Of a DNA stretch of 64,000 nt, positions 1-64,000 are shown in pieces. Every line of letters begins with the position of its first letter. Position 1 is the stretch's first letter. Origin of the DNA: Lineus longissimus (taxonomy: Eukaryota; Nemertea; Pilidiophora; Heteronemertea; Lineidae); assembly GCF_910592395.1 (NCBI RefSeq), contig NC_088316.1:10542001-10606000 (forward strand), given 5' to 3'. The notes below the pieces were generated by a model. That model saw only the letters and a list, made by a program, of their open reading frames with translations, did not search any database and had not been told where the DNA came from. The position numbers were made by a program, and so were the translations under genes.

Positions 1-958
1 CTAGTTTTGTTCACAAAGTGGTTGTTTCCATTACATTTGAACTTTTTAATCAGGCACCTCTCAAGTAAGGACAGCACTTGCCAGTCCTAAGGGTGCCCTG
101 AATAATAGAGAGGTACTGTACTTAAGATCAAGACGACCAATTTAAACTTTTTGGCACTTTGCTCCTGCCTAAATAGTCCCCATTTCTAAAATGTTGATAA
201 ACAGATATGATGATGGCATTGTCATTGATCTTGTCAACTCTAGTCTAAAGCATTGATGCACTTGTCATAAATCTTTAACTGTATTAATATTTACACTTTA
301 CAGTGAGAGAAATATTATTTTATCATTATATTGATTGATTGTTATCAAAACTCATGTTTTTATTGTTCTTATTTCATATCTGAAATCTTTTCTACGGCTG
401 TGACCAATTAGTATAGGGGGATTCCCCAAACGCTGAGTCACACAGCAGCTGCGCTTATCTACATAATACATGCTAATGGTGACCTGATTTCCTTCTATTG
501 GCTGAAATCGTCACACCTCCCAACCACACCTCCAAACGATCTCAAAATTAATGTTTGTTTTCTTTCGGAAATGATGTGCGATTCTGTTCGATTTCACAGC
601 AAAAATAGGCAGTATCGTGTCTGTTTAAGGCGTGGCGAAATTTGAACTTTGGGGACACACAAATTTCGGGGTAAGGCGAGTGCATTTAGGGAAGTTTTTC
701 AGTCGGATTGTGAGTGTCTACCATGCATCACATCGCATGCATGCATGGTGAAGCAGACGACACAACAACATTGAGTCCGTGCACCACGGGCACAAATTTT
801 TAGCACAAAGTTTGCCCGGTGAACATCACCCCCAGTCAAGTTGTAATATTTGTACTATGCCAGGCATGAATAACTTATTGATTTATTGGTCAACCAGCCG
901 TGTGTCGACGAGAAGACTAAAGCAGACAACAGGGAACGATTGAACTTGAAGAACACAC
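1..958. other. non-coding stretch, no gene seen
   Basis: AT-rich sequence with no convincing reading frame or splice structure. It may be the interior or flank of the Harbinger-type element whose right end lies near 1903, because no matching left terminus occurs here. Confidence 0.4.
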
Positions 959-1164
959 CTCACATCCTCGGCAACGGCCTCCCAGGCGGCCCTCTTGGAA
1001 GCCTTTGACACGCAGCCCGTCCCAATGTCCCCTATCCCACTGAAACGTCCAATGCAGTGCCTCTCACGTAGGCGAACAGCCTCCATTAGCATGGCCTCCT
1101 CCTGGGATGACCAATTTGTTGCTCTAACCCGCTTGACTTCATGCACTTCCATGTTTACCTCCAT
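959..1164 (-). CDS. Myb/SANT-like DNA-binding exon (Harbinger ORF1-like)
   Basis: The minus-strand frame opens with ATG at 1164-1162 and ends at a splice donor (AG|GTGTGT) near 959. It encodes about 68 residues with the SANT/Myb-like pattern of tryptophans and acidic helices (NWSSQEEAMLMEAV, then AAWEAVAEDV). PIF/Harbinger elements carry such a DNA-binding partner next to the transposase, and a Harbinger-type terminus lies about 740 bp upstream of the start. A domesticated or unrelated Myb/SANT gene is the alternative. Downstream exons would lie beyond the left edge of the window, so the gene is partial. The domain is recognised by eye only. Confidence 0.5.
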
Positions 1165-1736
1165 TTTTCTCGGGCGTAATGTTGCTTGGCCTAGCCTACA
1201 TACACAACAGTAATGATATGGTACCAATTCCGTTCTAACCGTCGGTAGTCGCCGCCCGTATTTCCGTACATCCTTAATCTTCATCTTCGTCCTTATAATG
1301 TGATGGGCTCCTTTCGGAACGTAATTGATATACTTGGGCCGCTTGGGCCCAGGGGATTTGGACAGCAAAGGAGTAAATACTAATAGCGCTTGATTGTAAG
1401 AGGGGGTGTGGGTGTGGCGCATTTATTGTCTTATCGGCTATATACATGTACATTCAGTGGTAAGATTCAATAATGAGAGCACCATAGTTACAAAATACTA
1501 GTAATTCCTTGGAAAATTTCATCATTATGGGTCATTATCATCCGCACCGCCGAGCATCAGAAACGAAGATCAATGTGCCTCTCCCACCATGCCCATTTCT
1601 CACGTGGTCGCCATGTGGCATTCACAATCCGACCTCCTTCATTGCCGACCAGCTGAAGAGTTCCTTGGAAACGTACTCGGGAATATTCGTAATCTCACGG
1701 AAACTCCCGAAGTCTTAGTGGAACTATCGGAGGCTG

Positions 1737-1906
1737 GCTGAAACGGTCGGCTCAGCACGTTTCACCTGACTTAAGTCATTTTGGGAAAACTTAGCTAAGT
1801 TCGTCTTAAGATGCTTTGAGATTCGTACTTAAGTTTTTGACTTGGCTTAGTCAAAATATTATGACTAAAGACAAATACTTAAGATTCTTTGAGAAACCGG
1901 GCCCAG
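1737..1906. mobile_element. right terminus of a PIF/Harbinger-type element
   Basis: The sequence ends in TTTGAGAAACCGGGCC at 1903, then CAG. This matches the GGCCCGGTT... terminus and CTG/CAG target triplet of the Harbinger elements at 20052-40902 and 50594-51552. Subterminal CTTAAG(T) motifs repeat several times, which is usual for Harbinger ends. The partner end is not in the window. Confidence 0.5.
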
Positions 1907-2049
1907 GAAAAGCACGCTTTCGCCATATTCTAAAACAAAGACGACATCACATCTATTTTCATCATGCTAAATTCCAGGTTTACGGCTGTAGTATGCCTTT
2001 TTCTGCACTATCTGTGGTAGTCACTTTTTACTCAGGAAACTAACGTTCT

Positions 2050-2535
2050 GTGAGTGTTTATATGATTATGTGTCTTTCTGTATTTTGGTCGCTACAAGAC
2101 TTTGTAGTTGCAGGGCTAGCGATGCCGAGTTCCTCCTGGACGCAGCCATTGTTTGTTTACATGTAAAATTAGCTTTCTCACTTTGAGTCTCTAATTCTCG
2201 TATGTTGGGCCACGTTGTGCATAATCTTCAGCACTGTTCGATGCTATGTCGTCTAAGGCCATGTCTCATCTGTGTATTGTATATAAAAGGTGTCTTTAGC
2301 GGAGTTTAATTAGGCTACGGGTCATGTCAAATTTTCTATTATTGTAGGTAGTTCGTCTAGCTTAGGACAGGCGGCAGCACGGCCTAGGCACATTCATTGT
2401 CTTTGTCTCTAGACTTATGAGTGTTGTCTCTAGACTTATGAGTGTTGTCTCTTGTATCTTTTCAGTTTACCGAATCGTTTACGAATTATGAACCTGTATT
2501 TTCAATAAACTATATTCGAAGTCAAAGAAGAGTTT
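2050..2535 (+). other. possible LTR or promoter region upstream of the BEL fragment
   Basis: It contains a TATA-like run (TATATAAAAGG near 2279), a direct duplication of about 21 bp at 2405-2447 and AATAAA near 2503, directly before a truncated BEL protease frame. That is the arrangement of an LTR, but no second copy is seen and no TG...CA boundary is secure. Confidence 0.3.
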
Positions 2536-3270
2536 TCGTCGAGTGACTGATCCACACATGCATTCATACGTAACGACTGAAATTGCCAGAAAACTCGATC
2601 TCAAAGCGCACCGCCGTAAAACGATGTTTGTTCACGGATTCGGAGGTCATACCACCCGCAAGGTATACGATATCGCAACGGTGGGAGTGGCAACGTCTGA
2701 CGGAGAAGTGGATATGGAATTTATGATATGTGATGAAATTGTCAAACCGATTGCTCGCCCTGGATGGAACAAATGTCTTGAATTTGATTATGTCGCCCGT
2801 GAAAATCTTGCAGATGATTATCATGATGACATTTTCAAAGAGAACTGTTTGATTGGATGCGACAGCGCGTACCTTTTTCTAGAAAGCAAAATGGTTAAAG
2901 GAGAAGGACCAATGCTTCAATTCTCAAATCTCGGATGTTTTGTATCAGGGCCCTTGCATCAATCCACAACAGCTCCTTCGACTGTAAGTACAACAACAAT
3001 AACTCTGAACGATGATTTCAATCTTGACAATCGCTTCTCTGGTGAAATGTATCCATGTCCATACGATTTTAAAACTGTGGAATCTAATAGCGCACAGACA
3101 TTTGAACAACTCAAATTCGACGCATAAGATGCAAACTTTCAACAGGCCTATGCTGATCGTATTCAGTTCATTGATGGAGAATACCACGTACCCTTGCCAT
3201 GGAGAGCCGATCACCCGGAACAATCTCAATGCAAGCCGGGGACGCCTTCTGCAGACGACTACCAGATTGA
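2535..3270 (+). pseudogene. BEL/Pao polyprotein fragment: aspartic protease (DUF1758-like) region
   Basis: The frame encodes a DUF1758-like retropepsin of BEL/Pao elements, the domain that cuts the Gag-Pol polyprotein. The fragment begins after the expected Asp-Ser-Gly active site, so the catalytic start is missing. The recognisable part reads HSYVTTEIARKL, then a beta-rich body ending in LIGCD. An in-frame TAA at 3125-3127 interrupts it. Coding similarity continues after the stop (polyprotein linker with an ADRIQF...PWRADHP segment) and then shifts into the reverse transcriptase frame near 3250-3270. The 5' truncation, stop and frameshift make it a dead fragment. No gag is present upstream. 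Confidence 0.75.
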
Positions 3271-4580
3271 AACATCTGAACCTGATGCCAGCCTATTGTA
3301 AGGTGATGAAAGAAAATATACAGAAAGGTTGGGTAGAAGAAGTAAAAAACCCCGAAACTGCCCTCCTGGAAAAAGACTGCTACTATCTACCACATTTTTA
3401 CATCCTCAAAGATAGCGAAACCACTCCACTGAGGATAGTATTTGATGCTAACTGCGGTCAACCTTCATTGAACACTTGTCTGTACAAAGGGCCTAAGATG
3501 ATCACCAATCTTTCCCAGTTATTGACACTTTTCCGCACAGGAAAAGTTGGTTTAGTTGCCGACATAGCTCGAGCTTTTCTTTCCGTGAAATTGCTGGAAA
3601 GCGAAAGAAAATATGTCCGGTTCCTTTGGTACAAAGACAATGACCCCAACAAAGAGGTCATCCCGTTTCACTGCAATACAGTGATATTCGGAAATGTTTC
3701 AAGCCCCTTCTCATTGGCTATTGTTTTAACGGAACACTTAGCTAACCATAGCAATCCAATCGCCAAGGATATGGCAAAGAAACTCTATGTTGACAATCTT
3801 CTCACATCTGTGAACAGTGACGCTGAAGCATTGGATTATTATGCTCGGTCGAGGCACATCATGAGTGAAGGGTCTTTCCTACTCCGACAGTGGGCTAGTA
3901 ACTCAGCCGCCCTCACTGACCACGCCAGAGCAGAAAACATGTCCACAAAAAGCGCCACGGCGGTCACAACCTTGGGTTTGAAATGGAATAAAGTGAATGA
4001 CACGCTAGCTTTAGCTCCGAAGTCGTCCCCAAAAACTGACTCGGTCACCAAACGTCAGGTCCTTTCAGAAACATCATCTGTTTTCGACCCGTTAGGTTAT
4101 GTTTCGCCATTGATTGTTCCTGCACGAAAGTTTGTAAATGAACTGTGGTCCAAAGGAAAATCGTGGGATGAACCACTGACACCTGAGGAAGTCAAACAAT
4201 GGGACAAAATCCGGATATCTATTTCTCGAGCATCAGAGTTTAACATACCCCGCGGACTTGGCATGAGGTCAGATTCGCCTGTTACTCTAGTGGTGTTCTG
4301 CGATGGAACTCCAGTAACTGCATCAGCATGTGTGGTATACATGAAACAAGACAATAACATTCGGCTACTTGGCTCCAAAAACAAGCTTGTGTCAAACTCA
4401 GGATTCACAACACCCAAATGCGAGCTGCAGGCAATGGTCATTGGCTCGAAATACGGACAGTGGCTGAAGGAAACCTACGCGGAATCCTATCCCATCATCA
4501 CTATGCTCTACCTACCCGATTCACAGGTAGCGCTACACTGGATCAATTCAGACAAAAAATTGACTCCATTTGTAAACTAG
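3260..4580 (+). pseudogene. BEL/Pao reverse transcriptase to Peptidase_A17 / RNase H-like region
   Basis: One open frame covers the BEL/Pao reverse transcriptase and the adjoining Pao-type domain. Visible motifs are RIVFDANCG (the FDASC-like block of BEL RTs), LVADIARAFL carrying the first catalytic Asp, the box YVDN at 3786-3797 where YVDD is expected, and SVFDPLGYVSPL typical of the Pao peptidase A17 region. The frame stops in the RNase H-like segment, near DSQVALHWI. The Asp-to-Asn change at the second catalytic Asp should abolish polymerisation. The integrase that should follow is missing apart from its tail at 5257. The copy is degenerate, but the family assignment is strong. Confidence 0.85.
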
Positions 4581-4694
4581 ACATAACGCGATTCGTGTGA
4601 ATCGCAATGTATGCCCCCGCTGAGTGGGCATATTTTTAATGTTGGGTAGATTGAAGGAAATAAATTTAAGTGCTTATACTGGTAGTAATCTGCT

Positions 4695-5183
4695 TACTGT
4701 ATTTATGCGCATTTTAGCACACTGCACGCACTAATTGAGGGTGCAGTTAAATTCAATTATAAGCGCAGTTTAAGCGCAGTGCGTTAATAATTGAACAAAA
4801 ATGTTCTTGATGTGCGTGTTGATTGGTGGCAGGAGAGGGGTCATTCCACCTGGAATGAACAGCAGTTGTGTGTTTTGCTGCTTAAAAGTGTCTTTCTCTT
4901 CGTCTTTCATGTGGCAGTGCGCGGTATTCAGAGTTAACATGCTAGAGTACTAGCGGGGTTAAACATGGAAGCATGCAGCACGGGACTGTGACTGTTTGTT
5001 CACGTATTCTTCCAGCATGTTATCAGAAGTCATGCAGCCTCCCTTCGCTGCAGTGACGATGACGTCTCCGAAAAATATTAGCACATGTGTTTATAATCGG
5101 GCAAAGTGAAGGCTGAAAATATACCCTAAAACAAGCGATTTTTGTTTATAAGCGCGTGTGCTAAAATGCGCATAAATACGGTA
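4695..5183. mobile_element. MITE with ~28 bp terminal inverted repeats
   Basis: The left end (TACTGTATTTATGCGCATT, continuing TTAGCACAC) matches the reverse complement of the right end (GTGTGCTAAAATGCGC, continuing ATAAATACGGTA) apart from one base. TA at both tips suggests a TA target duplication as in Tc1/mariner-type elements. It contains no coding capacity and lies between the two remaining pieces of the BEL element. Confidence 0.7.
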
Positions 5184-5256
5184 TGTAGTGTGACAAGTTT
5201 TCATCAACCAGTCATGAAAGGACTGATGATGGGCATCGTAAGTTGGGTTTGGAGAG

Positions 5257-5591
5257 TACCTTTGGAGACAGTGGAATGAACTCAAAAAGCAAAACGCTGT
5301 GAACAATGTGATCAAAAAGGGCGATGTTTTCATTGTGTATGACAAGGACCATCCGGGCCGCAACTGGAGACTAGGTATAGTGATTGATCTTCTGACCGGC
5401 CCCGATGACCTCACTCGAGTAGCAAAGGTGAAAACAAACTCTGGAATATTAAATCCTACCCTCTCGAAATAAACTGTGCGGATTATGACAAAAAAGACAC
5501 TGTGCCCGATAACACTGCGCCTCTAACGAGGCCAACCCGCAATTGTGCTGCAATCGCTAAAATGAAAATCCGCGATCAGTCTGAAAACTGA
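5257..5591 (+). pseudogene. BEL/Pao integrase C-terminal (DUF5641-like) fragment
   Basis: It encodes the tail of a BEL/Pao integrase: an LWRQWNELKK helix, then a small beta-barrel of the form KGDVFIVYDKDHPGRNWRLG and an Arg/Lys tail ending in TGA at 5589-5591. This is the DUF5641-type domain that follows the integrase catalytic core. The frame shifts near 5450. With the protease and RT pieces upstream it shows that one BEL element once spanned about 2.5-5.6 kb and lost RNase H plus the integrase core. Confidence 0.7.
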
Positions 5592-6316
5592 CTTTATGAC
5601 TTGTTTGTTGACAATGATTAGTCTGCTTGGAGTATAGTTTGGTAATATTTTGAAGCGATTCACTTCCATATGTTTGGATCATGTTTTATTAGTATCGTCA
5701 CATTAGGTGAAATAAGTCATTATCATTTATTGTTTTATATTGCGTCTGCATTCAAGAGACCTTTTTATGACTGTTTGCAGTGTATATTAACTTCCATTGG
5801 CATAGGCATGGGCCGTGTACATTTGTTCTTAGTTTTGGACTATGCATACTTACGAGCCTGCATCATGACTCTAAGGTCTTCTGCTTCATTGACTGTTATA
5901 TATAGTAACCCTCAGCTATAGTAACACTGACTTTTGACTTCAAACTAATTTAGTTTCCTCCATTCATAAACTTTGGTTGCCTTTATGCTTTAGATTAGAT
6001 TATGTGTAATTGCTTGATTGTTGTTTTGACTGTCTAGACTCTGTCAATATCTGTAATAGTTGGATCAGCAGGATAAGCTCGTGTTTTAATCAGAGTAATT
6101 AACTCATTTTGTTGGCCGCGGAGGATGTCGAATATTGCCCAAGGCTGTTTCCCACAAGGGACCCTTGTAGTAATTCTGTTCCTAGACTCTCTGTCTCCAT
6201 ACAGATTAGCAACCCCTTTCAAGACAGGAAGTTGCAGCATACTTATAAGATTAAGATTATGTTCTTTGTTGTACCTAACCATACATATTACCACTATACG
6301 ATCAAATAAACCAGTT
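5592..6316. other. non-coding stretch
   Basis: No supported gene. It may hold the remnant 3' part of the BEL element, but no LTR copy could be matched. Confidence 0.4.
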
Positions 6317-6755
6317 ATCATCAAGAACTGTTGAGTACTGCGGAGCCATATGGGACCCCCACCTCCAGAAAGACATTGATAATCTTGACAGGGTGCAGCG
6401 GAGGGCTGCACGTTTCATTGCCAACAACTATAGCAAAACCCAGAGCATCACCCAACTCCAACAAGACATTGGATGGAAAACCTTGGAGGATAGAAGGAAA
6501 CATCAACGGCTAACCCTCCTGTACAAGGTGTTTACGGGGAAAGTGGCCGTGCCGGCAGAGGCAGTAGATATTGTCAGGAATAACTCGGGCACCAGATCGA
6601 CCAATAGTGCAAAACTTAGCATAATAACTGCGAACACCACGCAATTCCGCCAGGCGTGCATCCCAAAAACAATTCCGGACTGGAACAAGTTGCCGCAAAA
6701 GGCATTAGAGGCCAATACCATGCTAAGTTTCAAGGCTTCGCTCAACCAATAACCC
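6317..6755 (+). pseudogene. non-LTR retrotransposon, C-terminal fragment
   Basis: The frame resembles the end of LINE ORF2 proteins: an EYCGAIWDPH block, then RVQRRAARFIANNYS, IGWKTLEDRRK, and a final PDWNKLP...FKASLNQ ending in TAA near 6750. These blocks follow the reverse transcriptase fingers and palm in Jockey/CR1/RTE-like elements. Endonuclease and RT core are absent, so it is a 5'-truncated insertion, the commonest fate of LINE copies. The clade cannot be set from this part alone. Confidence 0.75.
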
Positions 6756-7457
6756 GCATTAGCTAGCGCACTCACTCATCGACGTCATACTCCAACTGGA
6801 GGTTTGTCGATTATGATCCAGATCCAGAACTCCTTGTGTTAGCATCTTTGAGTTACTGCAAGTAAAACTACAAAACATTCTTGTCAAACTAAACGACACA
6901 CCAGATCCAACAAATAGTGCCCTGCATCATTAGCAAATTCACCGATGACCCTGGATGTCACAATCAGTGATAAAGAAGACATTTTTATATCATTCCTCTG
7001 AGGAATTTCAAAAATGTTGCCACCAACTCATTTTGTTTCACCCCCCACCAATTCCCCTAATTGCTGATTTAGAACCTGGCTTTGCTATGGTGTCAATGCA
7101 AAAGTGTTGTTCACTCATTTTGAGGATAGATTTAAGGGCATGAGATTTGATTCTGACACATCTCCTATCACATGTCCTTTATAGAAGGCAAGTTGACACG
7201 TAGAATAGCATATGGGTCCGCAAAAAATGCTGATTTGTCGAATTGCAGAATTTGTTATGCCCTGTGTAATCATGTTTTGAACTGTTGACCCTGTTGTCAT
7301 CATGAATAATATATAAATCTTTAACTGAGGGAAAACTTCCTTATAAGCCGATTACTATAAAACATTTTCACATTCTCTTTGAGCATATGGATAATATCCA
7401 ATAACAAGTCTGGATATAATCATATCACAAGTTCATTCGCAAGATTTCAACACGTAA
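6756..7457. other. non-coding stretch
   Basis: AT-rich sequence without supported genes. The first ~46 bp of the LTR that should precede 7458 is absent or diverged here. Confidence 0.4.
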
Positions 7458-7806
7458 GCCAATATGCATAGTTTATACATGTGACCGTAGAGCTGTAAGC
7501 CAAACATTATTTGTAAGATTTAATCATGTAATTATAGGCCTAATTGAACTCTTATAGGCCTATACCACTTAACTTGTTTTGACGTTGCTAGGAGTTGGTT
7601 TTGGAATGTTTTAAGAGAGTTCAGGAATAGTCACCAACAGAGGAACCCCAGTTTGGATGAGCTCCTACTCAAAATATTAAAAGTTTCATCATCACCGTTA
7701 TCTTATCTTCAAGTTACGTTTGTACCATCACATTCCTCCACGCTGTCTGGCTCAAGTCTTCTATCGGCTTGAGTTAGGACAAGAACACGCCTTCGCTGAC
7801 ATGACA
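7458..7806 (+). repeat. 5' LTR (start truncated)
   Basis: Direct copy of 11319-11664 with scattered differences, ending ...ATGACA. The 46 bp found at the start of the 3' LTR is not recognisable here. Confidence 0.8.
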
Positions 7807-7820
7807 TGGTGACCCCGACG
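7807..7820 (+). promoter_or_regulatory. primer binding site for LTR replication
   Basis: TGGTGACCCCGACG lies immediately after the 5' LTR, where a tRNA 3' end should pair (TGG being complementary to CCA). Confidence 0.65.
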
Positions 7821-7909
7821 TGATTCAATTCGTATTGATTTATATCCAGAAGGCGACGTAATGATTATCAACGGATCATGTGAGGATTTTATCATCTGTT
7901 AATTTCAAC

Positions 7910-8254
7910 ATGTCGGTTCAACTACCTGAGGATTTGGAGTTTTCACTGAGGACTCATGGCCTGCACGTTCTACAGGCAAAATGGTCGTTTCAGGCCTGCG
8001 AGGACAGTTATGCTGTTACACTTTTATGGAATAAGGCACAAGTTCCATATGGACACTCATTTTCAAATTCGCATGTACGCTCTTCAGCTAAATCGCCACG
8101 TAAACGAGAGAGAGACAAGAAACGCCTATTGAACTTTTTAGAGAAAAAGAAAGCTAGAAAAATATCAAATGAGGAATCTGAGAATACGGGGAATGCATTG
8201 CAATTAGAAACGTGTGTGCCTTTTGAATGCGGGAGACTGTACAATTCCCCCTGA
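7910..8254 (+). CDS. gag-like ORF of the LTR element
   Basis: The 114-residue frame from the ATG at 7910 has an N-terminal hydrophobic/acidic half with SLRTHGLHVLQAKWSF and LLWNKAQ, then a basic segment SPRKRERDKKRLLNFL followed by KKKARK. A similar layout, a short folded part then a basic RRRDKxRL helix, occurs in small frames of LTR elements in marine invertebrates, and its place after the primer binding site fits Gag. The frame stops at 8254, but open sequence continues in another frame to about 8845, so a frameshift probably cuts the original product. No zinc knuckle is visible. The gag label rests on position more than on sequence. Confidence 0.45.
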   Translation: MSVQLPEDLEFSLRTHGLHVLQAKWSFQACEDSYAVTLLWNKAQVPYGHSFSNSHVRSSAKSPRKRERDKKRLLNFLEKKKARKISNEESENTGNALQLETCVPFECGRLYNSP

Positions 8255-8845
8255 GTCTCTTTCGAATCAACTTACAGATCAAGGTGTATCAAATCCGACA
8301 TTACTGCCTCTCCATGAAAGTGGTGCATCACACAGTGAAACACGTGCGAGCCAGGAGAAAAAAAACTTTTCCCACGAATTCAGACTGGAGAAAACCGGAC
8401 GTGAAGCCAAGTTGAACATGCAAATTCGTGGAGCAAGTTTTGGCGACTATTCCAAAGAGCAAACCATTTTTGATACCGAGGCATTTAGACAGGTGGTCTA
8501 TGGTAATCATCATGACCAGCAACAAGCATTTACCCAACCATCTTTTTTTGAACTAGGATATGAACACAGCAAACAATCTCAACAATCTGTGCGTTTGGAA
8601 TCGTCTACTGAGTACGACAGAACAGTCTATGATATCTCGAGTTCTCAAAATTCCAGGGATGTGAACGATCTAGACAAACACCAATCCAGCCTGAACGTTC
8701 GCATTGTGCCCATATATCATGATGGTACCCGTAATCTTTCCCCAATATTAAGTCGGACACTACACATGCAAAAAGGGATTTTTATAATGGCAAAATTCTT
8801 GAATGTGGTAATAATGAGCGTGAGCTTTTTACTGTTGCGAATCGC
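8230..8845 (+). pseudogene. continuation of LTR-element ORF, interrupted by LINE insertion
   Basis: An open, polar frame rich in Ser/Gln/Glu follows the gag-like ORF with a change of frame and runs into the inserted LINE. Downstream of the LINE, another open segment (about 10680-10893, ending SIPPMKHLFVEW and a stop) could be its continuation. I recognise no domain. Together the two parts could be the C-terminal half of the element's single protein. Confidence 0.35.
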
Positions 8846-10676
8846 TCTTGGGGAAAAAAAAGGAAACCATTCTACCTAGCCATGCCCCGAGTTCCTCGCA
8901 ATTGCTAGCAAATTGTTTTGCACACTTCTTTCACACCAAAGTGATGAACATTAATGTTTACCTTGATGAGCTTCCAGATTCAATGGGTGACCCCGTGGAT
9001 GACACTTTCTGTTCACCTCCGACGAGACTAGCGACTTTCCGCCCAGTTACAGCTACAGAACTACGTAAGCTTATCGAGAGAACTCCTACAAAATCATGTA
9101 ACTTAGATCCTATTCCTACCACCTTGTTAAAGGAAGTTCCTGTTCTGGATAGTTTGGTCCCAATACTGTGTGACATTGTGAACTCGTCGCTCGCTACTGG
9201 CACAGTACCAGACAGTCTGAAAAGTGCTAATGTAACCCCACTTCTCAAGAAACCTTCTTTGGATAAGGACGACATAAAGAACTATCGACCTGTCTCTAAT
9301 CTGTCCTTTTTGTCGAAATTGGTCGAACGTGTTGTTGCAAAGGAGCTGCAGGCCCACCTGTCGGATGCCGATCTTTATGAAAAAATGCAGTCTGCCTACA
9401 GGGCTGACCATAGCACTGAGACGTCTCTTCTCAAGGTAATAAACGGTCTTCTTTTGGCAGTCGATCGTAAGCAGATGGTTGGTCTCGTACTATTAGACTT
9501 GTCAGCGGCATTTGACACGGTGAACCATGCCGTTCTTTTGCAGCGACTTAAGGACAGAGTTGGTATAGAGGGTACAGTCTTAAAGTGGCTTGAGAGTTAC
9601 CTTGAGAATCGATGTCAGAGTGTAGTGGTGAGTGGTGAAGCATCTAAACAACATAAGCTCACTACAGGAGTCCCGCAAGGCTCTGTCCTCGGGCCCTTGT
9701 TATTCACGATCTACATGGGCCCCCTGGGTGACCTCATTAGAAGGCATGGTTTAGAGGTGCTCTTTTATGCCGACGATTCTCAGCTATACATTTATTTCAA
9801 ACGGGATGAGACTCAGATTGGCATCGCTAAGCTTGAGGCCTGTATAGCCGATCTCCACAAATGGATGGCACAGAACTTCCTCAAGCTTAACGATGACAAA
9901 ACTGAGTTTCTCATAATTTCATCTGATTATCAAGCCCGAGGATTTGACCCCAAGTTAGTCAAAATTGGGGAGCACAACATTTGCGCTGTGTCTCATGCCA
10001 GAAACATAAGGGCAATTTTCGACCAACATCTGTCCATGGTTAGACATGTCAATTCCATCTGTAAAAATGCCTTTTTTCATCTCCACAGGGTTGGGTTAAT
10101 TCGTAAATTTCTAACCACTGAGGCTACCAAATCACTTGTCCATGCATTCGTTACCTCCAGGCTTGATTATCTTAACTCCCTTCTGGCTGGTCTGCCTACC
10201 CTGACCACTGCTAAACTGCAGAGGGTACAAAATTGTACTGCTCGAGTTATCAGTGGTCTGGCCGGGTCAGATCATATCACACCTGTTCTGAATGATTTCC
10301 ACTGGTTGCGAGTTCCGGAGCGCATTGAGTTCAAATTACTCATGTTATGTCACAAGAGCATCAGGGGAACCGCTCCAGTGTATCTTCGGGACCTTTTGCA
10401 GGTTCAACAGCCATCACGTGTTTTACGATCTTCTGATGGTTTGCTTTTGGTGCAGCCAAGAGGTAGGCTGGTGACTTATGGAGACAGGGCTTTTTCTTGT
10501 ATTGCACCCAGGTTGTGGAACAAATTACCACTCAATTTAAGACAAATCATTAACACCCCTGTCTTCGTAGTGCATCTGAAATCCTACCTCTTTGCTCGCT
10601 ACAATATGTAAGGTGTCGTTGATCACATTTTGTGGAGTCTGGCACCTTAAATACGTTAATTTTGATTGATTGACAT
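8845..10676 (+). mobile_element. 5'-truncated L2/CR1-type LINE
   Basis: A single long RT frame is followed by a short 3' UTR ending in TTGATTGATTGACATTG, a tail of short repeats as in CR1/L2-group LINEs. The endonuclease domain is missing, so the insertion is 5' truncated. It lies within the LTR element. Confidence 0.8.
8848..10611 (+). CDS. LINE reverse transcriptase (ORF2 protein, lacking endonuclease)
   Basis: The frame encodes about 587 residues with the complete reverse transcriptase series of L2/CR1-type LINEs: the SCNLDPIPTTLLKE approach region, NYRPVSNLSFLSKLVERV, LLDLSAAFDTVNH (first catalytic Asp), TGVPQGSVLGPLLF, and FYADDSQLY (catalytic Asp pair, near 9766-9792). The C-terminal half carries the usual LDYLNSLLAGLP and RLWNKLPLNLR blocks. 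The protein would copy its own RNA at a nicked target, but the N-terminal APE-type endonuclease is missing, so this copy cannot mobilise itself. There is no authentic start codon at the 5' edge, because the frame is simply where the insertion begins. No stop or frameshift breaks it, so it is young. Confidence 0.9.
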   Translation: MGKKKETILPSHAPSSSQLLANCFAHFFHTKVMNINVYLDELPDSMGDPVDDTFCSPPTRLATFRPVTATELRKLIERTPTKSCNLDPIPTTLLKEVPVLDSLVPILCDIVNSSLATGTVPDSLKSANVTPLLKKPSLDKDDIKNYRPVSNLSFLSKLVERVVAKELQAHLSDADLYEKMQSAYRADHSTETSLLKVINGLLLAVDRKQMVGLVLLDLSAAFDTVNHAVLLQRLKDRVGIEGTVLKWLESYLENRCQSVVVSGEASKQHKLTTGVPQGSVLGPLLFTIYMGPLGDLIRRHGLEVLFYADDSQLYIYFKRDETQIGIAKLEACIADLHKWMAQNFLKLNDDKTEFLIISSDYQARGFDPKLVKIGEHNICAVSHARNIRAIFDQHLSMVRHVNSICKNAFFHLHRVGLIRKFLTTEATKSLVHAFVTSRLDYLNSLLAGLPTLTTAKLQRVQNCTARVISGLAGSDHITPVLNDFHWLRVPERIEFKLLMLCHKSIRGTAPVYLRDLLQVQQPSRVLRSSDGLLLVQPRGRLVTYGDRAFSCIAPRLWNKLPLNLRQIINTPVFVVHLKSYLFARYNM

Positions 10677-10893
10677 TGTCAGGGAATTCAACCGTTGACG
10701 ACTGTGTCCGAGAATACTGTAAAATTATTTTTGGGGATGTATCTTTCGTGAGAAAGATTTCTGTATATGGACGTGTGTTGTCTCCACACAATAGTTCCTG
10801 CGAGGACTTGCAATTTTCTATTAATGATCGGAATACCATGGTTTCTGATGCACCGTCTATACCACCTATGAAACACTTGTTTGTCGAGTGGTA

Positions 10894-11272
10894 AAATCAT
10901 TTAGTGACTATTTCTCCTATTCCAATTATGCTTCTATTCCATCAAGTATTTGACAATGAGGACATTGCCTTGTGTCCACGGGGAGGAATGTTAACTAGCT
11001 GATCCTTACTGATGAAATATCAAGGGATTGTCGCTATCACTTTGCATTTAACGCATCCTAATGTGACCCGCTACTTCGTTCGCCACACACGGCAGATATA
11101 AGCCATACATGGCATTGTCTGTATATTATTAGAACAGGTGTATCATTTATTCTTATTGTCCAAAGATTAGTATCTAGATTTATTCAGTGACACTCCCTAC
11201 CCTAGCTCTTATGTTGTCGCAACAGGTATTTCTTTAACCTTGAGGACAATGTCTTTTCGTTAAGGGGTGGCA
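10894..11272 (+). other. LTR element 3' untranslated region with polypurine tract
   Basis: Non-coding. Two similar blocks (TGAGGACATTG...GGGGAGGAATGTTAAC near 10955-10991 and TTGAGGACAATG...AAGGGGTGGCATGTTAC near 11239-11278) each look like a polypurine tract followed by TGTTA. The second borders the 3' LTR. Confidence 0.5.
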
Positions 11273-11664
11273 TGTTACATAGCCTGTACGTATTCCCTGC
11301 TATTATTTATAGGCCCTTGCCAATATGCATAGTTTAGACATGTGACCGTAGAGCTGTAAGCCAAACATTATTTGTAAGATTTAATGTAATTATAGGCCTA
11401 ATTGAACTCTTATAGGCCTATACCACTTAACTTGTTTTGACGTTGCTAGAGGTTGGTTTTGGAATGTTTTAAGAGAGTTCAGGAATAGCCACCAACAGAG
11501 GAACCCCTGTTTGGATGAGCTCCTACTCAAAATATTAAAAGTTTCATCATCACCATTATCTTATCTTCAAGTTACGTTTGTACCATCACATTCCTCCACG
11601 CTGTCTGGCTCAAGTCTTCTATTGGCTTGAGTTAGGACAAGAACACGCCTTCGCTGACATGACA
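11273..11664 (+). repeat. 3' LTR
   Basis: It runs from TGTTACATAGCC after the polypurine tract to ATGACA. From 11319 on it is a direct copy of 7458-7806. The TG...CA ends fit an integrase-processed LTR. Confidence 0.8.
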
Positions 11665-12680
11665 CATGGTCACAAAGAGTAACTGCAGTCTGAACCTTGA
11701 CACATTGAAATTCAGCCGGAGACAAACCAGTCCAGTTACAACCTAGGGACAGCCAGTAAATGCAGTTAGGACCTTTATATCAATTCATTTGAAGTTTAGT
11801 TTGTGGAAAATAGCATCAATTTGGCCTAGTGGACTATGCGCATCATTCATGAGATATAGCTGAAAGAAGTTTGTGAGAAAAAGTTACCTTTTTGGCTGAT
11901 GAGCAAAAGTGCCAAAGTACACAATGGCACCATTGGACCATCATGTAACTCAATGATCAAAGCATCAAGAGTAATGGAGCATTCAGCATCAATAATTATG
12001 GAGACATGCCCCAGAAACCAATAACGGTCAATTTAAGCTATTTGACCCCTGTGACCTTGAAAAAGTAGGTCAAATAAAAAACCTGGGTATTATGTGATGT
12101 AGTCTCATGAGCAGTGCCCAGAGTAAAAATGTCATGATTTTAGCAAGCAGAACTCATGAGATATAGCCAAAAGTAGTTGTTCACATGAAGCGCACGTACC
12201 CTGGGGCCAAGCGTTGTTTGAAAATCATCAAAAGTGCCAAAAGGCACAATCGCACCATAACACCTTCAAATCACTCACAGATGAAATGTCTAGCATTTAT
12301 GGTTACAGAGATATGCTCCGGAAACCAATTTCGGTCAATTTACGCTATTTGACATTTGTGACTTTGAAAAGTAGGAAAGGAAAGGAACCTTCGTCTAAAC
12401 ATTGGAATTCCCACAGTGAAAATCATTGCATTCCGCAGAAGCGTTCTCCTTTAAATCCCTGGAAACGGATTTCAAGATGGCTGTCCTGGTGGCCATCTTA
12501 GATAGTTGATGGCGCCCACTATCGAAAGGAACCTTCATCTAACCATAGACAATCCCCACAGAGAAAATAATTTCAATCGGTGAAGGCATTCTCTAGTTGT
12601 CGCACGGAAATGGAAAAGTTTACGGACGGACGACGGACATGGTGTTGACAAATTGCCCCTTCAAAGGCGGGGGCATAAAA
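11665..12680. repeat. dispersed repeat family (GACCTTGAAAAGTAGGTCAAAT type)
   Basis: Degenerate units share the phrases GACCTTGAAAAAGTAGGTCA, ATGTGATGTAGTC and a terminal GGACGGACGACGGACA. Related units form a tandem block at 21040-22560. No coding potential. The family type is unidentified. Confidence 0.6.
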
Positions 12681-15414
12681 ACTGATAACCTTTAACCATC
12701 CACTAGAATCTAATCAAGACATCTCACCTGGTCAGTTGTGAGCGGATGATCGACTTGTACCATTGATTCCAAGTGATTTTATTCCTTCTATCATCGCTTC
12801 ACTCCAACCAAAATGGCTGGATGTCTACATAAAGCTTCAGGCGCGCCAAACATAACTGCACAACTGTGACGTTGCTCAAGATGCCAAAGTATTGCCTCGA
12901 ACCGCAAAATTCAAATGCGGCTTGCAATGTCCAAAACCTTACATTTTTGCCAACTACCGCCAACGTGGTGACATAAATCGAAGCTAATCTATACAGACCT
13001 CTTCAACTTGACTTCAAACTCCTATCTGCTGGAATAAAGCGACAATATTTTTTTGGTAATTTACCCTGGCGAGTTGAATTTCAGTCGAATTGCGCTGAAT
13101 TTTTCCGTCAGCAGCATATCTTTGGCTGTTCTTCCCGAAGGCCAGACTTACAAAATGCCCAATTTGTCCACGATGGAAGGATGGATGGAAGGACAGACAC
13201 CATTCGAATAGCTATTTGACTAGTTCCGCTGACTTTTTCAGCTGAACTAAAAATGGTCATGCTCGTGGATAGTTTACAAGTCTCTTTCTAACATATGATA
13301 CCACTTGTGCAATAATATATCATCTGAGATGTCATCAAAATAGGGTGGAATTCGGGGAACGCACGTTGGACATATTTTTTAACTTCAAAGAGATGGGTAT
13401 CCTTTGTTATCACAAACATTACACATACTTTTTTTCAGAAGTATTCTTCACGACGGCACATCACCATCCCATCAGTATAGTGCCACTCCCAGCCAGGGCA
13501 GTAAGGCCTAAAAAATCTGTGCAAGAACCTAGTTAGGCAACTTTAGTCACACATAATTCAAAATCAAGAAACAAAATACAGTCATAATTGCTGAAAAATG
13601 TTACTTCGTCATCTCCATCCACATGGAAGTCATTCTCCTCTTCATATTCACTTCAATCTTGATGTGATTTCTCATCTTGTGCTAATCGATGTCAACTTTC
13701 ATAACATTCTTCTTGTAGTGTCTGCTTGAAATCCATTTTTGCCTCAGGAACAAACCTACAACAAAGATTGAATATAGTCAAACGCGCCAAAGGTCGAGGA
13801 AAAGGAGTAGAACATGCATACATCGCGATATCACCTTAAACAGCTTCAGATCTCTTAAATGAGTTAAATGTATCTACAGGATGATCTGTGCAGTTCATGA
13901 CGAGTAACGAGATGGAGCGAGTGCTTAGATCGAGTACGAGTGGCAGTTTCAAAATTATTCAATTCAGGCATATAATCTCTTCCCAATATATAACATGTGG
14001 ATTCATTTGACAAAAATCTATTGCATTGCCATATTGGTTTGTATCTGACCACCCTTCCTTCACTCACCTGATTCTAGAGTCTGTAGAAACATGCACAGAA
14101 AAATCAGTCGCATGTCACCAGCAGACGTATCAGAAGCCATGTAATGCAACACAACTTCCTATGACGGTCAAATTGTCAATTTTTAAAACCTGGAACATCC
14201 GTGAAGCGTCAGTTTTTAACGCACTAAAGAGTTCAAAACTTATTGACATGTGACTGGTTTTGCCAAGCGCAGGCCATATTGTGCAATACCAACTCACTTT
14301 GGATATTTTTTCGGCAGGATGTGTTGGTTTCAGTTGAATGGAGTTCGAGGATCAAGCGTGGTTTGTTGATCAGTGATATTCTGCTTCAGACATGTCGAAC
14401 TGCCACAATTACTCGTCTCTTGCTCTCTTCGTGACAGCTTCCTCTCAACATTATTTATACACTTTACTTTGGATCCTAGTCGACCATCATTTTCAACGAA
14501 GGATCTTCAGAAAGATTCCTCCGGACTGAAGAACTTGGATAAACAGTTCGCATCGATAACTCAGTACAAAGTCTTCTTCGCAGTGCCGATTGTCCGACAA
14601 GTACAGCATCTTACCAAGGTTTTTCTACGTTGAAAAAGTTTGGATCCTGTGACATAACTGGTGGCAACAGACACTGAATTATCACCGAATTATCCTAAGT
14701 TGTCAATGCATAGCTTCTGTTAATTTACTCTTGCAATATATGGATGGTGGATAATGGCTCTCATGCTGGTCAGCTGGTAGTGGATAACGACTGTCGCTAA
14801 CCTGAAATTACAAAGGCAGATGCTCAGAAAAGTAGATGGTCTACAGTTAAGTAGTATCACTGGCTCTTAGTAACCTGAAACTAGGCGGTGAGCAGTACTG
14901 TAAGTGTGATAGTAATTGACAACCTGCGAAAAGATTGTCGCCATTTTGAAGAGGCCCCGCTCTCCATTCTTTACAAAAAAATGAGTTAGCAAATTTTCAT
15001 GCCTCAACACTTCGCAAATTTCCAATGTCTCTTTCCTATGATAATTACTCCAACCAGTTTATTATGTTCACTAATTATCACTTAATACTTGTAACGTCCA
15101 AATATTGTCCAATAACAAGAAAATCGACATTGAACTGAAATCTAGCGGACGAAAACAGTTCAGCGCCATTACCGATCACGTGATGTCTGCAGCCCAAAAT
15201 GATGGTCCTTATAAATTGGTAATATTGATGCATGGGTACGGCGAGGATTGGTCTGCAGTGCATACTTGATTGCAAATGGCGCTCAGTCTTTACTCGTCCG
15301 CTAAAAATATATTTCACTTATGTTAATTTTCTTCTACAATGTAAAGGAAGTGTAGTAGTTTGTACACATTTGGGTAGTTTATATACCGTAACTAATTTAC
15401 AACAAGATGAACTC
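12681..15414. other. non-coding stretch
   Basis: Several short frames occur, but none has recognisable content or consistent splice sites. I support no feature here. Confidence 0.4.
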
Positions 15415-15490
15415 GGCCGGGTTGTTCAAAAGCACAAAAGTGACGTTATCCTTAAAGGTTACTTTAAGTATCCTTAAGGACGTTATCTCT
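15415..15490. mobile_element. isolated Harbinger-like terminus
   Basis: GGCCGGGTTGTTCAAAAG followed by AAAGTGACGTTATCCTTAA closely resembles the left end of the Harbinger element at 20052. No partner end was found, so this is probably a solo or broken end. Confidence 0.35.
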
Positions 15491-15539
15491 TTCAGTTAAG
15501 CCTATTAAAATGTTCACATTAAGACTTGGTTTGCAGGCT

Positions 15540-15915
15540 AAGTTTGCAGGTGTATTTAAAATATGCACAAGTTTTGGCAAAACGTGAAGCGTAGATGCTC
15601 TGAGATGCGATTTCAGACCATTTTTGTCATTAAAAATCACTGTTACTGACCCTTTAATAATAGGAAATTTTAGAAATGTATGCGATTTCAGGCCATTCCT
15701 GACGACAAGTTATATTACGTCAGGTACGAAAATAAGTCGACGGGAGCCTACCTAACCAATTATGCGGAATGCGATGTTTGAGCGAATTTTGAGATTCTAT
15801 GAGCTAATAATGCGGTTTCAAGGCATCTTGAGGGATGTACTTCAAAAAAATGTATGTTCTGCGCGAGCGGGGGGGGGGGGGGCGGACCCCCTTGACCCCC
15901 TGGACACGCCCCTGC
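15540..15915. repeat. degenerate internal repeats and poly-G
   Basis: Phrases such as GATGCGATTTCAG(A/G)CCATT recur about every 100 bp and end in a G13 run with a CCCCCTTGACCCCCTGGACA tail, a typical degenerate dispersed repeat. No coding signal. Confidence 0.35.
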
Positions 15916-16328
15916 AGTGCGTGCGTGTTACGTAATGGTCGAAATCCGTGGTGCTGCCCGAGTGAAAATGAGCAAATTTACTAAGATTTTGCTTAAAGGG
16001 TAACTCGTGTCAAATTTCACCATATAATGTTTTAGCTGTTTTTGACAAATGACAACGTCACTTTCACATAAATCGGTAAGGTCGAAATGCACATTTTCTA
16101 GAAATTGATGGTTTTAATCCCGCCCGGACGGCTCGCTTCGATGCCGTTGAAATCGCGCTACGTCGACGACGTTTTCGTTGATGACGTCACAACATGAACA
16201 TTTTCGCGGTCGCGGTGGTTTACATTCCTGCGAAAAAAAAAATCTCATTCGTTTATTTACAACTTCCATTGACCATTGACATTCCATCCTGTCCTTACAC
16301 AATATATACACGATAAGAACTGAAGATT

Positions 16329-16600
16329 ATGGAGAAGAAGAAGAAAAGGGTTGTCGGGTGGCGTTGTGCTACGATGTTTTGCGGCAACACCAGCAAAACT
16401 GAAGGTGTTGGGGTTTTCCGCTGGCCTGAACCTATCAAAGAACCGGGCCGTCACCATGAAGTTCGAGTCAAGAGGTCACCAGCCGGTGGTTCATCTTCTC
16501 CTCCTGATGCTCTGCCGGAACACAACTTCGAGAACCAACTCCAAATTCGTCTGCCGTTGGGGGTCTTCCAGCACATTTGGAAAAAATCTCCAAGTAACGA
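16329..16600 (+). pseudogene. THAP-type zinc finger exon, frameshifted
   Basis: From the ATG at 16329 the frame gives a basic lead, then RCATMFCGN and GVGVFRWP, which match the first half of a THAP domain (C-x(2-4)-C followed by the FxFP-like block). The second half should supply C-x2-H. LC-R-N and EHNFE appear there but in two different frames, so a single-base indel near 16515 breaks the zinc site. A donor-like GTAAGG follows at about 16601. THAP domains bind DNA in P-element-type transposases and their domesticated relatives. Either the exon is dead or the sequence has an error. Confidence 0.45.
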
Positions 16601-17483
16601 TGTAAGGGAAGGGACGCCCCCCCCCCCCCCCCCAAGTCCACAGTCCGAGTCATTTCATCATAAATTTCCTAAGTCCAACCAGGAAATTCCATCGCTGACG
16701 TCATAATAATGGTATTCCTAAAACTATTTTTAGACCTCATTTAATATTCATTAGATTTTCCTGAGCGTACGCGAACTACTGCGGATATAGCTTCTTCCTT
16801 GAGCGAATAGGAAAATACTCGACGGTCTAACTAACTTGTTCATGTTGTGACGTCATGATGTCACGTGACTTAGTGCGGGTTTTTCAAAACGTCTTCGGCA
16901 GTTGGCCAGTCTGACGCGATTAAAACAGCGATTTTATAATAAATCTAATCAAAAATGGAAAATTTGAGCTTTACATAAATTGTGATCAACAATTAAAAAT
17001 GGACGTATTTCCGCAAAGTTGTAAATCACATCATAGTATCACTTTAACTATAGACTCAACTATTACCTGCTAAATATTACTAACTGTATTTATTTTGATA
17101 GTTTGATGCATTTGAAAATGAAAGAGACGTGTTTTAACATTAAAAAAAAAAAATCTCAACCGCTACGGGGTGGACAAGCCAAAGAGAGTAATTCTCTGGC
17201 ATGGTTGATCAGTAAGGAAACAAATTTTTTTATAGAGACAAATATGTTTTTGCTTTAGATTTAAAGATGTTTTTGTTTTTACAGGAGAGCTATTTGTTTC
17301 TTTCCCAGAGGAAAAATAACTGAGGAAAGCTATTTGTTTCGTTTCCAGAGGAAATTCAAGTTACTTTGATGGGGAGAGGTATTCATTTATTCCCAGAGGA
17401 AATTAAAATGGTTATTTTCAATGGAATAGAGATATTCATTTTTTTCTCAGAAAAAAAAGAAAACTTGTTGACCATCATATTGC

Positions 17484-17630
17484 GGAAAAGGAACGAAGCT
17501 ACCCATGATTGGTGCAGCGGCCAGATTTTGAAGTTTCTTGGCAAATGTGACAAGAGTTGCAGTGGCACTATATTATTGGCTGAATTCAAGACGAGGCTGA
17601 CCAAGCCAGGCATTGAAGCTGGATTCGAGA
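17484..17630 (+). CDS. candidate internal exon, unknown
   Basis: A frame with ordinary amino-acid content (THDWCSGQILKFLGKC, then LTKPGIEAGFERG) ends at a consensus donor GTAAGAAAG at 17631. I recognise no domain, and the upstream acceptor is not clear. It might belong with the THAP exon upstream, but the frames do not join convincingly. Confidence 0.2.
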
Positions 17631-18431
17631 GGGGTAAGAAAGTCGGTTAATTTTCAGTTATTAATATTGTGAGCGCACTCCTGTATCGCGGTCTTGAATA
17701 AATTAACCCCAATTAGTATTCCACTAGCACTGTTTAATTCTGACTTCGCCTTCTTACCTGTGACCATTTACCCTATCTGACGAGAACCCTCTTGACGCCG
17801 TCGATCGCTTCAATATTGCGGGCAAGGGCCAAAGCTTTCATTGCTTTCTGCCCACTTCCAGGGTTCCAACAGGGAACTTAACAACGATAAAGTGCTTTGA
17901 CAATCTCCTTTTTTGCTTAAGGGTTTTGCCACCGGCAGCCATTTTGGTTCAAATTTTGCTGGGTCATAATAGGACTATTGCCCATAATTTCTCTCTCTTG
18001 CATTACTATTGTACCCCAATTCCCCGAGGCAATGAAGCAAAGGTTAGAGACGGTATACCTACACAACCTGGGGTAAAATATTACTTTTAGAGGATGCTGC
18101 ATGTCCTCTTAGTCCCGGCGATTTACAGCACCTTTCACCTTTGTCCTTTCTCTTGTGCATCGAGGTATTGGCATGCAAAAACAATACCGGAGGAAGAAAT
18201 GTTTAGCAAAGTGAAGCCAAAATGTGTTCTCAAAAGAAATCTAAGATGGATTTCATCTTAATAGGCAGTTGACCCCTAGAAGTTAGCTGGCTATTTGCGA
18301 GTTTGCCTATAAAGGTTGTATAAAAGCAAGTAGTATTTGCAATAGGCTAGTCAAAGTCTTACTAAAGTGCATTTATATTGCTTATGGCTTATTAGTAATA
18401 GCGGATATATCTTTATCCATAACTTTTACAG

Positions 18432-18566
18432 GATGGTTTGAGTGTTGTGTCTGGTTCAGCGGCTGATTCGGAGGTAACATGCGCTTGGGTTCAGGGATTG
18501 ATTTCAGGAACATACATGGCCAATGTGTTAGCAACGGAAACCTGGTCAGGAGCGACAAGATGATGA
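18432..18566 (+). CDS. candidate terminal exon, unknown
   Basis: A good acceptor (CATAACTTTTACAG) precedes about 44 codons of balanced composition (SVVSGSAADSEVTCAWV...) ending in TGA. No domain is recognised and no partner exon is certain. Confidence 0.2.
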
Positions 18567-18599
18567 TGCAGTACTTTTTAAAGATTACCCCCAGATAAA

Positions 18600-20048
18600 A
18601 GAACAGAATGGTTATTTATTCTGACAAGTAGTTTCTCCTTCAACCAAGTTTTCCACAACTTTTTTATGATAAGAAATGATTTTTGATGCCGCTGGTAATT
18701 AGTGGTATCGTCATCCCGTTCCTCCTGGTCGTGGTTGACTCTTTATTTTAACGTTGTTAAGTCTTTTATGATGTATTGATAATGTATGTTCCTCAAGTGA
18801 TGATAGGACTATATGCCGACTTACCGGCGGTGCACATCAGTCCTAAAGTCTCATCCTTTCCTGAAGGATGGATGATACGCATAACGACGGTAACCCGGCA
18901 TGAGTTACTGGTTACTGGTTACTGGTAGCTTGAGTGCCTTTTTGCTTATACATGTAAGTAGTGTATGAGAGGCAGAATTCATATGCCCTATACCGACACG
19001 TGTAAAAGTATTAAATCACGCCATCCATATATCACGTACATGTATGATGGTGCAATGTTTTACGGCGCTGTTGGTCAATCACCACGTTACATGTTTCTCT
19101 TAAAGAAGATTAAGAAAATCAAAAGTGCCAAATATAATTTGAAACATGGGCAATGCTTTTTGAGAACGGACCGCTTGCTTGAAAATCTATTGAAGAAATA
19201 TTCGACGCAAAAGATGCCTACAACGACCAACAGGTACTTTTAGATAAAAGCTGAGTTTTCAAAAGGCTGGCCTAAAAATCGTTTAACTTGAAATTGCTAA
19301 AGTTTGTTCCATTTTGTCTAAAACAATCATATTTATCGCATTGACCAATCAACTGAAATCATAAACATAACGCATACGATACGCATATTTTTCTAGATTG
19401 AGTTCCCGGAGTTGCTGGCATCCATGTAAAAAACGGTGTCCCACTCCAACAGATGATGATGCGTGGTTGTCCAAGAATGGAGATAGACAGCATTGGAAGT
19501 TTCGTAGGGTACGTGATAGACTACTATACTAACGATTTATCATTTCGCTGACTAAACATTTTAGGGTGATACGGGCGGAATATAGTCCAATGATTAATAA
19601 CGCTGGTGTAACAGTAACAAATGCCCCCCTGGAAAAAGTGTCCGACCCTATTGTATTCTGCAATATGGTTCTATAGAGACCCTGACCGTCAAAAGCTCAG
19701 AGATTGAAGCGCATAATAGAATCCTTTGTTTCCCGGGCATTCTATCCCAGGACATTTTAAACTTCAACACCGGGTTATAAAGTTCTTAAACTCGCTTTTA
19801 ATAACGGTGGTTTCTGAAATATACAAATGATAAAAAAACTGAATATAAGTACACAAATAAATGAAAACATACACATGAATGAAAATGAAATACATGCGCC
19901 TAATAAACAGATCTATAGCAATAATCCAAGTTCGTCGCGCACAATCTATTCTAATAAGCAATGGTTTCGTGTAGGCCTACAAAGACAACGTCTGGAAGTC
20001 TCTCAAATCACATCACAATAAACGGCTTATCAACACCATTTTTACACT
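18600..20048. other. non-coding stretch
   Basis: It holds a short ACTGGTT repeat at about 18903-18927 and otherwise no supported feature. Confidence 0.4.
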
Positions 20049-20266
20049 CTGGGCCCGGTTTGTTCAAAAGAAGAAATACATCTTTAAAGATAACTTAATG
20101 TTAAAATTCCTAACTTGGCATTAAGATAACGTCAAAGTTTTATTTTGAGTTGTTCAAACAAGATTAGCCTAACATTGGCGTTATCTTTAACGTTAGATTT
20201 AACTTACCTAAAACCCTACGTTAAATCTAACGTTATCTTTAACTTGGCATTAGCAGCCATTTCAAG

Positions 20267-20676
20267 ATGGCGTCTGGCAACTTGGCACTTTTTCCCGTTG
20301 AGGGAGCTTTTCGAAAAAAACGAATTTATTTGCCGCACACGAATCATTTAGATAGAGACTTTCAGCGACAAGAAGTTAAGAGTACAGATACACAAGAGAA
20401 ACACTGATTTTGATTTGCGATTTAATGAGAGAGGAGCTGGAGAGATCGACAAAGCGGTCTCTCAGACCGAGTGTAGAAATTCAAGTTTTAATAGCACTGC
20501 GCTTCTTTGCTTCGGGTGCCTTCCTAGAGGTTATAGGAGATACATTTGGTGTTGACAAGGCAACAGTTTCAAGGGTGGTTCACCATGTGGCTGATCTTCT
20601 CCACAACATGTCTGCGGACTTAATCAGGTGGCCTAGCTGACCATGAGGAAATGAAGCGTATAAGGCCATGGGAATG
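20267..20676 (+). pseudogene. H2 Harbinger transposase, 5' part
   Basis: It begins at an ATG at 20267. After an early frameshift the frame reads ICDLMREELERSTKRSLRPS, ALRFFASGAFLEVIGDTFG and DKATVSRVVHHVADLL, the helix-turn-helix N-terminal region of HARBI1-like transposases. A second frameshift after the RWPS block puts the continuation (DHEEMKRIR) in another frame. The gene then breaks at the TTAA element and resumes at 35938. At least two indels show that this copy is dead. Confidence 0.8.
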
Positions 20677-20677
20677 A

Positions 20678-22683
20678 TTAATCCTGTTTACCGTCTGAGA
20701 GATTTAAAAAGATGATGAGGCTTTTTTTCATTTTTCATTATTCATTATTGGTTTACAGTCTGATTTACTGGTCAAAACGCGCGATTCAGCAAGTTCCAGC
20801 AAATGGAAATCAGGTCGGTCATCAACATGAGGGATTGTAAAAATGTCATTATTATGATGAAGAGCCTACCCTGCCAAGTTTTTATTACAAGTGTTTTTCA
20901 ATCATTTAAGGTAAAGATGAACCACTGGAAAGATTATTTAAATAAAATGAAACGGCCAGGGGCCATTGTGCTCACCGTAAGTATTTTTAGTAGACAGTTA
21001 CAGAAAGTGCTACAGTATGTAGGCCTCTCATAATTTATACATGCATCTGTGACCAGTTCAGAGCCGGCCCTGGCCAAGTGGTGAATCCGAGACTTGTGGT
21101 TCCAAGCTTGTAGAGTCTAGGTGAAAATGATAGTGAAGAAACGTGCCACTCCATGACAATGGTGAATATATTTTTAACTTTGACCTCAGTGACCCTGACA
21201 GGTAGGTCAAATAACAAACCAGGGTGATATGTGATGTAGACACATCCACCTGACCATAACAATTTCATCACTCGTTACACTACAGCAATCGGCAAAAAAC
21301 GATTTCCAAGATGGCCGCCTAATTAAATCTATGGCACCAAATAAATAAAAAAATGAAGAAAATGTAAAATAGAACTCAGAAAAGAAAAAGGAAAAGATAA
21401 AAAATAAAAATATTTTTGGCTGTCCTTGACCGGGGTTTGAACTCACGACCTTTGGATTGCCACAATACGAGGAAAAACCCACAAAACATGCAATTTCGGC
21501 CATATTTGACGATCTGGCTGAAACTTGGCATACAAATAGTGGCTTCTTAGATGCATCATTACACAAAATTAAAACTCTTTACATTGAACAACGACAAAAC
21601 GTACCAAGAACGGTAAAGTTTTCAACTTTGACCTCTGTGAACTTGAAAGGTGGGTCAAATCAAAAACCCGTAAGATATGTGATGTATCCTTGCTGGGAGT
21701 ACCTACCATGAAACTTTTATCAATAATCAAAAACAAATCAGTAATAAGCGAGAAATCACACTTTTTGAGTTTTGAGTTTGGGCCCCCTGGTGGCCAAGTC
21801 AATAATCAGACCGAACCAAAATTCAGTGTAAAAGGTCAACTGACCTAGGGGGTCATTTGTTCAAAGTTTCAAGTTCATAACTGTTGCGGTTGAGAAACGT
21901 GCCATAGTTACACTCAAACGGCAAATTTACGCCATTTGACCTCTGCGACCTTAAAAAGTAGGTCAAATCCGAAAAATCGTGCAACATCTGAGGTAACCTT
22001 GCTAGGGGTCCCTGCCATAAAAATTTCATCAAAAACAATTTGCTAATAAGCAGGCTATTGCACTTCTTACTTTTTCTGTTTTGGCCCCCTGGTGGCAAAG
22101 TCAAGAATCAGATCAGGCTGAAATTCAGCACCAGAGGTTATCTGATATAGGGGGTTATATGTACCAAGTTTCAAGCTCATAGCTTTGGTGGTTGAGAAAC
22201 GTGCCATAGTTACACTCAAACGGCCAATTCACGCCATTTGACCTCTGCGACCTTGAAAAGTAGATCAAATTAAAAACCTGTAAGATATATGATGTATCCT
22301 TGCTATGAGTATCTACCTCAAAAGTTTTATCGAAAACAAGTCACTTATAAGCGAGATATCACACTTTTTAGATATCCACATTTGGCCCCCTGGTGGCCAA
22401 GTAGAGAATCAGATCGGACAGAAATTTAGTGTCACGGGTCATCTGACCTAGGGGGTCATGTGTACAAAGTTTTAAGTTCATAGGCCTAGCGGTTAAAAAA
22501 CGTGCCACTGTTTTTGAACTAGGATACGACGGACGACGACGGACACTGCGGTATCGTATAGACTCCCCTACGGTGAGCCAAAAATGATGACAACAATAAA
22601 ATAAATAGATTTTTTTTAAAATAATGAAAATATTTCATGTTTGCTCAGAAACCATGCGGGAGGTGGACGGTAAACAGGATTAA
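20678..22683. mobile_element. TTAA-bounded element with 18 bp TIRs, filled with tandem repeats
   Basis: TTAATCCTGTTTACCGTC at 20678 and its exact reverse complement ending at 22683 bound the element. TTAA at both tips recalls piggyBac-type insertion, although the tips lack the usual CCY start and similarity extends a few bases outward, so the exact boundary is uncertain. The inside is non-coding. It interrupts the H2 transposase gene. Confidence 0.6.
21040..22570. repeat. tandem ~300 bp repeats, four to five degenerate units
   Basis: Each unit has the blocks TTTGACCTCTGCGACCTTGA, AGTAGGTCAAAT, TATGTGATGTATCCTTGCT, TGGCCCCCTGGTGGC and GTCATCTGACCTAGGGGGTC. The array ends with ACGACGGACGACGACGGACA. 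It is the same family as 11665-12680. Confidence 0.75.
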
Positions 22684-22802
22684 TAATTCGAAATGATTAC
22701 GGGTACGGCAGCCGTATCCCCAATATGAAATTTTATTCGTACGTCACACTTCTGCGCATGACCGTTTTCATGCAACTTCCGCCCAAAATTCAAAACTGAA
22801 AA

Positions 22803-25800
22803 ATGGCCATCAACACGCCGAATGTTGGGGCGTTGAGTTTTGAATTAAATGCCGAATTTTCATCGTTTACTGAACTTGAAAAGGCAAAAAGAATATATGA
22901 AGATGTAAACTTTTGCAAGGTGTATACTCGGAGGTCTCGAACGATCGAGAAGTGCCTGAAACGGACGCCGAAGCGGCACTTTAATCCACAACTGCAGTTT
23001 GGCGAGCTGGAACTCTATTGCATACATGGCGGGAAGAAATTCAGCAGTCGTTCGACGGGGCAGCGCCCTAATCAGTCGTAAGTAAATCACTGCAAATTTA
23101 CGAACTTGCTAAATGTCTAGGCTAGCTGTCTGTGCATGCCTCATATCGGGCAAAGCATTGTCGCAGTGCATCCATCCATTGCATTGCCATGCACATGATT
23201 ATCCACATGGCCACCATGCATCATCATGTGCATGATCTCAGCACTGCAGTTCATATGCACCCAGCTGTGTGTACTTTGTACAAATGTAGACTAGGGCCAG
23301 TCCTACCCTATCAATCCTAGCGCTCAGGAGCAATTCCCTCTGAGGCCCGAGAGCCAATGTCTGCTGCCTTAGCTAGCGGAAGGCAGGCGTGCTCAGTCGT
23401 CATGGACATGGACGGTGCTGTAAGCCTATGTAGTACCGTCCTCAGTAGTCAGTAGGCCTACAGTACTGAATGTGCTGAAGGCAGTGCTAGGGCAGTCCCA
23501 GGGGAGGCATGCAATGACTGCTGTAGGTAGGCCCGCCCTAGCTAGCAGGCGTGCATGCTGTAGTGTAGTCACTCGTCTACCACTGTCAGCCTTTTTCGGG
23601 ACGCAAATGTAAGTATGTACAGGGCTACAAACATTAACCGGGTGGGCGCTGTCAGCTTGACATCAAAAATAGACTATAACTCTCCAATGACCCTGCCGTG
23701 TTCCGACTGTATCCTTTCACTTTCCAGTTTCTAGCTAGAACAAGCACAACCCATGAAGATCACCCTTCAAAAACAATTTCAAGTACCACTTTGGCATTTA
23801 TTCTAAAGCTGTCTCCTCTTTTCTTTCAGTACCAACCAAAAGGAGTGTCCCTTTCAGCTGAAAGTGCAAGCCACTGCGGACGGGGAACGTTTGAAAATAA
23901 CGAAGTTTGGTGACAAGGGTGATCACAATCATGCAATAAGCAAGGTAAGTCATACATGAACATGTACTTTTATGGTGTTATTGGGCCTCAGTAAAAATCT
24001 GTTTGTCCAACACACAATATAACTTAATGATATAAGCATTTGTAGAAAAAGAGAAAACAAATGCAGGCAAGTTGATTATTTCAATGACCGGCAAATGGTC
24101 TTTTTTGACAAGAGGATTCACTGAGTGAGTAACACGAAGTATTACCAAAATAAGCCACCGTAGCACAGTGACAGCTGCGCAGTCTGTTTTACAACCAAAA
24201 GTTCTCCCCTTCTAGCTATACTGTTCAGAACCACTACCCAGAAATTGAGGTAAATCACTTCAAAAAGAACAAGCCTAAATGAACCTAACTTACAGTTACA
24301 TGACTTACTATTCATGATAATGCTACATTTCTTTACTGTTACAGGCATCCTATGACTACCTTCCCAGCGTACGGAAACTGGACGGCGAGGATAAAAAAAT
24401 GGCCGGACAGATGCTTGGTATGAAAGCAAATAAGAAGATTTTGCAGCACCACTTGCTGCAGAAGACCGGCAAACATGTTCTGTTGCGGGACCTGCACAAT
24501 TTGAATTCAGCTAATAACAAGTGCGGTGTGGATTTTGACAGCCTCTTGAAAGAAATGAAAACTGAAGAAGGTATGTACATGTACAGGTGTTCTATTCATC
24601 AACTTGCTGGATAAAGGAATCAAAACAAAGATAATGGTTGATTCAGGTCAAAGGCAACCACTTATCTAATATCTGTGAGTTTATCCAGGGCCAGAGACCA
24701 TCTGGCGTCAGCCTTTTTAAAGTCTGCCATGAACCAGTACCAATATATGTGCTGATGAAATTGGAAATTTGATTCCGTATTTGCCATTTCTACATTGAAC
24801 TTACAATGTACTTCCCGGCCAATGTTGCGGCATCCCAGTCAAAGCTTAATGTGTTTTGTAATAGTTTATTTCAGATTTTTTTGGCTCAGCTTGAACTATC
24901 CATCTCTGTATATTTCATATTGAGAGACTCAGATATGTTATCATTATTGCAGGTGCCACAGTAGAAACTCTGGCGGATGAAAAGAATGTCTTGCGAGGGG
25001 TATTTTATCAGGATCAGCAAATGAAGAAGAATTGTTCGAATCGTTTCCGGAGATGATTTTGATCGATGCAACGTACAATTTGTGGATGCCCTTGTACGTC
25101 ATACTTGTGGTCGACGGAAATGGAGAGTCCGAAATTGTTGCACTGTGGTTTGTGTCGCAGGAGGACCGTGAGACAACGCGACAGATGGTGAAATTCTTCA
25201 TCCAACACAATCCAATTCAATCACAGTTGTCATGGGGGATAAGGATATGACAGAAAGGGATGTGATAAAGGAAGAGCTGCCCGATGCCCAGCTCCTGATA
25301 TGTTTATTTCACACGTTGAAAACTTTCAAGCGTGAAATATCAACCTCTAAAATGGGGATATCGTCAGACCAAAGACTAGCCGTTTTAGAAGTTATTTCGC
25401 GTCTCGTTCACTCCAGTTGTGAACAAGATTACATGAACAATTATGGCCTATTGAAAGACATGAACATTTATGGTGTGAATCAGTACTTTGACAAGAATTG
25501 GCATCCCATTAGGAGCCAATGGGTAGAAGGTCTCAAGGACAATTTTCAGAACTTCATGACTAGGACAAATAACCGGCTTGAAAGCATGAATCAAAAGCTG
25601 AAGTCGGTAATCACAAAACATTCTAGTATGGTTGTGTTTTGGCGTGACCTGATAAAATGTGTGAAGTCTTTCAGTATTGAACGAAATTACCGTGCTGACA
25701 AAGTGCAAACTAAGGTTCCAATCAGTTTCTTTTCGTCAGGTTCTCTGCAGAACAAGTATCTCGAACACCTCACTCCTTTCGCTAATGACAAGATGAAGAA

Positions 25801-28800
25801 ACAGATAGATCTATCTGAAAGTGATGTTGTTCAGTCGGGCACGCCTGGAGATGATGATGATGATGACACGTATCGTGTGAAACCAAGGCACGGTGATGTA
25901 CAAGAGGGGGTCAAAGTGAACGCCTGTAGTTGTAGATTTTGGAAGACAATGTGTCTTCCATGTCATCATATACTTGCATGTAGGACTCACGTTGGGATGG
26001 ATGCGTTTGTGCCAGAGTTGTGTGCCAGGCGATGGACGAGAGAGAACTTTCTTCGTAGTCACCGGGTTTTCTTGCCCGAGTCTGCTGGTATAGCACCAGT
26101 TCTTGAACAATCTGTCCATGTTGTGAGTGCTCCGGCAGCACCGCGAATTCTTTCAGGACATGAGAAATATCGAAAGGCGATCGATGTTCTTCAGAATATT
26201 GCAACTGTGGTGGCAGAGATGGGGATGAAAAAGTTCAGGGGCATGATGCAGATGCTGGAGACTATCGAAGGACATGTGAAGGAGGGACGGGACTTCATTG
26301 TTATGGAAACATTGGAAAGAAGTGGTATGCATTTTTTATTAATTTCGTTAGAACGGTAGAGTTCTGATTCATTAGAACTCATTAGCACATACGAGACCTT
26401 GTGTAGGCTGAAGTCATTTACCTACATGTTCATAAATAGAATCTCTTTTAAAACGAGAAAAGGACTGCAAATGCCATGAGTCTGCCACTCTAGTACAAAG
26501 ATGTCGTCTTGCAAATGTTAATACTTGTTCTGAGCTCACTTTTACTAAGATTTGCAATATACATGTACATTTATTTGTTTCTTATTTAACAGGTGACAGC
26601 GCTCCAGTTGGTTGGTCTGATAGTTTTGACAGCACCATCGCGGACAACAATAGTGTTACTGGTGGTGATTCCCCCTCAGATGTGGAATGCACTAGAACTG
26701 TTTCTATTGAGAGTCCAACTGCAGGTGGCTGTGGTGGCAGCGCATGGCCTAAGGATGGACTGCACTCAGTTGTGATGGAGACATCAGAAAACTGTGGTAA
26801 ATACGTTGTGACATTGTCATAATATTCTAGCATCGATTTACATAAAGGATGCAAAAATAGCAGCTAAAATGTAAAATGTGGATCCTTGTCATAGCATAGA
26901 AAAGTTGTGTGAACTAGCCATCGATAAAGTGCCAGCAGTGAAGTGCCAGCAGAAAATAATGATGAATTTGACAAAATTTTAGCTTCATCATCTATGACTT
27001 AGATTAGATTGAATAAAGAATGTTGTCAAAATACCATTTCATTGAAACTTTTGATCTTCAGATAGCCAGACTGCACCCGAAACCTGGGCTAATGGTGGGA
27101 GTGCTTCCCGTTGCATCGACATTGGTGCTGTACCAGAATTTGAGAGTGAATCCTATGCCATTGATGAAACCAACAACCAGACCACTGATAGGACCAACGA
27201 CCAGACATCTGATGGGGCTCTTGGTTATGATAACAACACAACAGTTAACCAGGCAACACTGAAAGGTAATTTTAGGTTCCATTTTTATTCTTGATGATAA
27301 GACAGCTGGCGAGCACATTTTTTGTGGCGTGCATCTACTAACTGAAGGTTTTATGTTTTGTCTTGAAAGACCAACAATGAAACTGAGGATAAAATGATTG
27401 TTATTGTCTCTAATGTTGCATCATTCGCTCCTTTCTTTTCAGAAAGATTCTTGGAGTACATGGCCGAACAGGCAGATGGGGGCAGTTTGCGTGAGAATGC
27501 ACAATTGGCATTGTCAAGAAGGCATAAAGAGACCCAAATGATGCGGTATCGCACAAAAAACGATATCATGTATGAGAAGTCCCGCAACCATGCTGCCCTA
27601 GTTGACCTTCTTGGGGGTGATGTTGAGGAATTCTACACTCAAATTGTCCAGCATGAGGAAAGTCTGAGAACACATGTTAATGAAACTATGGAAATAATGG
27701 ACTCTTTGATGAATGCATTTGCAGAGGAAAACAGACTGGTTATCCCTGATGTGTTTGCAGGTAAAAGCACTATTTTTATTTACATGTATGTTATGTCCTA
27801 AATTGCAGTACTTCAAGGTAGAGGATACATGTAATATGAATGTAGAATTAGTTAATGTCACCTATTCTGGATGGCTCCTCTAATTATTTTTTACTAATAT
27901 GATTTTATACTGCTATTTCAACTTGAATTAGTTTACAACTGACAATACTGACATCATTTGAATTTTCCCCAAGAACATTTTGGCGCTCGAATAATGTAAA
28001 TTTGTCACCTTAGAGGTCAAGATCTCTAAAAAAAATAGTCGCCCAATTATTCTGTTTCTTAGACACGAATCCATTTTTCTCCACAGACATGACAGAGGAA
28101 GAGTTGTTTGGCAAGGCTAATGGAGTTGTTGAAGATTCAAGTGACTCTCGTTTCGTTGAACAAGATGTGGTCTTAGTAGACTCGCTCCCATCAATTAGTA
28201 AGTAATCAAACAAATTCTACAACAAATTGTCATTGGAAGCAGATTTGTCAGTTTAGTAATCATGACAGGCACAGTAAACACATGGCATACATGTCCCATC
28301 TAAGTGGCATGATGTAGTTAAATTGTCAAGGAAAAGTACCATTAGATTTTACCTATGTATGTCTTTACAATTACAGCCCTTTCTGATGAAGATTTGCTTT
28401 CAAAAATCAAGATGCCAACCAGAATGAAACGGAAGGGAAGACCGAAGGGAAATGACCTTACTGTCATTGGTCTGCCATGTAAGAAAGCAAAGGTTGCCAT
28501 GGGGAAGAAAAAGAAGCCAACTTCGTTCATTAGATTGTCATCTAATGAAAAAGAAAGGGGTATGTAACTTAAGTGATTGACACTATTGCCAATTACATTG
28601 CGATTCTGCAGTATTTCTCAATGGGCAACCAAGTTTACCTCTGTAATCATGAAATGAGTCTATGTTACCCGAGAACATCCTAACTTGGTCTCTTTGGACA
28701 CCTCATGGTGAGGAAATAGGCTGGACCACTGCACTGGTGGGCAGTGAAATAGGGCAGTGAAATGCACCAAAATTCAGTCACTACATTGAATTTTCAGCAT

Positions 28801-29197
28801 GTTCACTTAGAAATGTTGTTTTGTGATTTTTACAGCAATACTTAAGTGGTTCCTTAAAGATGAGGACATCATTGGAGATATCACTACGTGTGGCAGAGTT
28901 ATTTATCGGAGAGACCTGAAAAGAAGGACCATGACACCTCACAAGTGTATTACTGAAGACGTTGTTTCGGTTCAAAGAGTGAAAAAGTATTTCAGCACAA
29001 AGGCCTGGGGTGAAATTGAGAAAGCCATGGACAGTCTGAAGAAAGCCGCGTGGAATTGCCACGTATGCAGCAAGCGCCTCGATTCCAGTGAGAGTGTGGG
29101 TTGTGATGCCTGTTTAGAGTGGTACCATCTTTCGTGCATTGGCCTCTCTGTTCCTCCAAAAGCAGCAGTTTGGGTGTGCAGATCCTGTTATTTGTAA
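22803..29197 (+). pseudogene. MULE transposase-like gene: FAR1/ZSWIM-type zinc finger, DDE core, SWIM finger, C-terminal PHD finger
   Basis: Ten exons join in phase: 22803-23077, 23830-23944, 24345-24570, 24953-26324, 26593-26796, 27062-27265, 27443-27760, 28087-28197, 28377-28559 and 28836-29197. From exon 3 on, every intron is phase 1. Exons 1-2 give a FAR1/ZSWIM-like C2H2 finger ending GDHNHAISK. Exon 4 has the MULE DDE core (ILIDATYNLW, VVMGDKDMTE, NNRLESMNQKLK) and a SWIM finger (CSC-x9-CHH). Exon 9 has an AT-hook-like KRKGRPKG. Exon 10 encodes a C4HC3 PHD finger (CHVC...CDAC...YHLSC...CRSC), which reads histone tails. Two frameshifts in exon 4 (near 25025 and 25220) break the DDE core, so this copy should be inactive unless the sequence is in error. 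The gene lies just inside the MULE left TIR. Confidence 0.8.
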
Positions 29198-29199
29198 AT

Positions 29200-29690
29200 T
29201 AAGAATTGACCTTGTTGTTGTACATATCATTTCATTCTCAAGCTGTGTAAAGTTCTTCCAGTCACCTCATCTAGTCTCCGTTGTATTGTTACAAGACTGT
29301 TTTTTTGTCACTAGGGCATTATTTTGTAACACAGCATAGTCCTGGAAATATTGAGTGAATCAGAATTGACCTACTTGTTGTACATATCATTTCATTCTCA
29401 AGCTGTGTAAAGTTCTTCCAGTCACCTCATCTAGTCTCCGATGTATTGTTACAAGACTGTTTTTTTGTCACTAGGGCATTATTTTGTAACACAGCATAGT
29501 CCTGGAAATATTGAGTGAATCAGAATTGACCTTGTTGTTGTACATATCATTTCATTCTCAAGCTGTGTAAAGTTCTTCCAGTCACTTCATCTAGTCTCCG
29601 TTGTATTGTTACAAGACTGTTTTTTTTTGTCACTAGCACATTATTTTATAACACATCATATTCCAGGAAATATTCTGTGACCTACTTGTC
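29200..29690. repeat. three tandem copies of a ~160 bp unit
   Basis: Copies begin near 29200, 29361 and 29521 (GAATTGACCT...TGTTGTACATATC ... ACAGCATAGTCCTGGAAATA) and are nearly identical. They lie in the 3' UTR of the SWIM-PHD gene. AATAAA follows near 29728. Confidence 0.9.
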
Positions 29691-30056
29691 CACTCATCAT
29701 TTATGTGTTGTCAAAATATATATGTACAATAAAAGATCTGCTTTTAATTTTTCAAAGAATTTTGTGCTGTTTGTCTTCTTTGCATTAGGTTGTGCAACAT
29801 GTTGCACTAATACATCTTGTGACATCTCCTCTTGTACCCCTGGACCAAAGGTTAATGGCCCGGTTGTTCAAAGCCCCCGCTAAGTTAGCCGGTCGCTAGC
29901 ACTAGCCGGTCGCTAAAAATGCTATCCGGTCGCTAGTTATCCGGTTGCTAACTTTGAGTTGTTCAAAATGCTTTTCATCCCCTCGCTAACTATCCAGTGG
30001 CTGAACCCTTGCTATCTCCCATAATTCCCCAAAATCTCACTTCCCATAAAGCAAAC

Positions 30057-33000
30057 ATGGCCGATTTAAACAAATCAAACCCCCTGAGCTCTGCTCAACA
30101 AAACAAAAAAAGGGCCCGATCCGAGAATTGGAGCCCTGATGAAAAAGCTCTGCTTGCGGAGATGGTTGAGGAGAATTTCGGTATCCTCCTTAACAAAAAG
30201 ACAAATGTGGAAACCAATGCGAAAAAGCAGAAGGTGTGGGAGGGCATTGCCCTTGCTGTCACTGCACTTGGGACTAGCACCAGGACCTGGGACCAGTGCA
30301 GGGACAAGTGGCACAAGATGTGTACGAGTGGGAAAGAGTATATATCGAAGAAGAAGAGAGCGGCCAGTAAGACTGGGGGTGGCCCAGCTATGGAAGAGGA
30401 CACCGAGGACCCTCTTTTGGAGAAGGTGGGTGCCCTCCACAAAGGCAATCCATCTTGGCATGGCATTCGAGGAGGGAGTGAGACTGGCCCCACATCATCA
30501 TCATCAGCAACAGCCCTACCAGCACCTCGTCCAAGTCAACAGGCATCAACATCAGCCACTGCAGCAGCCAAATCTGGTGAGTTTCTTCAGGTTTTTATCA
30601 AAATTGGCCTGCAAAATGCTAGCCAGTGCATGCATTGAACACTTGAAATACATTGCCGTGTACATGATGTATGTAGCATGTACAGTGACAGAAAGCGTCT
30701 GCTATTTTGACCCAATTATAAACATTGGCACAGAGCCATAACCTGGCAGACATGGCGGTTCATGCCCATTTCGCCTTGTCTTTTTTCGCCTTTTCCCATT
30801 TTGCCTTTAAAAAATATACATTTCGCCTTCTCCTATTTCGCCTTTTCCAATTTTGCCTCTTCCCTATCCGCCTTATTCTATCTCGCCTTTGTCTTTTTTC
30901 GCCTTTTCATTTTTCGCCTTATGCTATTTTGCCTCTGTTTTATCTTGCCTTATCACAAGTTGCCTTATCCATTCTTGCCTTCGTCTCAGTTTGCCATTGT
31001 CTTAATCTGCCTTCTCCTATTTCACCTTGTCCTAATTTACCTTTGTCCTAATTCGCCTTCATCCTATCTCGCCTTTACCCGCCCCGCCTTTGTATTATTT
31101 CGCCTTCTTCCTACTGACTTTGCAACAAACTTGGTGTCTTTACCCATGTTTGTTGAGTCAATCCTCATATGAAAGTGTCTTCAACAGTGTTGAAGGGCTT
31201 CTAGGGTCCATTCGTGGGTACCCCCAACCAAAACCCGGTGGACATTGTCAAAATTACAAGTGCAGATAACTTCTCAGCCATTATAGTCATATTACATTAC
31301 ATACCATATTACAAAAGACTTTTGTCTCTTTTACCCATGTTTGTGGGGCCAGTCTTTCATATAAGAGTGTTTCCACGAATTATGTTTTGGTACCCTACCC
31401 AAGGCTGTTGCTTAATTACCAATATTTTCAAATCTTCATAACTTCTGAACCATCTACATGTAAGCTTACATGTATCTCCAAAACCAACTTAGTATCTTTA
31501 CCCATGTTTGTCAAATCTTAGAGTTTTCCAAGTCTTTCATGGAAATATTTTGGCATAGTGTTTTGGCATTCTTTGATGAGTAAGACTTGTGACCTGGTAC
31601 TATATAGGAGGGATGGGGGTGCTAAGTATTTTATTGATCATTCAAAGTGTGAGTGCTTCTGAAGTTCTTTATTATGGACTATGGTCAATAGGCCTACTCA
31701 AATCCAGCAATCTGGAAGATGTATTCCTTTGATCATTGGGGAATTATGAGGCCTTCTCACAGAACAAGTTAGCTCTCAAGAACGTCCCACGCAGTGTTCC
31801 CTTTAGATGGTTTTGGTATGTTTGATGTTCTTCATTCACAGCAATGCTATAACTTAGCATGAGATAATACAAGTCCCAAAGTTTTTTTGAACAGAATCAT
31901 TAAACTACTCAAAACACTGCCCCCCCCCCCCCCCCCCCCCCGCGAATAATAGACCCCTTGTAACGAAGGCGGATTGATAAAAGGCGAGGTGAGATATGGC
32001 GAAACAGGAGAAGGCAAAATGGGAAGAAGGCAAATTGACACAAAGGTCAATCAAGAAAAGGCAAGATGAGATAAGGCAGGATGGAACCAAGGCAGAATAG
32101 GACAAAGGCGAAATAAGAAAAGGCAAACTAGGATGAGGCAAGATGAGAGGAAGGCGAGTTAGGAAGAAGGCCAATTGGAACAAAGGCGAGATAAGACGAT
32201 GGCGAAATCGTAGAAGGCGAATTGAGAAAAGGCAAGTTAGGAGAAGGCTAAATGGGAGAAGGCAAAATTGGATAAGGCGAATAAGGTTAAGGCGAAATGG
32301 GCAGATACCGACATGGCATGGCCGCCTCCATTTTCACAAGCATGGGCTGTTCAACTGGCATCCAAAAGTGAGCCGTTGCAGCAGACAATAAAATCATGAC
32401 AATCAAGTATCAACATCACTATGATCACCTGACTCTGCTTAAGAATATCCACTAAGTCATGATCCATGACCAACACCATTTGAGCAGAAATATCACTTTT
32501 ATGCGACCAGTTTTGGGCACACACTCAGCCATGTTGCAACTGGGCGAGATCCGCTTTTATTTCATGCATATGGGATGCCTTCAAAGTAAAAAAAATGCGG
32601 ATCATGGGAGGGGACCTGATAACATTCAGTTATTGGCGGGGGCATGTCCTGGGAGGGACCTCTTAATTACCATGCATGAATCAGCTTTAAAATTCACACA
32701 ATTCTTTATTTTTTATTTTCAGATTATGTTCCCGTGTGGGAGGTAGGCGACAAATTAGATGAGCTGGAGAGGAAGTGCGCCGAATTAAATGCCCAATTCT
32801 CCCCTGTGACAACTGACAAGTTTCATGTCGACTTCCAGCAATCTGAGCTGAAAGATCGTGAAGATGATGCCAGGGAAATGTCAGCAAGGGATATGGCAGC
32901 GTACATTGAGGGCAGAGGGTCAAAGCTGAAGTCGAAGAAATCAAAGAAGTCAGCTAAGAAGACCAGCAATGCCAAAAACTCTGAAAGTGACATGGGGTGT

Positions 33001-33135
33001 AAATGCTATTGCCCGGTGCAGCATGCCTTTCTCGTACAGGAGCTTAAGAACGCGAAAATCAAGGAATTACTTTTGTTGGCAGAGCTTGAGAAGATTCGGG
33101 GGAAGGACAGCATGCAAGTGAACAATGAACAATGA
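30057..33135 (+). CDS. H1 ORF1: Myb/SANT-like DNA-binding protein with coiled-coil tail
   Basis: Two exons, 30057-30576 and 32723-33135, join in phase (donor G|GTGAGT, acceptor TTTTCAG|AT) into an intact protein of about 310 residues. Residues ~20-100 form a SANT/Myb-like trihelix (ENWSPDEKALLAEMV ... QKVWEGIALAV ... WDQCRDKWHKM), followed by a Lys-rich and a Ser/Ala/Pro-rich linker. Exon 2 supplies acidic and basic helices and a final leucine-rich coiled coil (VQELKNAKIKELLLLAELEK). In Harbinger elements this partner binds element ends and brings the transposase into the nucleus. The start follows the left TIR by 200 bp. The 2.1 kb intron contains the foldback element at 30740-32340. The gene is intact, unlike its transposase. 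Confidence 0.8.
30740..32340. mobile_element. foldback element made of inverted minisatellite arms
   Basis: The left arm (about 30765-31110) repeats TTCGCCTT(N)TCCTAT with a period near 15 bp. The right arm (about 31970-32300) is the same minisatellite on the other strand (AAGGCGAAAT...). Outer tips share CATGGCGG / CCATGC...CCGCC and GCCCATTTCGCC in inverted orientation. The middle is unique and has a C20 run at 31921-31940. It lies in the H1 ORF1 intron. Confidence 0.7.
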
Positions 33136-33261
33136 ACTGTTATTGAAAGAGTTAAAATTGGTTGATAAATATTTTATTAATTGACTAGAGTTTTAAGCAA
33201 ATTGTAAATACAATTAAATGTTGATCCATCAATCTATGCGATAATATCAATATCCCATTGC

Positions 33262-34958
33262 TCAAAAGAATGTGTTTGACACATATTCCCTAGTGGCTCG
33301 TCCATTCTGATGTCCTTGATAGACCTCCTCCTCATCACTACTACTGTCATTGCTACTGCTGCTGTCACTATCACTACTGTCCTCTAGTATGTGCAGCCGC
33401 CTGTCTACACAAATATTGTGAAGTACCCCACAAGCAACTATTATGTTACACACCCGGTCTGGCTGCATGCGTATCCCCCCTTTTAATACATGGAATCTGC
33501 GTTTCATAATCCCAAAGGTCCGTTCGATTATATTTCGGCCCCTGATTTGGGCCCTATTGTACCGCCTCTGACTTGGGGTCCCTGGGTTGAGATATGGTGT
33601 CAGCAAATATGGTTTACATGGGTACCCACTGTCCCCCAGCAGATAGCCTTCACGTGGATTCCTCTCTAGGTGCTGGGCAATCTCACTCTCTGAAGATATG
33701 GCTGTCATGGGTTGCCCCTGGCCAGCGCGCTACTATGTTGGTGAGCTTTTCTGAAAAGATAGATTGAAAACATATTGTCAGATTAGCAGCAAAAAGTTTC
33801 AATTATGTTATTTATCCAGCACAATTAACATTAATTGAAAAAAGGCCACAGGGTGCATGTTACTATGTGACACTCTGTATATCATATTTGAAATTATTTC
33901 AATAAAGGCACCCCATATGAAATATAGGTCATGCTGGCAGAATTGATGATGTCATCATTTTGTACTGTAAACAACTTTATGAACTTTTTATGAAGTACCA
34001 CTTTTCCAGTTGAAATTCATCAGTTTATTCATTAGGTACACCCCTATTGAGTTTGGTGAGGGGTAGGTTACATACTAAACCCAGACCTAACCTGTCATTA
34101 ATTTGAAATCAGTGAGTGTTGTGTTTTTGGCTGAAGATTTACTCAGTCAGTCACTGATCAGCAACGCAGTTGATCAGTACACTTCAGTGTACTGTGTGCT
34201 GGCCTACACACACTACAGAGAAACAAACACTGCCGACAGCAGATATGATGATAATCCATGATAATATAGCACTACAACAGGCCAGTCTAAAGACAGTGGC
34301 TTAGAAAACTTTTCTCTCTCTCTCTCGGGGGGGGGGGGGGGGGGGTAGCTATAGGATGCTACTCACCTTCAAGATTGCAAATGCCCTGTACATTTATTGA
34401 GTAGAAATGCTTCCTGCAGAAAAAGGCAGCCTCATACAGCATTGGGTGAGCCATGGCCTCAGCAACTTCTCTTGGTGGATAGGGGGCTTGGATTTTGATG
34501 TGGGTCCCATCCACACATCCAATGACGTTTGGAAATCTGTATTTCTCCATAAATGTTTGCCTGATGTGTCTTCGCTCCCCTGCATCAGGCCACCTGATGA
34601 ACCTGTCTTTTTGTTCCACCAGGGATGCAGCCACCGTATGGATGATTCTCGATACAGTCCCCTTATCTATGCCAAAAATGTCACCAACATCGTCCAGAAA
34701 AGATCCGGATGCAAAGAATTTGAGGGCGACCAACACCTGTGTTTCCACATTCAGGCTGTGATTTCTGTCCGTGTCCCTCATCAAATCATCCCTCACCAAG
34801 TCACAGATGAAATGTATGCCTTCAGAATTGAATCTGTACTTTTTCTGCAATTTTATCTCACTAAATTCCTCCAACGGCAATGGTCTGTGGCGGAAATTAC
34901 GCTGAAATCTGCGATTTTGGTCTGGAAAGTCCAGGAGCAGCATCCTGTGCGCAGCCAT
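33262..34958 (-). pseudogene. H1 Harbinger transposase (HARBI1-like, DDE_Tnp_4)
   Basis: Exon 1 (34958-34367) starts MAAHRMLLLDFPDQN. It contains the helix-turn-helix region (FASGSFLDDVGDIFGID, KGTVSRIIHTV) and the first catalytic Asp in VIGCVDGTHIKI. A GTGAGT donor and CTTTTCAG acceptor lead in phase to exon 2 (33750-33262), with ARWPGATHDSHIF carrying a conserved Asp, GDSGYPCKPYL the next Asp, and NIIERTFGIMKRRF the Glu. The tail is acidic and Ser-rich. Near 33690 the frame shifts right after SHIF and hits a stop, while the correct continuation lies in the neighbouring frame. A single small indel therefore inactivates an otherwise complete transposase. Confidence 0.85.
33751..34366 (-). other. 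intron of the H1 transposase with poly-G run
   Basis: Non-coding, bounded by consensus GT/AG on the minus strand. It contains a TCTC repeat and a G-run of about 20 near 34326-34346. Confidence 0.7.
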
Positions 34959-35574
34959 CTTGGATGATAGAGCAGACGACAAATGCTAGCGGTGGCTTAG
35001 CAAGGAGATATCGGTGCCCCCTGGGCCCGCTAAATATGACCAGATTTAGCAGGGAGATAATGACCCGCTAAGCAAAAAAAAATTTGAACAACCCAATTAG
35101 CGACTCGCTAAAGTTAGCAGGGGTTTATCCTGTACCTAGCCAGTCGCTAAGAGTTAGCGGGGCTTTGAAATTGAACAACCCAGCCCTTGTGACTGGATCT
35201 CCTGTTACACTGAGCGTTTAGCCACTGATTGCAGACGAAAATATTTTGGGGGGGAAAAACACCTCAAATTGTCACTTGGGTCTGACCCCCCCCCCAAGAG
35301 ACTGAAGGGGCAGACACCTTCTTGACTTCATCCAGTGGTAAAAAAACCTAATGAAAAAGACAAAATGACAATCAAAATCAAAATGAAAATCCCCCCCCCC
35401 CCCGACCAAGTCCTTTTTGGCTTCAAAATGCATTTGAGAGGTTGAATTGTGACTAAATCTCTTCTTACACCAGGTCAATCCTGATAAAACTTGTTGGCAT
35501 GGACTGAGGATGAAGTGCTACTGGTGTGGTCTATAATATTCAAAATCATGTGAAGTCACTGGCTCGCAGTTTCA

Positions 35575-35880
35575 ATTCACTGGAAAAAATTAAACAAATC
35601 CAGGACCACCAAAAACCTGCCGTACCCCTAGCCGGCAAACGAGGAGATACGCCAACTGCCGTACACCATAAAAACGGCAGTGACGTCACCGAAATTAAAT
35701 GCTTTTGCGCATGCTCAGATCACTGCCGTACGAATAGCCAAAAAATGTTCAGATACGGCTGCCGTACTATAAAAACCTAAACGGCAGTGACGTCACCGGA
35801 AGTGAATGCTTTTGCGCATGCTCAGATCACTGCCGTACGAATAGCCAAAAAATGTTCAGATACGGCTGCCGTACCCGTAT
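35575..35880. repeat. MULE right subterminal tandem repeats
   Basis: Two ~110 bp units share AACGGCAGTGACGTCACCG, ATGCTTTTGCGCATGCTCAG and ATACGGCTGCCGTA (about 35671-35771 and 35782-35875). The same blocks occur inverted, and more diverged, just inside the left MULE end. Confidence 0.75.
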
Positions 35881-35937
35881 CCTCGCCCGGATAATAATAA
35901 TTCCCATGACCTAAAGTCTAAAGAGGGTTTTTTTTAG

Positions 35938-36224
35938 ATTGCCCATTTTCCAAAAGTCCTTGGATGCATTGATGGCACCAATGTGCGAATAATAATGCCA
36001 AGTGCCCCAGAGAATGCGGATCTCCAGCTACTCCCCCTGCCACCACCAAGAGGTGAACAGCTTGCGGAGATGAATGCCACAGCAAATGATGCAGAACCAG
36101 TAGAGGAAGAAGCAGGCAGGGCAGGACATGCAGCTGAACCAGTACTGAACTATGTGGCTTCTTTCGTGAACAGGAAAGGTTACCATTCATTGAATGAATG
36201 TACAAGCTGTTTGTGACTTTGAAG
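35938..36224 (+). pseudogene. H2 Harbinger transposase, middle part
   Basis: After a polypyrimidine-AG, the frame resumes with FPKVLGCIDGTNVRI (first catalytic Asp) and continues through an Ala/Glu-rich linker to NRKGYHSLN. A 4 bp duplication then shifts the frame, and VQAVCDFE in the next frame ends at a donor GTAACT. The downstream exon with the remaining catalytic residues is not found before the 1.1 kb repeats. It belongs with 20267-20676, from which it has been separated by about 15 kb of insertions. Confidence 0.75.
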
Positions 36225-36405
36225 GTAACTAGAACTTACTCTGTGTTAGGCATCCAAGATCTCCATTATGATGTGCATTTTAATCAAAGAAAAACAATAT
36301 TTTCTCTGCAATAAGTCTTGAATTGGAGATGACAATTCGTGACAGTTGAATTTCCTGGAAACAGCCTCACTTTCATAACTGGGTCATCAGGTCATAGTGG
36401 GTCAT
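36225..36405. other. remnant intron sequence of H2
   Basis: No gene. The sequence lies between the H2 transposase donor and the first 1.1 kb repeat. Confidence 0.4.
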
Positions 36406-37483
36406 AAGACCCCCTTTAGGAGGGGCTCTTAAGATACACGTGTGTGCGGGAGTATATAATGTAAATGAATGATGAGAAATAAAGAGAGATTGTATATCCT
36501 ACAAACAATTTTTTTTGGTATTTTTCTGAATTAACTCCGTTGAGTTTACCGATTTCTCCGCGATCTTCCGGTGGTGGTTGCTATCCCATTGGTTGAAATT
36601 AATTTAAATTAATTTAAATCTTCATGGGAATTCGCTACATCATATGCCTAAGAAATTGGCCAATTATATTAATATTTTTATCAGAGAAATATCCGTCCTA
36701 AATAATGACAGAAAAGGGTGGTTTATTTCAATTTTGTGTCGACATGATCGAGGTCACGTGACATAAAAACAAAACAATCGCACACACCCGTCCAAAAAAG
36801 GCACTTTAAGAAAAACAAATACGTTTTTCCAGCTTAAAACCACACTGACGACTAAGTTATATTGGTCTACTGCCCAAATCTGAAGTATCAAATTGAATCA
36901 CAAACTAGAACTAGCTCTATTTAGCTATAGTTGCGTGAAAAATTCGGGTGAGCGACATTCTGTACCCTAGCGGCCAATAATTAAACTACTTTCAGCCGTC
37001 TGCTCCGGTCTCGTTAGGGAGTTTTTCCCAAATGTACGCGATGATGACGTGCCCCATAAACAGGACGTAACATCTATTTTAAAATGCGTTTCGAAAGTGA
37101 ATGCATGAGGACAACCCATTTGTGTCGTATATCACTGGAAACGCCCGATTCCCGTGAATAAGGTCAATCACAATGTATTAGGCTACATTACCAAAACAAA
37201 AATGTGTCGGAAGGAACTATATGGATGGTCCCATCGCACCCCCCCCCTCCAGCAGTATGACACAGAAGGGCTAGTTGACTGTCCACCGGGGGGGTTTGGG
37301 GGGAGCTTCCCCCCAACGCACTGGTAAAAACCTATGTCGACGGAGGGGGGTTTGGGGGGTGTCCCCCCATTGTAACAGCTGTAGTTGTTAGAGCTTGCAC
37401 TTAACATATGCTCGTAGGGGGGTTCGGGGGAGCTCCCCCGACCTAAAGGGGGGCTCACTAAGTTCTTGACTTTACATATTAAG
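36406..37483 (+). repeat. 1.1 kb repeat, copy A
   Basis: It opens with AAGACCCCCTTTAGGAGGGG and ends with CTAAAGGGGGGCTCAC...CATATTAAG. It has GC-rich palindromes near its 3' end, including TTGGGGGGAGCTTCCCCCCA and TCGGGGGAGCTCCCCCGA. Copy B follows directly in the same orientation, nearly identical. Confidence 0.9.
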
Positions 37484-38565
37484 CCCCCCTTTAGGAGGGG
37501 CTCTTAAGATACACGTGTGTGCGGGAGTAGATAATGTAAATGAATGATGAGAAATAAAGAGAGTAACTATTGATTGTATATCCTACAAACAATTTTTTTT
37601 GGTATTTTTCTGAATTAACTCCGTTGAGTTTACCGATTTCTCCGCGATCTTCCGGTGGTGGTTGCTATCCCATTGCTTGAAATTAATTTAAATTAATTTA
37701 AATCTTCATGGGAATTCGCTACATCATATGCCTAAGAAATTGGCCAATTATATTAATATTTTTATCAGAGAAATATCCGTCCTAAATAATGACAGAAAAG
37801 GGTGGTTTATTTCAATTTTGTGTCGACATGATCGAGGTCACGTGACATAAAAACAAAACAATCGCACACACCCGTCCAAAAAAGGCACTTTAAGAAAAAC
37901 AAATACGTTTTTCCAGCTTAAAACCACACTGACGACTAAGTTATATTGGTCTACTGCCCAAATCTGAAGTATCAAATTGAATCACAAACTAGAACTAGCT
38001 CTATTTAGCTATAGTTGCGTGAAAAATTCGGGTGAGCGACGTACATTCTGTACCCTAGCGGCCAATAATTAAACTACTTTCAGCCGTCTGCTCCGGTCTC
38101 GTTAGGGAGTTTTTCCCAAATGTACGCGATGATGACGTGCCCCATTAACAGGACGTAACATCTATTTTAAAATGCGTTTCGAAAGTGAATGCATGAGGAC
38201 AACCCATTTGTGTCGTATATCACTGGAAACGCCCGATTCCCGTGAATAAGGTCAATCACAATGTATTACATTACCAAAACAAAAATGTGTCGGAAGGAAC
38301 TATATGGATGGTCCCATCGCACCCCCCCTCCAGCAGTATGACACAGAAGGGCTAGTTGACTGTCCACCGGGGGGGGTTTGGGGGGAGCTTCCCCCCAACG
38401 CACTGGTAAAAACCTATGTCGACGGAGGGGGGTTTGGGGGGTGTCCCCCCATTGTAACAGGTGTAGTTGTTAGAGCTTGCACTTAACATATGCTCGTAGG
38501 GGGGTTCGGGGGAGCTCCCCCGACCTAAAGGGGGGCTCACTAAGTTCTTGACTTTACATATTAAG
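37481..38565 (+). repeat. 1.1 kb repeat, copy B
   Basis: Tandem direct copy of A with few differences (for example a short insertion TAACTATTGA near its start). Confidence 0.9.
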
Positions 38566-38733
38566 ACACTATGACGGCATTCCATGTGCTGAGACACCAG
38601 ATACCAGTCTAATCCATTACAACACGGCTACTATCGAAATTCTGCAACTGCAACAACAATTGGTTGAGGAGAAACGTCAGTAAACTGGGATTTGATGGCT
38701 GTGTAACACCCAAATCACCCCGCTGAAAATTGT
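38566..38733 (+). pseudogene. spacer carrying the tail of a Myb/SANT ORF1-like gene
   Basis: Between copies B and C the plus strand reads YDGIPCAETPDTSLIHYN, then a Leu/Gln coiled coil (EILQLQQQLVEEKRQ) and TAA at 38688-38690. This resembles the C-terminal coil of Harbinger ORF1 proteins. The H2 ORF1 itself lies on the minus strand at 40320-40665, so this tail is in the wrong orientation for it. Confidence 0.4.
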
Positions 38734-39798
38734 AATATGTAAAGTCAAGAACTTAGTGAGCCCCCCTTTAGGTCGGGGGAGCTCCCCCGAACCCCCCTAC
38801 GAGCATATGTTAAGTGCAAGCTCTAACAACTACAGCTGTTACAATGGGGGGACACCCCCCAAACCCCCTCCGTCGACATAGGTTTTTACCAGTGCGTTGG
38901 GGGGAAGCTCCCCCCAAACCCCCCCGGTGGACAGTCAACTAGCCCTTCTGTGTCATACTGCTGGAGGGGGGGGGGTGCGATGGGACCATCCATATAGTTC
39001 CTTCCGACACATTTTTGTTTTGGTAATGTAATACATTGTGATTGACCTTATTCACGGGAATCGGGCGTTTCCAGTGATATACGACACAAATGGGTTGTCC
39101 TCATGCATTCACTTTCGAAACGCATTTTAAAATAGATGTTACGTCCTGTTAATGGGGCACGTCATCATCGCGTACATTTGGGAAAAACTCCCTAACGAGA
39201 CCGGAGCAGACGGCTGAAAGTAGTTTAATTATTGGCCGCTAGGGTACAGAATGTACGTCGCTCACCCGAATTTTTCACGCAACTATAGCTAAATAGAGCT
39301 AGTTCTAGTTTGTGATTCAATTTGATACTTCAGATTTGGGCAGTAGACCAATATAACTTAGTCGTCAGTGTGGTTTTAAGCTGGAAAAACGTATTTGTTT
39401 TTCTTAAAGTGCCTTTTTTGGACGGGTGTGTGCGATTGTTTTGTTTTTATGTCACGTGACCTCGATCATGTCGACACAAAATTGAAATAAACCACCCTTT
39501 TCTGTCATTATTTAGGACGGATATTTCTCTGATAAAAATATTAATATAATTGGCCAATTTCTTAGGCATATGATGTGGCGAATTCCCATGAAGATTTAAA
39601 TTAATTTCAACCAATGGGATAGCAACCACCACCGGAAGATCGCGGAGAAATCGGTAAACTCAACGGAGTTAATTCAGAAAAATACCAAAAAAAATTGTTT
39701 GTTGGATATACAATATTTACTCTCTTTATTTCACTTCATTTACATTATATACTCCCGCACACACGTGTATCTTAAGAGCCCCTCCTAAAGGGGGTCTT
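38734..39798 (-). repeat. 1.1 kb repeat, copy C (inverted)
   Basis: Near-identical inverted copy of A and B, ending CCTCCTAAAGGGGGTCTT. B and C form a giant inverted repeat with a 168 bp loop. Confidence 0.9.
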
Positions 39799-40319
39799 AA
39801 AATACAAAGTCACCAAGGAGATTTTTTCCAATTTTATTTTCTCTACATGGAATTAAAATGCTATTTAAGCCATCTAATGCAACATTAAGTTCATATTTAC
39901 ATAGGAAATTGTTCCGGACGCGCACTTTCTCTTCCGGACGCGCTCCGGACGCACAAATTGTTCCGGACGCGCATTAGGTAGACCGGTGTAAACTGCTGAT
40001 GAATTTGCTGATGAAAATGCTGATGGCTACTCTAAGTTTGGTGGCTTGACATTTCTTTCTTTTTTAATATTTTGCAATCAAATTCTAGTGTATTCTACTT
40101 TATAACCATTCAATGAGGTGGTAAGTAGGAAAAGAGAAAAAAATATATATGAAAGGGTGTTTTTGATCAAAGAGTGGACGGCATTTTTTTAAGTTTACGA
40201 GGTGCGCCGATCGGCTTTTAGATTCTTCTTTTTTAGGTCGCAATACTCGCAGATTATCATTAATATCAACATATTTGTTCCAAATTTGATTTCTAATAAG
40301 TCAAAGTTATCAGCTCTAG
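39799..40319. other. non-coding, short GC repeats
   Basis: It contains a cluster of TTCCGGACGCGC(A/T) repeats at 39911-39976. Otherwise nothing recognisable. Confidence 0.4.
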
Positions 40320-40665
40320 AACAGGATCAATGAAGAGCCGTCCTCCCCCTCTGGTTCCGGACTGGTGCCTCATCTGAGTAGGCCTTCCTCGCATCGCTGT
40401 GCATTGTGTTCCATTTTTCACGACATGCTTTGGGGCTGCTTGCACAAACACCCATTGCAGATGGTAGCTGCAATCTTGACCCACTTTGCATCTTTAATCC
40501 TCTTTGTTACGTCCTGGCGCGAAGCAGGCCAATCTCACCTAGCACCAAGTCAGCCAATACGGTTTTCTCTTGAGTGGAAAAGTTCGGTCCCCTTGTCTTT
40601 CGGTCTTTTTTGATGTTTTGCAATTGCACTTGAGCAAGAATTTCTGCTGGACTGATGGAAGCCAT
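40320..40665 (-). pseudogene. H2 ORF1: Myb/SANT-like protein, frameshifted
   Basis: Starting at the ATG at 40665 the minus strand encodes MASISPAEILAQVQLQ, then a SANT-like region starting NFSTQEKTVLADLVL. A one-base shift near 40517 moves the continuation (DVTKRIKDAKWVKIAATICNG) to another frame, and another near 40445 is needed to read ACREKWNTMHSDARKAY. It lies just inside the H2 right TIR and faces the transposase at the left end, the same convergent layout as H1. Two indels make it a pseudogene. Confidence 0.7.
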
Positions 40666-40956
40666 CTTGGATTTGCAGTGATCCCAATGAATTGTGGGTG
40701 ATTACCATTACCTATACCTACCATGGCAACTAACATCAGTGAACCAAGATGCAATATTTGCTAACGTTAGCGTTAGTTTACCCTAACATTGTTTTGAACA
40801 ACCCAAATTTAACGCCAAGTTAGCTAACGCAAAGTTAAGGAATTTAACGCTGATATTTAACTTAACATCAATGAAATTTAACTTCTTTTGAACAACCGGG
40901 CCCTGATCGAGAGCATTGAACATACATACAAATGTTCCTAGACAAATTCATTTTAC

Positions 40957-40986
40957 ATCATCATCATCATCATCATCATCATCAAT
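40957..40986. repeat. (ATC)n microsatellite
   Basis: About ten uninterrupted CAT/ATC units directly downstream of H2. Confidence 0.9.
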
Positions 40987-41179
40987 AGCGGCTTCGTGGC
41001 CCTCCTGTCCTGGGTTTTTGCCTCCTGTAGTGTTAGTCGTCTAAGTATCCATGTGTTATTTTGATCAAGATAATCATGTCGCCCCTCGGTCTCCTATGAC
41101 GAAGACTCGGCAACTTGAGGCGTCTTTTAATCGTTCTTTATACGGCAAGTTTTTTAGGTTTCTAACAAGCTTCGTTGCC

Positions 41180-41560
41180 CTACGGTACGCTGGACCTTCT
41201 CTACTAGTTTATCTATACAGCCTTTCTTCACCGGGCTCCATACTTCCTGTCCTAGTGTCCATACTCCAGATGAGTTCTTACAAGCGCTTTATATAGGAGG
41301 GTGAAAATACTTCATCTTCATGTAGCTGAACGTCCTTTTCAATCATAGTTCCAAGTGCTGCGTTTGCAGTCTTTACGATTTTATCAATGTGTTGTTCAAA
41401 TGACAGATTCGAGTCTACAAGTATTCCTAGGTTCTTCTCCATCTCGACCGATTCTAGGTAATGTGGTGAGCCATCCGGGTTCCTTAAGTGATACTGACTT
41501 TGTATAGGCCTGTTACCCAATCGTCTTGTCCAGATTATAAATCCAGAGCAAATATTCCCG
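41180..41560 (-). pseudogene. LINE ORF2 fragment (minus strand)
   Basis: The minus strand reads MGNRPIQSQYHL, VEMEKNLGILVDSNLSFEQH and IVKTANAALG, the region after the RT palm of RTE/L2-like LINEs. It then continues as YKALVRTHLEYG in a second frame, and the following blocks need further frameshifts. It is a degraded fragment with no RT core. Confidence 0.7.
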
Positions 41561-42690
41561 ATACCATGGGCATGGGGAAAATATAGAGACTACGCCCAAA
41601 TGTCCTTCAAAGGAAATGCCGGCCGTCATACGAATTACAAATACAATGCATAGGCTATACACAGGGCAAACTTGCATTCGAAAAGTCGTCCGTAGACGCT
41701 CTTGAAAAGTGTGGACTTTATAAATTCTATTATGGACAAATATTCAATCATTAAGTAAAGGGGGAAAAAGGGAATTCTTTGCTATTTCTATACCTGGATG
41801 TGCTTTGACCCAGTCATTATCGTAGTTAAAGCGGAAAATCGGCTCAACTTGTGCACTCGTGATTGAAGGAAACGGAAACGTGTCAACTGACGAACGTAAA
41901 ACAACAATGACGGACGTCAACACAGCACGACCGTCGCAATGACGGAAAAAAGAAAAAACGTTACGTAATCTGAGCGGTGACGAGTGATGTCAGAGCCCAG
42001 ATTACGTAACTGCGGGTGACGTAACCGCGGGAACATTCTCGTTGATTGAACGGTACAACAATCCGGTAAGCGCGCGTAAATATTTACAACATGAGGGTGC
42101 ATAATTATGTTGGCCAAAAACCCCTTAAAGGTCCTTTTTTAAATTCAAAAACTATTATTTCCAGGAGTGTGAAAAAATCAGGTGCATTAGCAGAAACCTC
42201 ACCAAAAATATATATATTTATAAACAAATCGGAGGGGGGGGGGGTGCACTTTCGTATGATCATTCCTGTTATAACTTGTTTCCTGTGTAGGCCTATATCG
42301 TAAATGAGTCGTTTGTTTGTTTGTTTGTGACGTCAGAGGAGTAATGACGCTGGCTTCTAATAATTGTTTGGCAGGGATCACCACTTCTGATGAGTTACAT
42401 ATATATATGAACAATGTAAATGCATGAAAATAATAATAACAATTTGATATCTGTACACGACTTATCTGCACTGAGTAAAAAAGATGACTCAATATTGATA
42501 TCAGATTTTATGTTTAAGTTTATTGCTTTTCACGCATTAGTCGTACAAGTTTTGAAATCACTCTAAATAAAGCCAAGACCCTAAGTTATTAGTGCAGATG
42601 ATTGTTTTCTTCAAATGTTCGAAAAAAAGGTATGTACATATTTAATTACAATTACTAATGATAACGTTCAAGTATTACGTAATGATTTAT
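41561..42690. other. non-coding stretch
   Basis: No gene seen. It contains a TTTG microsatellite near 42310. Confidence 0.4.
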
Positions 42691-42950
42691 CATAAATAAT
42701 GTTCAAAATCAATAGTATACAGTTTTCCTATTCATGTGCATGTAATATACGTCATATCACAAAATATATACTTATAAAGTTCAAAATCAATAGTTACAGT
42801 TTTCCTATTCATGTGCATGTAACATACGTCATATCACAAAATATATACTTATAAAGTTCAGAATCAATAGTATACAGTTTTCTTATTCATGTGCATGTAA
42901 TATACGTCATGTCACAAAATGTATACCTATAAAATTCAAAATCAAAGATC
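42690..42950. repeat. three tandem copies of a ~77 bp unit
   Basis: Each unit reads approximately TTCAAAATCAATAGT...ACAGTTTTCCTATTCATG...ATACGTCATATCACAAAATA. Units start near 42700, 42779 and 42857. Confidence 0.85.
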
Positions 42951-43307
42951 AGCTGTTTTTTCGTTATCCCTCGGCCTCCGTCCCAGATACATTTTATTTT
43001 TAAGCGTTTCTCTCATTGAGAAAGCAGACAGCAGCTGACCATCCTTGCTGAAAAACGAACAAGAAGTCCATTTAATAAAAAGTTGGCATCTATCAGATCA
43101 CATTTACGTACAATGGCTGTACAGCACTGAATGTACAGTATATGTATGTTAGGACAGAGACCGTTCTTCCATTGGTTCAGCAATGTTGTATACATCAAGA
43201 ATTGTAGCATTGATGACAGAACTGTGTACACAGTGCAATTTCATCAACGCAGTGGCGAACAGTAATTTATTTCACGCTGCATGTTTGTACGCGTAAAGTC
43301 AGCTTGT

Positions 43308-44798
43308 ACACTCCAAAAATTAAATGGTGAAAACTAACTATTAATAGTTAAATGGTAACTACTTTGGGGCTTAGTATTGCACCGACTAATAAGTGGTTAG
43401 TTTAACTATTTCAAAATAGTTAATAAAATAACTACCATAAGTAGTTGATTTTTAACCATTTTATAGTTTCAATTTTAACCATTTTGATAGTGATCCTTAC
43501 TACTTTGTCCATCCAGATTAACTATTATGTACTTGTGGCTCCCTTTTTGGCGGATGGGCTAGTTAGGGTCATTATGAGGAAATCCGGGCTGTAACTGCTA
43601 CTGTTTCTCTCAAGCCGACACCTGTTCATCGACTTGAGATCGGCAGCAAGGAGGCCAGGATTTCCTCATTATGAGGGGTCCAAAATAACCAGTATTTTGG
43701 ACAGTGTCAGAACAATGAGTGATAGACCTAATGTCCAAAGAGCCTTTTGAAAGTGCATTTGCTACATATTGCCAGGGTCATAGATCCCATCATTGGGTTG
43801 TATTTCTTAAAGGAGATAGCGTCCTACAACTATAATTCTCAAAGAGATCAAGACTTATTGTACGGCGTTATCCTCTTTAAGCTAGGGTACACAACCATGT
43901 TGTCACTAAAAGAATTACCTTTTAATGAAGAACAAACACTGAACGCATTTAGTCTGATTACATCTACATGTATTTACAACAGAAATTTATCATTAACTAT
44001 AGTTTTCAACTCATTACATTCAAATTTGTGACTGGCATGTAAAGTAGAAATCTATCAATGACAATTAAGTTAACAATTCATTTCACATTCATTCAATTTG
44101 AAAGCAGTAAAACGTTTTCAGAACAATAACCCCTTGATACATTGCCCCCTATACAGTAATCCCAAGATATCCGCACACTATAAATGGCCAGACCTTTGCA
44201 AATATCATAGGATCTTCCTCTTTATACTCTAGCAGATTTAGTCTGATTAACATCTACATGTATTTACAACAGAAATTTATCATTAACTATAGTTTTCAAT
44301 TCATACATTCAAATTGAATGCAGATTTAGTCTGATTAACATCTACATGTATTTACAACAGAAATTCATAATTAACTATAGTTTTCAAATGACATTCAAAT
44401 TGCATCTAAAGTAGAAATCTTTCAATGACAATAAAAGTTAACAGTCCATTACTATCAATATGAAAACAGTAAAATGGTTTCAGGAAAAAAAACCCTAGAT
44501 ACAGCTCTGGAAAGAATTATTACAGAGAGAGTGAGAATAATGAGCTATAGGCTAGAAAGACAGGTGGTATAATAATTATTTCTAGAGCTGTACATTGCCC
44601 CTTGACAGTAATCCCAAGATACATGTATCCTCACACTATAAATGCCCAGACCTTGGCAAATATCAAAGGATCTTCCTCTTTATAGTCTAGCAGATTTAGT
44701 CGGATTAACATCTACATGTATTTACAACAGAAATTCATCAGAGATCACCAAAGTCGTCAATGAATTGCCACACAATAATGCAGTCCAGTAGGATATTC
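43308..44798 (+). repeat. left terminal inverted repeat arm
   Basis: Pairs with 47994-49397. It is full of TAGTTA/AACTA and TTAACCATTT motifs in the outer 250 bp and of 70-90 bp internal repeats further in. Confidence 0.85.
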
Positions 44799-45264
44799 CA
44801 AAAATTATGTATTTGTTATAATACAATCAAAAATCTGTATGCAATATTCAAGGTCGCCATGCTCAAATCGCAAAAACTACATGTAGGCAATAACTCTATA
44901 CCTGCTTGATACTGTATGAACGATGACATTGCCTCAGTCACGGATGGTCTATGACCTTTCGTTGGCCTGGGGGGGGGGGGGGGGCAGCATGATCGGTAGA
45001 AGTTGCATTGCAACTACACTCTGTTCCCCTGGAAAATAACCATTATAATGTATTTTGGAAATGATACTCGGTTAGCAGTACTGGTTCCATTCATTCATCC
45101 GCAGGTGGATAAATAATGTTTTTAATCCTCCTGTCACATTCTGTGAACAAACGAAACAAGTTAAAGGTAGGTCCATACTTGACGATTACCACACAAAGAA
45201 TCACTTTTCAAAGCAATTCCACACTTTTCGAGTATGATTTTCTATAATCAAATCAGATCCTTAC

Positions 45265-45407
45265 CCCAAGACTACTATCATGACTATTACATAGTAGTAG
45301 ATTGCGGTTCTTCCTTGTAAACTTCATTCTGGTACCAATTTTTGGAATCAGCTCCTTTATTGTTCCATCGTCCAACATACAAAATGCCTCCTCATCAATG
45401 CCTTCAT
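45265..45407 (-). CDS. SAM-domain protein, exon 2
   Basis: Flanked by a minus-strand CAG acceptor and a GTAAGG donor, this exon encodes DEGIDEEAFCMLDDGTIKEL, then IPKIGTRMKF. These are helices 2-5 of a SAM domain, a small helical domain that polymerises or pairs proteins. It joins in phase 1 to the exon at 47510-47570. Further exons would lie at lower coordinates but were not identified. The exon sits inside the 43308-49397 transposon, so the gene is probably element-borne rather than host, though capture of a host gene is possible. SAM domains occur N-terminally in some invertebrate transposon proteins. Confidence 0.65.
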
Positions 45408-45963
45408 CTGAAAATAGATGTAGTCCTAAATGAAATGAAAATCATGCAAAAATGAAGGTTGCCATACTTTAAGCTGAATCTGGTGGTATTACGTATACTA
45501 AGTACTAGTAATTAATGACAACAGGCCAGCCAGTCAATACTGACATGCTTCCATAAAGTAATTCTTGGTTTGATCAGGATTCAATTCTACAAGAAAAAGA
45601 AAAAAAAAACCAACTCCCACAAAATGGACACAAAAAACGTTGTAGTCCAAAAGCACCACCCCTTCTCAGCGGCCTGCATGTAATGGAATGGTTTGCGGTT
45701 TTTGGAGTATTTTCAACATCCTGTGCAAATTTTATTGTAGCACTAGCACTAGCAGCCAATTTAGAATCAATAAAACAAATTTTGGAACAAAAAGATTCAT
45801 CAACCACAATCATTCATCAACCACTGCGGCGCACTATCGATAGCCTATGGTTGAAAAACCAGCACTTAATCTTGGTACACCCTGTTGTGAGACTTTTCAA
45901 TACTATCAATTACTTAATACTACCAATTATGACCCCCCCCCCTACTTTCGTCAAAATTATAGA

Positions 45964-45986
45964 ATTAACCCTAACCCTAACCCTAT
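45964..45986. repeat. short interstitial telomere-like repeat
   Basis: About three units of CCCTAA (TAACCCTAACCCTAACCCTA) within the SAM gene intron. This is too short to be an old telomere. Confidence 0.8.
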
Positions 45987-47509
45987 GCATTATAGAATTT
46001 CCATCTATCTAGGCCTACCACTCTTGTTAATGCAGGCAAGCATTGTGTTGCTGCCAGGTATCCATACCCGGAACCCTGTCAAAAGGAAAGGATCATGCGG
46101 AGACCCTACTGAGATCCGATATATCAATTCGATGATGTACCAGGTACTGTTGTTATTCAATGTAATCTACAAGAGTACTCAATTTCGACCCGGCCATTTC
46201 ATTCGATAATAACCAGTTAAAAATACAGAGTTGGTAGATAATCATAAAGACATTTAGTAGAGGACAGGAAGGAGCCAAGAAAGCATCCACAGAACGAACT
46301 TCTCTTTCCATTCCAAAGACATAAAATTAAATAAGCTACACTACTGAACACTGACTGGACCTGGTGGTCCTGGATGATCAAATGTCTCAGGCAAACTGCA
46401 CTGCAAAACTTACAACTATCAATAAGACTGCAGACAATTCAGACAATGACCCATCCAGTCCCAGACTGCCAGATCAAAACGTCCAGATTGAATGAACAGT
46501 CTCACGACGAGTGACCAGTCAGACCAGTAGGCCTTCTGGTCTCGGCAGTGGATTTCGACTGAATTCAGTGTGGACATTTCAAAGCCTTTAGGCCTATGGT
46601 GGCCAGGCTTCACCACTAACACTCAACAGGGCTATGGCCCTACATTGCATGTAGGGCCCTACATGTACATATGTACATGTATTGTAGCCTATACACTGTT
46701 GGTGGTGGGTCAGTGCATGCAAATCATGAATGAATGATCATCTGTTCTGAATGAAGCGTCTGTGTCCGAAGCATTTTTCAGCAAGACATTTCACGCAAGA
46801 TGCATGAATTTGACACTCTGCTATATAATGAGACAACAATTTCTGCTCGCAAGTATTTGGAAAAGGAACATTTGGCAGAATAAGGTCGAAATTGATCGCA
46901 TTTCAGATCAGTATAAAACGTCAAAGGTTCCGGCGATTCCGCCATCGATTTTTAACTCGATCCGAGTGCGCCCTCTCGGAAATACTTTACACTTGCGTCA
47001 ACTTTTTCGGCGGGAATATTCAAACTAACGAGTATCTCATTAAATGCATGTAATGCGCGAATGCTCTACTAATACTTCGGAACAAATTTTCAATAATGTT
47101 CACATAAAATTTAGCACTAAAATCGAATAAAACTGTTTGAAACTTGTTCTTAAATCGAGAGTGCGACACTTTTCTTCATGGCGCGCATCGGATTATCACA
47201 AGAGCGCTGACGGGCGCGCACTTTCTCGGGCCTTTTTTTGTCTTTAACTTATCACATCGCCTACAAACTTCTTCTTTTTCCAGTTTAGTGCATTCTTCAT
47301 TAATAGAGTAGCCAACAGGCCTATCGAACTGGTGATAAAAATGTTCTGTGCATGCGTTGTGAGAACTGAAGGAAAAAGAGAACTAAAAACAGGTTTCGAA
47401 TGGTGCGCGTTTTCTTTTTTGCCTTAGGCCTATAAAAAATTGTCAAAAAAATGTCTTTTGTGCTATCGGAAGCATGAAAAAAAGAATATCTACAAAAGCT
47501 ATATCTTAC

Positions 47510-47570
47510 CCTTGAACACTTTAACTAGTTCTCCCATCCCCCATGAGGCCAACGTTTCCTCGACGTCCAT
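47510..47570 (-). CDS. SAM-domain protein, exon 1
   Basis: ATG at 47570-47568, then VEETLASWGMGELVKVFK and a consensus GTAAGA donor. This is the first helix of a SAM domain (the LxxWGMGELVxxF pattern), and its phase fits exon 2 (45265-45407) exactly, giving continuous VFK-DEGIDEEAF. The 2.1 kb intron holds no recognised exon. The start codon lies 424 bp inside the right arm, and the intervening sequence contains terminal-like repeats that could act as promoter. Confidence 0.65.
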
Positions 47571-47654
47571 TTCAAAGATCAGCGAAAACGAAGTTTGGCT
47601 TTGAAGCGGGTTAAAAATGGCGGCGATCGACGCTGGACGTCTGCTGTCTGGGGG

Positions 47655-47885
47655 CGCATTCTGATTGGTCGAAGCTTACTACTTCAAGTGGTTAATTCAC
47701 AAAATCAGTGATTCTGATTGGTTGGCTGATTTTACTACTTGAAATGGTAAAAAAGTATTCATGCTGTTTGGATTTCAAGTAGTTACTCTAACTATGAAAA
47801 TAGTTATGTTAACTACTTATTGGTAAACGTATCGTTAACAACTTCAAATGGTAAATGATTTACTATTTAATTTTTGGTGATAGAA
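47655..47885. repeat. internal copy of the element's terminal motif
   Basis: TTACTACTTGAAATGGTAAA, AACTATGAAAATAGTTA and a final ACTATTTAATTTTTGGTGAT repeat the motifs of the outer tip (CCATTTAATTTTTGGAGTGT). This may mark the end of a second, nested or ancestral element. Confidence 0.55.
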
Positions 47886-47993
47886 CCTCTCCAACTCAGG
47901 CATTTCTTATCATTGAGGTGAACGCTTTAGAATATCCGACACTGCTGAAGGCCATTGAGGCCTGTTTTTTAGGCTTTGTAAGTTCCTGACTTA

Positions 47994-49397
47994 GAATATC
48001 CTACTGGACTGCATTATTGTGTGGCAATTCATTGAGGACTTTGGTGATCTCTGATGAATTTCTGTTGTAAATACATGTAGATGTTAATCAGACTAAATCT
48101 GCTAGAGTATAAAGAGGAAGATCCTTTGATATTTGCAAAGGTCTGGGCATTTATAGTGTGAGGATACATGTATCTTGGGATTACTGTATAGGGGCAATGT
48201 ATCAAGGGGTTATTCTCCTGAAACAGTTTTACTGTTTTCAAATTGAATGAATGTGAGTAATGAATTGTTAACTTAATTGATAGATTTCTGCTTAGATGCA
48301 ATTTGAATGTCATGAATTGAAAACTATAGTTAATGATAAATTTATGTTGCAAATACATGTAGATGTAATCAGACTAAATCTGCTGATTTCTACTTTAGAT
48401 TCAATTTGAATGTATGAATTGAAAACTATAGCTAGTGATAAATTTCTGTTGTAAATACATGTAGATGTTAATCAGACTAAATCTGCTAGAGTATAAAGAG
48501 GAAGATCCTATGATATTTGCAAAGGTCTGGCCATTTATAGTGTGAGGATATCTTGGGATTACTGTATAGGGGGCAATGTATCAAGGGGTTATTGTCCTGA
48601 AAACGTTTTACTGCTTTCAAATTGAATGAATGTGAAATGAATTGTTAACTTAATTGTCATTGATAGATTTCTACTTTAAATGCCAGTCACAAATTTGAAT
48701 GTAATGAGTTGAAAACTATAGTTAATGACAAATTTCTGTTGTAAATACATGTAGATGTAATCAGACTAAATGCGTTTAGTGTTTGTTTTTCATTAAAAGG
48801 TAATTCTTTTAGTGACAACATGGTTGTGTACCCTAGCTTAAAGAGGATAACGCCGTACAATAAGTCTTGATCTCTTTGAGAATTAGTTGTAGGACGCTAT
48901 CTCCTGTAAGAACTACAACCCAATGATGGGATCTGTGACCCTGGCAATATGTAGCAAATGCACTTTCAAAAGGCTCTTTGGACATTAGTTCTATCACTCA
49001 TTGTCCAAAATACTGGTTATTTTGGACCCCTCATAATGAGGAAATCCGGGCCTCCTTGCTGCCGATCTCAAGTAGACGAACAGGTGTCGGCTTGAGAGAA
49101 ACAGTAGCAGTTACAGCCCGGATTTCCTCATTATGACCCTAACTAGCCCATCCGCCAAAAAAGGAGCCACAAGTACATAATAGTTAATCTGGATGGATAA
49201 AGTAGTAAGGATCACTATCAAAATGGTTAAAATTGAAACTATAAAATGGTTGAAAATCAACTACTTATGGTAGTTATTTTATTAACTATTTTGAAATAGT
49301 TAAACTAACCACTTATCAGTCGGTGCAATACTAAGCCCCAAAGTAGTTACCATTTAACCATTAATAGTTAGCTTTCACCATTTAATTTTTGGAGTGT
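47994..49397 (-). repeat. right terminal inverted repeat arm
   Basis: Inverted counterpart of 43308-44798. It lacks a few short segments present in the left arm. Confidence 0.85.
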
Positions 49398-49550
49398 GGG
49401 CTCTTGGCTCTCAGATTAGGCACTCCCTCGAAAATGGCATGAACATGTAACACTTTATGCTGTGATGAACGATTTTTGCATATTTACCTCAAGAAAACAA
49501 TATATATATCATATATCATCAGAATATTGATATCAATGTCACTATTAGCC

Positions 49551-49709
49551 TTACCTTTATAAACTTGCTGACAGCCAGTTCCTGCCCAAAAGTCAGGGTG
49601 CCCACATAAGACGCCAATAGTGCGTTCATTCTCATTCGGCTGGAAGAAAAAGCATCGTTGGCCTATCGAGAGAAATATCAACAGGATACCGGTCTCAACG
49701 AAAACCATG
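49551..49709 (-). CDS. candidate exon with signal-like hydrophobic start, unknown
   Basis: The minus strand has an ATG near 49709, a hydrophobic run FVETGILLIFLSIG and then a polar Cys-containing segment (GVLCGHPDFWAGTGCQQVYK) ending at a GTAAGG donor near 49550. A first exon with a signal peptide is one reading. A shorter exon after the TTTTTCTTCCAG acceptor is another. No domain is recognised. Confidence 0.3.
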
Positions 49710-50075
49710 TTAAAGAGCAGCTTGTGTGCGGGTGCAACGGGTGCACAACTTTTTGTGACGTAATAAGATATTCGTCTATATGCAGGTTTCAAAAGTCTAC
49801 GAAGAGCTGTGAGAAAGACTTGGTTCAAAGTATGTAGATAAATTTTATCGAGGATTTTTTTAGAAATATTCCTGATTATTCCCACATCTACATGTATATA
49901 AGTAAAACAATATAACGAATATCGCGTTAAGGAATATCACATGAATTAGTGATACCATCCGCACGGACGATTCGAAGAAGTCTGTGATATGTACCACTGA
50001 CCGTCGCACTTCTTTGGCACTGGTCTTTTTTCTATCAAAACTGCACTGCTGATTTATCCGTACATGCTCTTACCA

Positions 50076-50226
50076 GACTGTTTAGTTGTGTCAGCGTGAT
50101 AGCATATGTATCAGAGAGAGCAGAGAGGAATTCGGGTAGACTCTTCATGTCTGGGCGGTAGGCCCCACGGGCTTCAATCATGATGCGAAGGAGAGGACGA
50201 GCGTCACCATGGAAAGGACAACACAT
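50076..50226 (-). CDS. candidate exon, unknown
   Basis: A minus-strand frame of normal composition (RPLLRIMIEARGAYRPDMK, then LPEFLSALSDTYAITLTQL) ends at a consensus GTAAGAG donor near 50075. It could lie upstream of the 49551-49709 exon. No domain is recognised. Confidence 0.3.
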
Positions 50227-50813
50227 CGAGCGTTACTATTGAAGGGACAACAAACCGAGCGTTACCATGGAATGGACAACAAACCGAGCGTCACTATGGA
50301 AAGTACAACAAACCGATGTTTCATAATTCAGTAAAACATGTATAATGGAATGTTTCATTAAACATACCTCCAATAAGAATTAAATGGGCATTATGATTCT
50401 AACCTTACCGACACGTTCTTGCTATAAGGATGTTGAAACTGGATAATTTCCAATACAACATCTATGCGCAACACATATTTATTTCTAACGGGAGAACCCA
50501 TATGAGATGATATTCATTGGGTGTGTACGCATTGGGTGTGTCATCTTCTTCAGTTTTATCAATACAAGTATATGTACTGAAAACAAAGATCTGGGCCCGG
50601 TTGCACAAAAGTTATGGTGATAAAAGTATGTTAGTTTATCTTTTTATGTTAAAGTCCCTAACTTAGCGTTAGCTAACATAACACTAAAATTGAGTTGCAC
50701 AAATCAAGGTTAGGCCCAATGTTAACTAACGCTACTTTTAAGTAAATCAATATCAGTTGCTAGGGACATTTCCCATAATGCATTTGGTCCTCCTATTGAA
50801 AGCAAGACATGCA

Positions 50814-51195
50814 AGATGGCTGCCTCCATAGAGAATCATTCATCTCAAAAGCAAAAAAGGAGAGAAAACCGAATTTTTCGCACTCAGAAGCCCAAGTTTT
50901 AGTTGATCTTGTAACAAATGAACTTGGAATCTTGCGATCTTGCGATCAAAGTTTTCGTCAGATATGACAAACAAAATGAAAAAAAACAACTGGGATGCAA
51001 TTACCCTAAAGGTTAGTTCCTTGGGAGTGGCCACAAGGACCGGGAAAAACTGGAGGGAAAAATGGAACCAGCAGCTTTCAAAGGCAAAAGAGATACATTC
51101 CCTGCAGCAAAAACACCAGAGAGGGACTGGAGGAGGGGGAAAGATGCCACAGGCCGACCCTACACTACAGAGTATCATAGACAAATTTGATGTCC
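50814..51195 (+). pseudogene. H3 ORF1 Myb/SANT remnant
   Basis: The plus strand starts MAASIENHSSQKQKRRENR. After frame changes it reads QVLVDLVTNELGIL and KMKKNNWDAITLKVSSLGV, then RTGKNWREKWNQQLSKAKE, which is a SANT-type trihelix as in H1 ORF1. It is truncated at the internal deletion joint and has at least two frame changes. Confidence 0.65.
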
Positions 51196-51362
51196 TCCCT
51201 GAGCATTTCAAATATCAAAACAATGGTTTCTCTGCAAAAACGGTATCTTTTAAAAAGTTTATTGTCATTGAAGAACTCCAAGTGGTTGATTCTTTGTCTA
51301 AAATGCCGTGGCGCTTGAAAAAATGGCTGGAAATCCACAAACAAGGCCTGGTTGTCCGCCAT
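51165..51362 (-). pseudogene. H3 transposase N-terminal remnant
   Basis: The frame begins MADNQALFVDFQPFFQAP and continues FNDNKLFKRYRF, LIFEMLREDIKF, which matches the N-terminal region of HARBI1-like transposases (compare KKYRFNSEGIHFICDLVRDD in H1). It ends at the deletion joint. No catalytic residues remain. Confidence 0.65.
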
Positions 51363-51555
51363 TTTGTTTCAGCTAACTCCAAAATAGGGATTTATCTTGG
51401 GGTTAGGAGGTCAGTTAAAGTTAGCGTTAACTTAACGCTACTTTTAAATTATTTTCTTTCTTGCAACCCAAATTAACTTTTTGGAGTTAAGTTAACGCCA
51501 AGATAAACTAACAGTGATTTTTAACTATTTTTCACTTTTGTGCAACCGGGCCCTG

Positions 51556-52291
51556 GAAGTTTCGTAATCCACCAAAGAAACAAAACTCGTGAAAATCTAT
51601 TTTCCTGAAATCTTCGCGTATCACATAAGCGAAGAGGCAGGAAAATTCCTAGACAGTTTACAATAACTATATCACATTCTCCTCAAACACAACACAATAT
51701 AGTAGAACCGCCTTGTCACGCTCCTATTACATGTACTGCGCGGAGTATGTTTATTTCATTATTAAGACGCGTAAATTGGTTTTGCAAGGGCAGGCTGTGT
51801 GGTCATGGTCTTGATGGCCAAGTATAAGTGACAAAGCCTTATGAAGGTATCATAACTAAATCCGTTGGACGTGGAATGGTCGATACAGGCTTGCAAACAC
51901 ACCATCTTTCTGCTGCAGGTCTCCGATTGAATGAGTCGGGTCGCGGTGGTATAGTTGGGTTGAAAAGTTTCAAGAAGTATTGTTGTGTTGGCAACCGAGA
52001 ACTGAAAGTAAGATAAGTCGTGCAGTTTACAAACTACTAAGCTTTGCTTAGATTTACCAGTATATACTCCATATTAGTACTGTAAACTTGGCTGTATCTG
52101 GTTTGTCGCGTTGCTCATATGAACCAACACATCTTTCCCGAAGTTGAAGGACTATTCACGTTCAACCGCATCTCCGTTTTTGTAGCTTTTAGCCCAATTC
52201 TCCTGCACCAAACAGTTCTATTGCATAACCACATGTATTGGCATGGGCCATGTTGCTTAGGCAACAGTGTTGCTGTTGGCGCTTATAGGTC
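51556..52291. other. non-coding stretch
   Basis: No supported feature. Confidence 0.4.
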
Positions 52292-52525
52292 CTAACCTTT
52301 CATGCCTTTCCCTCGAACATCTTTAAATACAATCGCCCTCAGGGCTACCTTCTTGCCTGTAGCATGACGTTCGATGTAAATCCTTTTTGTTGCGAGAAAG
52401 TAGCCACTGAACTTCGTGGTTCCAATCACCCGCCAATCGTTCGCGGCGAGGCCATCCTGAGTTGCCAAACCGTAAGGTAACGTTTTATCACTGTGATAAC
52501 CAATGACATCACCAGCTTGGACCTG
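52292..52525 (-). CDS. terminal exon of an unidentified minus-strand gene
   Basis: After a polypyrimidine acceptor (GTTATGTCTTTACAG) the frame reads VQAGDVIGYHSDKTLPYGLA, then NDWRVIGTTKFSGYFLATKR and a basic end (KDVRGKGMKG) with a stop at 52292. The pattern suggests a beta-sandwich domain of a secreted or surface protein, and the preceding exon at 53463 has a matching motif (GYVIGWQLY). I cannot name the family. It is probably host-derived, because no transposon motif is present. Confidence 0.5.
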   Translation of the reverse strand, partial: QVQAGDVIGYHSDKTLPYGLATQDGLAANDWRVIGTTKFSGYFLATKRIYIERHATGKKVALRAIVFKDVRGKGMKG

Positions 52526-52637
52526 TAAAGACATAACAGCTTCACGCAGTACAAACACGAGTATATATATATAGGTAAGTACCCCTCGCCCAATACACAC
52601 ACGGCACACAGAGCGACTGCATGGATCGCCATGGAAA

Positions 52638-53105
52638 GTTGACATTGATATTGTTCTGTATCTAGCCCTGCATCTACTTATGTTGTTCCTTCAACGCTAT
52701 ACTCTACCTGTTAGTTACCAACGACAAGCCTTTTACTATTGTTTTAGTATGAGTGCGGGTAACTTACAAAGGGTGTATCAAAATCAAAGGAAAATTAATT
52801 GCCATGTGCTAATTAAAAGTCATGCGAGAGACTAATCTATATCAAGTTGACATTGATATTGTTCTGTATCTAGCCCTGCATCTTCTTATGTTGTTCAATT
52901 AATTCCATGCTCTACCTGTTAGTTACCAACGACAAGCCTTTTACTACTGTTTTAGTATGAGTGCAGGTAACTTACAAAGGGTGTATCAAAATCAAAGGAA
53001 AATTAATTGCCATGAGGTAACTTACAAAGGGTGTATCAAAATCAAAGGAAAATTAATTGCCATGTGCTAATTAAAAGTCATGCGAGAGACTAATCTATAT
53101 TCAGT
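52638..53105. repeat. direct duplication of ~205 bp with a partial third copy
   Basis: GTTGACATTGATATTGTTCT starts copies at 52638 and 52846. The block AACTTACAAAGGGTGTATCA occurs three times. The array is followed by a C16 run. It lies within the intron of the minus-strand gene. Confidence 0.85.
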
Positions 53106-53462
53106 TCCCCCCCCCCCCCCCCCAGTGCTATGATATAAGGGCCTTATTATCTTTTTAATTGACGAAGTGCCAATACATGTTGTACACCGTGTTGATGTCA
53201 GCATGCCCAGCGGATGTTTTCAAGGCTAATATTTGTTACTTCTTTTTTCGGTGTAAAGGAATATTCCGCTTTTACGGATGAAGCATCTCAAATATCACAT
53301 CGTAAATCAATGTACATTGTAATTAGTTTCCTTGATTCCGGACCGATCAAGCAATAGCTTGACATAGAATTCGTGAGTGACAGTAATCCCTTCTGCAGTG
53401 GAAAACAAGTCATGCTGTCAATGCTACAGCAGACTACTAAGTATTCAGAAACATGTAGACAG

Positions 53463-53716
53463 TTACCTTAAAGGTTTCGAAAAAAATGTCTTATTTCCGA
53501 TCGTATACGATCGGAAATAAGACATCCTTCCGATCGTAGAGTCTGTAACCTCTGTTGAGTGGACCAGGTCGAACGTCTTTGCAACCCCAGGGACGGGTCT
53601 GAATATATCCACATAGTATTTTTCGCTGTTGAATCTTTGTACAGTTGCCATCCGATAACATATCCTTCTTCTTTGAACGTGTATGAAGCGGCCAAATGGA
53701 TGTTGAGCCAACCGCC
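53463..53716 (-). pseudogene. upstream exon of the minus-strand gene, frameshifted and cut by the Maverick
   Basis: The minus strand encodes YTFKEEGYVIGWQLYKDS in one frame and YYVDIFRPVPGVAKTFDLVH in the next. The two fit one domain if the A-run (GAAAAAT) near 53617 has gained or lost a base. The exon ends at a possible donor (AAG|GTAACTG, near 53467). A 40 bp perfect palindrome lies in its 3' part. At its 5' side the coding sequence stops at 53719, exactly where the Maverick terminus begins, so the insertion probably split this exon. Confidence 0.45.
53486..53525. repeat. 40 bp perfect palindrome
   Basis: ATGTCTTATTTCCGATCGTA is followed immediately by its own reverse complement. Confidence 0.95.
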
Positions 53717-53719
53717 GTA

Positions 53720-53849
53720 AGAATATATGTATTGTGGTGGTAGGAATCTAGGTAATTCTAAGCTATTTTAACAAAAGCCCTTACAGGCCTTTTTGTCTCA
53801 AATTAGCTTAGAAACCCCTAAGAACCAGACACCACAATACATATATTCT
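53720..53849. repeat. palindromic left terminus of the Maverick
   Basis: AGAATATATGTATTGTGGTG at 53720 is matched exactly by its reverse complement at 53830-53849. Imperfect pairing continues inward (TTCTAAGCTA..TTT, ACAAAA.GCC) to a central loop near 53785. The tip can fold on itself. Confidence 0.85.
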
Positions 53850-54073
53850 ATCATTCATTAGATTCCCAGTGAAGCGTTGCAATGAAATGGTCAGTGAAAC
53901 GTTGCAGTGAAATGGTAAGGGAACACTAGAGTTCAATGGGTTAAGGTAATCATGACTTACTGTATTCCAACAGAAAGTACACGTCAATAGCTTTTTTCCG
54001 TGCATTTTACCTGATATATGATGTTGGCACTGTTCACTGCATGTACATAATTTTACTAGTAAATAAATAGAAA
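53850..54073 (+). other. Maverick leader region
   Basis: It contains a 25 bp direct repeat (AGTGAAGCGTTGCAATGAAA / AGTGAAACGTTGCAGTGAAA, 53869-53918) and no reading frame. It probably belongs to the long terminal repeat or to the promoter of the capsid gene. Confidence 0.5.
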
Positions 54074-55330
54074 ATGGCAACAGGATATTTATTAAATACC
54101 GAAAGGGCACATAAGATTCCACTTGGTTTGAAAGCTGAGAGGCAGCATCATATCATTACTCATAACCCATCATCTGCTAACCCCAAAGAAACTTTGTATG
54201 TTAGAATACCGGCATTGCGAGAGAATACATTCTTTGTACCTAAATCTCTTTATCTGTCTGCTGATGTAACCATTTCTGGTGATTCTAAAAATAGTGTTGT
54301 AAATAATCTTGGTAGAAACCTAATCTCAAAGATGGTGGTTAAGTGGGGAACAGAGCAGATATTTGACCTTGACGAATACAGTCATTATTCTACATTTAAA
54401 GATCTGTGGTTTACAGAAGAAGAAAGAAATGATAGAGTTTTTCAGGGTATTCAGTCAAAAAATCTTAGAGAATTAAGATCAGGAGTCGCTGAAGCTGATG
54501 TCACTGGAGAAACAGCTAATGAAAAGACTTTAAAGAAAGTGTTTGACAAGAAGTACAAAATACCATTAGATTTTGAACTATTCCATCATCATGCTCCATT
54601 TTACAAGTTTCCAATTCAAGAAGATGTGATTATTGAAATAACTTTAGCACCAAAGGAGGAAATCATAGTCACCACAAACACAGCTAGCATGGGCTACAAA
54701 CTAGAGAATATTTGTTTTGAATATGATACCGTAACCAACAAAATGATTGCTAGTCAATTGAGTAACAAGTACAATTCTGGATTCTCAATATTTTATGATT
54801 GGGTAGACCATTTTAAGACAGTCAATGTTACTGCTAATGAAACACTAATTAATGAGAACATCAACTTTCCAAGAATGTCTATTAAAGGATTATTATTACT
54901 ATTTGTGTCTGACTATGTAGATGGAGCTAGAGATTCAGAGAAGTTTGAAAACCCTAACATAAGTAAAGTGCAGATCACAATAGAGGGTGTTGCCAATCAG
55001 GTGTTCCCAGAAGGAATGAGAATGATGGATCAATGGGAGGAGATCAAGAAACATTTTATGTCTGAAGATTTGAAGAAAACTCATGACTGTAACATGACCA
55101 TGGAGAAATACTATGGTGATTCTAATCACTATGGTTTATGGTTGGACCTGAGAACTTCTGAGGATAATCGCCTTCACGGATCAGGAAAGAAGCTCCAGAA
55201 CACAAAAGATGGTATTCAATTATCTATTACAAAGAAATCTGGAAAGGGACCATACAAAATGCACATATTCGTGGTTTCTGACGCCCAGGTAAACATCCAG
55301 AATTCTCAGATTGCTTCACTCCAACACTAA
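54074..55330 (+). CDS. Maverick major capsid protein (double jelly-roll, F54H12.2-like)
   Basis: The 418-residue frame has a beta-rich composition and no membrane segment. Its opening MATGYLLNTERAHKIPLGLK resembles the Maverick proteins annotated in animal genomes as F54H12.2-like, which correspond to the Polinton PY major capsid protein. That protein folds as a double jelly roll and forms hexon-like trimers of the icosahedral shell. Usual lengths are 400-600 residues, so this is a compact member. The start follows the left terminus by about 220 bp in an AAAATGG context. The stop TAA falls in the loop of a hairpin that begins a small tandem hairpin array (55322-55386). The assignment rests on remembered family resemblance and gene order. 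Fold prediction was not possible. Confidence 0.75.
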   Translation: MATGYLLNTERAHKIPLGLKAERQHHIITHNPSSANPKETLYVRIPALRENTFFVPKSLYLSADVTISGDSKNSVVNNLGRNLISKMVVKWGTEQIFDLDEYSHYSTFKDLWFTEEERNDRVFQGIQSKNLRELRSGVAEADVTGETANEKTLKKVFDKKYKIPLDFELFHHHAPFYKFPIQEDVIIEITLAPKEEIIVTTNTASMGYKLENICFEYDTVTNKMIASQLSNKYNSGFSIFYDWVDHFKTVNVTANETLINENINFPRMSIKGLLLLFVSDYVDGARDSEKFENPNISKVQITIEGVANQVFPEGMRMMDQWEEIKKHFMSEDLKKTHDCNMTMEKYYGDSNHYGLWLDLRTSEDNRLHGSGKKLQNTKDGIQLSITKKSGKGPYKMHIFVVSDAQVNIQNSQIASLQH

Positions 55331-55386
55331 GGTGTTGCAAGAACAAAGTTCGCTCCAGCACTGAGGTGCTGCAAGAACAAAAGTTC
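55322..55386. repeat. tandem hairpin array at the capsid gene stop
   Basis: Two ~34 bp units, each with a 6 bp-stem hairpin (CAACAC-TAAG-GTGTTG; CAGCAC-TGAG-GTGCTG) followed by a 4 bp-stem hairpin (GAAC-AAA-GTTC; GAAC-AAAA-GTTC). It could serve as a 3' end signal. It shares its form with the hairpins elsewhere in this element. Confidence 0.8.
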
Positions 55387-55443
55387 GCTCCAACACTGAA
55401 TACTAGATAAATGAGTTTTACTAGTGATTTTCTAAGTAATTAA

Positions 55444-55680
55444 ATGGATACACCAGGAAAGAAAGATATCATAAATACACTGTATCAAAGTTTACTGTTG
55501 GCATCAACAACAATTGGTTACTCTATGTTACTGAAAAGGTTCTTGAGAATCAATATTGGTCCCCCAAGTCAGGCCGACCTAGAGGAAATTCTTAAACTGG
55601 GAGGAACTGTAGCTATTAGTAATGGAACATTAGAGTACCTTTACGATCAAGGAATCCTACCCAGAAATATTATGAAGTAA
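55444..55680 (+). CDS. small membrane protein of the Maverick
   Basis: The frame of 78 residues starts in a GTAATTAAATGG context, 113 bp after the capsid gene. Residues about 11-32 (TLYQSLLLASTTIGYSMLL) form a probable membrane helix. A second weaker hydrophobic segment (LGGTVAISNGTLEYLY) follows a polar loop. Similar small proteins lie beside the capsid genes in other Mavericks, but I know of no established function. A minor virion or scaffold role is only inferred from its place between the two capsid genes. No motif suggests enzymatic activity. Confidence 0.6.
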   Translation: MDTPGKKDIINTLYQSLLLASTTIGYSMLLKRFLRINIGPPSQADLEEILKLGGTVAISNGTLEYLYDQGILPRNIMK

Positions 55681-55737
55681 GAATAATTTACTTATTTGAT
55701 AAAAGCTAAATTTGAAAACGAAAATTTGCTTAAGTAA

Positions 55738-56505
55738 ATGGTTACTGTAATGAACATAGATTCAAGTGACTATCCAGATCAGAGTTCAAGTGATTTAACA
55801 GTCAATCTCAAGACTGAAATTCAGGATGCATGTAGCATCACTTTAACTTTTGCAGTAATACCTTGTACATTCTACAACATAAGTGCAGCCAGGGAGAATA
55901 ACCGAATCAAAGTTAAGGGTTTTGATGTGGCAGAGATTACGCTACCAGATGGTCTCTATGACCTACAGAGCTTTTCAAAAGTATTTGCGGATAAGTTGAA
56001 AGAAAATAGTATGAGTAGAGGTGCTGTCAGATTTGACCTTGAAGAACCAACAGGTAAGGCCATCTTACACTTCCTAAAGAGAAAAAATGAGGCGCATTAT
56101 CAGATCTATTTTCTTGGTAAAAGTAATGAATTATTTGGCATGAAATCAGAATGGCCTTACCCTTTAGACAATAAAAGTAAGGATGATGTTGTAAGCGAGA
56201 AACCCATCAATTTTAGACCAATTAACCATTTTGTTTTTCACTGTGACATAATCGAATCTAATAGTGTATTAAGTAATGGTGAAGCATCTGATGTGCTAAC
56301 CACAAGACCAATAAAGGAAGCTAATTTTGGGGATTTAATAGCATACACATTTGAGAAACCAATAGCAATTCCCTGTAAACCAAGATTCAATAAGCTGAAT
56401 ATTCGCTTAACTGATGAAAAAGGTGAAATCATCGATCTTAATGGTCATAATGTACAGTACCAATTGGTATTAACTCGAGCTATGCTCTCAGGGACACATC
56501 ATTGA
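55738..56505 (+). CDS. penton-like minor capsid protein
   Basis: This 255-residue beta-rich protein is the second capsid-type gene, 57 bp after the small membrane protein. The opening MVTVMNIDSSDYPDQSSSDL and the following short beta strands (ITLTFAVIPCTFYNI, RIKVKGFD) resemble the single jelly-roll penton proteins of Polintons and adintoviruses, which occupy the fivefold vertices. The length is right for that family. Its start context is TTAAGTAAATGG. The last ten residues (RAMLSGTHH) are encoded by half of the element's hairpin module (56473-56490), so the C-terminus has probably been altered by a hairpin insertion. Function is by analogy only. Confidence 0.6.
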   Translation: MVTVMNIDSSDYPDQSSSDLTVNLKTEIQDACSITLTFAVIPCTFYNISAARENNRIKVKGFDVAEITLPDGLYDLQSFSKVFADKLKENSMSRGAVRFDLEEPTGKAILHFLKRKNEAHYQIYFLGKSNELFGMKSEWPYPLDNKSKDDVVSEKPINFRPINHFVFHCDIIESNSVLSNGEASDVLTTRPIKEANFGDLIAYTFEKPIAIPCKPRFNKLNIRLTDEKGEIIDLNGHNVQYQLVLTRAMLSGTHH

Positions 56506-56527
56506 AATTAAAATTCATTGGAATTAA

Positions 56528-56986
56528 ATGGCTGGCATTGGCATGTTATTTGGATCTGCAATAATCAATGGATTAGCATTCACTGGATCCGGTTACCTTT
56601 TTAAAAAACTAGACAAGAATGGCTATGAGACTGAAGTGAAAAGACATGATTTGGCTCAGGAGCAATTACAAAAAGCTTCAACCGAATGGGAGGAGCATAG
56701 GAAAAGTACCATTGACTTCGTTAATCTTGAATTAAAGAGAGAAAGAGACGCTTCTATTGATTTTAACAATACTGATTCAGCACTTACTGTTTACAATCAT
56801 TTACATCCAGAAAGAACTATTGTACTACCTCAGCGACCACAATTAAGTGATTACTACCAACCTAGTGATGAAATGAAGAAATACGAGTACCTATGGATTA
56901 TCCTAGGACTTAGTGGTTTAGGGTTAATAATTTATTATTTTACTAGGGTTAGAAAGACTAAGACAACTGATCGGACACAGTCCTGA
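56528..56986 (+). CDS. minor virion-like membrane protein
   Basis: A 152-residue protein starting at GAATTAAATGG, 22 bp after the penton-like gene. It has a small Gly/Ala hydrophobic N-terminus (GIGMLFGSAIINGLAFTGSG), a long charged, probably helical middle (residues 28-80), a Pro-rich stretch and one clear membrane helix at 121-138 followed by basic residues. The architecture fits a membrane-active or cement-type minor capsid protein, as placed after penton genes in several adenovirus-lineage elements. I cannot name a homologue. Its 3' end faces that of the ATPase across 15 bp. Confidence 0.5.
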   Translation: MAGIGMLFGSAIINGLAFTGSGYLFKKLDKNGYETEVKRHDLAQEQLQKASTEWEEHRKSTIDFVNLELKRERDASIDFNNTDSALTVYNHLHPERTIVLPQRPQLSDYYQPSDEMKKYEYLWIILGLSGLGLIIYYFTRVRKTKTTDRTQS

Positions 56987-57001
56987 TGATGAGAAGCGGG
57001 A

Positions 57002-57622
57002 CTAAGATTTTTGATGGGAAAGAGTAAATCCAAATGGATGTTGTAGTCTAATGATCAGTTTTGATCCTTTTTTCATCTTAAGTTCTTCTATGTAGTACTG
57101 TCTTTTCTCCTTAGGAATAACACTGTTTTCTTCTAAGGCATCTTTCATGGCTGATTCATCCTTATTAAAAAATAATACTAAAATTCTTATGTTCTCTCTG
57201 TAGTCCTTAACAACTGAATTGTACTTCTGAACTAGTAACCAAACAGTGAGATTGTAGTGCCTGCCGGAAAAGGCAAGATTACATAACTCGGACACCTTCT
57301 TTTTTGTGTCTCTCAAATTAGCACAGTCATCAATGAGGAATAATGTGTTAGAACCAGCAAAGGTCAGAGTAGCAAACTGAAGCACAAGGTCCAAATTACT
57401 GGCCACAGCTTCGGGATTAACTATGTAGACGTTCTTGTCTTGGTAAATCCATTTCCTTTCATATGTCTTATTATTGAAATATGTTGGACAGAAAATGACT
57501 ATGTTCTGGAACTTGTGCCGATACTCCTTTTCTAAGAGGTCAAGGGCAAAATATGTCTTACCACAATTGGTAACACCAGAAATTAACATATTGTGTGGCT
57601 CGTAAATAAATACTTCACTCAT
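57002..57622 (-). CDS. FtsK/HerA-type (A32-like) genome-packaging ATPase
   Basis: The 206-residue P-loop ATPase has Walker A GVTNCGKT at residues 16-23 and Walker B LFLIDD at 94-99. A polar sensor-type region follows (LAFSGRHYNLTVWLLVQ). This is the size and pattern of the A32-like packaging ATPases of Mavericks, virophages and adintoviruses, which pump DNA into the empty capsid. It runs opposite to its neighbours. Its start codon is only 4 bp (TTAA) from the integrase start, so the two divergent genes share the palindrome CATTTAAATG. No break is seen. Confidence 0.9.
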   Translation of the reverse strand: MSEVFIYEPHNMLISGVTNCGKTYFALDLLEKEYRHKFQNIVIFCPTYFNNKTYERKWIYQDKNVYIVNPEAVASNLDLVLQFATLTFAGSNTLFLIDDCANLRDTKKKVSELCNLAFSGRHYNLTVWLLVQKYNSVVKDYRENIRILVLFFNKDESAMKDALEENSVIPKEKRQYYIEELKMKKGSKLIIRLQHPFGFTLSHQKS

Positions 57623-57626
57623 TTAA

Positions 57627-58808
57627 ATGAATGTAAAGGATGACACACAGCAGTATCTAAGGGATTTGTACTACAACCCTGAGAGTCCCGTGGCTTACAG
57701 TTCTTTGAGTAAAATCTGGAAACAGGTCAAGGAAGATATGACTTCGTCACGAGAGCAGAGCACAACTTCGTTGTTAGGGACAAAGTCCCGCTCAGGAAAA
57801 CTTATTAAAAAAAAAGAAGTGAAAGAATTTCTAGAAACACTACCAACTCACCAACTACACAAACCGGCCATTAAGAAATTCACCTTCAGGAAGACAATGG
57901 TATCGTACATCGATCAACAGTGGCAAGCTGATCTGGTTGACATGCAAAAATTTGAGAAACAGAATCGAGCTATGCTCTCAGGACAAAGTCCGAATAAGGG
58001 TTTCAGATTCATTTTAACAGTCATAGATCTATTTAGTCGTTTTTCTTGGGCTCTAGCAGTTAAGAGTAAGAGGGGAGAAGAAATCAGAGATGCATTTAAA
58101 GTGATATTTGAGGAAGCAAAACCAACGAAAATCCAGTTTGATGACGGTAAAGAATTTTACAACAAACACTTCAAGGAACTTTTAACAGAAAATGACATAG
58201 ACTGGTTCTCCACAAAATCTGATAAGAAGGCAGCAGTAGTAGAGAGATTCAATAGAACCCTTAAAGAAAAAATGTGGCGTTATTTCACCGCTAAGGAGAC
58301 TGACAAGTGGATTGACGTTCTGGATGACCTGGTCAGCGGCTACAATAACACATTTCACTCATCAATAGGTATGAAACCTGTAGACGCCAGAAAGATGGAA
58401 AACGAAGGAACAGTGTGGTACAATCTTTACGGTCTTCACCTCAAAGAGACATTTGGTGATCCAAAGTACAAAGTAGGTGACAGTGTAAGAATTTCAAAGT
58501 ACAAGTCCATTTTCGGTAAAGGTTACATGCCCAACTACACTGAGGAGGTGTTCCAAATCAAACAGATCATCTTTACTCACCCTATCGTCTACCAGCTTGA
58601 GGATTACCACAAAGAAGAAATTCAAGGATATTTCTATGAAGAGGAATTGAGCTATGTTCCTAATCCTGACCAGCTAGAGTACAAGATCGAGAAAATCCTA
58701 AGGTACAAGACCAGTAAAGGCAAGAAATACGGATTAGTGAAGTGGAAGGGTTACAGTGATAAGTTCAATGAATGGTTACCAGTTTCTGATATCAAATCAT
58801 TGAAATGA
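57627..58808 (+). CDS. retrovirus-like integrase with C-terminal chromodomain (F54H12.3-like)
   Basis: The 393-residue protein carries an rve catalytic core: Asp102 in QADLVDM, Asp172 in IQFDDGKEF and Glu206 in VERFNRTLK, giving the D,D-33/35-E triad that joins the element ends to chromosomal DNA. A small barrel follows, then a chromodomain (EKILRYKTSKGKKYGLVKWK, aromatic cage residues present) that can steer insertion to modified histones. Maverick integrases and the C. elegans transposon-derived F54H12.3 share this layout. Two hairpin clusters lie inside the frame at residues ~42-57 and ~114-122 (SREQSTTSLLGTKSRS and RAMLSGQSPNKG), outside the catalytic residues and without shifting the frame. 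The gene is intact. Confidence 0.9.
   Translation: MNVKDDTQQYLRDLYYNPESPVAYSSLSKIWKQVKEDMTSSREQSTTSLLGTKSRSGKLIKKKEVKEFLETLPTHQLHKPAIKKFTFRKTMVSYIDQQWQADLVDMQKFEKQNRAMLSGQSPNKGFRFILTVIDLFSRFSWALAVKSKRGEEIRDAFKVIFEEAKPTKIQFDDGKEFYNKHFKELLTENDIDWFSTKSDKKAAVVERFNRTLKEKMWRYFTAKETDKWIDVLDDLVSGYNNTFHSSIGMKPVDARKMENEGTVWYNLYGLHLKETFGDPKYKVGDSVRISKYKSIFGKGYMPNYTEEVFQIKQIIFTHPIVYQLEDYHKEEIQGYFYEEELSYVPNPDQLEYKIEKILRYKTSKGKKYGLVKWKGYSDKFNEWLPVSDIKSLK
57751..57789. repeat. hairpin cluster inside the integrase gene (1)
   Basis: CAAC-TTC-GTTG and GGGAC-AAA-GTCCC stem-loops, preceded by a degenerate GAGC-AGA-GCAC, encode a Ser/Thr-rich linker. Confidence 0.8.
57965..57992. repeat. double-hairpin module inside the integrase gene (2)
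   Basis: GAGC-TAT-GCTC, then TCA, then GGAC-AAA-GTCC. It is the clearest full module and is translated in frame as RAMLSGQSP. Confidence 0.9.
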
Positions 58809-58896
58809 AATAAAGTCTCTAAAATGACTTAAGTCACAAGAACAAGTTCGAAAAACGTAATTTAAAAAAAAAATGTCCTACTAAATAAAGAAAGAA
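58809..58896 (+). other. integrase-HNH intergenic region with small palindromes
   Basis: GACTTAAGTC and GAAC-AA-GTTC lie at 58826-58849, followed by an A-run and the AATAAAG before the next gene. Confidence 0.5.
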
Positions 58897-60075
58897 ATGG
58901 ATGGAGCAATATTTGATAATCAGAATGATATGATGAATCAAAATGGTATGATGAATCAAAATGATATGATGAATCAGAATAATATGATGAATCATGATAA
59001 TATGATGAATCAAAATATTCAGAAGTTTTTGTATTATTTGCATCAAAATAATATGTTAAATCAAAATCTGATAAATCAGATTATGTTAAATCAAAATATG
59101 ATAAATCAGTTTATCTTAAATCAAAATATGGAAAATCAAAACATGGAAAATCAAAATATGATAAATCAGAATAATATGATGAATCAAAATATGGAAAATC
59201 AGAATAATATGTTAAATCAAAACATGGAAAATCAACCTACAATTTATTGTGTTAAGTGCTGTGAAAAGAAACCTGAAATTAATTTTGAAAAGAACAGGCG
59301 TAATAAACTACTTGATTACTGTAAAGAATGTGGTTCAAGTAAAATCAAGGGATGTAATAAATGTTATGAAAATAAATTACTAAGTGATGGTGAATTTGGT
59401 AAAGACGGAAATAGAGGTAACTGCAGATCATGTTTTAATTCATATTACAAAAAGGATTACCTTGACCAAAATGGTAATAGAGACAGACACAAAATTAGAG
59501 TTGGTCTAAACCGCATTTCTAAGGGAGAGTGTACCGGTAATTCATCATTCAATCTAGGATGTACAGACAGTTTCTTCTCACAGTGGTTAAAGTACCAGAG
59601 GAGTCTATCTCCAATAGGACAAAGTCCCGAGAACAGAGTTCGAATAGTAGAAGAAGAGTTGGATCATGTCTTACCAATCAAGGAATTCAAAGATAAACCT
59701 GAACTGTGCTTTGCTTGGTTTAACATTAGACCAATGTCTAAAACACAAAACAGACAGAAGAGTGCTAAAGTAGACTACACACTATTTAAGGATCAATTGG
59801 ATAGGTCAATGGATTTCATGGTAAAAATGAGAAGTGAAAACTGGTTTGTCTTTCGAGACCAGGATGTAATACCAAATTGGAAAATAGTGATATCACAGCA
59901 TTTCGGGGATTATCTTCGTGATGAAAATATGATTCTGCTTGACAGATTATCGAATTTAAATAATAACATGAGAATGAACCAGAACATTAACATATGTAGT
60001 CAGACAGAAATCATAAACGAGATGATTAAGTTGAATAATAGACTTGAAAGAAATTTACTCTTTGCAGTGAATTGA
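58897..60075 (+). CDS. Asn/Met-repeat, zinc-binding, HNH-endonuclease-like protein
   Basis: The 392-residue protein has three parts. Residues 1-113 are a low-complexity repeat of (M/N)MNQN-type units encoded by an ATGATGAATCAAAAT-like repeat. Residues 118-180 hold five Cys pairs (CVKC, YCKEC, CNKC, CRSC type), which should bind two zinc ions. Residues 200-290 look like an HNH nuclease, with Asp256-His257 in LDHVLPI, Asn276 and Asn285 in NIRPMSKTQNRQKS, and a preceding GCTDSFFSQWLKYQ helix. It may nick or process DNA during replication or integration. A hairpin cluster at 59617-59641 adds SPIGQSPENRV just before the HNH part. The nuclease assignment is by motif and untested. Confidence 0.6.
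   Translation: MDGAIFDNQNDMMNQNGMMNQNDMMNQNNMMNHDNMMNQNIQKFLYYLHQNNMLNQNLINQIMLNQNMINQFILNQNMENQNMENQNMINQNNMMNQNMENQNNMLNQNMENQPTIYCVKCCEKKPEINFEKNRRNKLLDYCKECGSSKIKGCNKCYENKLLSDGEFGKDGNRGNCRSCFNSYYKKDYLDQNGNRDRHKIRVGLNRISKGECTGNSSFNLGCTDSFFSQWLKYQRSLSPIGQSPENRVRIVEEELDHVLPIKEFKDKPELCFAWFNIRPMSKTQNRQKSAKVDYTLFKDQLDRSMDFMVKMRSENWFVFRDQDVIPNWKIVISQHFGDYLRDENMILLDRLSNLNNNMRMNQNINICSQTEIINEMIKLNNRLERNLLFAVN
58915..59240 (+). repeat. 15/12 nt tandem coding repeat
   Basis: About 20 imperfect copies of ATGATGAATCAAAAT and ATGGAAAATCAA-type units encode the Asn/Met-rich N-terminus. Confidence 0.9.
59617..59641. repeat. hairpin pair inside the HNH gene
   Basis: GGAC-AAA-GTCC and GAAC-AGA-GTTC separated by CGA, translated in frame. 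Confidence 0.9.
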
Positions 60076-60094
60076 TTTTATTTTACTTAATTAA

Positions 60095-60346
60095 ATGAAT
60101 AGAACTTGGGGTTACACAAAACGACCACGTAATTGGAAAGAAAGATTAGAACGATTTCATAGAGAATTAGAGGCAGAAGTAGAGTCAAAGTTGGAGCCTG
60201 GTCCCGAAAAACCTTTAAAACCTGCTGTGCCTGCTGGGACAGAAAAACCTTTAAAATTTAATGTACTTCAAAAACCTGTAGTGTCTGTAGGATCAACACT
60301 AAACACTAGAAATGACAGAACAACTGATTCTAGTTTTTCCCACTAA
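60095..60346 (+). CDS. small basic/Pro-rich protein, unknown
   Basis: An 83-residue frame starts at CTTAATTAAATG, 20 bp after the HNH gene. A basic aromatic start (NRTWGYTKRPRNWKERLERF) resembles a short DNA-binding or core-type peptide. It is followed by an internal duplication of the form EKPLKPAV/EKPLKFNV and a Ser/Thr tail. No family is recognised. The consistent start context and clean packing between genes are the main reasons to regard it as real. A basic virion core protein is one possibility, not demonstrated. Confidence 0.5.
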   Translation: MNRTWGYTKRPRNWKERLERFHRELEAEVESKLEPGPEKPLKPAVPAGTEKPLKFNVLQKPVVSVGSTLNTRNDRTTDSSFSH

Positions 60347-60350
60347 TTAA

Positions 60351-61010
60351 ATGGATGGAGACAATAAGGTTTATCCAGATTTAAGTAATTTAAACTCTGA
60401 AAGTCATTTGAACTATGAAAGGTCTGAAAAGCATACAGAAAGTAACCCTCAGGCTTTCAGACTACAACAAATATGTGAGGTTAAGAGTTTCTTAGAAAGC
60501 GAGATTGAATTTAGAAGAAAGATATTTTCAAAGTACAAAAAAGCATTTAGCGTAATTACTGGCATTAGCCATTTCCTTAATTTTGCCAGCGTTGCAGCCG
60601 GATCTGTTGGTGTTTCCGCTCTAGCTGGTGTCATCACGGCACCGATAGGCTTAGCTTTGGGTGGCGTAACAATAGGTAGTGCCATTATTTCATCAGCCTT
60701 AGGCTGGGAGAAAAAGAATATTCTTAAGAAAATTGAAAAGCATGAGAATATCAGAATGTTGGCAATTTCAAAACTGAACACAATCAATGATTTGGTTAGT
60801 AAAGCCTTAACCGATTCTCACATATCTACAGATGAGTTTACTTTGATTCTCAAGGAGAAGGAGAAATACATTTCGATGAAAAATGCCATTAGGAAAAAAC
60901 AAAGGGAGGCAAGTTCAGCTGTTGATGTAGAGTCTTTAAAGAAGACTTTTTTAGAAGAAGGAAAAAAACTAGCACAGACAGAGATGCTAGAAAAACTAAA
61001 AGTTCAGTAA
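60351..61010 (+). CDS. membrane-hairpin/coiled-coil protein, unknown
   Basis: The 219-residue frame begins at CACTAATTAAATGG, 4 bp after the preceding stop. A polar N-terminus contains YPDL, then a helix (RLQQICEVKSFLESEIEFRR). A long Gly/Ala-rich hydrophobic segment at residues 67-118 (GSVGVSALAGVITAPIGLAL, then GGVTIGSAIISSALGW) could be a membrane hairpin, and a charged coiled-coil C-terminal half follows. I recall similar proteins from Mavericks and invertebrate genomes but no function. Membrane interaction during entry or assembly is an inference. Near its end the message has a UUUUUUA heptamer (60947-60953) in the phase used for -1 frameshifting. The -1 frame stays open 62 codons to 61141. 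Confidence 0.55.
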   Translation: MDGDNKVYPDLSNLNSESHLNYERSEKHTESNPQAFRLQQICEVKSFLESEIEFRRKIFSKYKKAFSVITGISHFLNFASVAAGSVGVSALAGVITAPIGLALGGVTIGSAIISSALGWEKKNILKKIEKHENIRMLAISKLNTINDLVSKALTDSHISTDEFTLILKEKEKYISMKNAIRKKQREASSAVDVESLKKTFLEEGKKLAQTEMLEKLKVQ

Positions 61011-61141
61011 ATCAAACAGGACCCGGACTACGTCCTAATCCTAATGTGGTGTATCACTATCACTATTATCATGACTTCGGTGTTAGGGATGAATTTCACC
61101 AAGTAACACTACCATCAGCACCACCCTATTCATTAGTTTAA
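60947..61141 (+). other. possible -1 frameshift extension with PSAP motif
   Basis: TTTTTTA at 60947-60953 is positioned as X-XXY-YYZ in the zero frame. A second heptamer, A-AAA-AAA, follows at 60962-60968. After a -1 slip the frame is open for 62 codons to TAA at 61139-61141. The extension is basic at first and later His/Tyr-rich, ending with TLPSAPPYSLV. PSAP is the motif by which many virus proteins bind TSG101. An old frameshift mutation or an unannotated separate gene could give the same picture. Confidence 0.35.
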
Positions 61142-61263
61142 TCTAGCTATGCTCTCAGGTCAAAGCTCGACTAGGACAAAGTCCGAATAATGATTTTTGC
61201 AACTCGAACTTTGTTCTCTGGACGTAGTCGTACTAGGACAAAGTCCAGAGAGCAAAGCTCGAC
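61142..61263. repeat. intergenic hairpin cluster
   Basis: At least six stem-loops: AGC-TAT-GCT (61145), GGAC-AAA-GTCC (61174), GAAC-TTT-GTTC (61206), GGAC-GTA-GTC (61219), GGAC-AAA-GTCC (61236) and GAGC-AAA-GCTC (61250). It continues into the polymerase C-terminus with TCAAGC-GAA-GTTTGA (61263). Confidence 0.85.
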
Positions 61264-64000
61264 TCAAGCGAAGTTTGAATCGCTGTAATCTATGTAGCCT
61301 TCATAATACATTCCAAATGGTAAGGTGCTTATTCCATCTTCAAGTATGAACCTCTTGTCATCAAAAGGACTGAGGCTTTTTTTGTCAACTTCTTCCAAAT
61401 AGATTTGGTGTTTATCTGATCTTAAGTGTCTCATCTTGTGGTAAAATGACCTACTCTTTTCAAGACAATCAACATAGTCATCAAATGAGATATTTCTCCT
61501 TACTACATTCTTGGCAATACCCTTCAATTTCTTAGAATCGTAATCTTTTGTCGATCCTTGCTCTCCAGACATAGTCTTGGTCCTGTAAGCGTACATCTTA
61601 CTTCTCAGGGCAATGAATTCAGTCATCTCTACTCCTCCTAGCTCATCCTTAAAGTAGCCTGGTACCTTCTTCTTACTGGTATCATAGAGTGGATGATCTT
61701 TTGGATAATTACTGAAGTCAAAATAGTGTCTCAACTCCTTTAAGTCTTTAGTTAAGTCATCAGTATTAATGTTAAGTACAAAGGAATCTGTATCTAGATA
61801 CAGCAGTTCAATATTTTTCTCACCAAAGTACGGTTGAAGAACTTCATAATAGAATTCATACATTAATAATTTAGACAATTCAAGTACTGAAGCTCCTATG
61901 TAGATTGGTTTGTTGAATTTCATTGATGTTTTCCTCATGCTAATAGCAGCATTATGTTCGTCAAATACGCATATCGATGAAAACCTGGGATTGGCCATTA
62001 CATTCCTGGCTCTCTCCCCGTCCGATACAAATTCAATTTCAACCCTGTTCCTTACATTCTCACAAGTTTTTCCATAGAACGCATTGTTCATCAGTTTAAA
62101 ATAGTCTTTCTCAAAATCAGTCTTAGAGTCCATACGTCTTTTAGTGTTAAAATCAATGTATGGTGCTAACCACTTTGATTGTTTAAAGCTTATCACTGAA
62201 TGAACCCTCTTAAGTACCATTCCGTGCTTTAGGTAAAATTGTAGCATTCTGTAATGCACTATGTAATTAGTTTTATCCTTTTGTGTTAGTATTAGTTTCT
62301 CTACATTTGATCTTTTATCATCGCCCAGTAACTCTCTCTGGTAAGGACTTAATTCATCATCTTCAATAAAGAGAGATTCGGGACAGAATGGAAAGTTCCT
62401 TGACTTAAATTTAATATTTCCTGGATACTCCAAATCAACCTCTAAAAAGTAGCCTACTTCACTATCACTTGGAATTGCCATAATCTGCTCTTTACTGATA
62501 ACATTCATGTTAAGTCGAACCTTGTTCTCTGGACTTTGTCCTAGTCGAGCTTTGTCCTGAGAGCATAGCTCGAGTGGATCAATATCTATCATTTCAAAAC
62601 TACCATAGGGTTGAGGTTCCATCATGGACCAGCGGTAGAGATTATTTGCGTCTATGTAGAGTAGTTTGTGGTGTTCATCTGCCTTTACATGTCTTGTTCC
62701 CATAACACCCGAAATTCCACCTCGTATTGCTTTCTCAAAAGTAAGTAAGATGTTGGTATCAGTCAGTAGTTCTAGGTTTATTCCTGTGTACTTCAAACCA
62801 GCTTGCCAGGTTAGGCCTGGTGCCGAGTAACAGTGACAGGGATCTATCTGAAAGTAGTTCAAATTGACATCCCTGAATTTCTCAAATAAATCAGCTAAAA
62901 GGATCACATCAGTTTTGAGGTAGAGGTCAATGAACTCACCGTGATTCCTGATCTTGAAATGATCCCATATTACCTTAGCCTCATCATAGGCAGAATCAGG
63001 TGCCATTTCATTTTTCAATTCGTCAAAAAACATAGACTTTTCTAGGTAAGTAACATTGTAGCTTTCATGTGATGTGTAAAAAGAGTAAGGTACTGAACCC
63101 TTCTTCCTCAATAGCTTAAAGTCAGTGGTATTTGGGAACAGCTGTCTGGTAATTTTAAAATCATCATCCAACATTGATTTGGTTATGTTGTCTAAACTGG
63201 ACTGCAGGAATCTGTACGAGTCCAAAAACCTGAAACAACCGAACTGAAATGAAATGTATTCCTCTGATGTTTTGGCAAGTATTTTCAGTTTCTTGTACTT
63301 CGGTAGCTTATTCATTAATTCTTTAATAAATAAGTGAGAATCGTAATTACTGAGATTGTGAAAAAACACTGGAACAAACATAGCTTTCTTTTCATTCAAA
63401 TTACACGAGTTGTGAGCAGCACCTTGATATCTACCACAGTAGTGATCATGATCCTTGACCTTGTCATAACCCAAAAGTTGATTACAATAGTAACAATGTG
63501 TTTCTAATTGATATTTATGCCAGTCGGACTTCGTCCTGAGAGCAGAGCTCGAGTCTTCATCTGTCATTGTTAGAGGAAAGTTACAGTTCAATAAATTAGA
63601 GAATTGTTCTTCCATCCTGATTAACCAATTACAGAACACATCTACAACATCAGCACCCCTGTGAGACACATACTGGCTACTGTAAAGGTGTGTGTAGTCT
63701 GAGTGAACATAAACACCAACAGCTGATGCATTTTGTTTAAAAAGTTTCTTTGAACTCGGTTCTTTCATCATAGGTGGCTCTACTGATACTACTGGTATGT
63801 TGCCTTCGGCAGAAGAACAAGGTTCGCTTATCGCTTCGAAATCAGCATAGATCACAAACGGAACTCTATTTTTGAATGAGTGTTTTTCAAATTTAATTTG
63901 TGACCATTTACTGTTAGGTGGAGGCAAAGTAATCTTACAGTAATCGTGTTCTCCACATTTCTTTTTATGTTTATCTAGTGTTGACTTCCTGTAAAAGTAA
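61264..64000 (-). CDS. protein-primed family B DNA polymerase (N-terminus beyond window)
   Basis: About 910 residues are visible. The frame runs off the right edge, so the true start is outside. Upstream codons past 63927 encode a Cys/His-rich KKKCGEHDYCK segment. The 3'-5' exonuclease motifs are YADFEAI (near 63835-63850), NLSNYDSHLF and YLKTDVILLADLF. The polymerase motifs are YIDANNLYRWSM (motif A), KLMNNAFYGKT (motif B) and YLDTDSF (motif C, DTDS at 61793-61804), followed by SKMYAYRT. This is the Maverick/adintovirus replicative polymerase, which primes from a terminal protein at the inverted ends. Hairpin clusters sit in the frame at 62517-62571, 63527-63551 and 63815-63825, and one forms the last codons. 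None breaks the frame. Confidence 0.92.
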   Translation of the reverse strand, partial: YFYRKSTLDKHKKKCGEHDYCKITLPPPNSKWSQIKFEKHSFKNRVPFVIYADFEAISEPCSSAEGNIPVVSVEPPMMKEPSSKKLFKQNASAVGVYVHSDYTHLYSSQYVSHRGADVVDVFCNWLIRMEEQFSNLLNCNFPLTMTDEDSSSALRTKSDWHKYQLETHCYYCNQLLGYDKVKDHDHYCGRYQGAAHNSCNLNEKKAMFVPVFFHNLSNYDSHLFIKELMNKLPKYKKLKILAKTSEEYISFQFGCFRFLDSYRFLQSSLDNITKSMLDDDFKITRQLFPNTTDFKLLRKKGSVPYSFYTSHESYNVTYLEKSMFFDELKNEMAPDSAYDEAKVIWDHFKIRNHGEFIDLYLKTDVILLADLFEKFRDVNLNYFQIDPCHCYSAPGLTWQAGLKYTGINLELLTDTNILLTFEKAIRGGISGVMGTRHVKADEHHKLLYIDANNLYRWSMMEPQPYGSFEMIDIDPLELCSQDKARLGQSPENKVRLNMNVISKEQIMAIPSDSEVGYFLEVDLEYPGNIKFKSRNFPFCPESLFIEDDELSPYQRELLGDDKRSNVEKLILTQKDKTNYIVHYRMLQFYLKHGMVLKRVHSVISFKQSKWLAPYIDFNTKRRMDSKTDFEKDYFKLMNNAFYGKTCENVRNRVEIEFVSDGERARNVMANPRFSSICVFDEHNAAISMRKTSMKFNKPIYIGASVLELSKLLMYEFYYEVLQPYFGEKNIELLYLDTDSFVLNINTDDLTKDLKELRHYFDFSNYPKDHPLYDTSKKKVPGYFKDELGGVEMTEFIALRSKMYAYRTKTMSGEQGSTKDYDSKKLKGIAKNVVRRNISFDDYVDCLEKSRSFYHKMRHLRSDKHQIYLEEVDKKSLSPFDDKRFILEDGISTLPFGMYYEGYIDYSDSNFA
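62517..62571. repeat. hairpin cluster inside the polymerase gene (1)
   Basis: GAAC-CTT-GTTC, GGAC-TTT-GTCC and GAGC-ATA-GCTC, the module in reverse orientation. It is translated as an insert between motif A and the next conserved block. Confidence 0.9.
63527..63551. repeat. hairpin pair inside the polymerase gene (2)
   Basis: GGAC-TTC-GTCC and GAGC-AGA-GCTC, reverse orientation, translated as SSSALRTKSD. Confidence 0.9.
63815..63825. repeat. single hairpin inside the polymerase gene (3)
   Basis: GAAC-AAG-GTTC close to the first exonuclease motif. Confidence 0.7.

Follow-up and report, generated by a model that had tools for sequence, protein, structure and literature searches.

Short hairpins recur within and between the genes of a virus-like element of the nemertean Lineus longissimus, and the question that this locus raises is whether they are signals of that element, peptide linkers kept by its proteins, or mobile DNA. 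The window analysed here is a 64-kb stretch of genomic DNA, which the left portion of a Maverick/Polinton fills from ~53.7 kb onward. Genes for a family B DNA polymerase (PolB), an rve integrase, an A32-type ATPase and a double jelly-roll capsid co-occur in it, the capsid match lying below Pfam's cut-off. Position 53720 is the point where similarity to two other Maverick copies begins; the evidence for a terminal inverted repeat is confined to the left end of the Maverick, with an inverted similarity of 72-73%, and the terminus, judged by eye, is unlike the double-hairpin element described below. The Pfam matches of the scanned Maverick ORFs included no transposase of the Y1 type. The features of the carrier are as follows, the penton-like and HNH names being those of the initial annotation.

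53720..53850, forward strand: candidate left terminus of the Maverick, an imperfect inverted repeat starting AGAATATATG
54074..55330, forward strand: major capsid-like ORF of 418 aa (Capsid_N E 0.0033, under Pfam's cut-off)
55738..56505, forward strand: penton-like ORF, no Pfam match, ending in a partial 30-bp-class element
57002..57622, reverse strand: A32-type packaging ATPase ORF (Pox_A32 E 6.8e-15)
57627..58808, forward strand: integrase and chromodomain ORF (rve E 1.6e-10, Chromo E 1.2e-07)
58897..60075, forward strand: HNH/zinc-finger ORF, no Pfam match
61264..63999, reverse strand: family B DNA polymerase ORF (DNA_pol_B_2 E 4.4e-19), continuing past the window end

The initial annotation, made from the sequence alone, had described dense hairpins at 55.3-63.8 kb, of three stem types and often paired as a module, and both the density and the pairing held up against shuffled sequence. 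Across the 64-kb window the three named stems GGACNNNGTCC, GAGCNNNGCTC and GAACNNNGTTC occur 9, 6 and 6 times, compared with means of 0.26, 0.32 and 0.87 in 100 shuffles of the whole window. Within 55.3-63.8 kb lie 20 of these 21 perfect 4-3-4 hairpins, the sole copy outside the Maverick being a GAGC stem at 30086 in the 53.7-kb flank; none of the named stems was found from the left terminus (53720) to 55.3 kb. Perfect double hairpins of any sequence (4-3-4, 3 nt, 4-3-4) number six in 54000-64000, where 200 shuffles gave a mean of 0.3 and a maximum of 4, and zero in 1-53999 (mean of 60 shuffles 1.2), in agreement with the annotated lack of comparable density elsewhere. With one mismatch allowed, 21 double hairpins were found in the Maverick portion (shuffle mean 6.8, maximum 16), and the 33 in the flank are not above shuffled sequence (mean 27, maximum 46). 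All three stem types are present, but the list was too short, as AGAC, GTAC, TGAC, GACC/GGTC and CAAC stems also occur.

The typical unit reads [C/A]-hairpin-NNN-hairpin-[G], is ~27 bp long and in many cases has a 3-bp direct repeat at its flanks. A second class has a 6-bp stem and a 4-nt loop and measures 34 bp including the repeat, a length not divisible by three; it sits at or past frame edges wherever observed. Units are stacked in tandem at 30-bp spacing and are also nested within each other. Folded as single strands, units of the 30-bp class reach only -3.2 to -4.6 kcal/mol (z -0.1 to -2.3), a weak stability, and an Rfam search of 53700-64000 returned no match. In a stem-pairing shuffle, 76 of 94 stems were perfect (shuffled mean 29, maximum 46), a comparison biased toward pairing because copies had been chosen at no more than two mismatches; the less biased count, with hairpin 1 fixed, found hairpin 2 perfect in 36 of 59 contexts and imperfect in 23, a modest covariation.

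As initially annotated, copies occur in both orientations, between genes and in the penton-like C-terminus and the integrase, HNH and PolB frames, away from catalytic residues as judged by eye from alignments. The capsid-like ORF has no internal insert, and its stop codon falls inside the first 34-bp-class hairpin. The individual sites in the window are these.

55321..55387, forward strand: two 34-bp-class double hairpins in tandem, built of a 6-4-6 stem, CAA and a 4-3-4 or 4-4-4 hairpin, with CT(C) repeats between
56476..56500, forward strand: double-hairpin element with a degenerate second hairpin, penton-like ORF C-terminus
57738..57794, forward strand: 57-bp insert in the integrase N-terminus, a 27-bp element into which a 30-bp one is nested
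57966..57992, forward strand: 27-bp double-hairpin core in the integrase, AAT/AAT flanks at 57963-57965 and 57993-57995
59616..59642, forward strand: 27-bp double-hairpin core in the HNH ORF, AAT/AAT flanks, never found empty
61025..61035, forward strand: single hairpin downstream of ORF 60351-61010
61143..61275, forward strand: intergenic nest of elements in both orientations, copies differing by 30-bp steps and some other lengths
61552..61578, forward strand: older element in PolB (GATC-GCTC, AGAC-GTCT)
62513..62575, reverse strand: two tandem 30-bp elements in PolB, with 30-bp presence/absence among copies
63525..63551, reverse strand: 27-bp element in PolB, AGT/AGT flanks
63801..63825, forward strand: divergent double hairpin in PolB (TGCC-GGCA, GAAC-GTTC), without flank repeat

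Comparison of Maverick copies yielded 17 events with filled and empty alleles; 15 measure 30 bp, and the other two 27 and 34 bp. Blocks of other lengths were excluded because their unit borders are unclear; hairpin-rich intergenic stretches also contain length blocks of 32 and 92 bp and 19-bp steps. One filled and one empty copy (L009 and L017) have no substitution in 597 bases around the site. The integrase core at 57966..57992 is filled in 8 and empty in 36 of 44 copies and is missing from 25 aligned integrase relatives. At 57738..57794, where the integrase is also length-variable among relatives, both units are empty in L059, and L060-L070 carry 27 bp only. Another site in the HNH ORF is empty in the window and filled in 13 of 30 copies, and one copy (L075) bears a full element with ACT repeats at the position matching the single hairpin at 61025..61035. 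A filled/empty example of the 34-bp class, with an ATC repeat, was found in L013-L015; the pair at 55321-55387 was never found empty. For PolB, the tree holds 19 rows including the window, after removal of L049 and L057, which run out of the element. The insert at 63525..63551 is filled in 9 of the 19 rows, with 10 residues missing in 13 of 13 aligned PolB relatives; that at 61552..61578 is absent in 3 of 19 rows, and of the 13 relatives 11 lack 10 residues there, one lacks 9 and one 7. Most of the 13 PolB relatives miss ~24 residues at 62513..62575, and 63801..63825, which falls where these relatives vary in length, is a candidate insertion only. The aligned related integrases and PolBs are without the peptides that the hairpins encode. 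Neither an equal density in shuffled or host sequence nor these peptides in palindrome-free relatives, the outcomes that the initial annotation took as refuting, was observed. The direction of change, insertion or precise loss, is not set at every site.

Filled and empty states are scattered among closely related Maverick copies, at many separate sites and in either orientation. These alleles strongly support the earlier idea that the palindrome is a minimal mobile one, comparable to the double-hairpin elements of fungal mitochondria and the palindromic elements of Rickettsia. We consider it very likely that the double-hairpin element is mobile, and probable that the hairpins are an ultra-short, non-autonomous, MITE-like element of ~27 bp multiplying inside Lineus longissimus Mavericks and behaving much as mitochondrial double-hairpin elements and yeast GC clusters do. 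Recombination and slippage could instead have duplicated, deleted and moved old 30-bp palindromic tandem repeats, by gene conversion and replication slippage and with no true transposition. Variable 30-bp arrays and nested units agree with this, as do insert states that conflict with the gene trees, trees that are poorly resolved (built on few sites, in 706 columns that differ by 1.6% on average). We nevertheless regard it as unlikely in view of the clean empty alleles and the single units at separate sites with their own repeats (AAT, ATC, GAT within CGATC, ACT), which slippage alone would not seed.

The flanks bear on how such an element would insert. Among ten primary sites with readable flanks, seven have a repeat of at least 3 bp and three a shorter one or none; no repeat was seen at the 27-bp primary insertion of the integrase N-terminus or at the 30-bp one at ATATTT^GAGG, and at the polymorphic HNH site it is merely 1-2 bp. 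Where a substitution lies beside the junction, as in CGATC, the repeat was read from the alignment view and not from the automatic 0-bp output. At the predicted offset, and with both strands included, the flank triplets are identical in 80 of 150 contexts; at six other offsets the count is 11 or fewer. In one orientation they match in 51 of 92 contexts (ACT 33, AAT 8, GCT 3, ATT 3, TCT 2, AGT 2), contexts that are not independent because variants of one site are counted several times. Read in the orientation of the element, the triplet is biased to A[C/A]T, which also fits a variant of the mobile-element reading that needs no dedicated enzyme. In this variant, strands displaced in the course of PolB-driven replication fold, and template switching at microhomologies of the ACT/AAT type copies them to new sites. 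Such copying, consistent also with the insertions that have no repeat and with the tie of every tested cluster to a Maverick (below), is possible but doubtful: 15 of the 17 events measure exactly 30 bp, which, like the GCT, TCT and ATC repeats, is tidier than loose template switching predicts.

The unit plus a 3-bp repeat makes 30 bp, and a typical insertion therefore keeps the frame automatically. The annotated absence of frameshifts is accordingly right for the 27/30-bp class inside genes and not for every copy, given the 34-bp class. Of 92 contexts, 63 are inside ORFs and 29 outside, and in-frame insertion was found across diverse Maverick proteins. All six frame/orientation classes are used, very unevenly: two sense classes account for 53 of the 63 coding contexts, an unevenness that may reflect few events because the contexts of one site are counted repeatedly. 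That preference, together with the in-frame position of the coding copies, could be taken to mean that the repeats are retained for the peptides they encode, all the more as two further frame classes are nearly stop-free too. We consider this very improbable, since every class does occur and the encoded peptides are unrelated even within one protein (RAMLSGQSP, LRPESIARAG, DFVLRAELE, GQSPENRVR). The initial wording, in which added peptide linkers are the palindrome's way of expanding, makes better sense in reverse, because the 30-bp step keeps the frame and all six classes occur. Its other proposal, a packaging or recombination signal, found no support. Several copies, at 55.3, 56.97 and 61.0-61.3 kb, do mark gene ends or intergenic stretches, as would cis signals for packaging, transcription end or recombination held by selection at useful positions, yet positions and numbers differ from copy to copy, the named stems are missing from the left terminus to 55.3 kb, most contexts are intra-ORF and Rfam gave no match. 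We rejected transcription-end and packaging signals, and selection for cis signals of any of these kinds seems extremely improbable.

In the Lineus longissimus genome (391.1 Mb), one subtype has 1,938 matches (965 + 973) and the reversed pattern none (0 + 0). The first 100 of these matches form ten clusters on one chromosome, each of which an integrase close by or one aligned stretch links to a Maverick, and 105 Maverick integrase copies were scored in the one assembly. The copies studied are in Mavericks on chromosome-size contigs, i.e. nuclear rather than mitochondrial, and so far the element has been found only in Mavericks. The 8.2 kb of flanks of L083 and L084 hold one perfect double hairpin (A+T-rich and not of the element's family) and one GAGC stem, and are not a clean host control, as L083 holds an older Maverick. 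The exact core pattern had 0 matches in genome_contigs, and five distant integrase-bearing loci found there by integrase alignment (MAG records) had no double hairpin in 33 kb. Searches of public viral contigs by motif patterns, capsid, integrase or PolB retrieved no relatives, and a homologue search with the insert-rich protein P0123 found none.

It is possible, though less likely than not, that an activity supplied by the Maverick moves the element. Insertion would take place at a 3-nt staggered break. While the Maverick replicates or is repaired, the donor would fold as a single strand and be copied with trans-acting help, for which the Maverick HNH ORF, or PolB strand displacement with template switching, would be candidates. 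Alleles may then spread by gene conversion between Maverick copies, slippage could alter array length, and selection would purge inserts from proteins intolerant of 10 extra residues. A bolder and rather unlikely reading is of a self-contained class of mobile DNA that is about as short as such DNA can be: a single strand of 27 nt that folds, parasitises an animal DNA virus lineage and is copied in trans by Maverick activity, perhaps via a 30-nt single-stranded dumbbell circle whose rolling-circle copying would also give 30-bp tandem arrays; it would be pre-adapted to enter genes because unit and duplication together are a multiple of three. With nearly two thousand subtype matches and 105 integrase copies, the insertion sites, unit length, flank repeats and protein tolerance of the MITE-like element can be counted, and the Maverick's genes are a short list of candidate mobilisers. 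Additionally, the proteins of a virus-like element can repeatedly gain 10-residue insertions.

Tiny mobile palindromes are known from mitochondria, with no agreed mechanism; here they are nuclear and, where inspected, in a virus-like element. Mitochondrial double-hairpin elements of Allomyces and other fungi (Paquin et al. 2000) are described, in the passages of PMC7218506 and PMC5910586 that cite that work, as adjacent short hairpins, dispersed, optional and inferred to be mobile. By that description the Lineus element is similar, with two adjacent hairpins, a short spacer and optional presence between close relatives; it differs in being nuclear, in an animal virus-like DNA transposon, with a frequent flank triplet and a frame-keeping 30-bp step. 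Yeast mitochondrial GC clusters such as GC42 are presented in parts of PMC4478555 as short palindromic GC-rich units with AG or ACT flanks like a target duplication, which merge and shuffle, vary in presence between strains and move by an unresolved mechanism. ACT is likewise the commonest flank triplet here (33 of 51 matching triplets), whereas GC42 is a 42-nt mitochondrial unit and the Lineus element has ~27 bp, 4-bp stems and many insertions within protein genes. Rickettsia palindromic elements, with a unit of ~100-150 bp, enter protein-coding genes in frame, as the Lineus element does in diverse proteins. These elements are treated in PMC2635572. Unlike these bacterial elements, the one described here is a 27-bp core in an animal genome. 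REP/REPIN-RAYT sequences are mobilised by a Y1 transposase. Passages of PMC3733652 describe them as dispersed, high-copy prokaryotic palindromes of 20-40 bp with a GTAG/CGTC tag. That tag was not seen in the Lineus element, whose flank triplets are ACT/AAT-like. MITEs are non-autonomous and of high copy number, with flank repeats and both orientations, and the Lineus element shares all of these features; it is far shorter than a MITE, its ends are two full hairpins, and its repeat reaches 3 bp or more at seven of the ten primary sites counted above, the other three having less or none.

At one site in the integrase gene of the Maverick that fills the window from about 53.7 kb on (the carrier), near-identical copies without an insert read GAGAAACAGAAT joined directly to AAGGG, and the window reads CAG-AAT-CGAGCTATGCTCTCAGGACAAAGTCCG-AAT-AAGGG. 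The insert is therefore a 27-bp core, a double hairpin, with AAT on either side, and it adds 30 bp. This site is filled in 8 of 44 copies and empty in the other 36. At the integrase N-terminus, a 27-bp insert is missing from L059 alone among the 44 copies; a further 30 bp is nested inside it in 32 copies (33 bp in the copy L011). A second integrase site is filled in 2 of 44 copies, and a 34-bp insert of a different class (6-bp stem, 4-nt loop) lies upstream of the integrase in 3 of 44. The window lacks an insert at a site in the HNH ORF where 13 of 30 copies have one; L018 and L020 bear a second unit stacked on the first. The remaining events fall in PolB (19 rows compared, two others that run out of the element having been removed) and in the intergenic DNA next to it. 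Leaving aside blocks of other lengths from hairpin-rich intergenic DNA, we counted 17 filled/empty events, of which 15 are 30 bp, one is 27 bp, and one is 34 bp long. The spread of integrase ORF lengths mirrors these events: among 105 ORFs, 68 are 383-384 aa, 25 are 373 aa, six are 393-394 aa, three are 391 aa, and one each is 380, 374, and 371 aa long. At separate sites, a unit of nearly fixed length occurs in some copies and not in others; it is found in both orientations, frequently together with a 3-bp repeat, and units are also stacked in tandem and nested.

Other short repeats also differ in number between copies. These are Asn/Gln/Met-rich in-frame repeats in the N-terminal part of the HNH ORF (58900-59240), an 18-bp repeat of the CAGAAAAACCTGTTGGGA type (60220-60270), and, at the 3' end of the ORF at 56528-56986, 19-bp hairpin repeats (TGATCGGACACAGTCCTGA, 56960-56990), a single-hairpin relative of the element.

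The triplets flanking the unit agree in 80 of 150 contexts at the predicted position, with both strands counted, and in at most 11 at each of six other offsets. Counted in one orientation, they match in 51 of 92 contexts, which include variants of one site and are not 92 independent insertions (ACT 33, AAT 8, GCT 3, ATT 3, TCT 2, and AGT 2). Among ten primary sites with readable flanks, the repeat is 3 bp or longer at seven, 1-2 bp at the HNH site, and absent at two. Because 27 + 3 = 30, an insertion leaves the reading frame intact with no need for selection. An insert of the 34-bp class would disrupt the frame of an ORF, and where this class was seen, at 55321-55387 and in the copies L013-L015, it lay at or beyond frame edges.

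Of the 92 distinct contexts, 63 lie within open frames of at least 120 aa and 29 lie outside. All six frame and orientation classes are represented among the coding contexts (sense 33, 20, and 2; antisense 4, 3, and 1), an unevenness from which we draw no conclusion because the variants of one site count repeatedly. Stop codons alone do not account for the pattern, since two classes poor in stops are rarely used: antisense phase 1 is free of them in 59 of 60 units and sense phase 1 in 51 of 60. In another copy, the protein P0123 carries four tandem 30-bp units read in different frames, as LRPESIARAG and others. P0123 (L008:312-1541) is an orphan 409-aa protein with CxxC pairs, for which a homologue search retrieved none; presumably it resembles a TFIIB-type factor.

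The initial annotation had proposed aligning the integrase and polymerase proteins with those of related Mavericks, and the peptides encoded by the inserts were largely absent from the relatives aligned. The 10 residues RAMLSGQSPN are missing from all 25 aligned integrase relatives (of 120 listed), with unrelated residues at that position in P0024 and P0025; the length of the N-terminal stretch differs among several of them. For PolB, 13 of 120 listed relatives were aligned. All 13 lack the 10 residues encoded at 63526-63550, 11 lack the 10 residues at 61553-61577 (nine are missing in P0144 and seven in P0146), and most lack about 24 residues at 62517-62575. At 63787-63826 the relatives differ in length and have sequences of their own, so this copy is not demonstrably an insertion. 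None of the strings GQSP, AMLSG, LELCS, ALRTKS, RAELS, DFVLR, LCPES, and LSGQ occurs in the 240 proteins listed by two homology searches, where PESI occurs in P0012 and P0034, SGQS in P0243, ENKV in P0193, and DKVR in many. P0012, a protein named as from L. longissimus (74% identity), has the insert-like string PESIA inside an N-terminal extension. Across 33 kb from five loci with an integrase in bacterial MAG records, neither a perfect double hairpin nor any of the three stems (GGAC-GTCC, GAGC-GCTC, and GAAC-GTTC) occurs. Related integrases in the MAG of an Escarpia laminata symbiont (L078-L079) are probably host contamination, and P0001, a Maverick integrase (91% identity) that bears the label Bartonella sp. 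CL29QHWL, probably represents animal DNA within a bacterial assembly.

Within the window, the copies of the element run from 55321 to 63825, in agreement with the initial annotation, and the equal hairpin density in shuffled sequence that this annotation had named as a refutation was not found: perfect 4-3-4 hairpins of the three stem types number 21, 20 of them inside the carrier, whereas the shuffle means for the window add up to about 1.5. Double hairpins that are perfect and have a 3-nt spacer occur six times in 54000-64000 and are absent from 1-53999. When one mismatch is tolerated, the carrier still stands out (21 versus a shuffle mean of 6.8), unlike the flank (33 versus 27). The start of the carrier lies near 53720, the point from which it resembles two other copies and next to which there is an inverted repeat (72-73%); its far end is outside the window. 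Its predicted products are a capsid-like protein (Capsid_N, E 0.0033, below Pfam's cut-off), an A32-type ATPase (E 6.8e-15), an rve/chromodomain integrase (E 1.6e-10), and PolB (E 4.4e-19), a gene set by which it is a Maverick/Polinton. Immediately left of its terminus, at 53486-53525 (around TTATTTCCGATCGTATACGATCGGAAATAA), is a long, near-perfect or perfect palindrome.

The window corresponds to C9:10542001-10606000 in a genome of 391,118,348 bases and 30 contigs. A search of this genome gave 1,178 integrase candidates, of which 105 were scored (97-100% identity, 10 with an internal stop), and 690 capsid candidates, of which 100 were scored; no insert was found in these 100 capsid copies, a list that favours insert-free copies. 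Three near-identical integrases on one strand of contig C19 (G000 C19:4333522, 4342591, and 4351646; L013-L015), about 9.06 kb apart and all with the 34-bp-class insert, suggest that a stretch of about 9 kb has been amplified in tandem. The left flank of another copy (L083 512-4140) aligns to diverged Maverick sequence at 71-86% identity; Mavericks therefore adjoin or sit inside each other.

One subtype pattern of the element (CGAGCNNNGCTCTCAGGAC) has 965 + 973 matches in the genome, and the reversed pattern has 0 + 0. The first 100 of the 1,938 matches, those for which clusters were inspected (the other 1,838 were counted only), all lie on contig C1 at 8.63-13.12 Mb, with none before 8.63 Mb among the matches listed, and group into ten clusters, the longest about 14 kb. 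Five clusters adjoin a scored integrase. Each of the remaining five supplied one stretch for alignment, and these stretches match Maverick loci, with main pieces 86-97% identical; in the L073 stretch, an older Maverick that also bears a copy of the element, one piece aligns at 76%. Such a Maverick link in every inspected cluster suggests that an activity of the Maverick, or its replication, is involved.

Presence and absence of the insert are scattered over poorly resolved gene trees. Over 597 bases surrounding the integrase site, the copies L009 and L017 are free of substitutions, but only one of them has the insert; similar pairs at the HNH site show no substitution in 430 bases. This closeness is local, since in a longer comparison at the integrase site (about 1,850 bases) even the closest filled/empty pairs have at least six differences. 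Such pairs fit recent insertion or allele exchange between copies; at a given site, precise loss of the insert would be an alternative. Insertion may proceed from a staggered break at the site by copying of a folded single strand, with an activity supplied in trans. Read in the orientation of the element, the flank triplet is biased to A[C/A]T, which keeps microhomology-driven template switching as the main rival. As stem covariation is modest and folding energies are small, we do not argue for recognition of structure over sequence.

Judging by the titles and abstract openings of the papers listed, we found no literature report of such elements in Mavericks, Polintons, adintoviruses, or nuclear or viral genomes. 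The GC clusters of yeast mitochondria have AG or ACT flanks, differ in presence from strain to strain, and undergo merging and shuffling, and the way in which they transpose is described as unsettled (PMC4478555); fungal mitochondrial double-hairpin elements are described as putatively mobile (PMC7218506, PMC5910586), and hairpin repeats are catalogued in sponge mitochondria (PMC2800124). Because the Maverick-borne element does not share the mitochondrial location of the GC clusters and double-hairpin elements, we do not class it as a member of these mitochondrial kinds; it nevertheless works like them.
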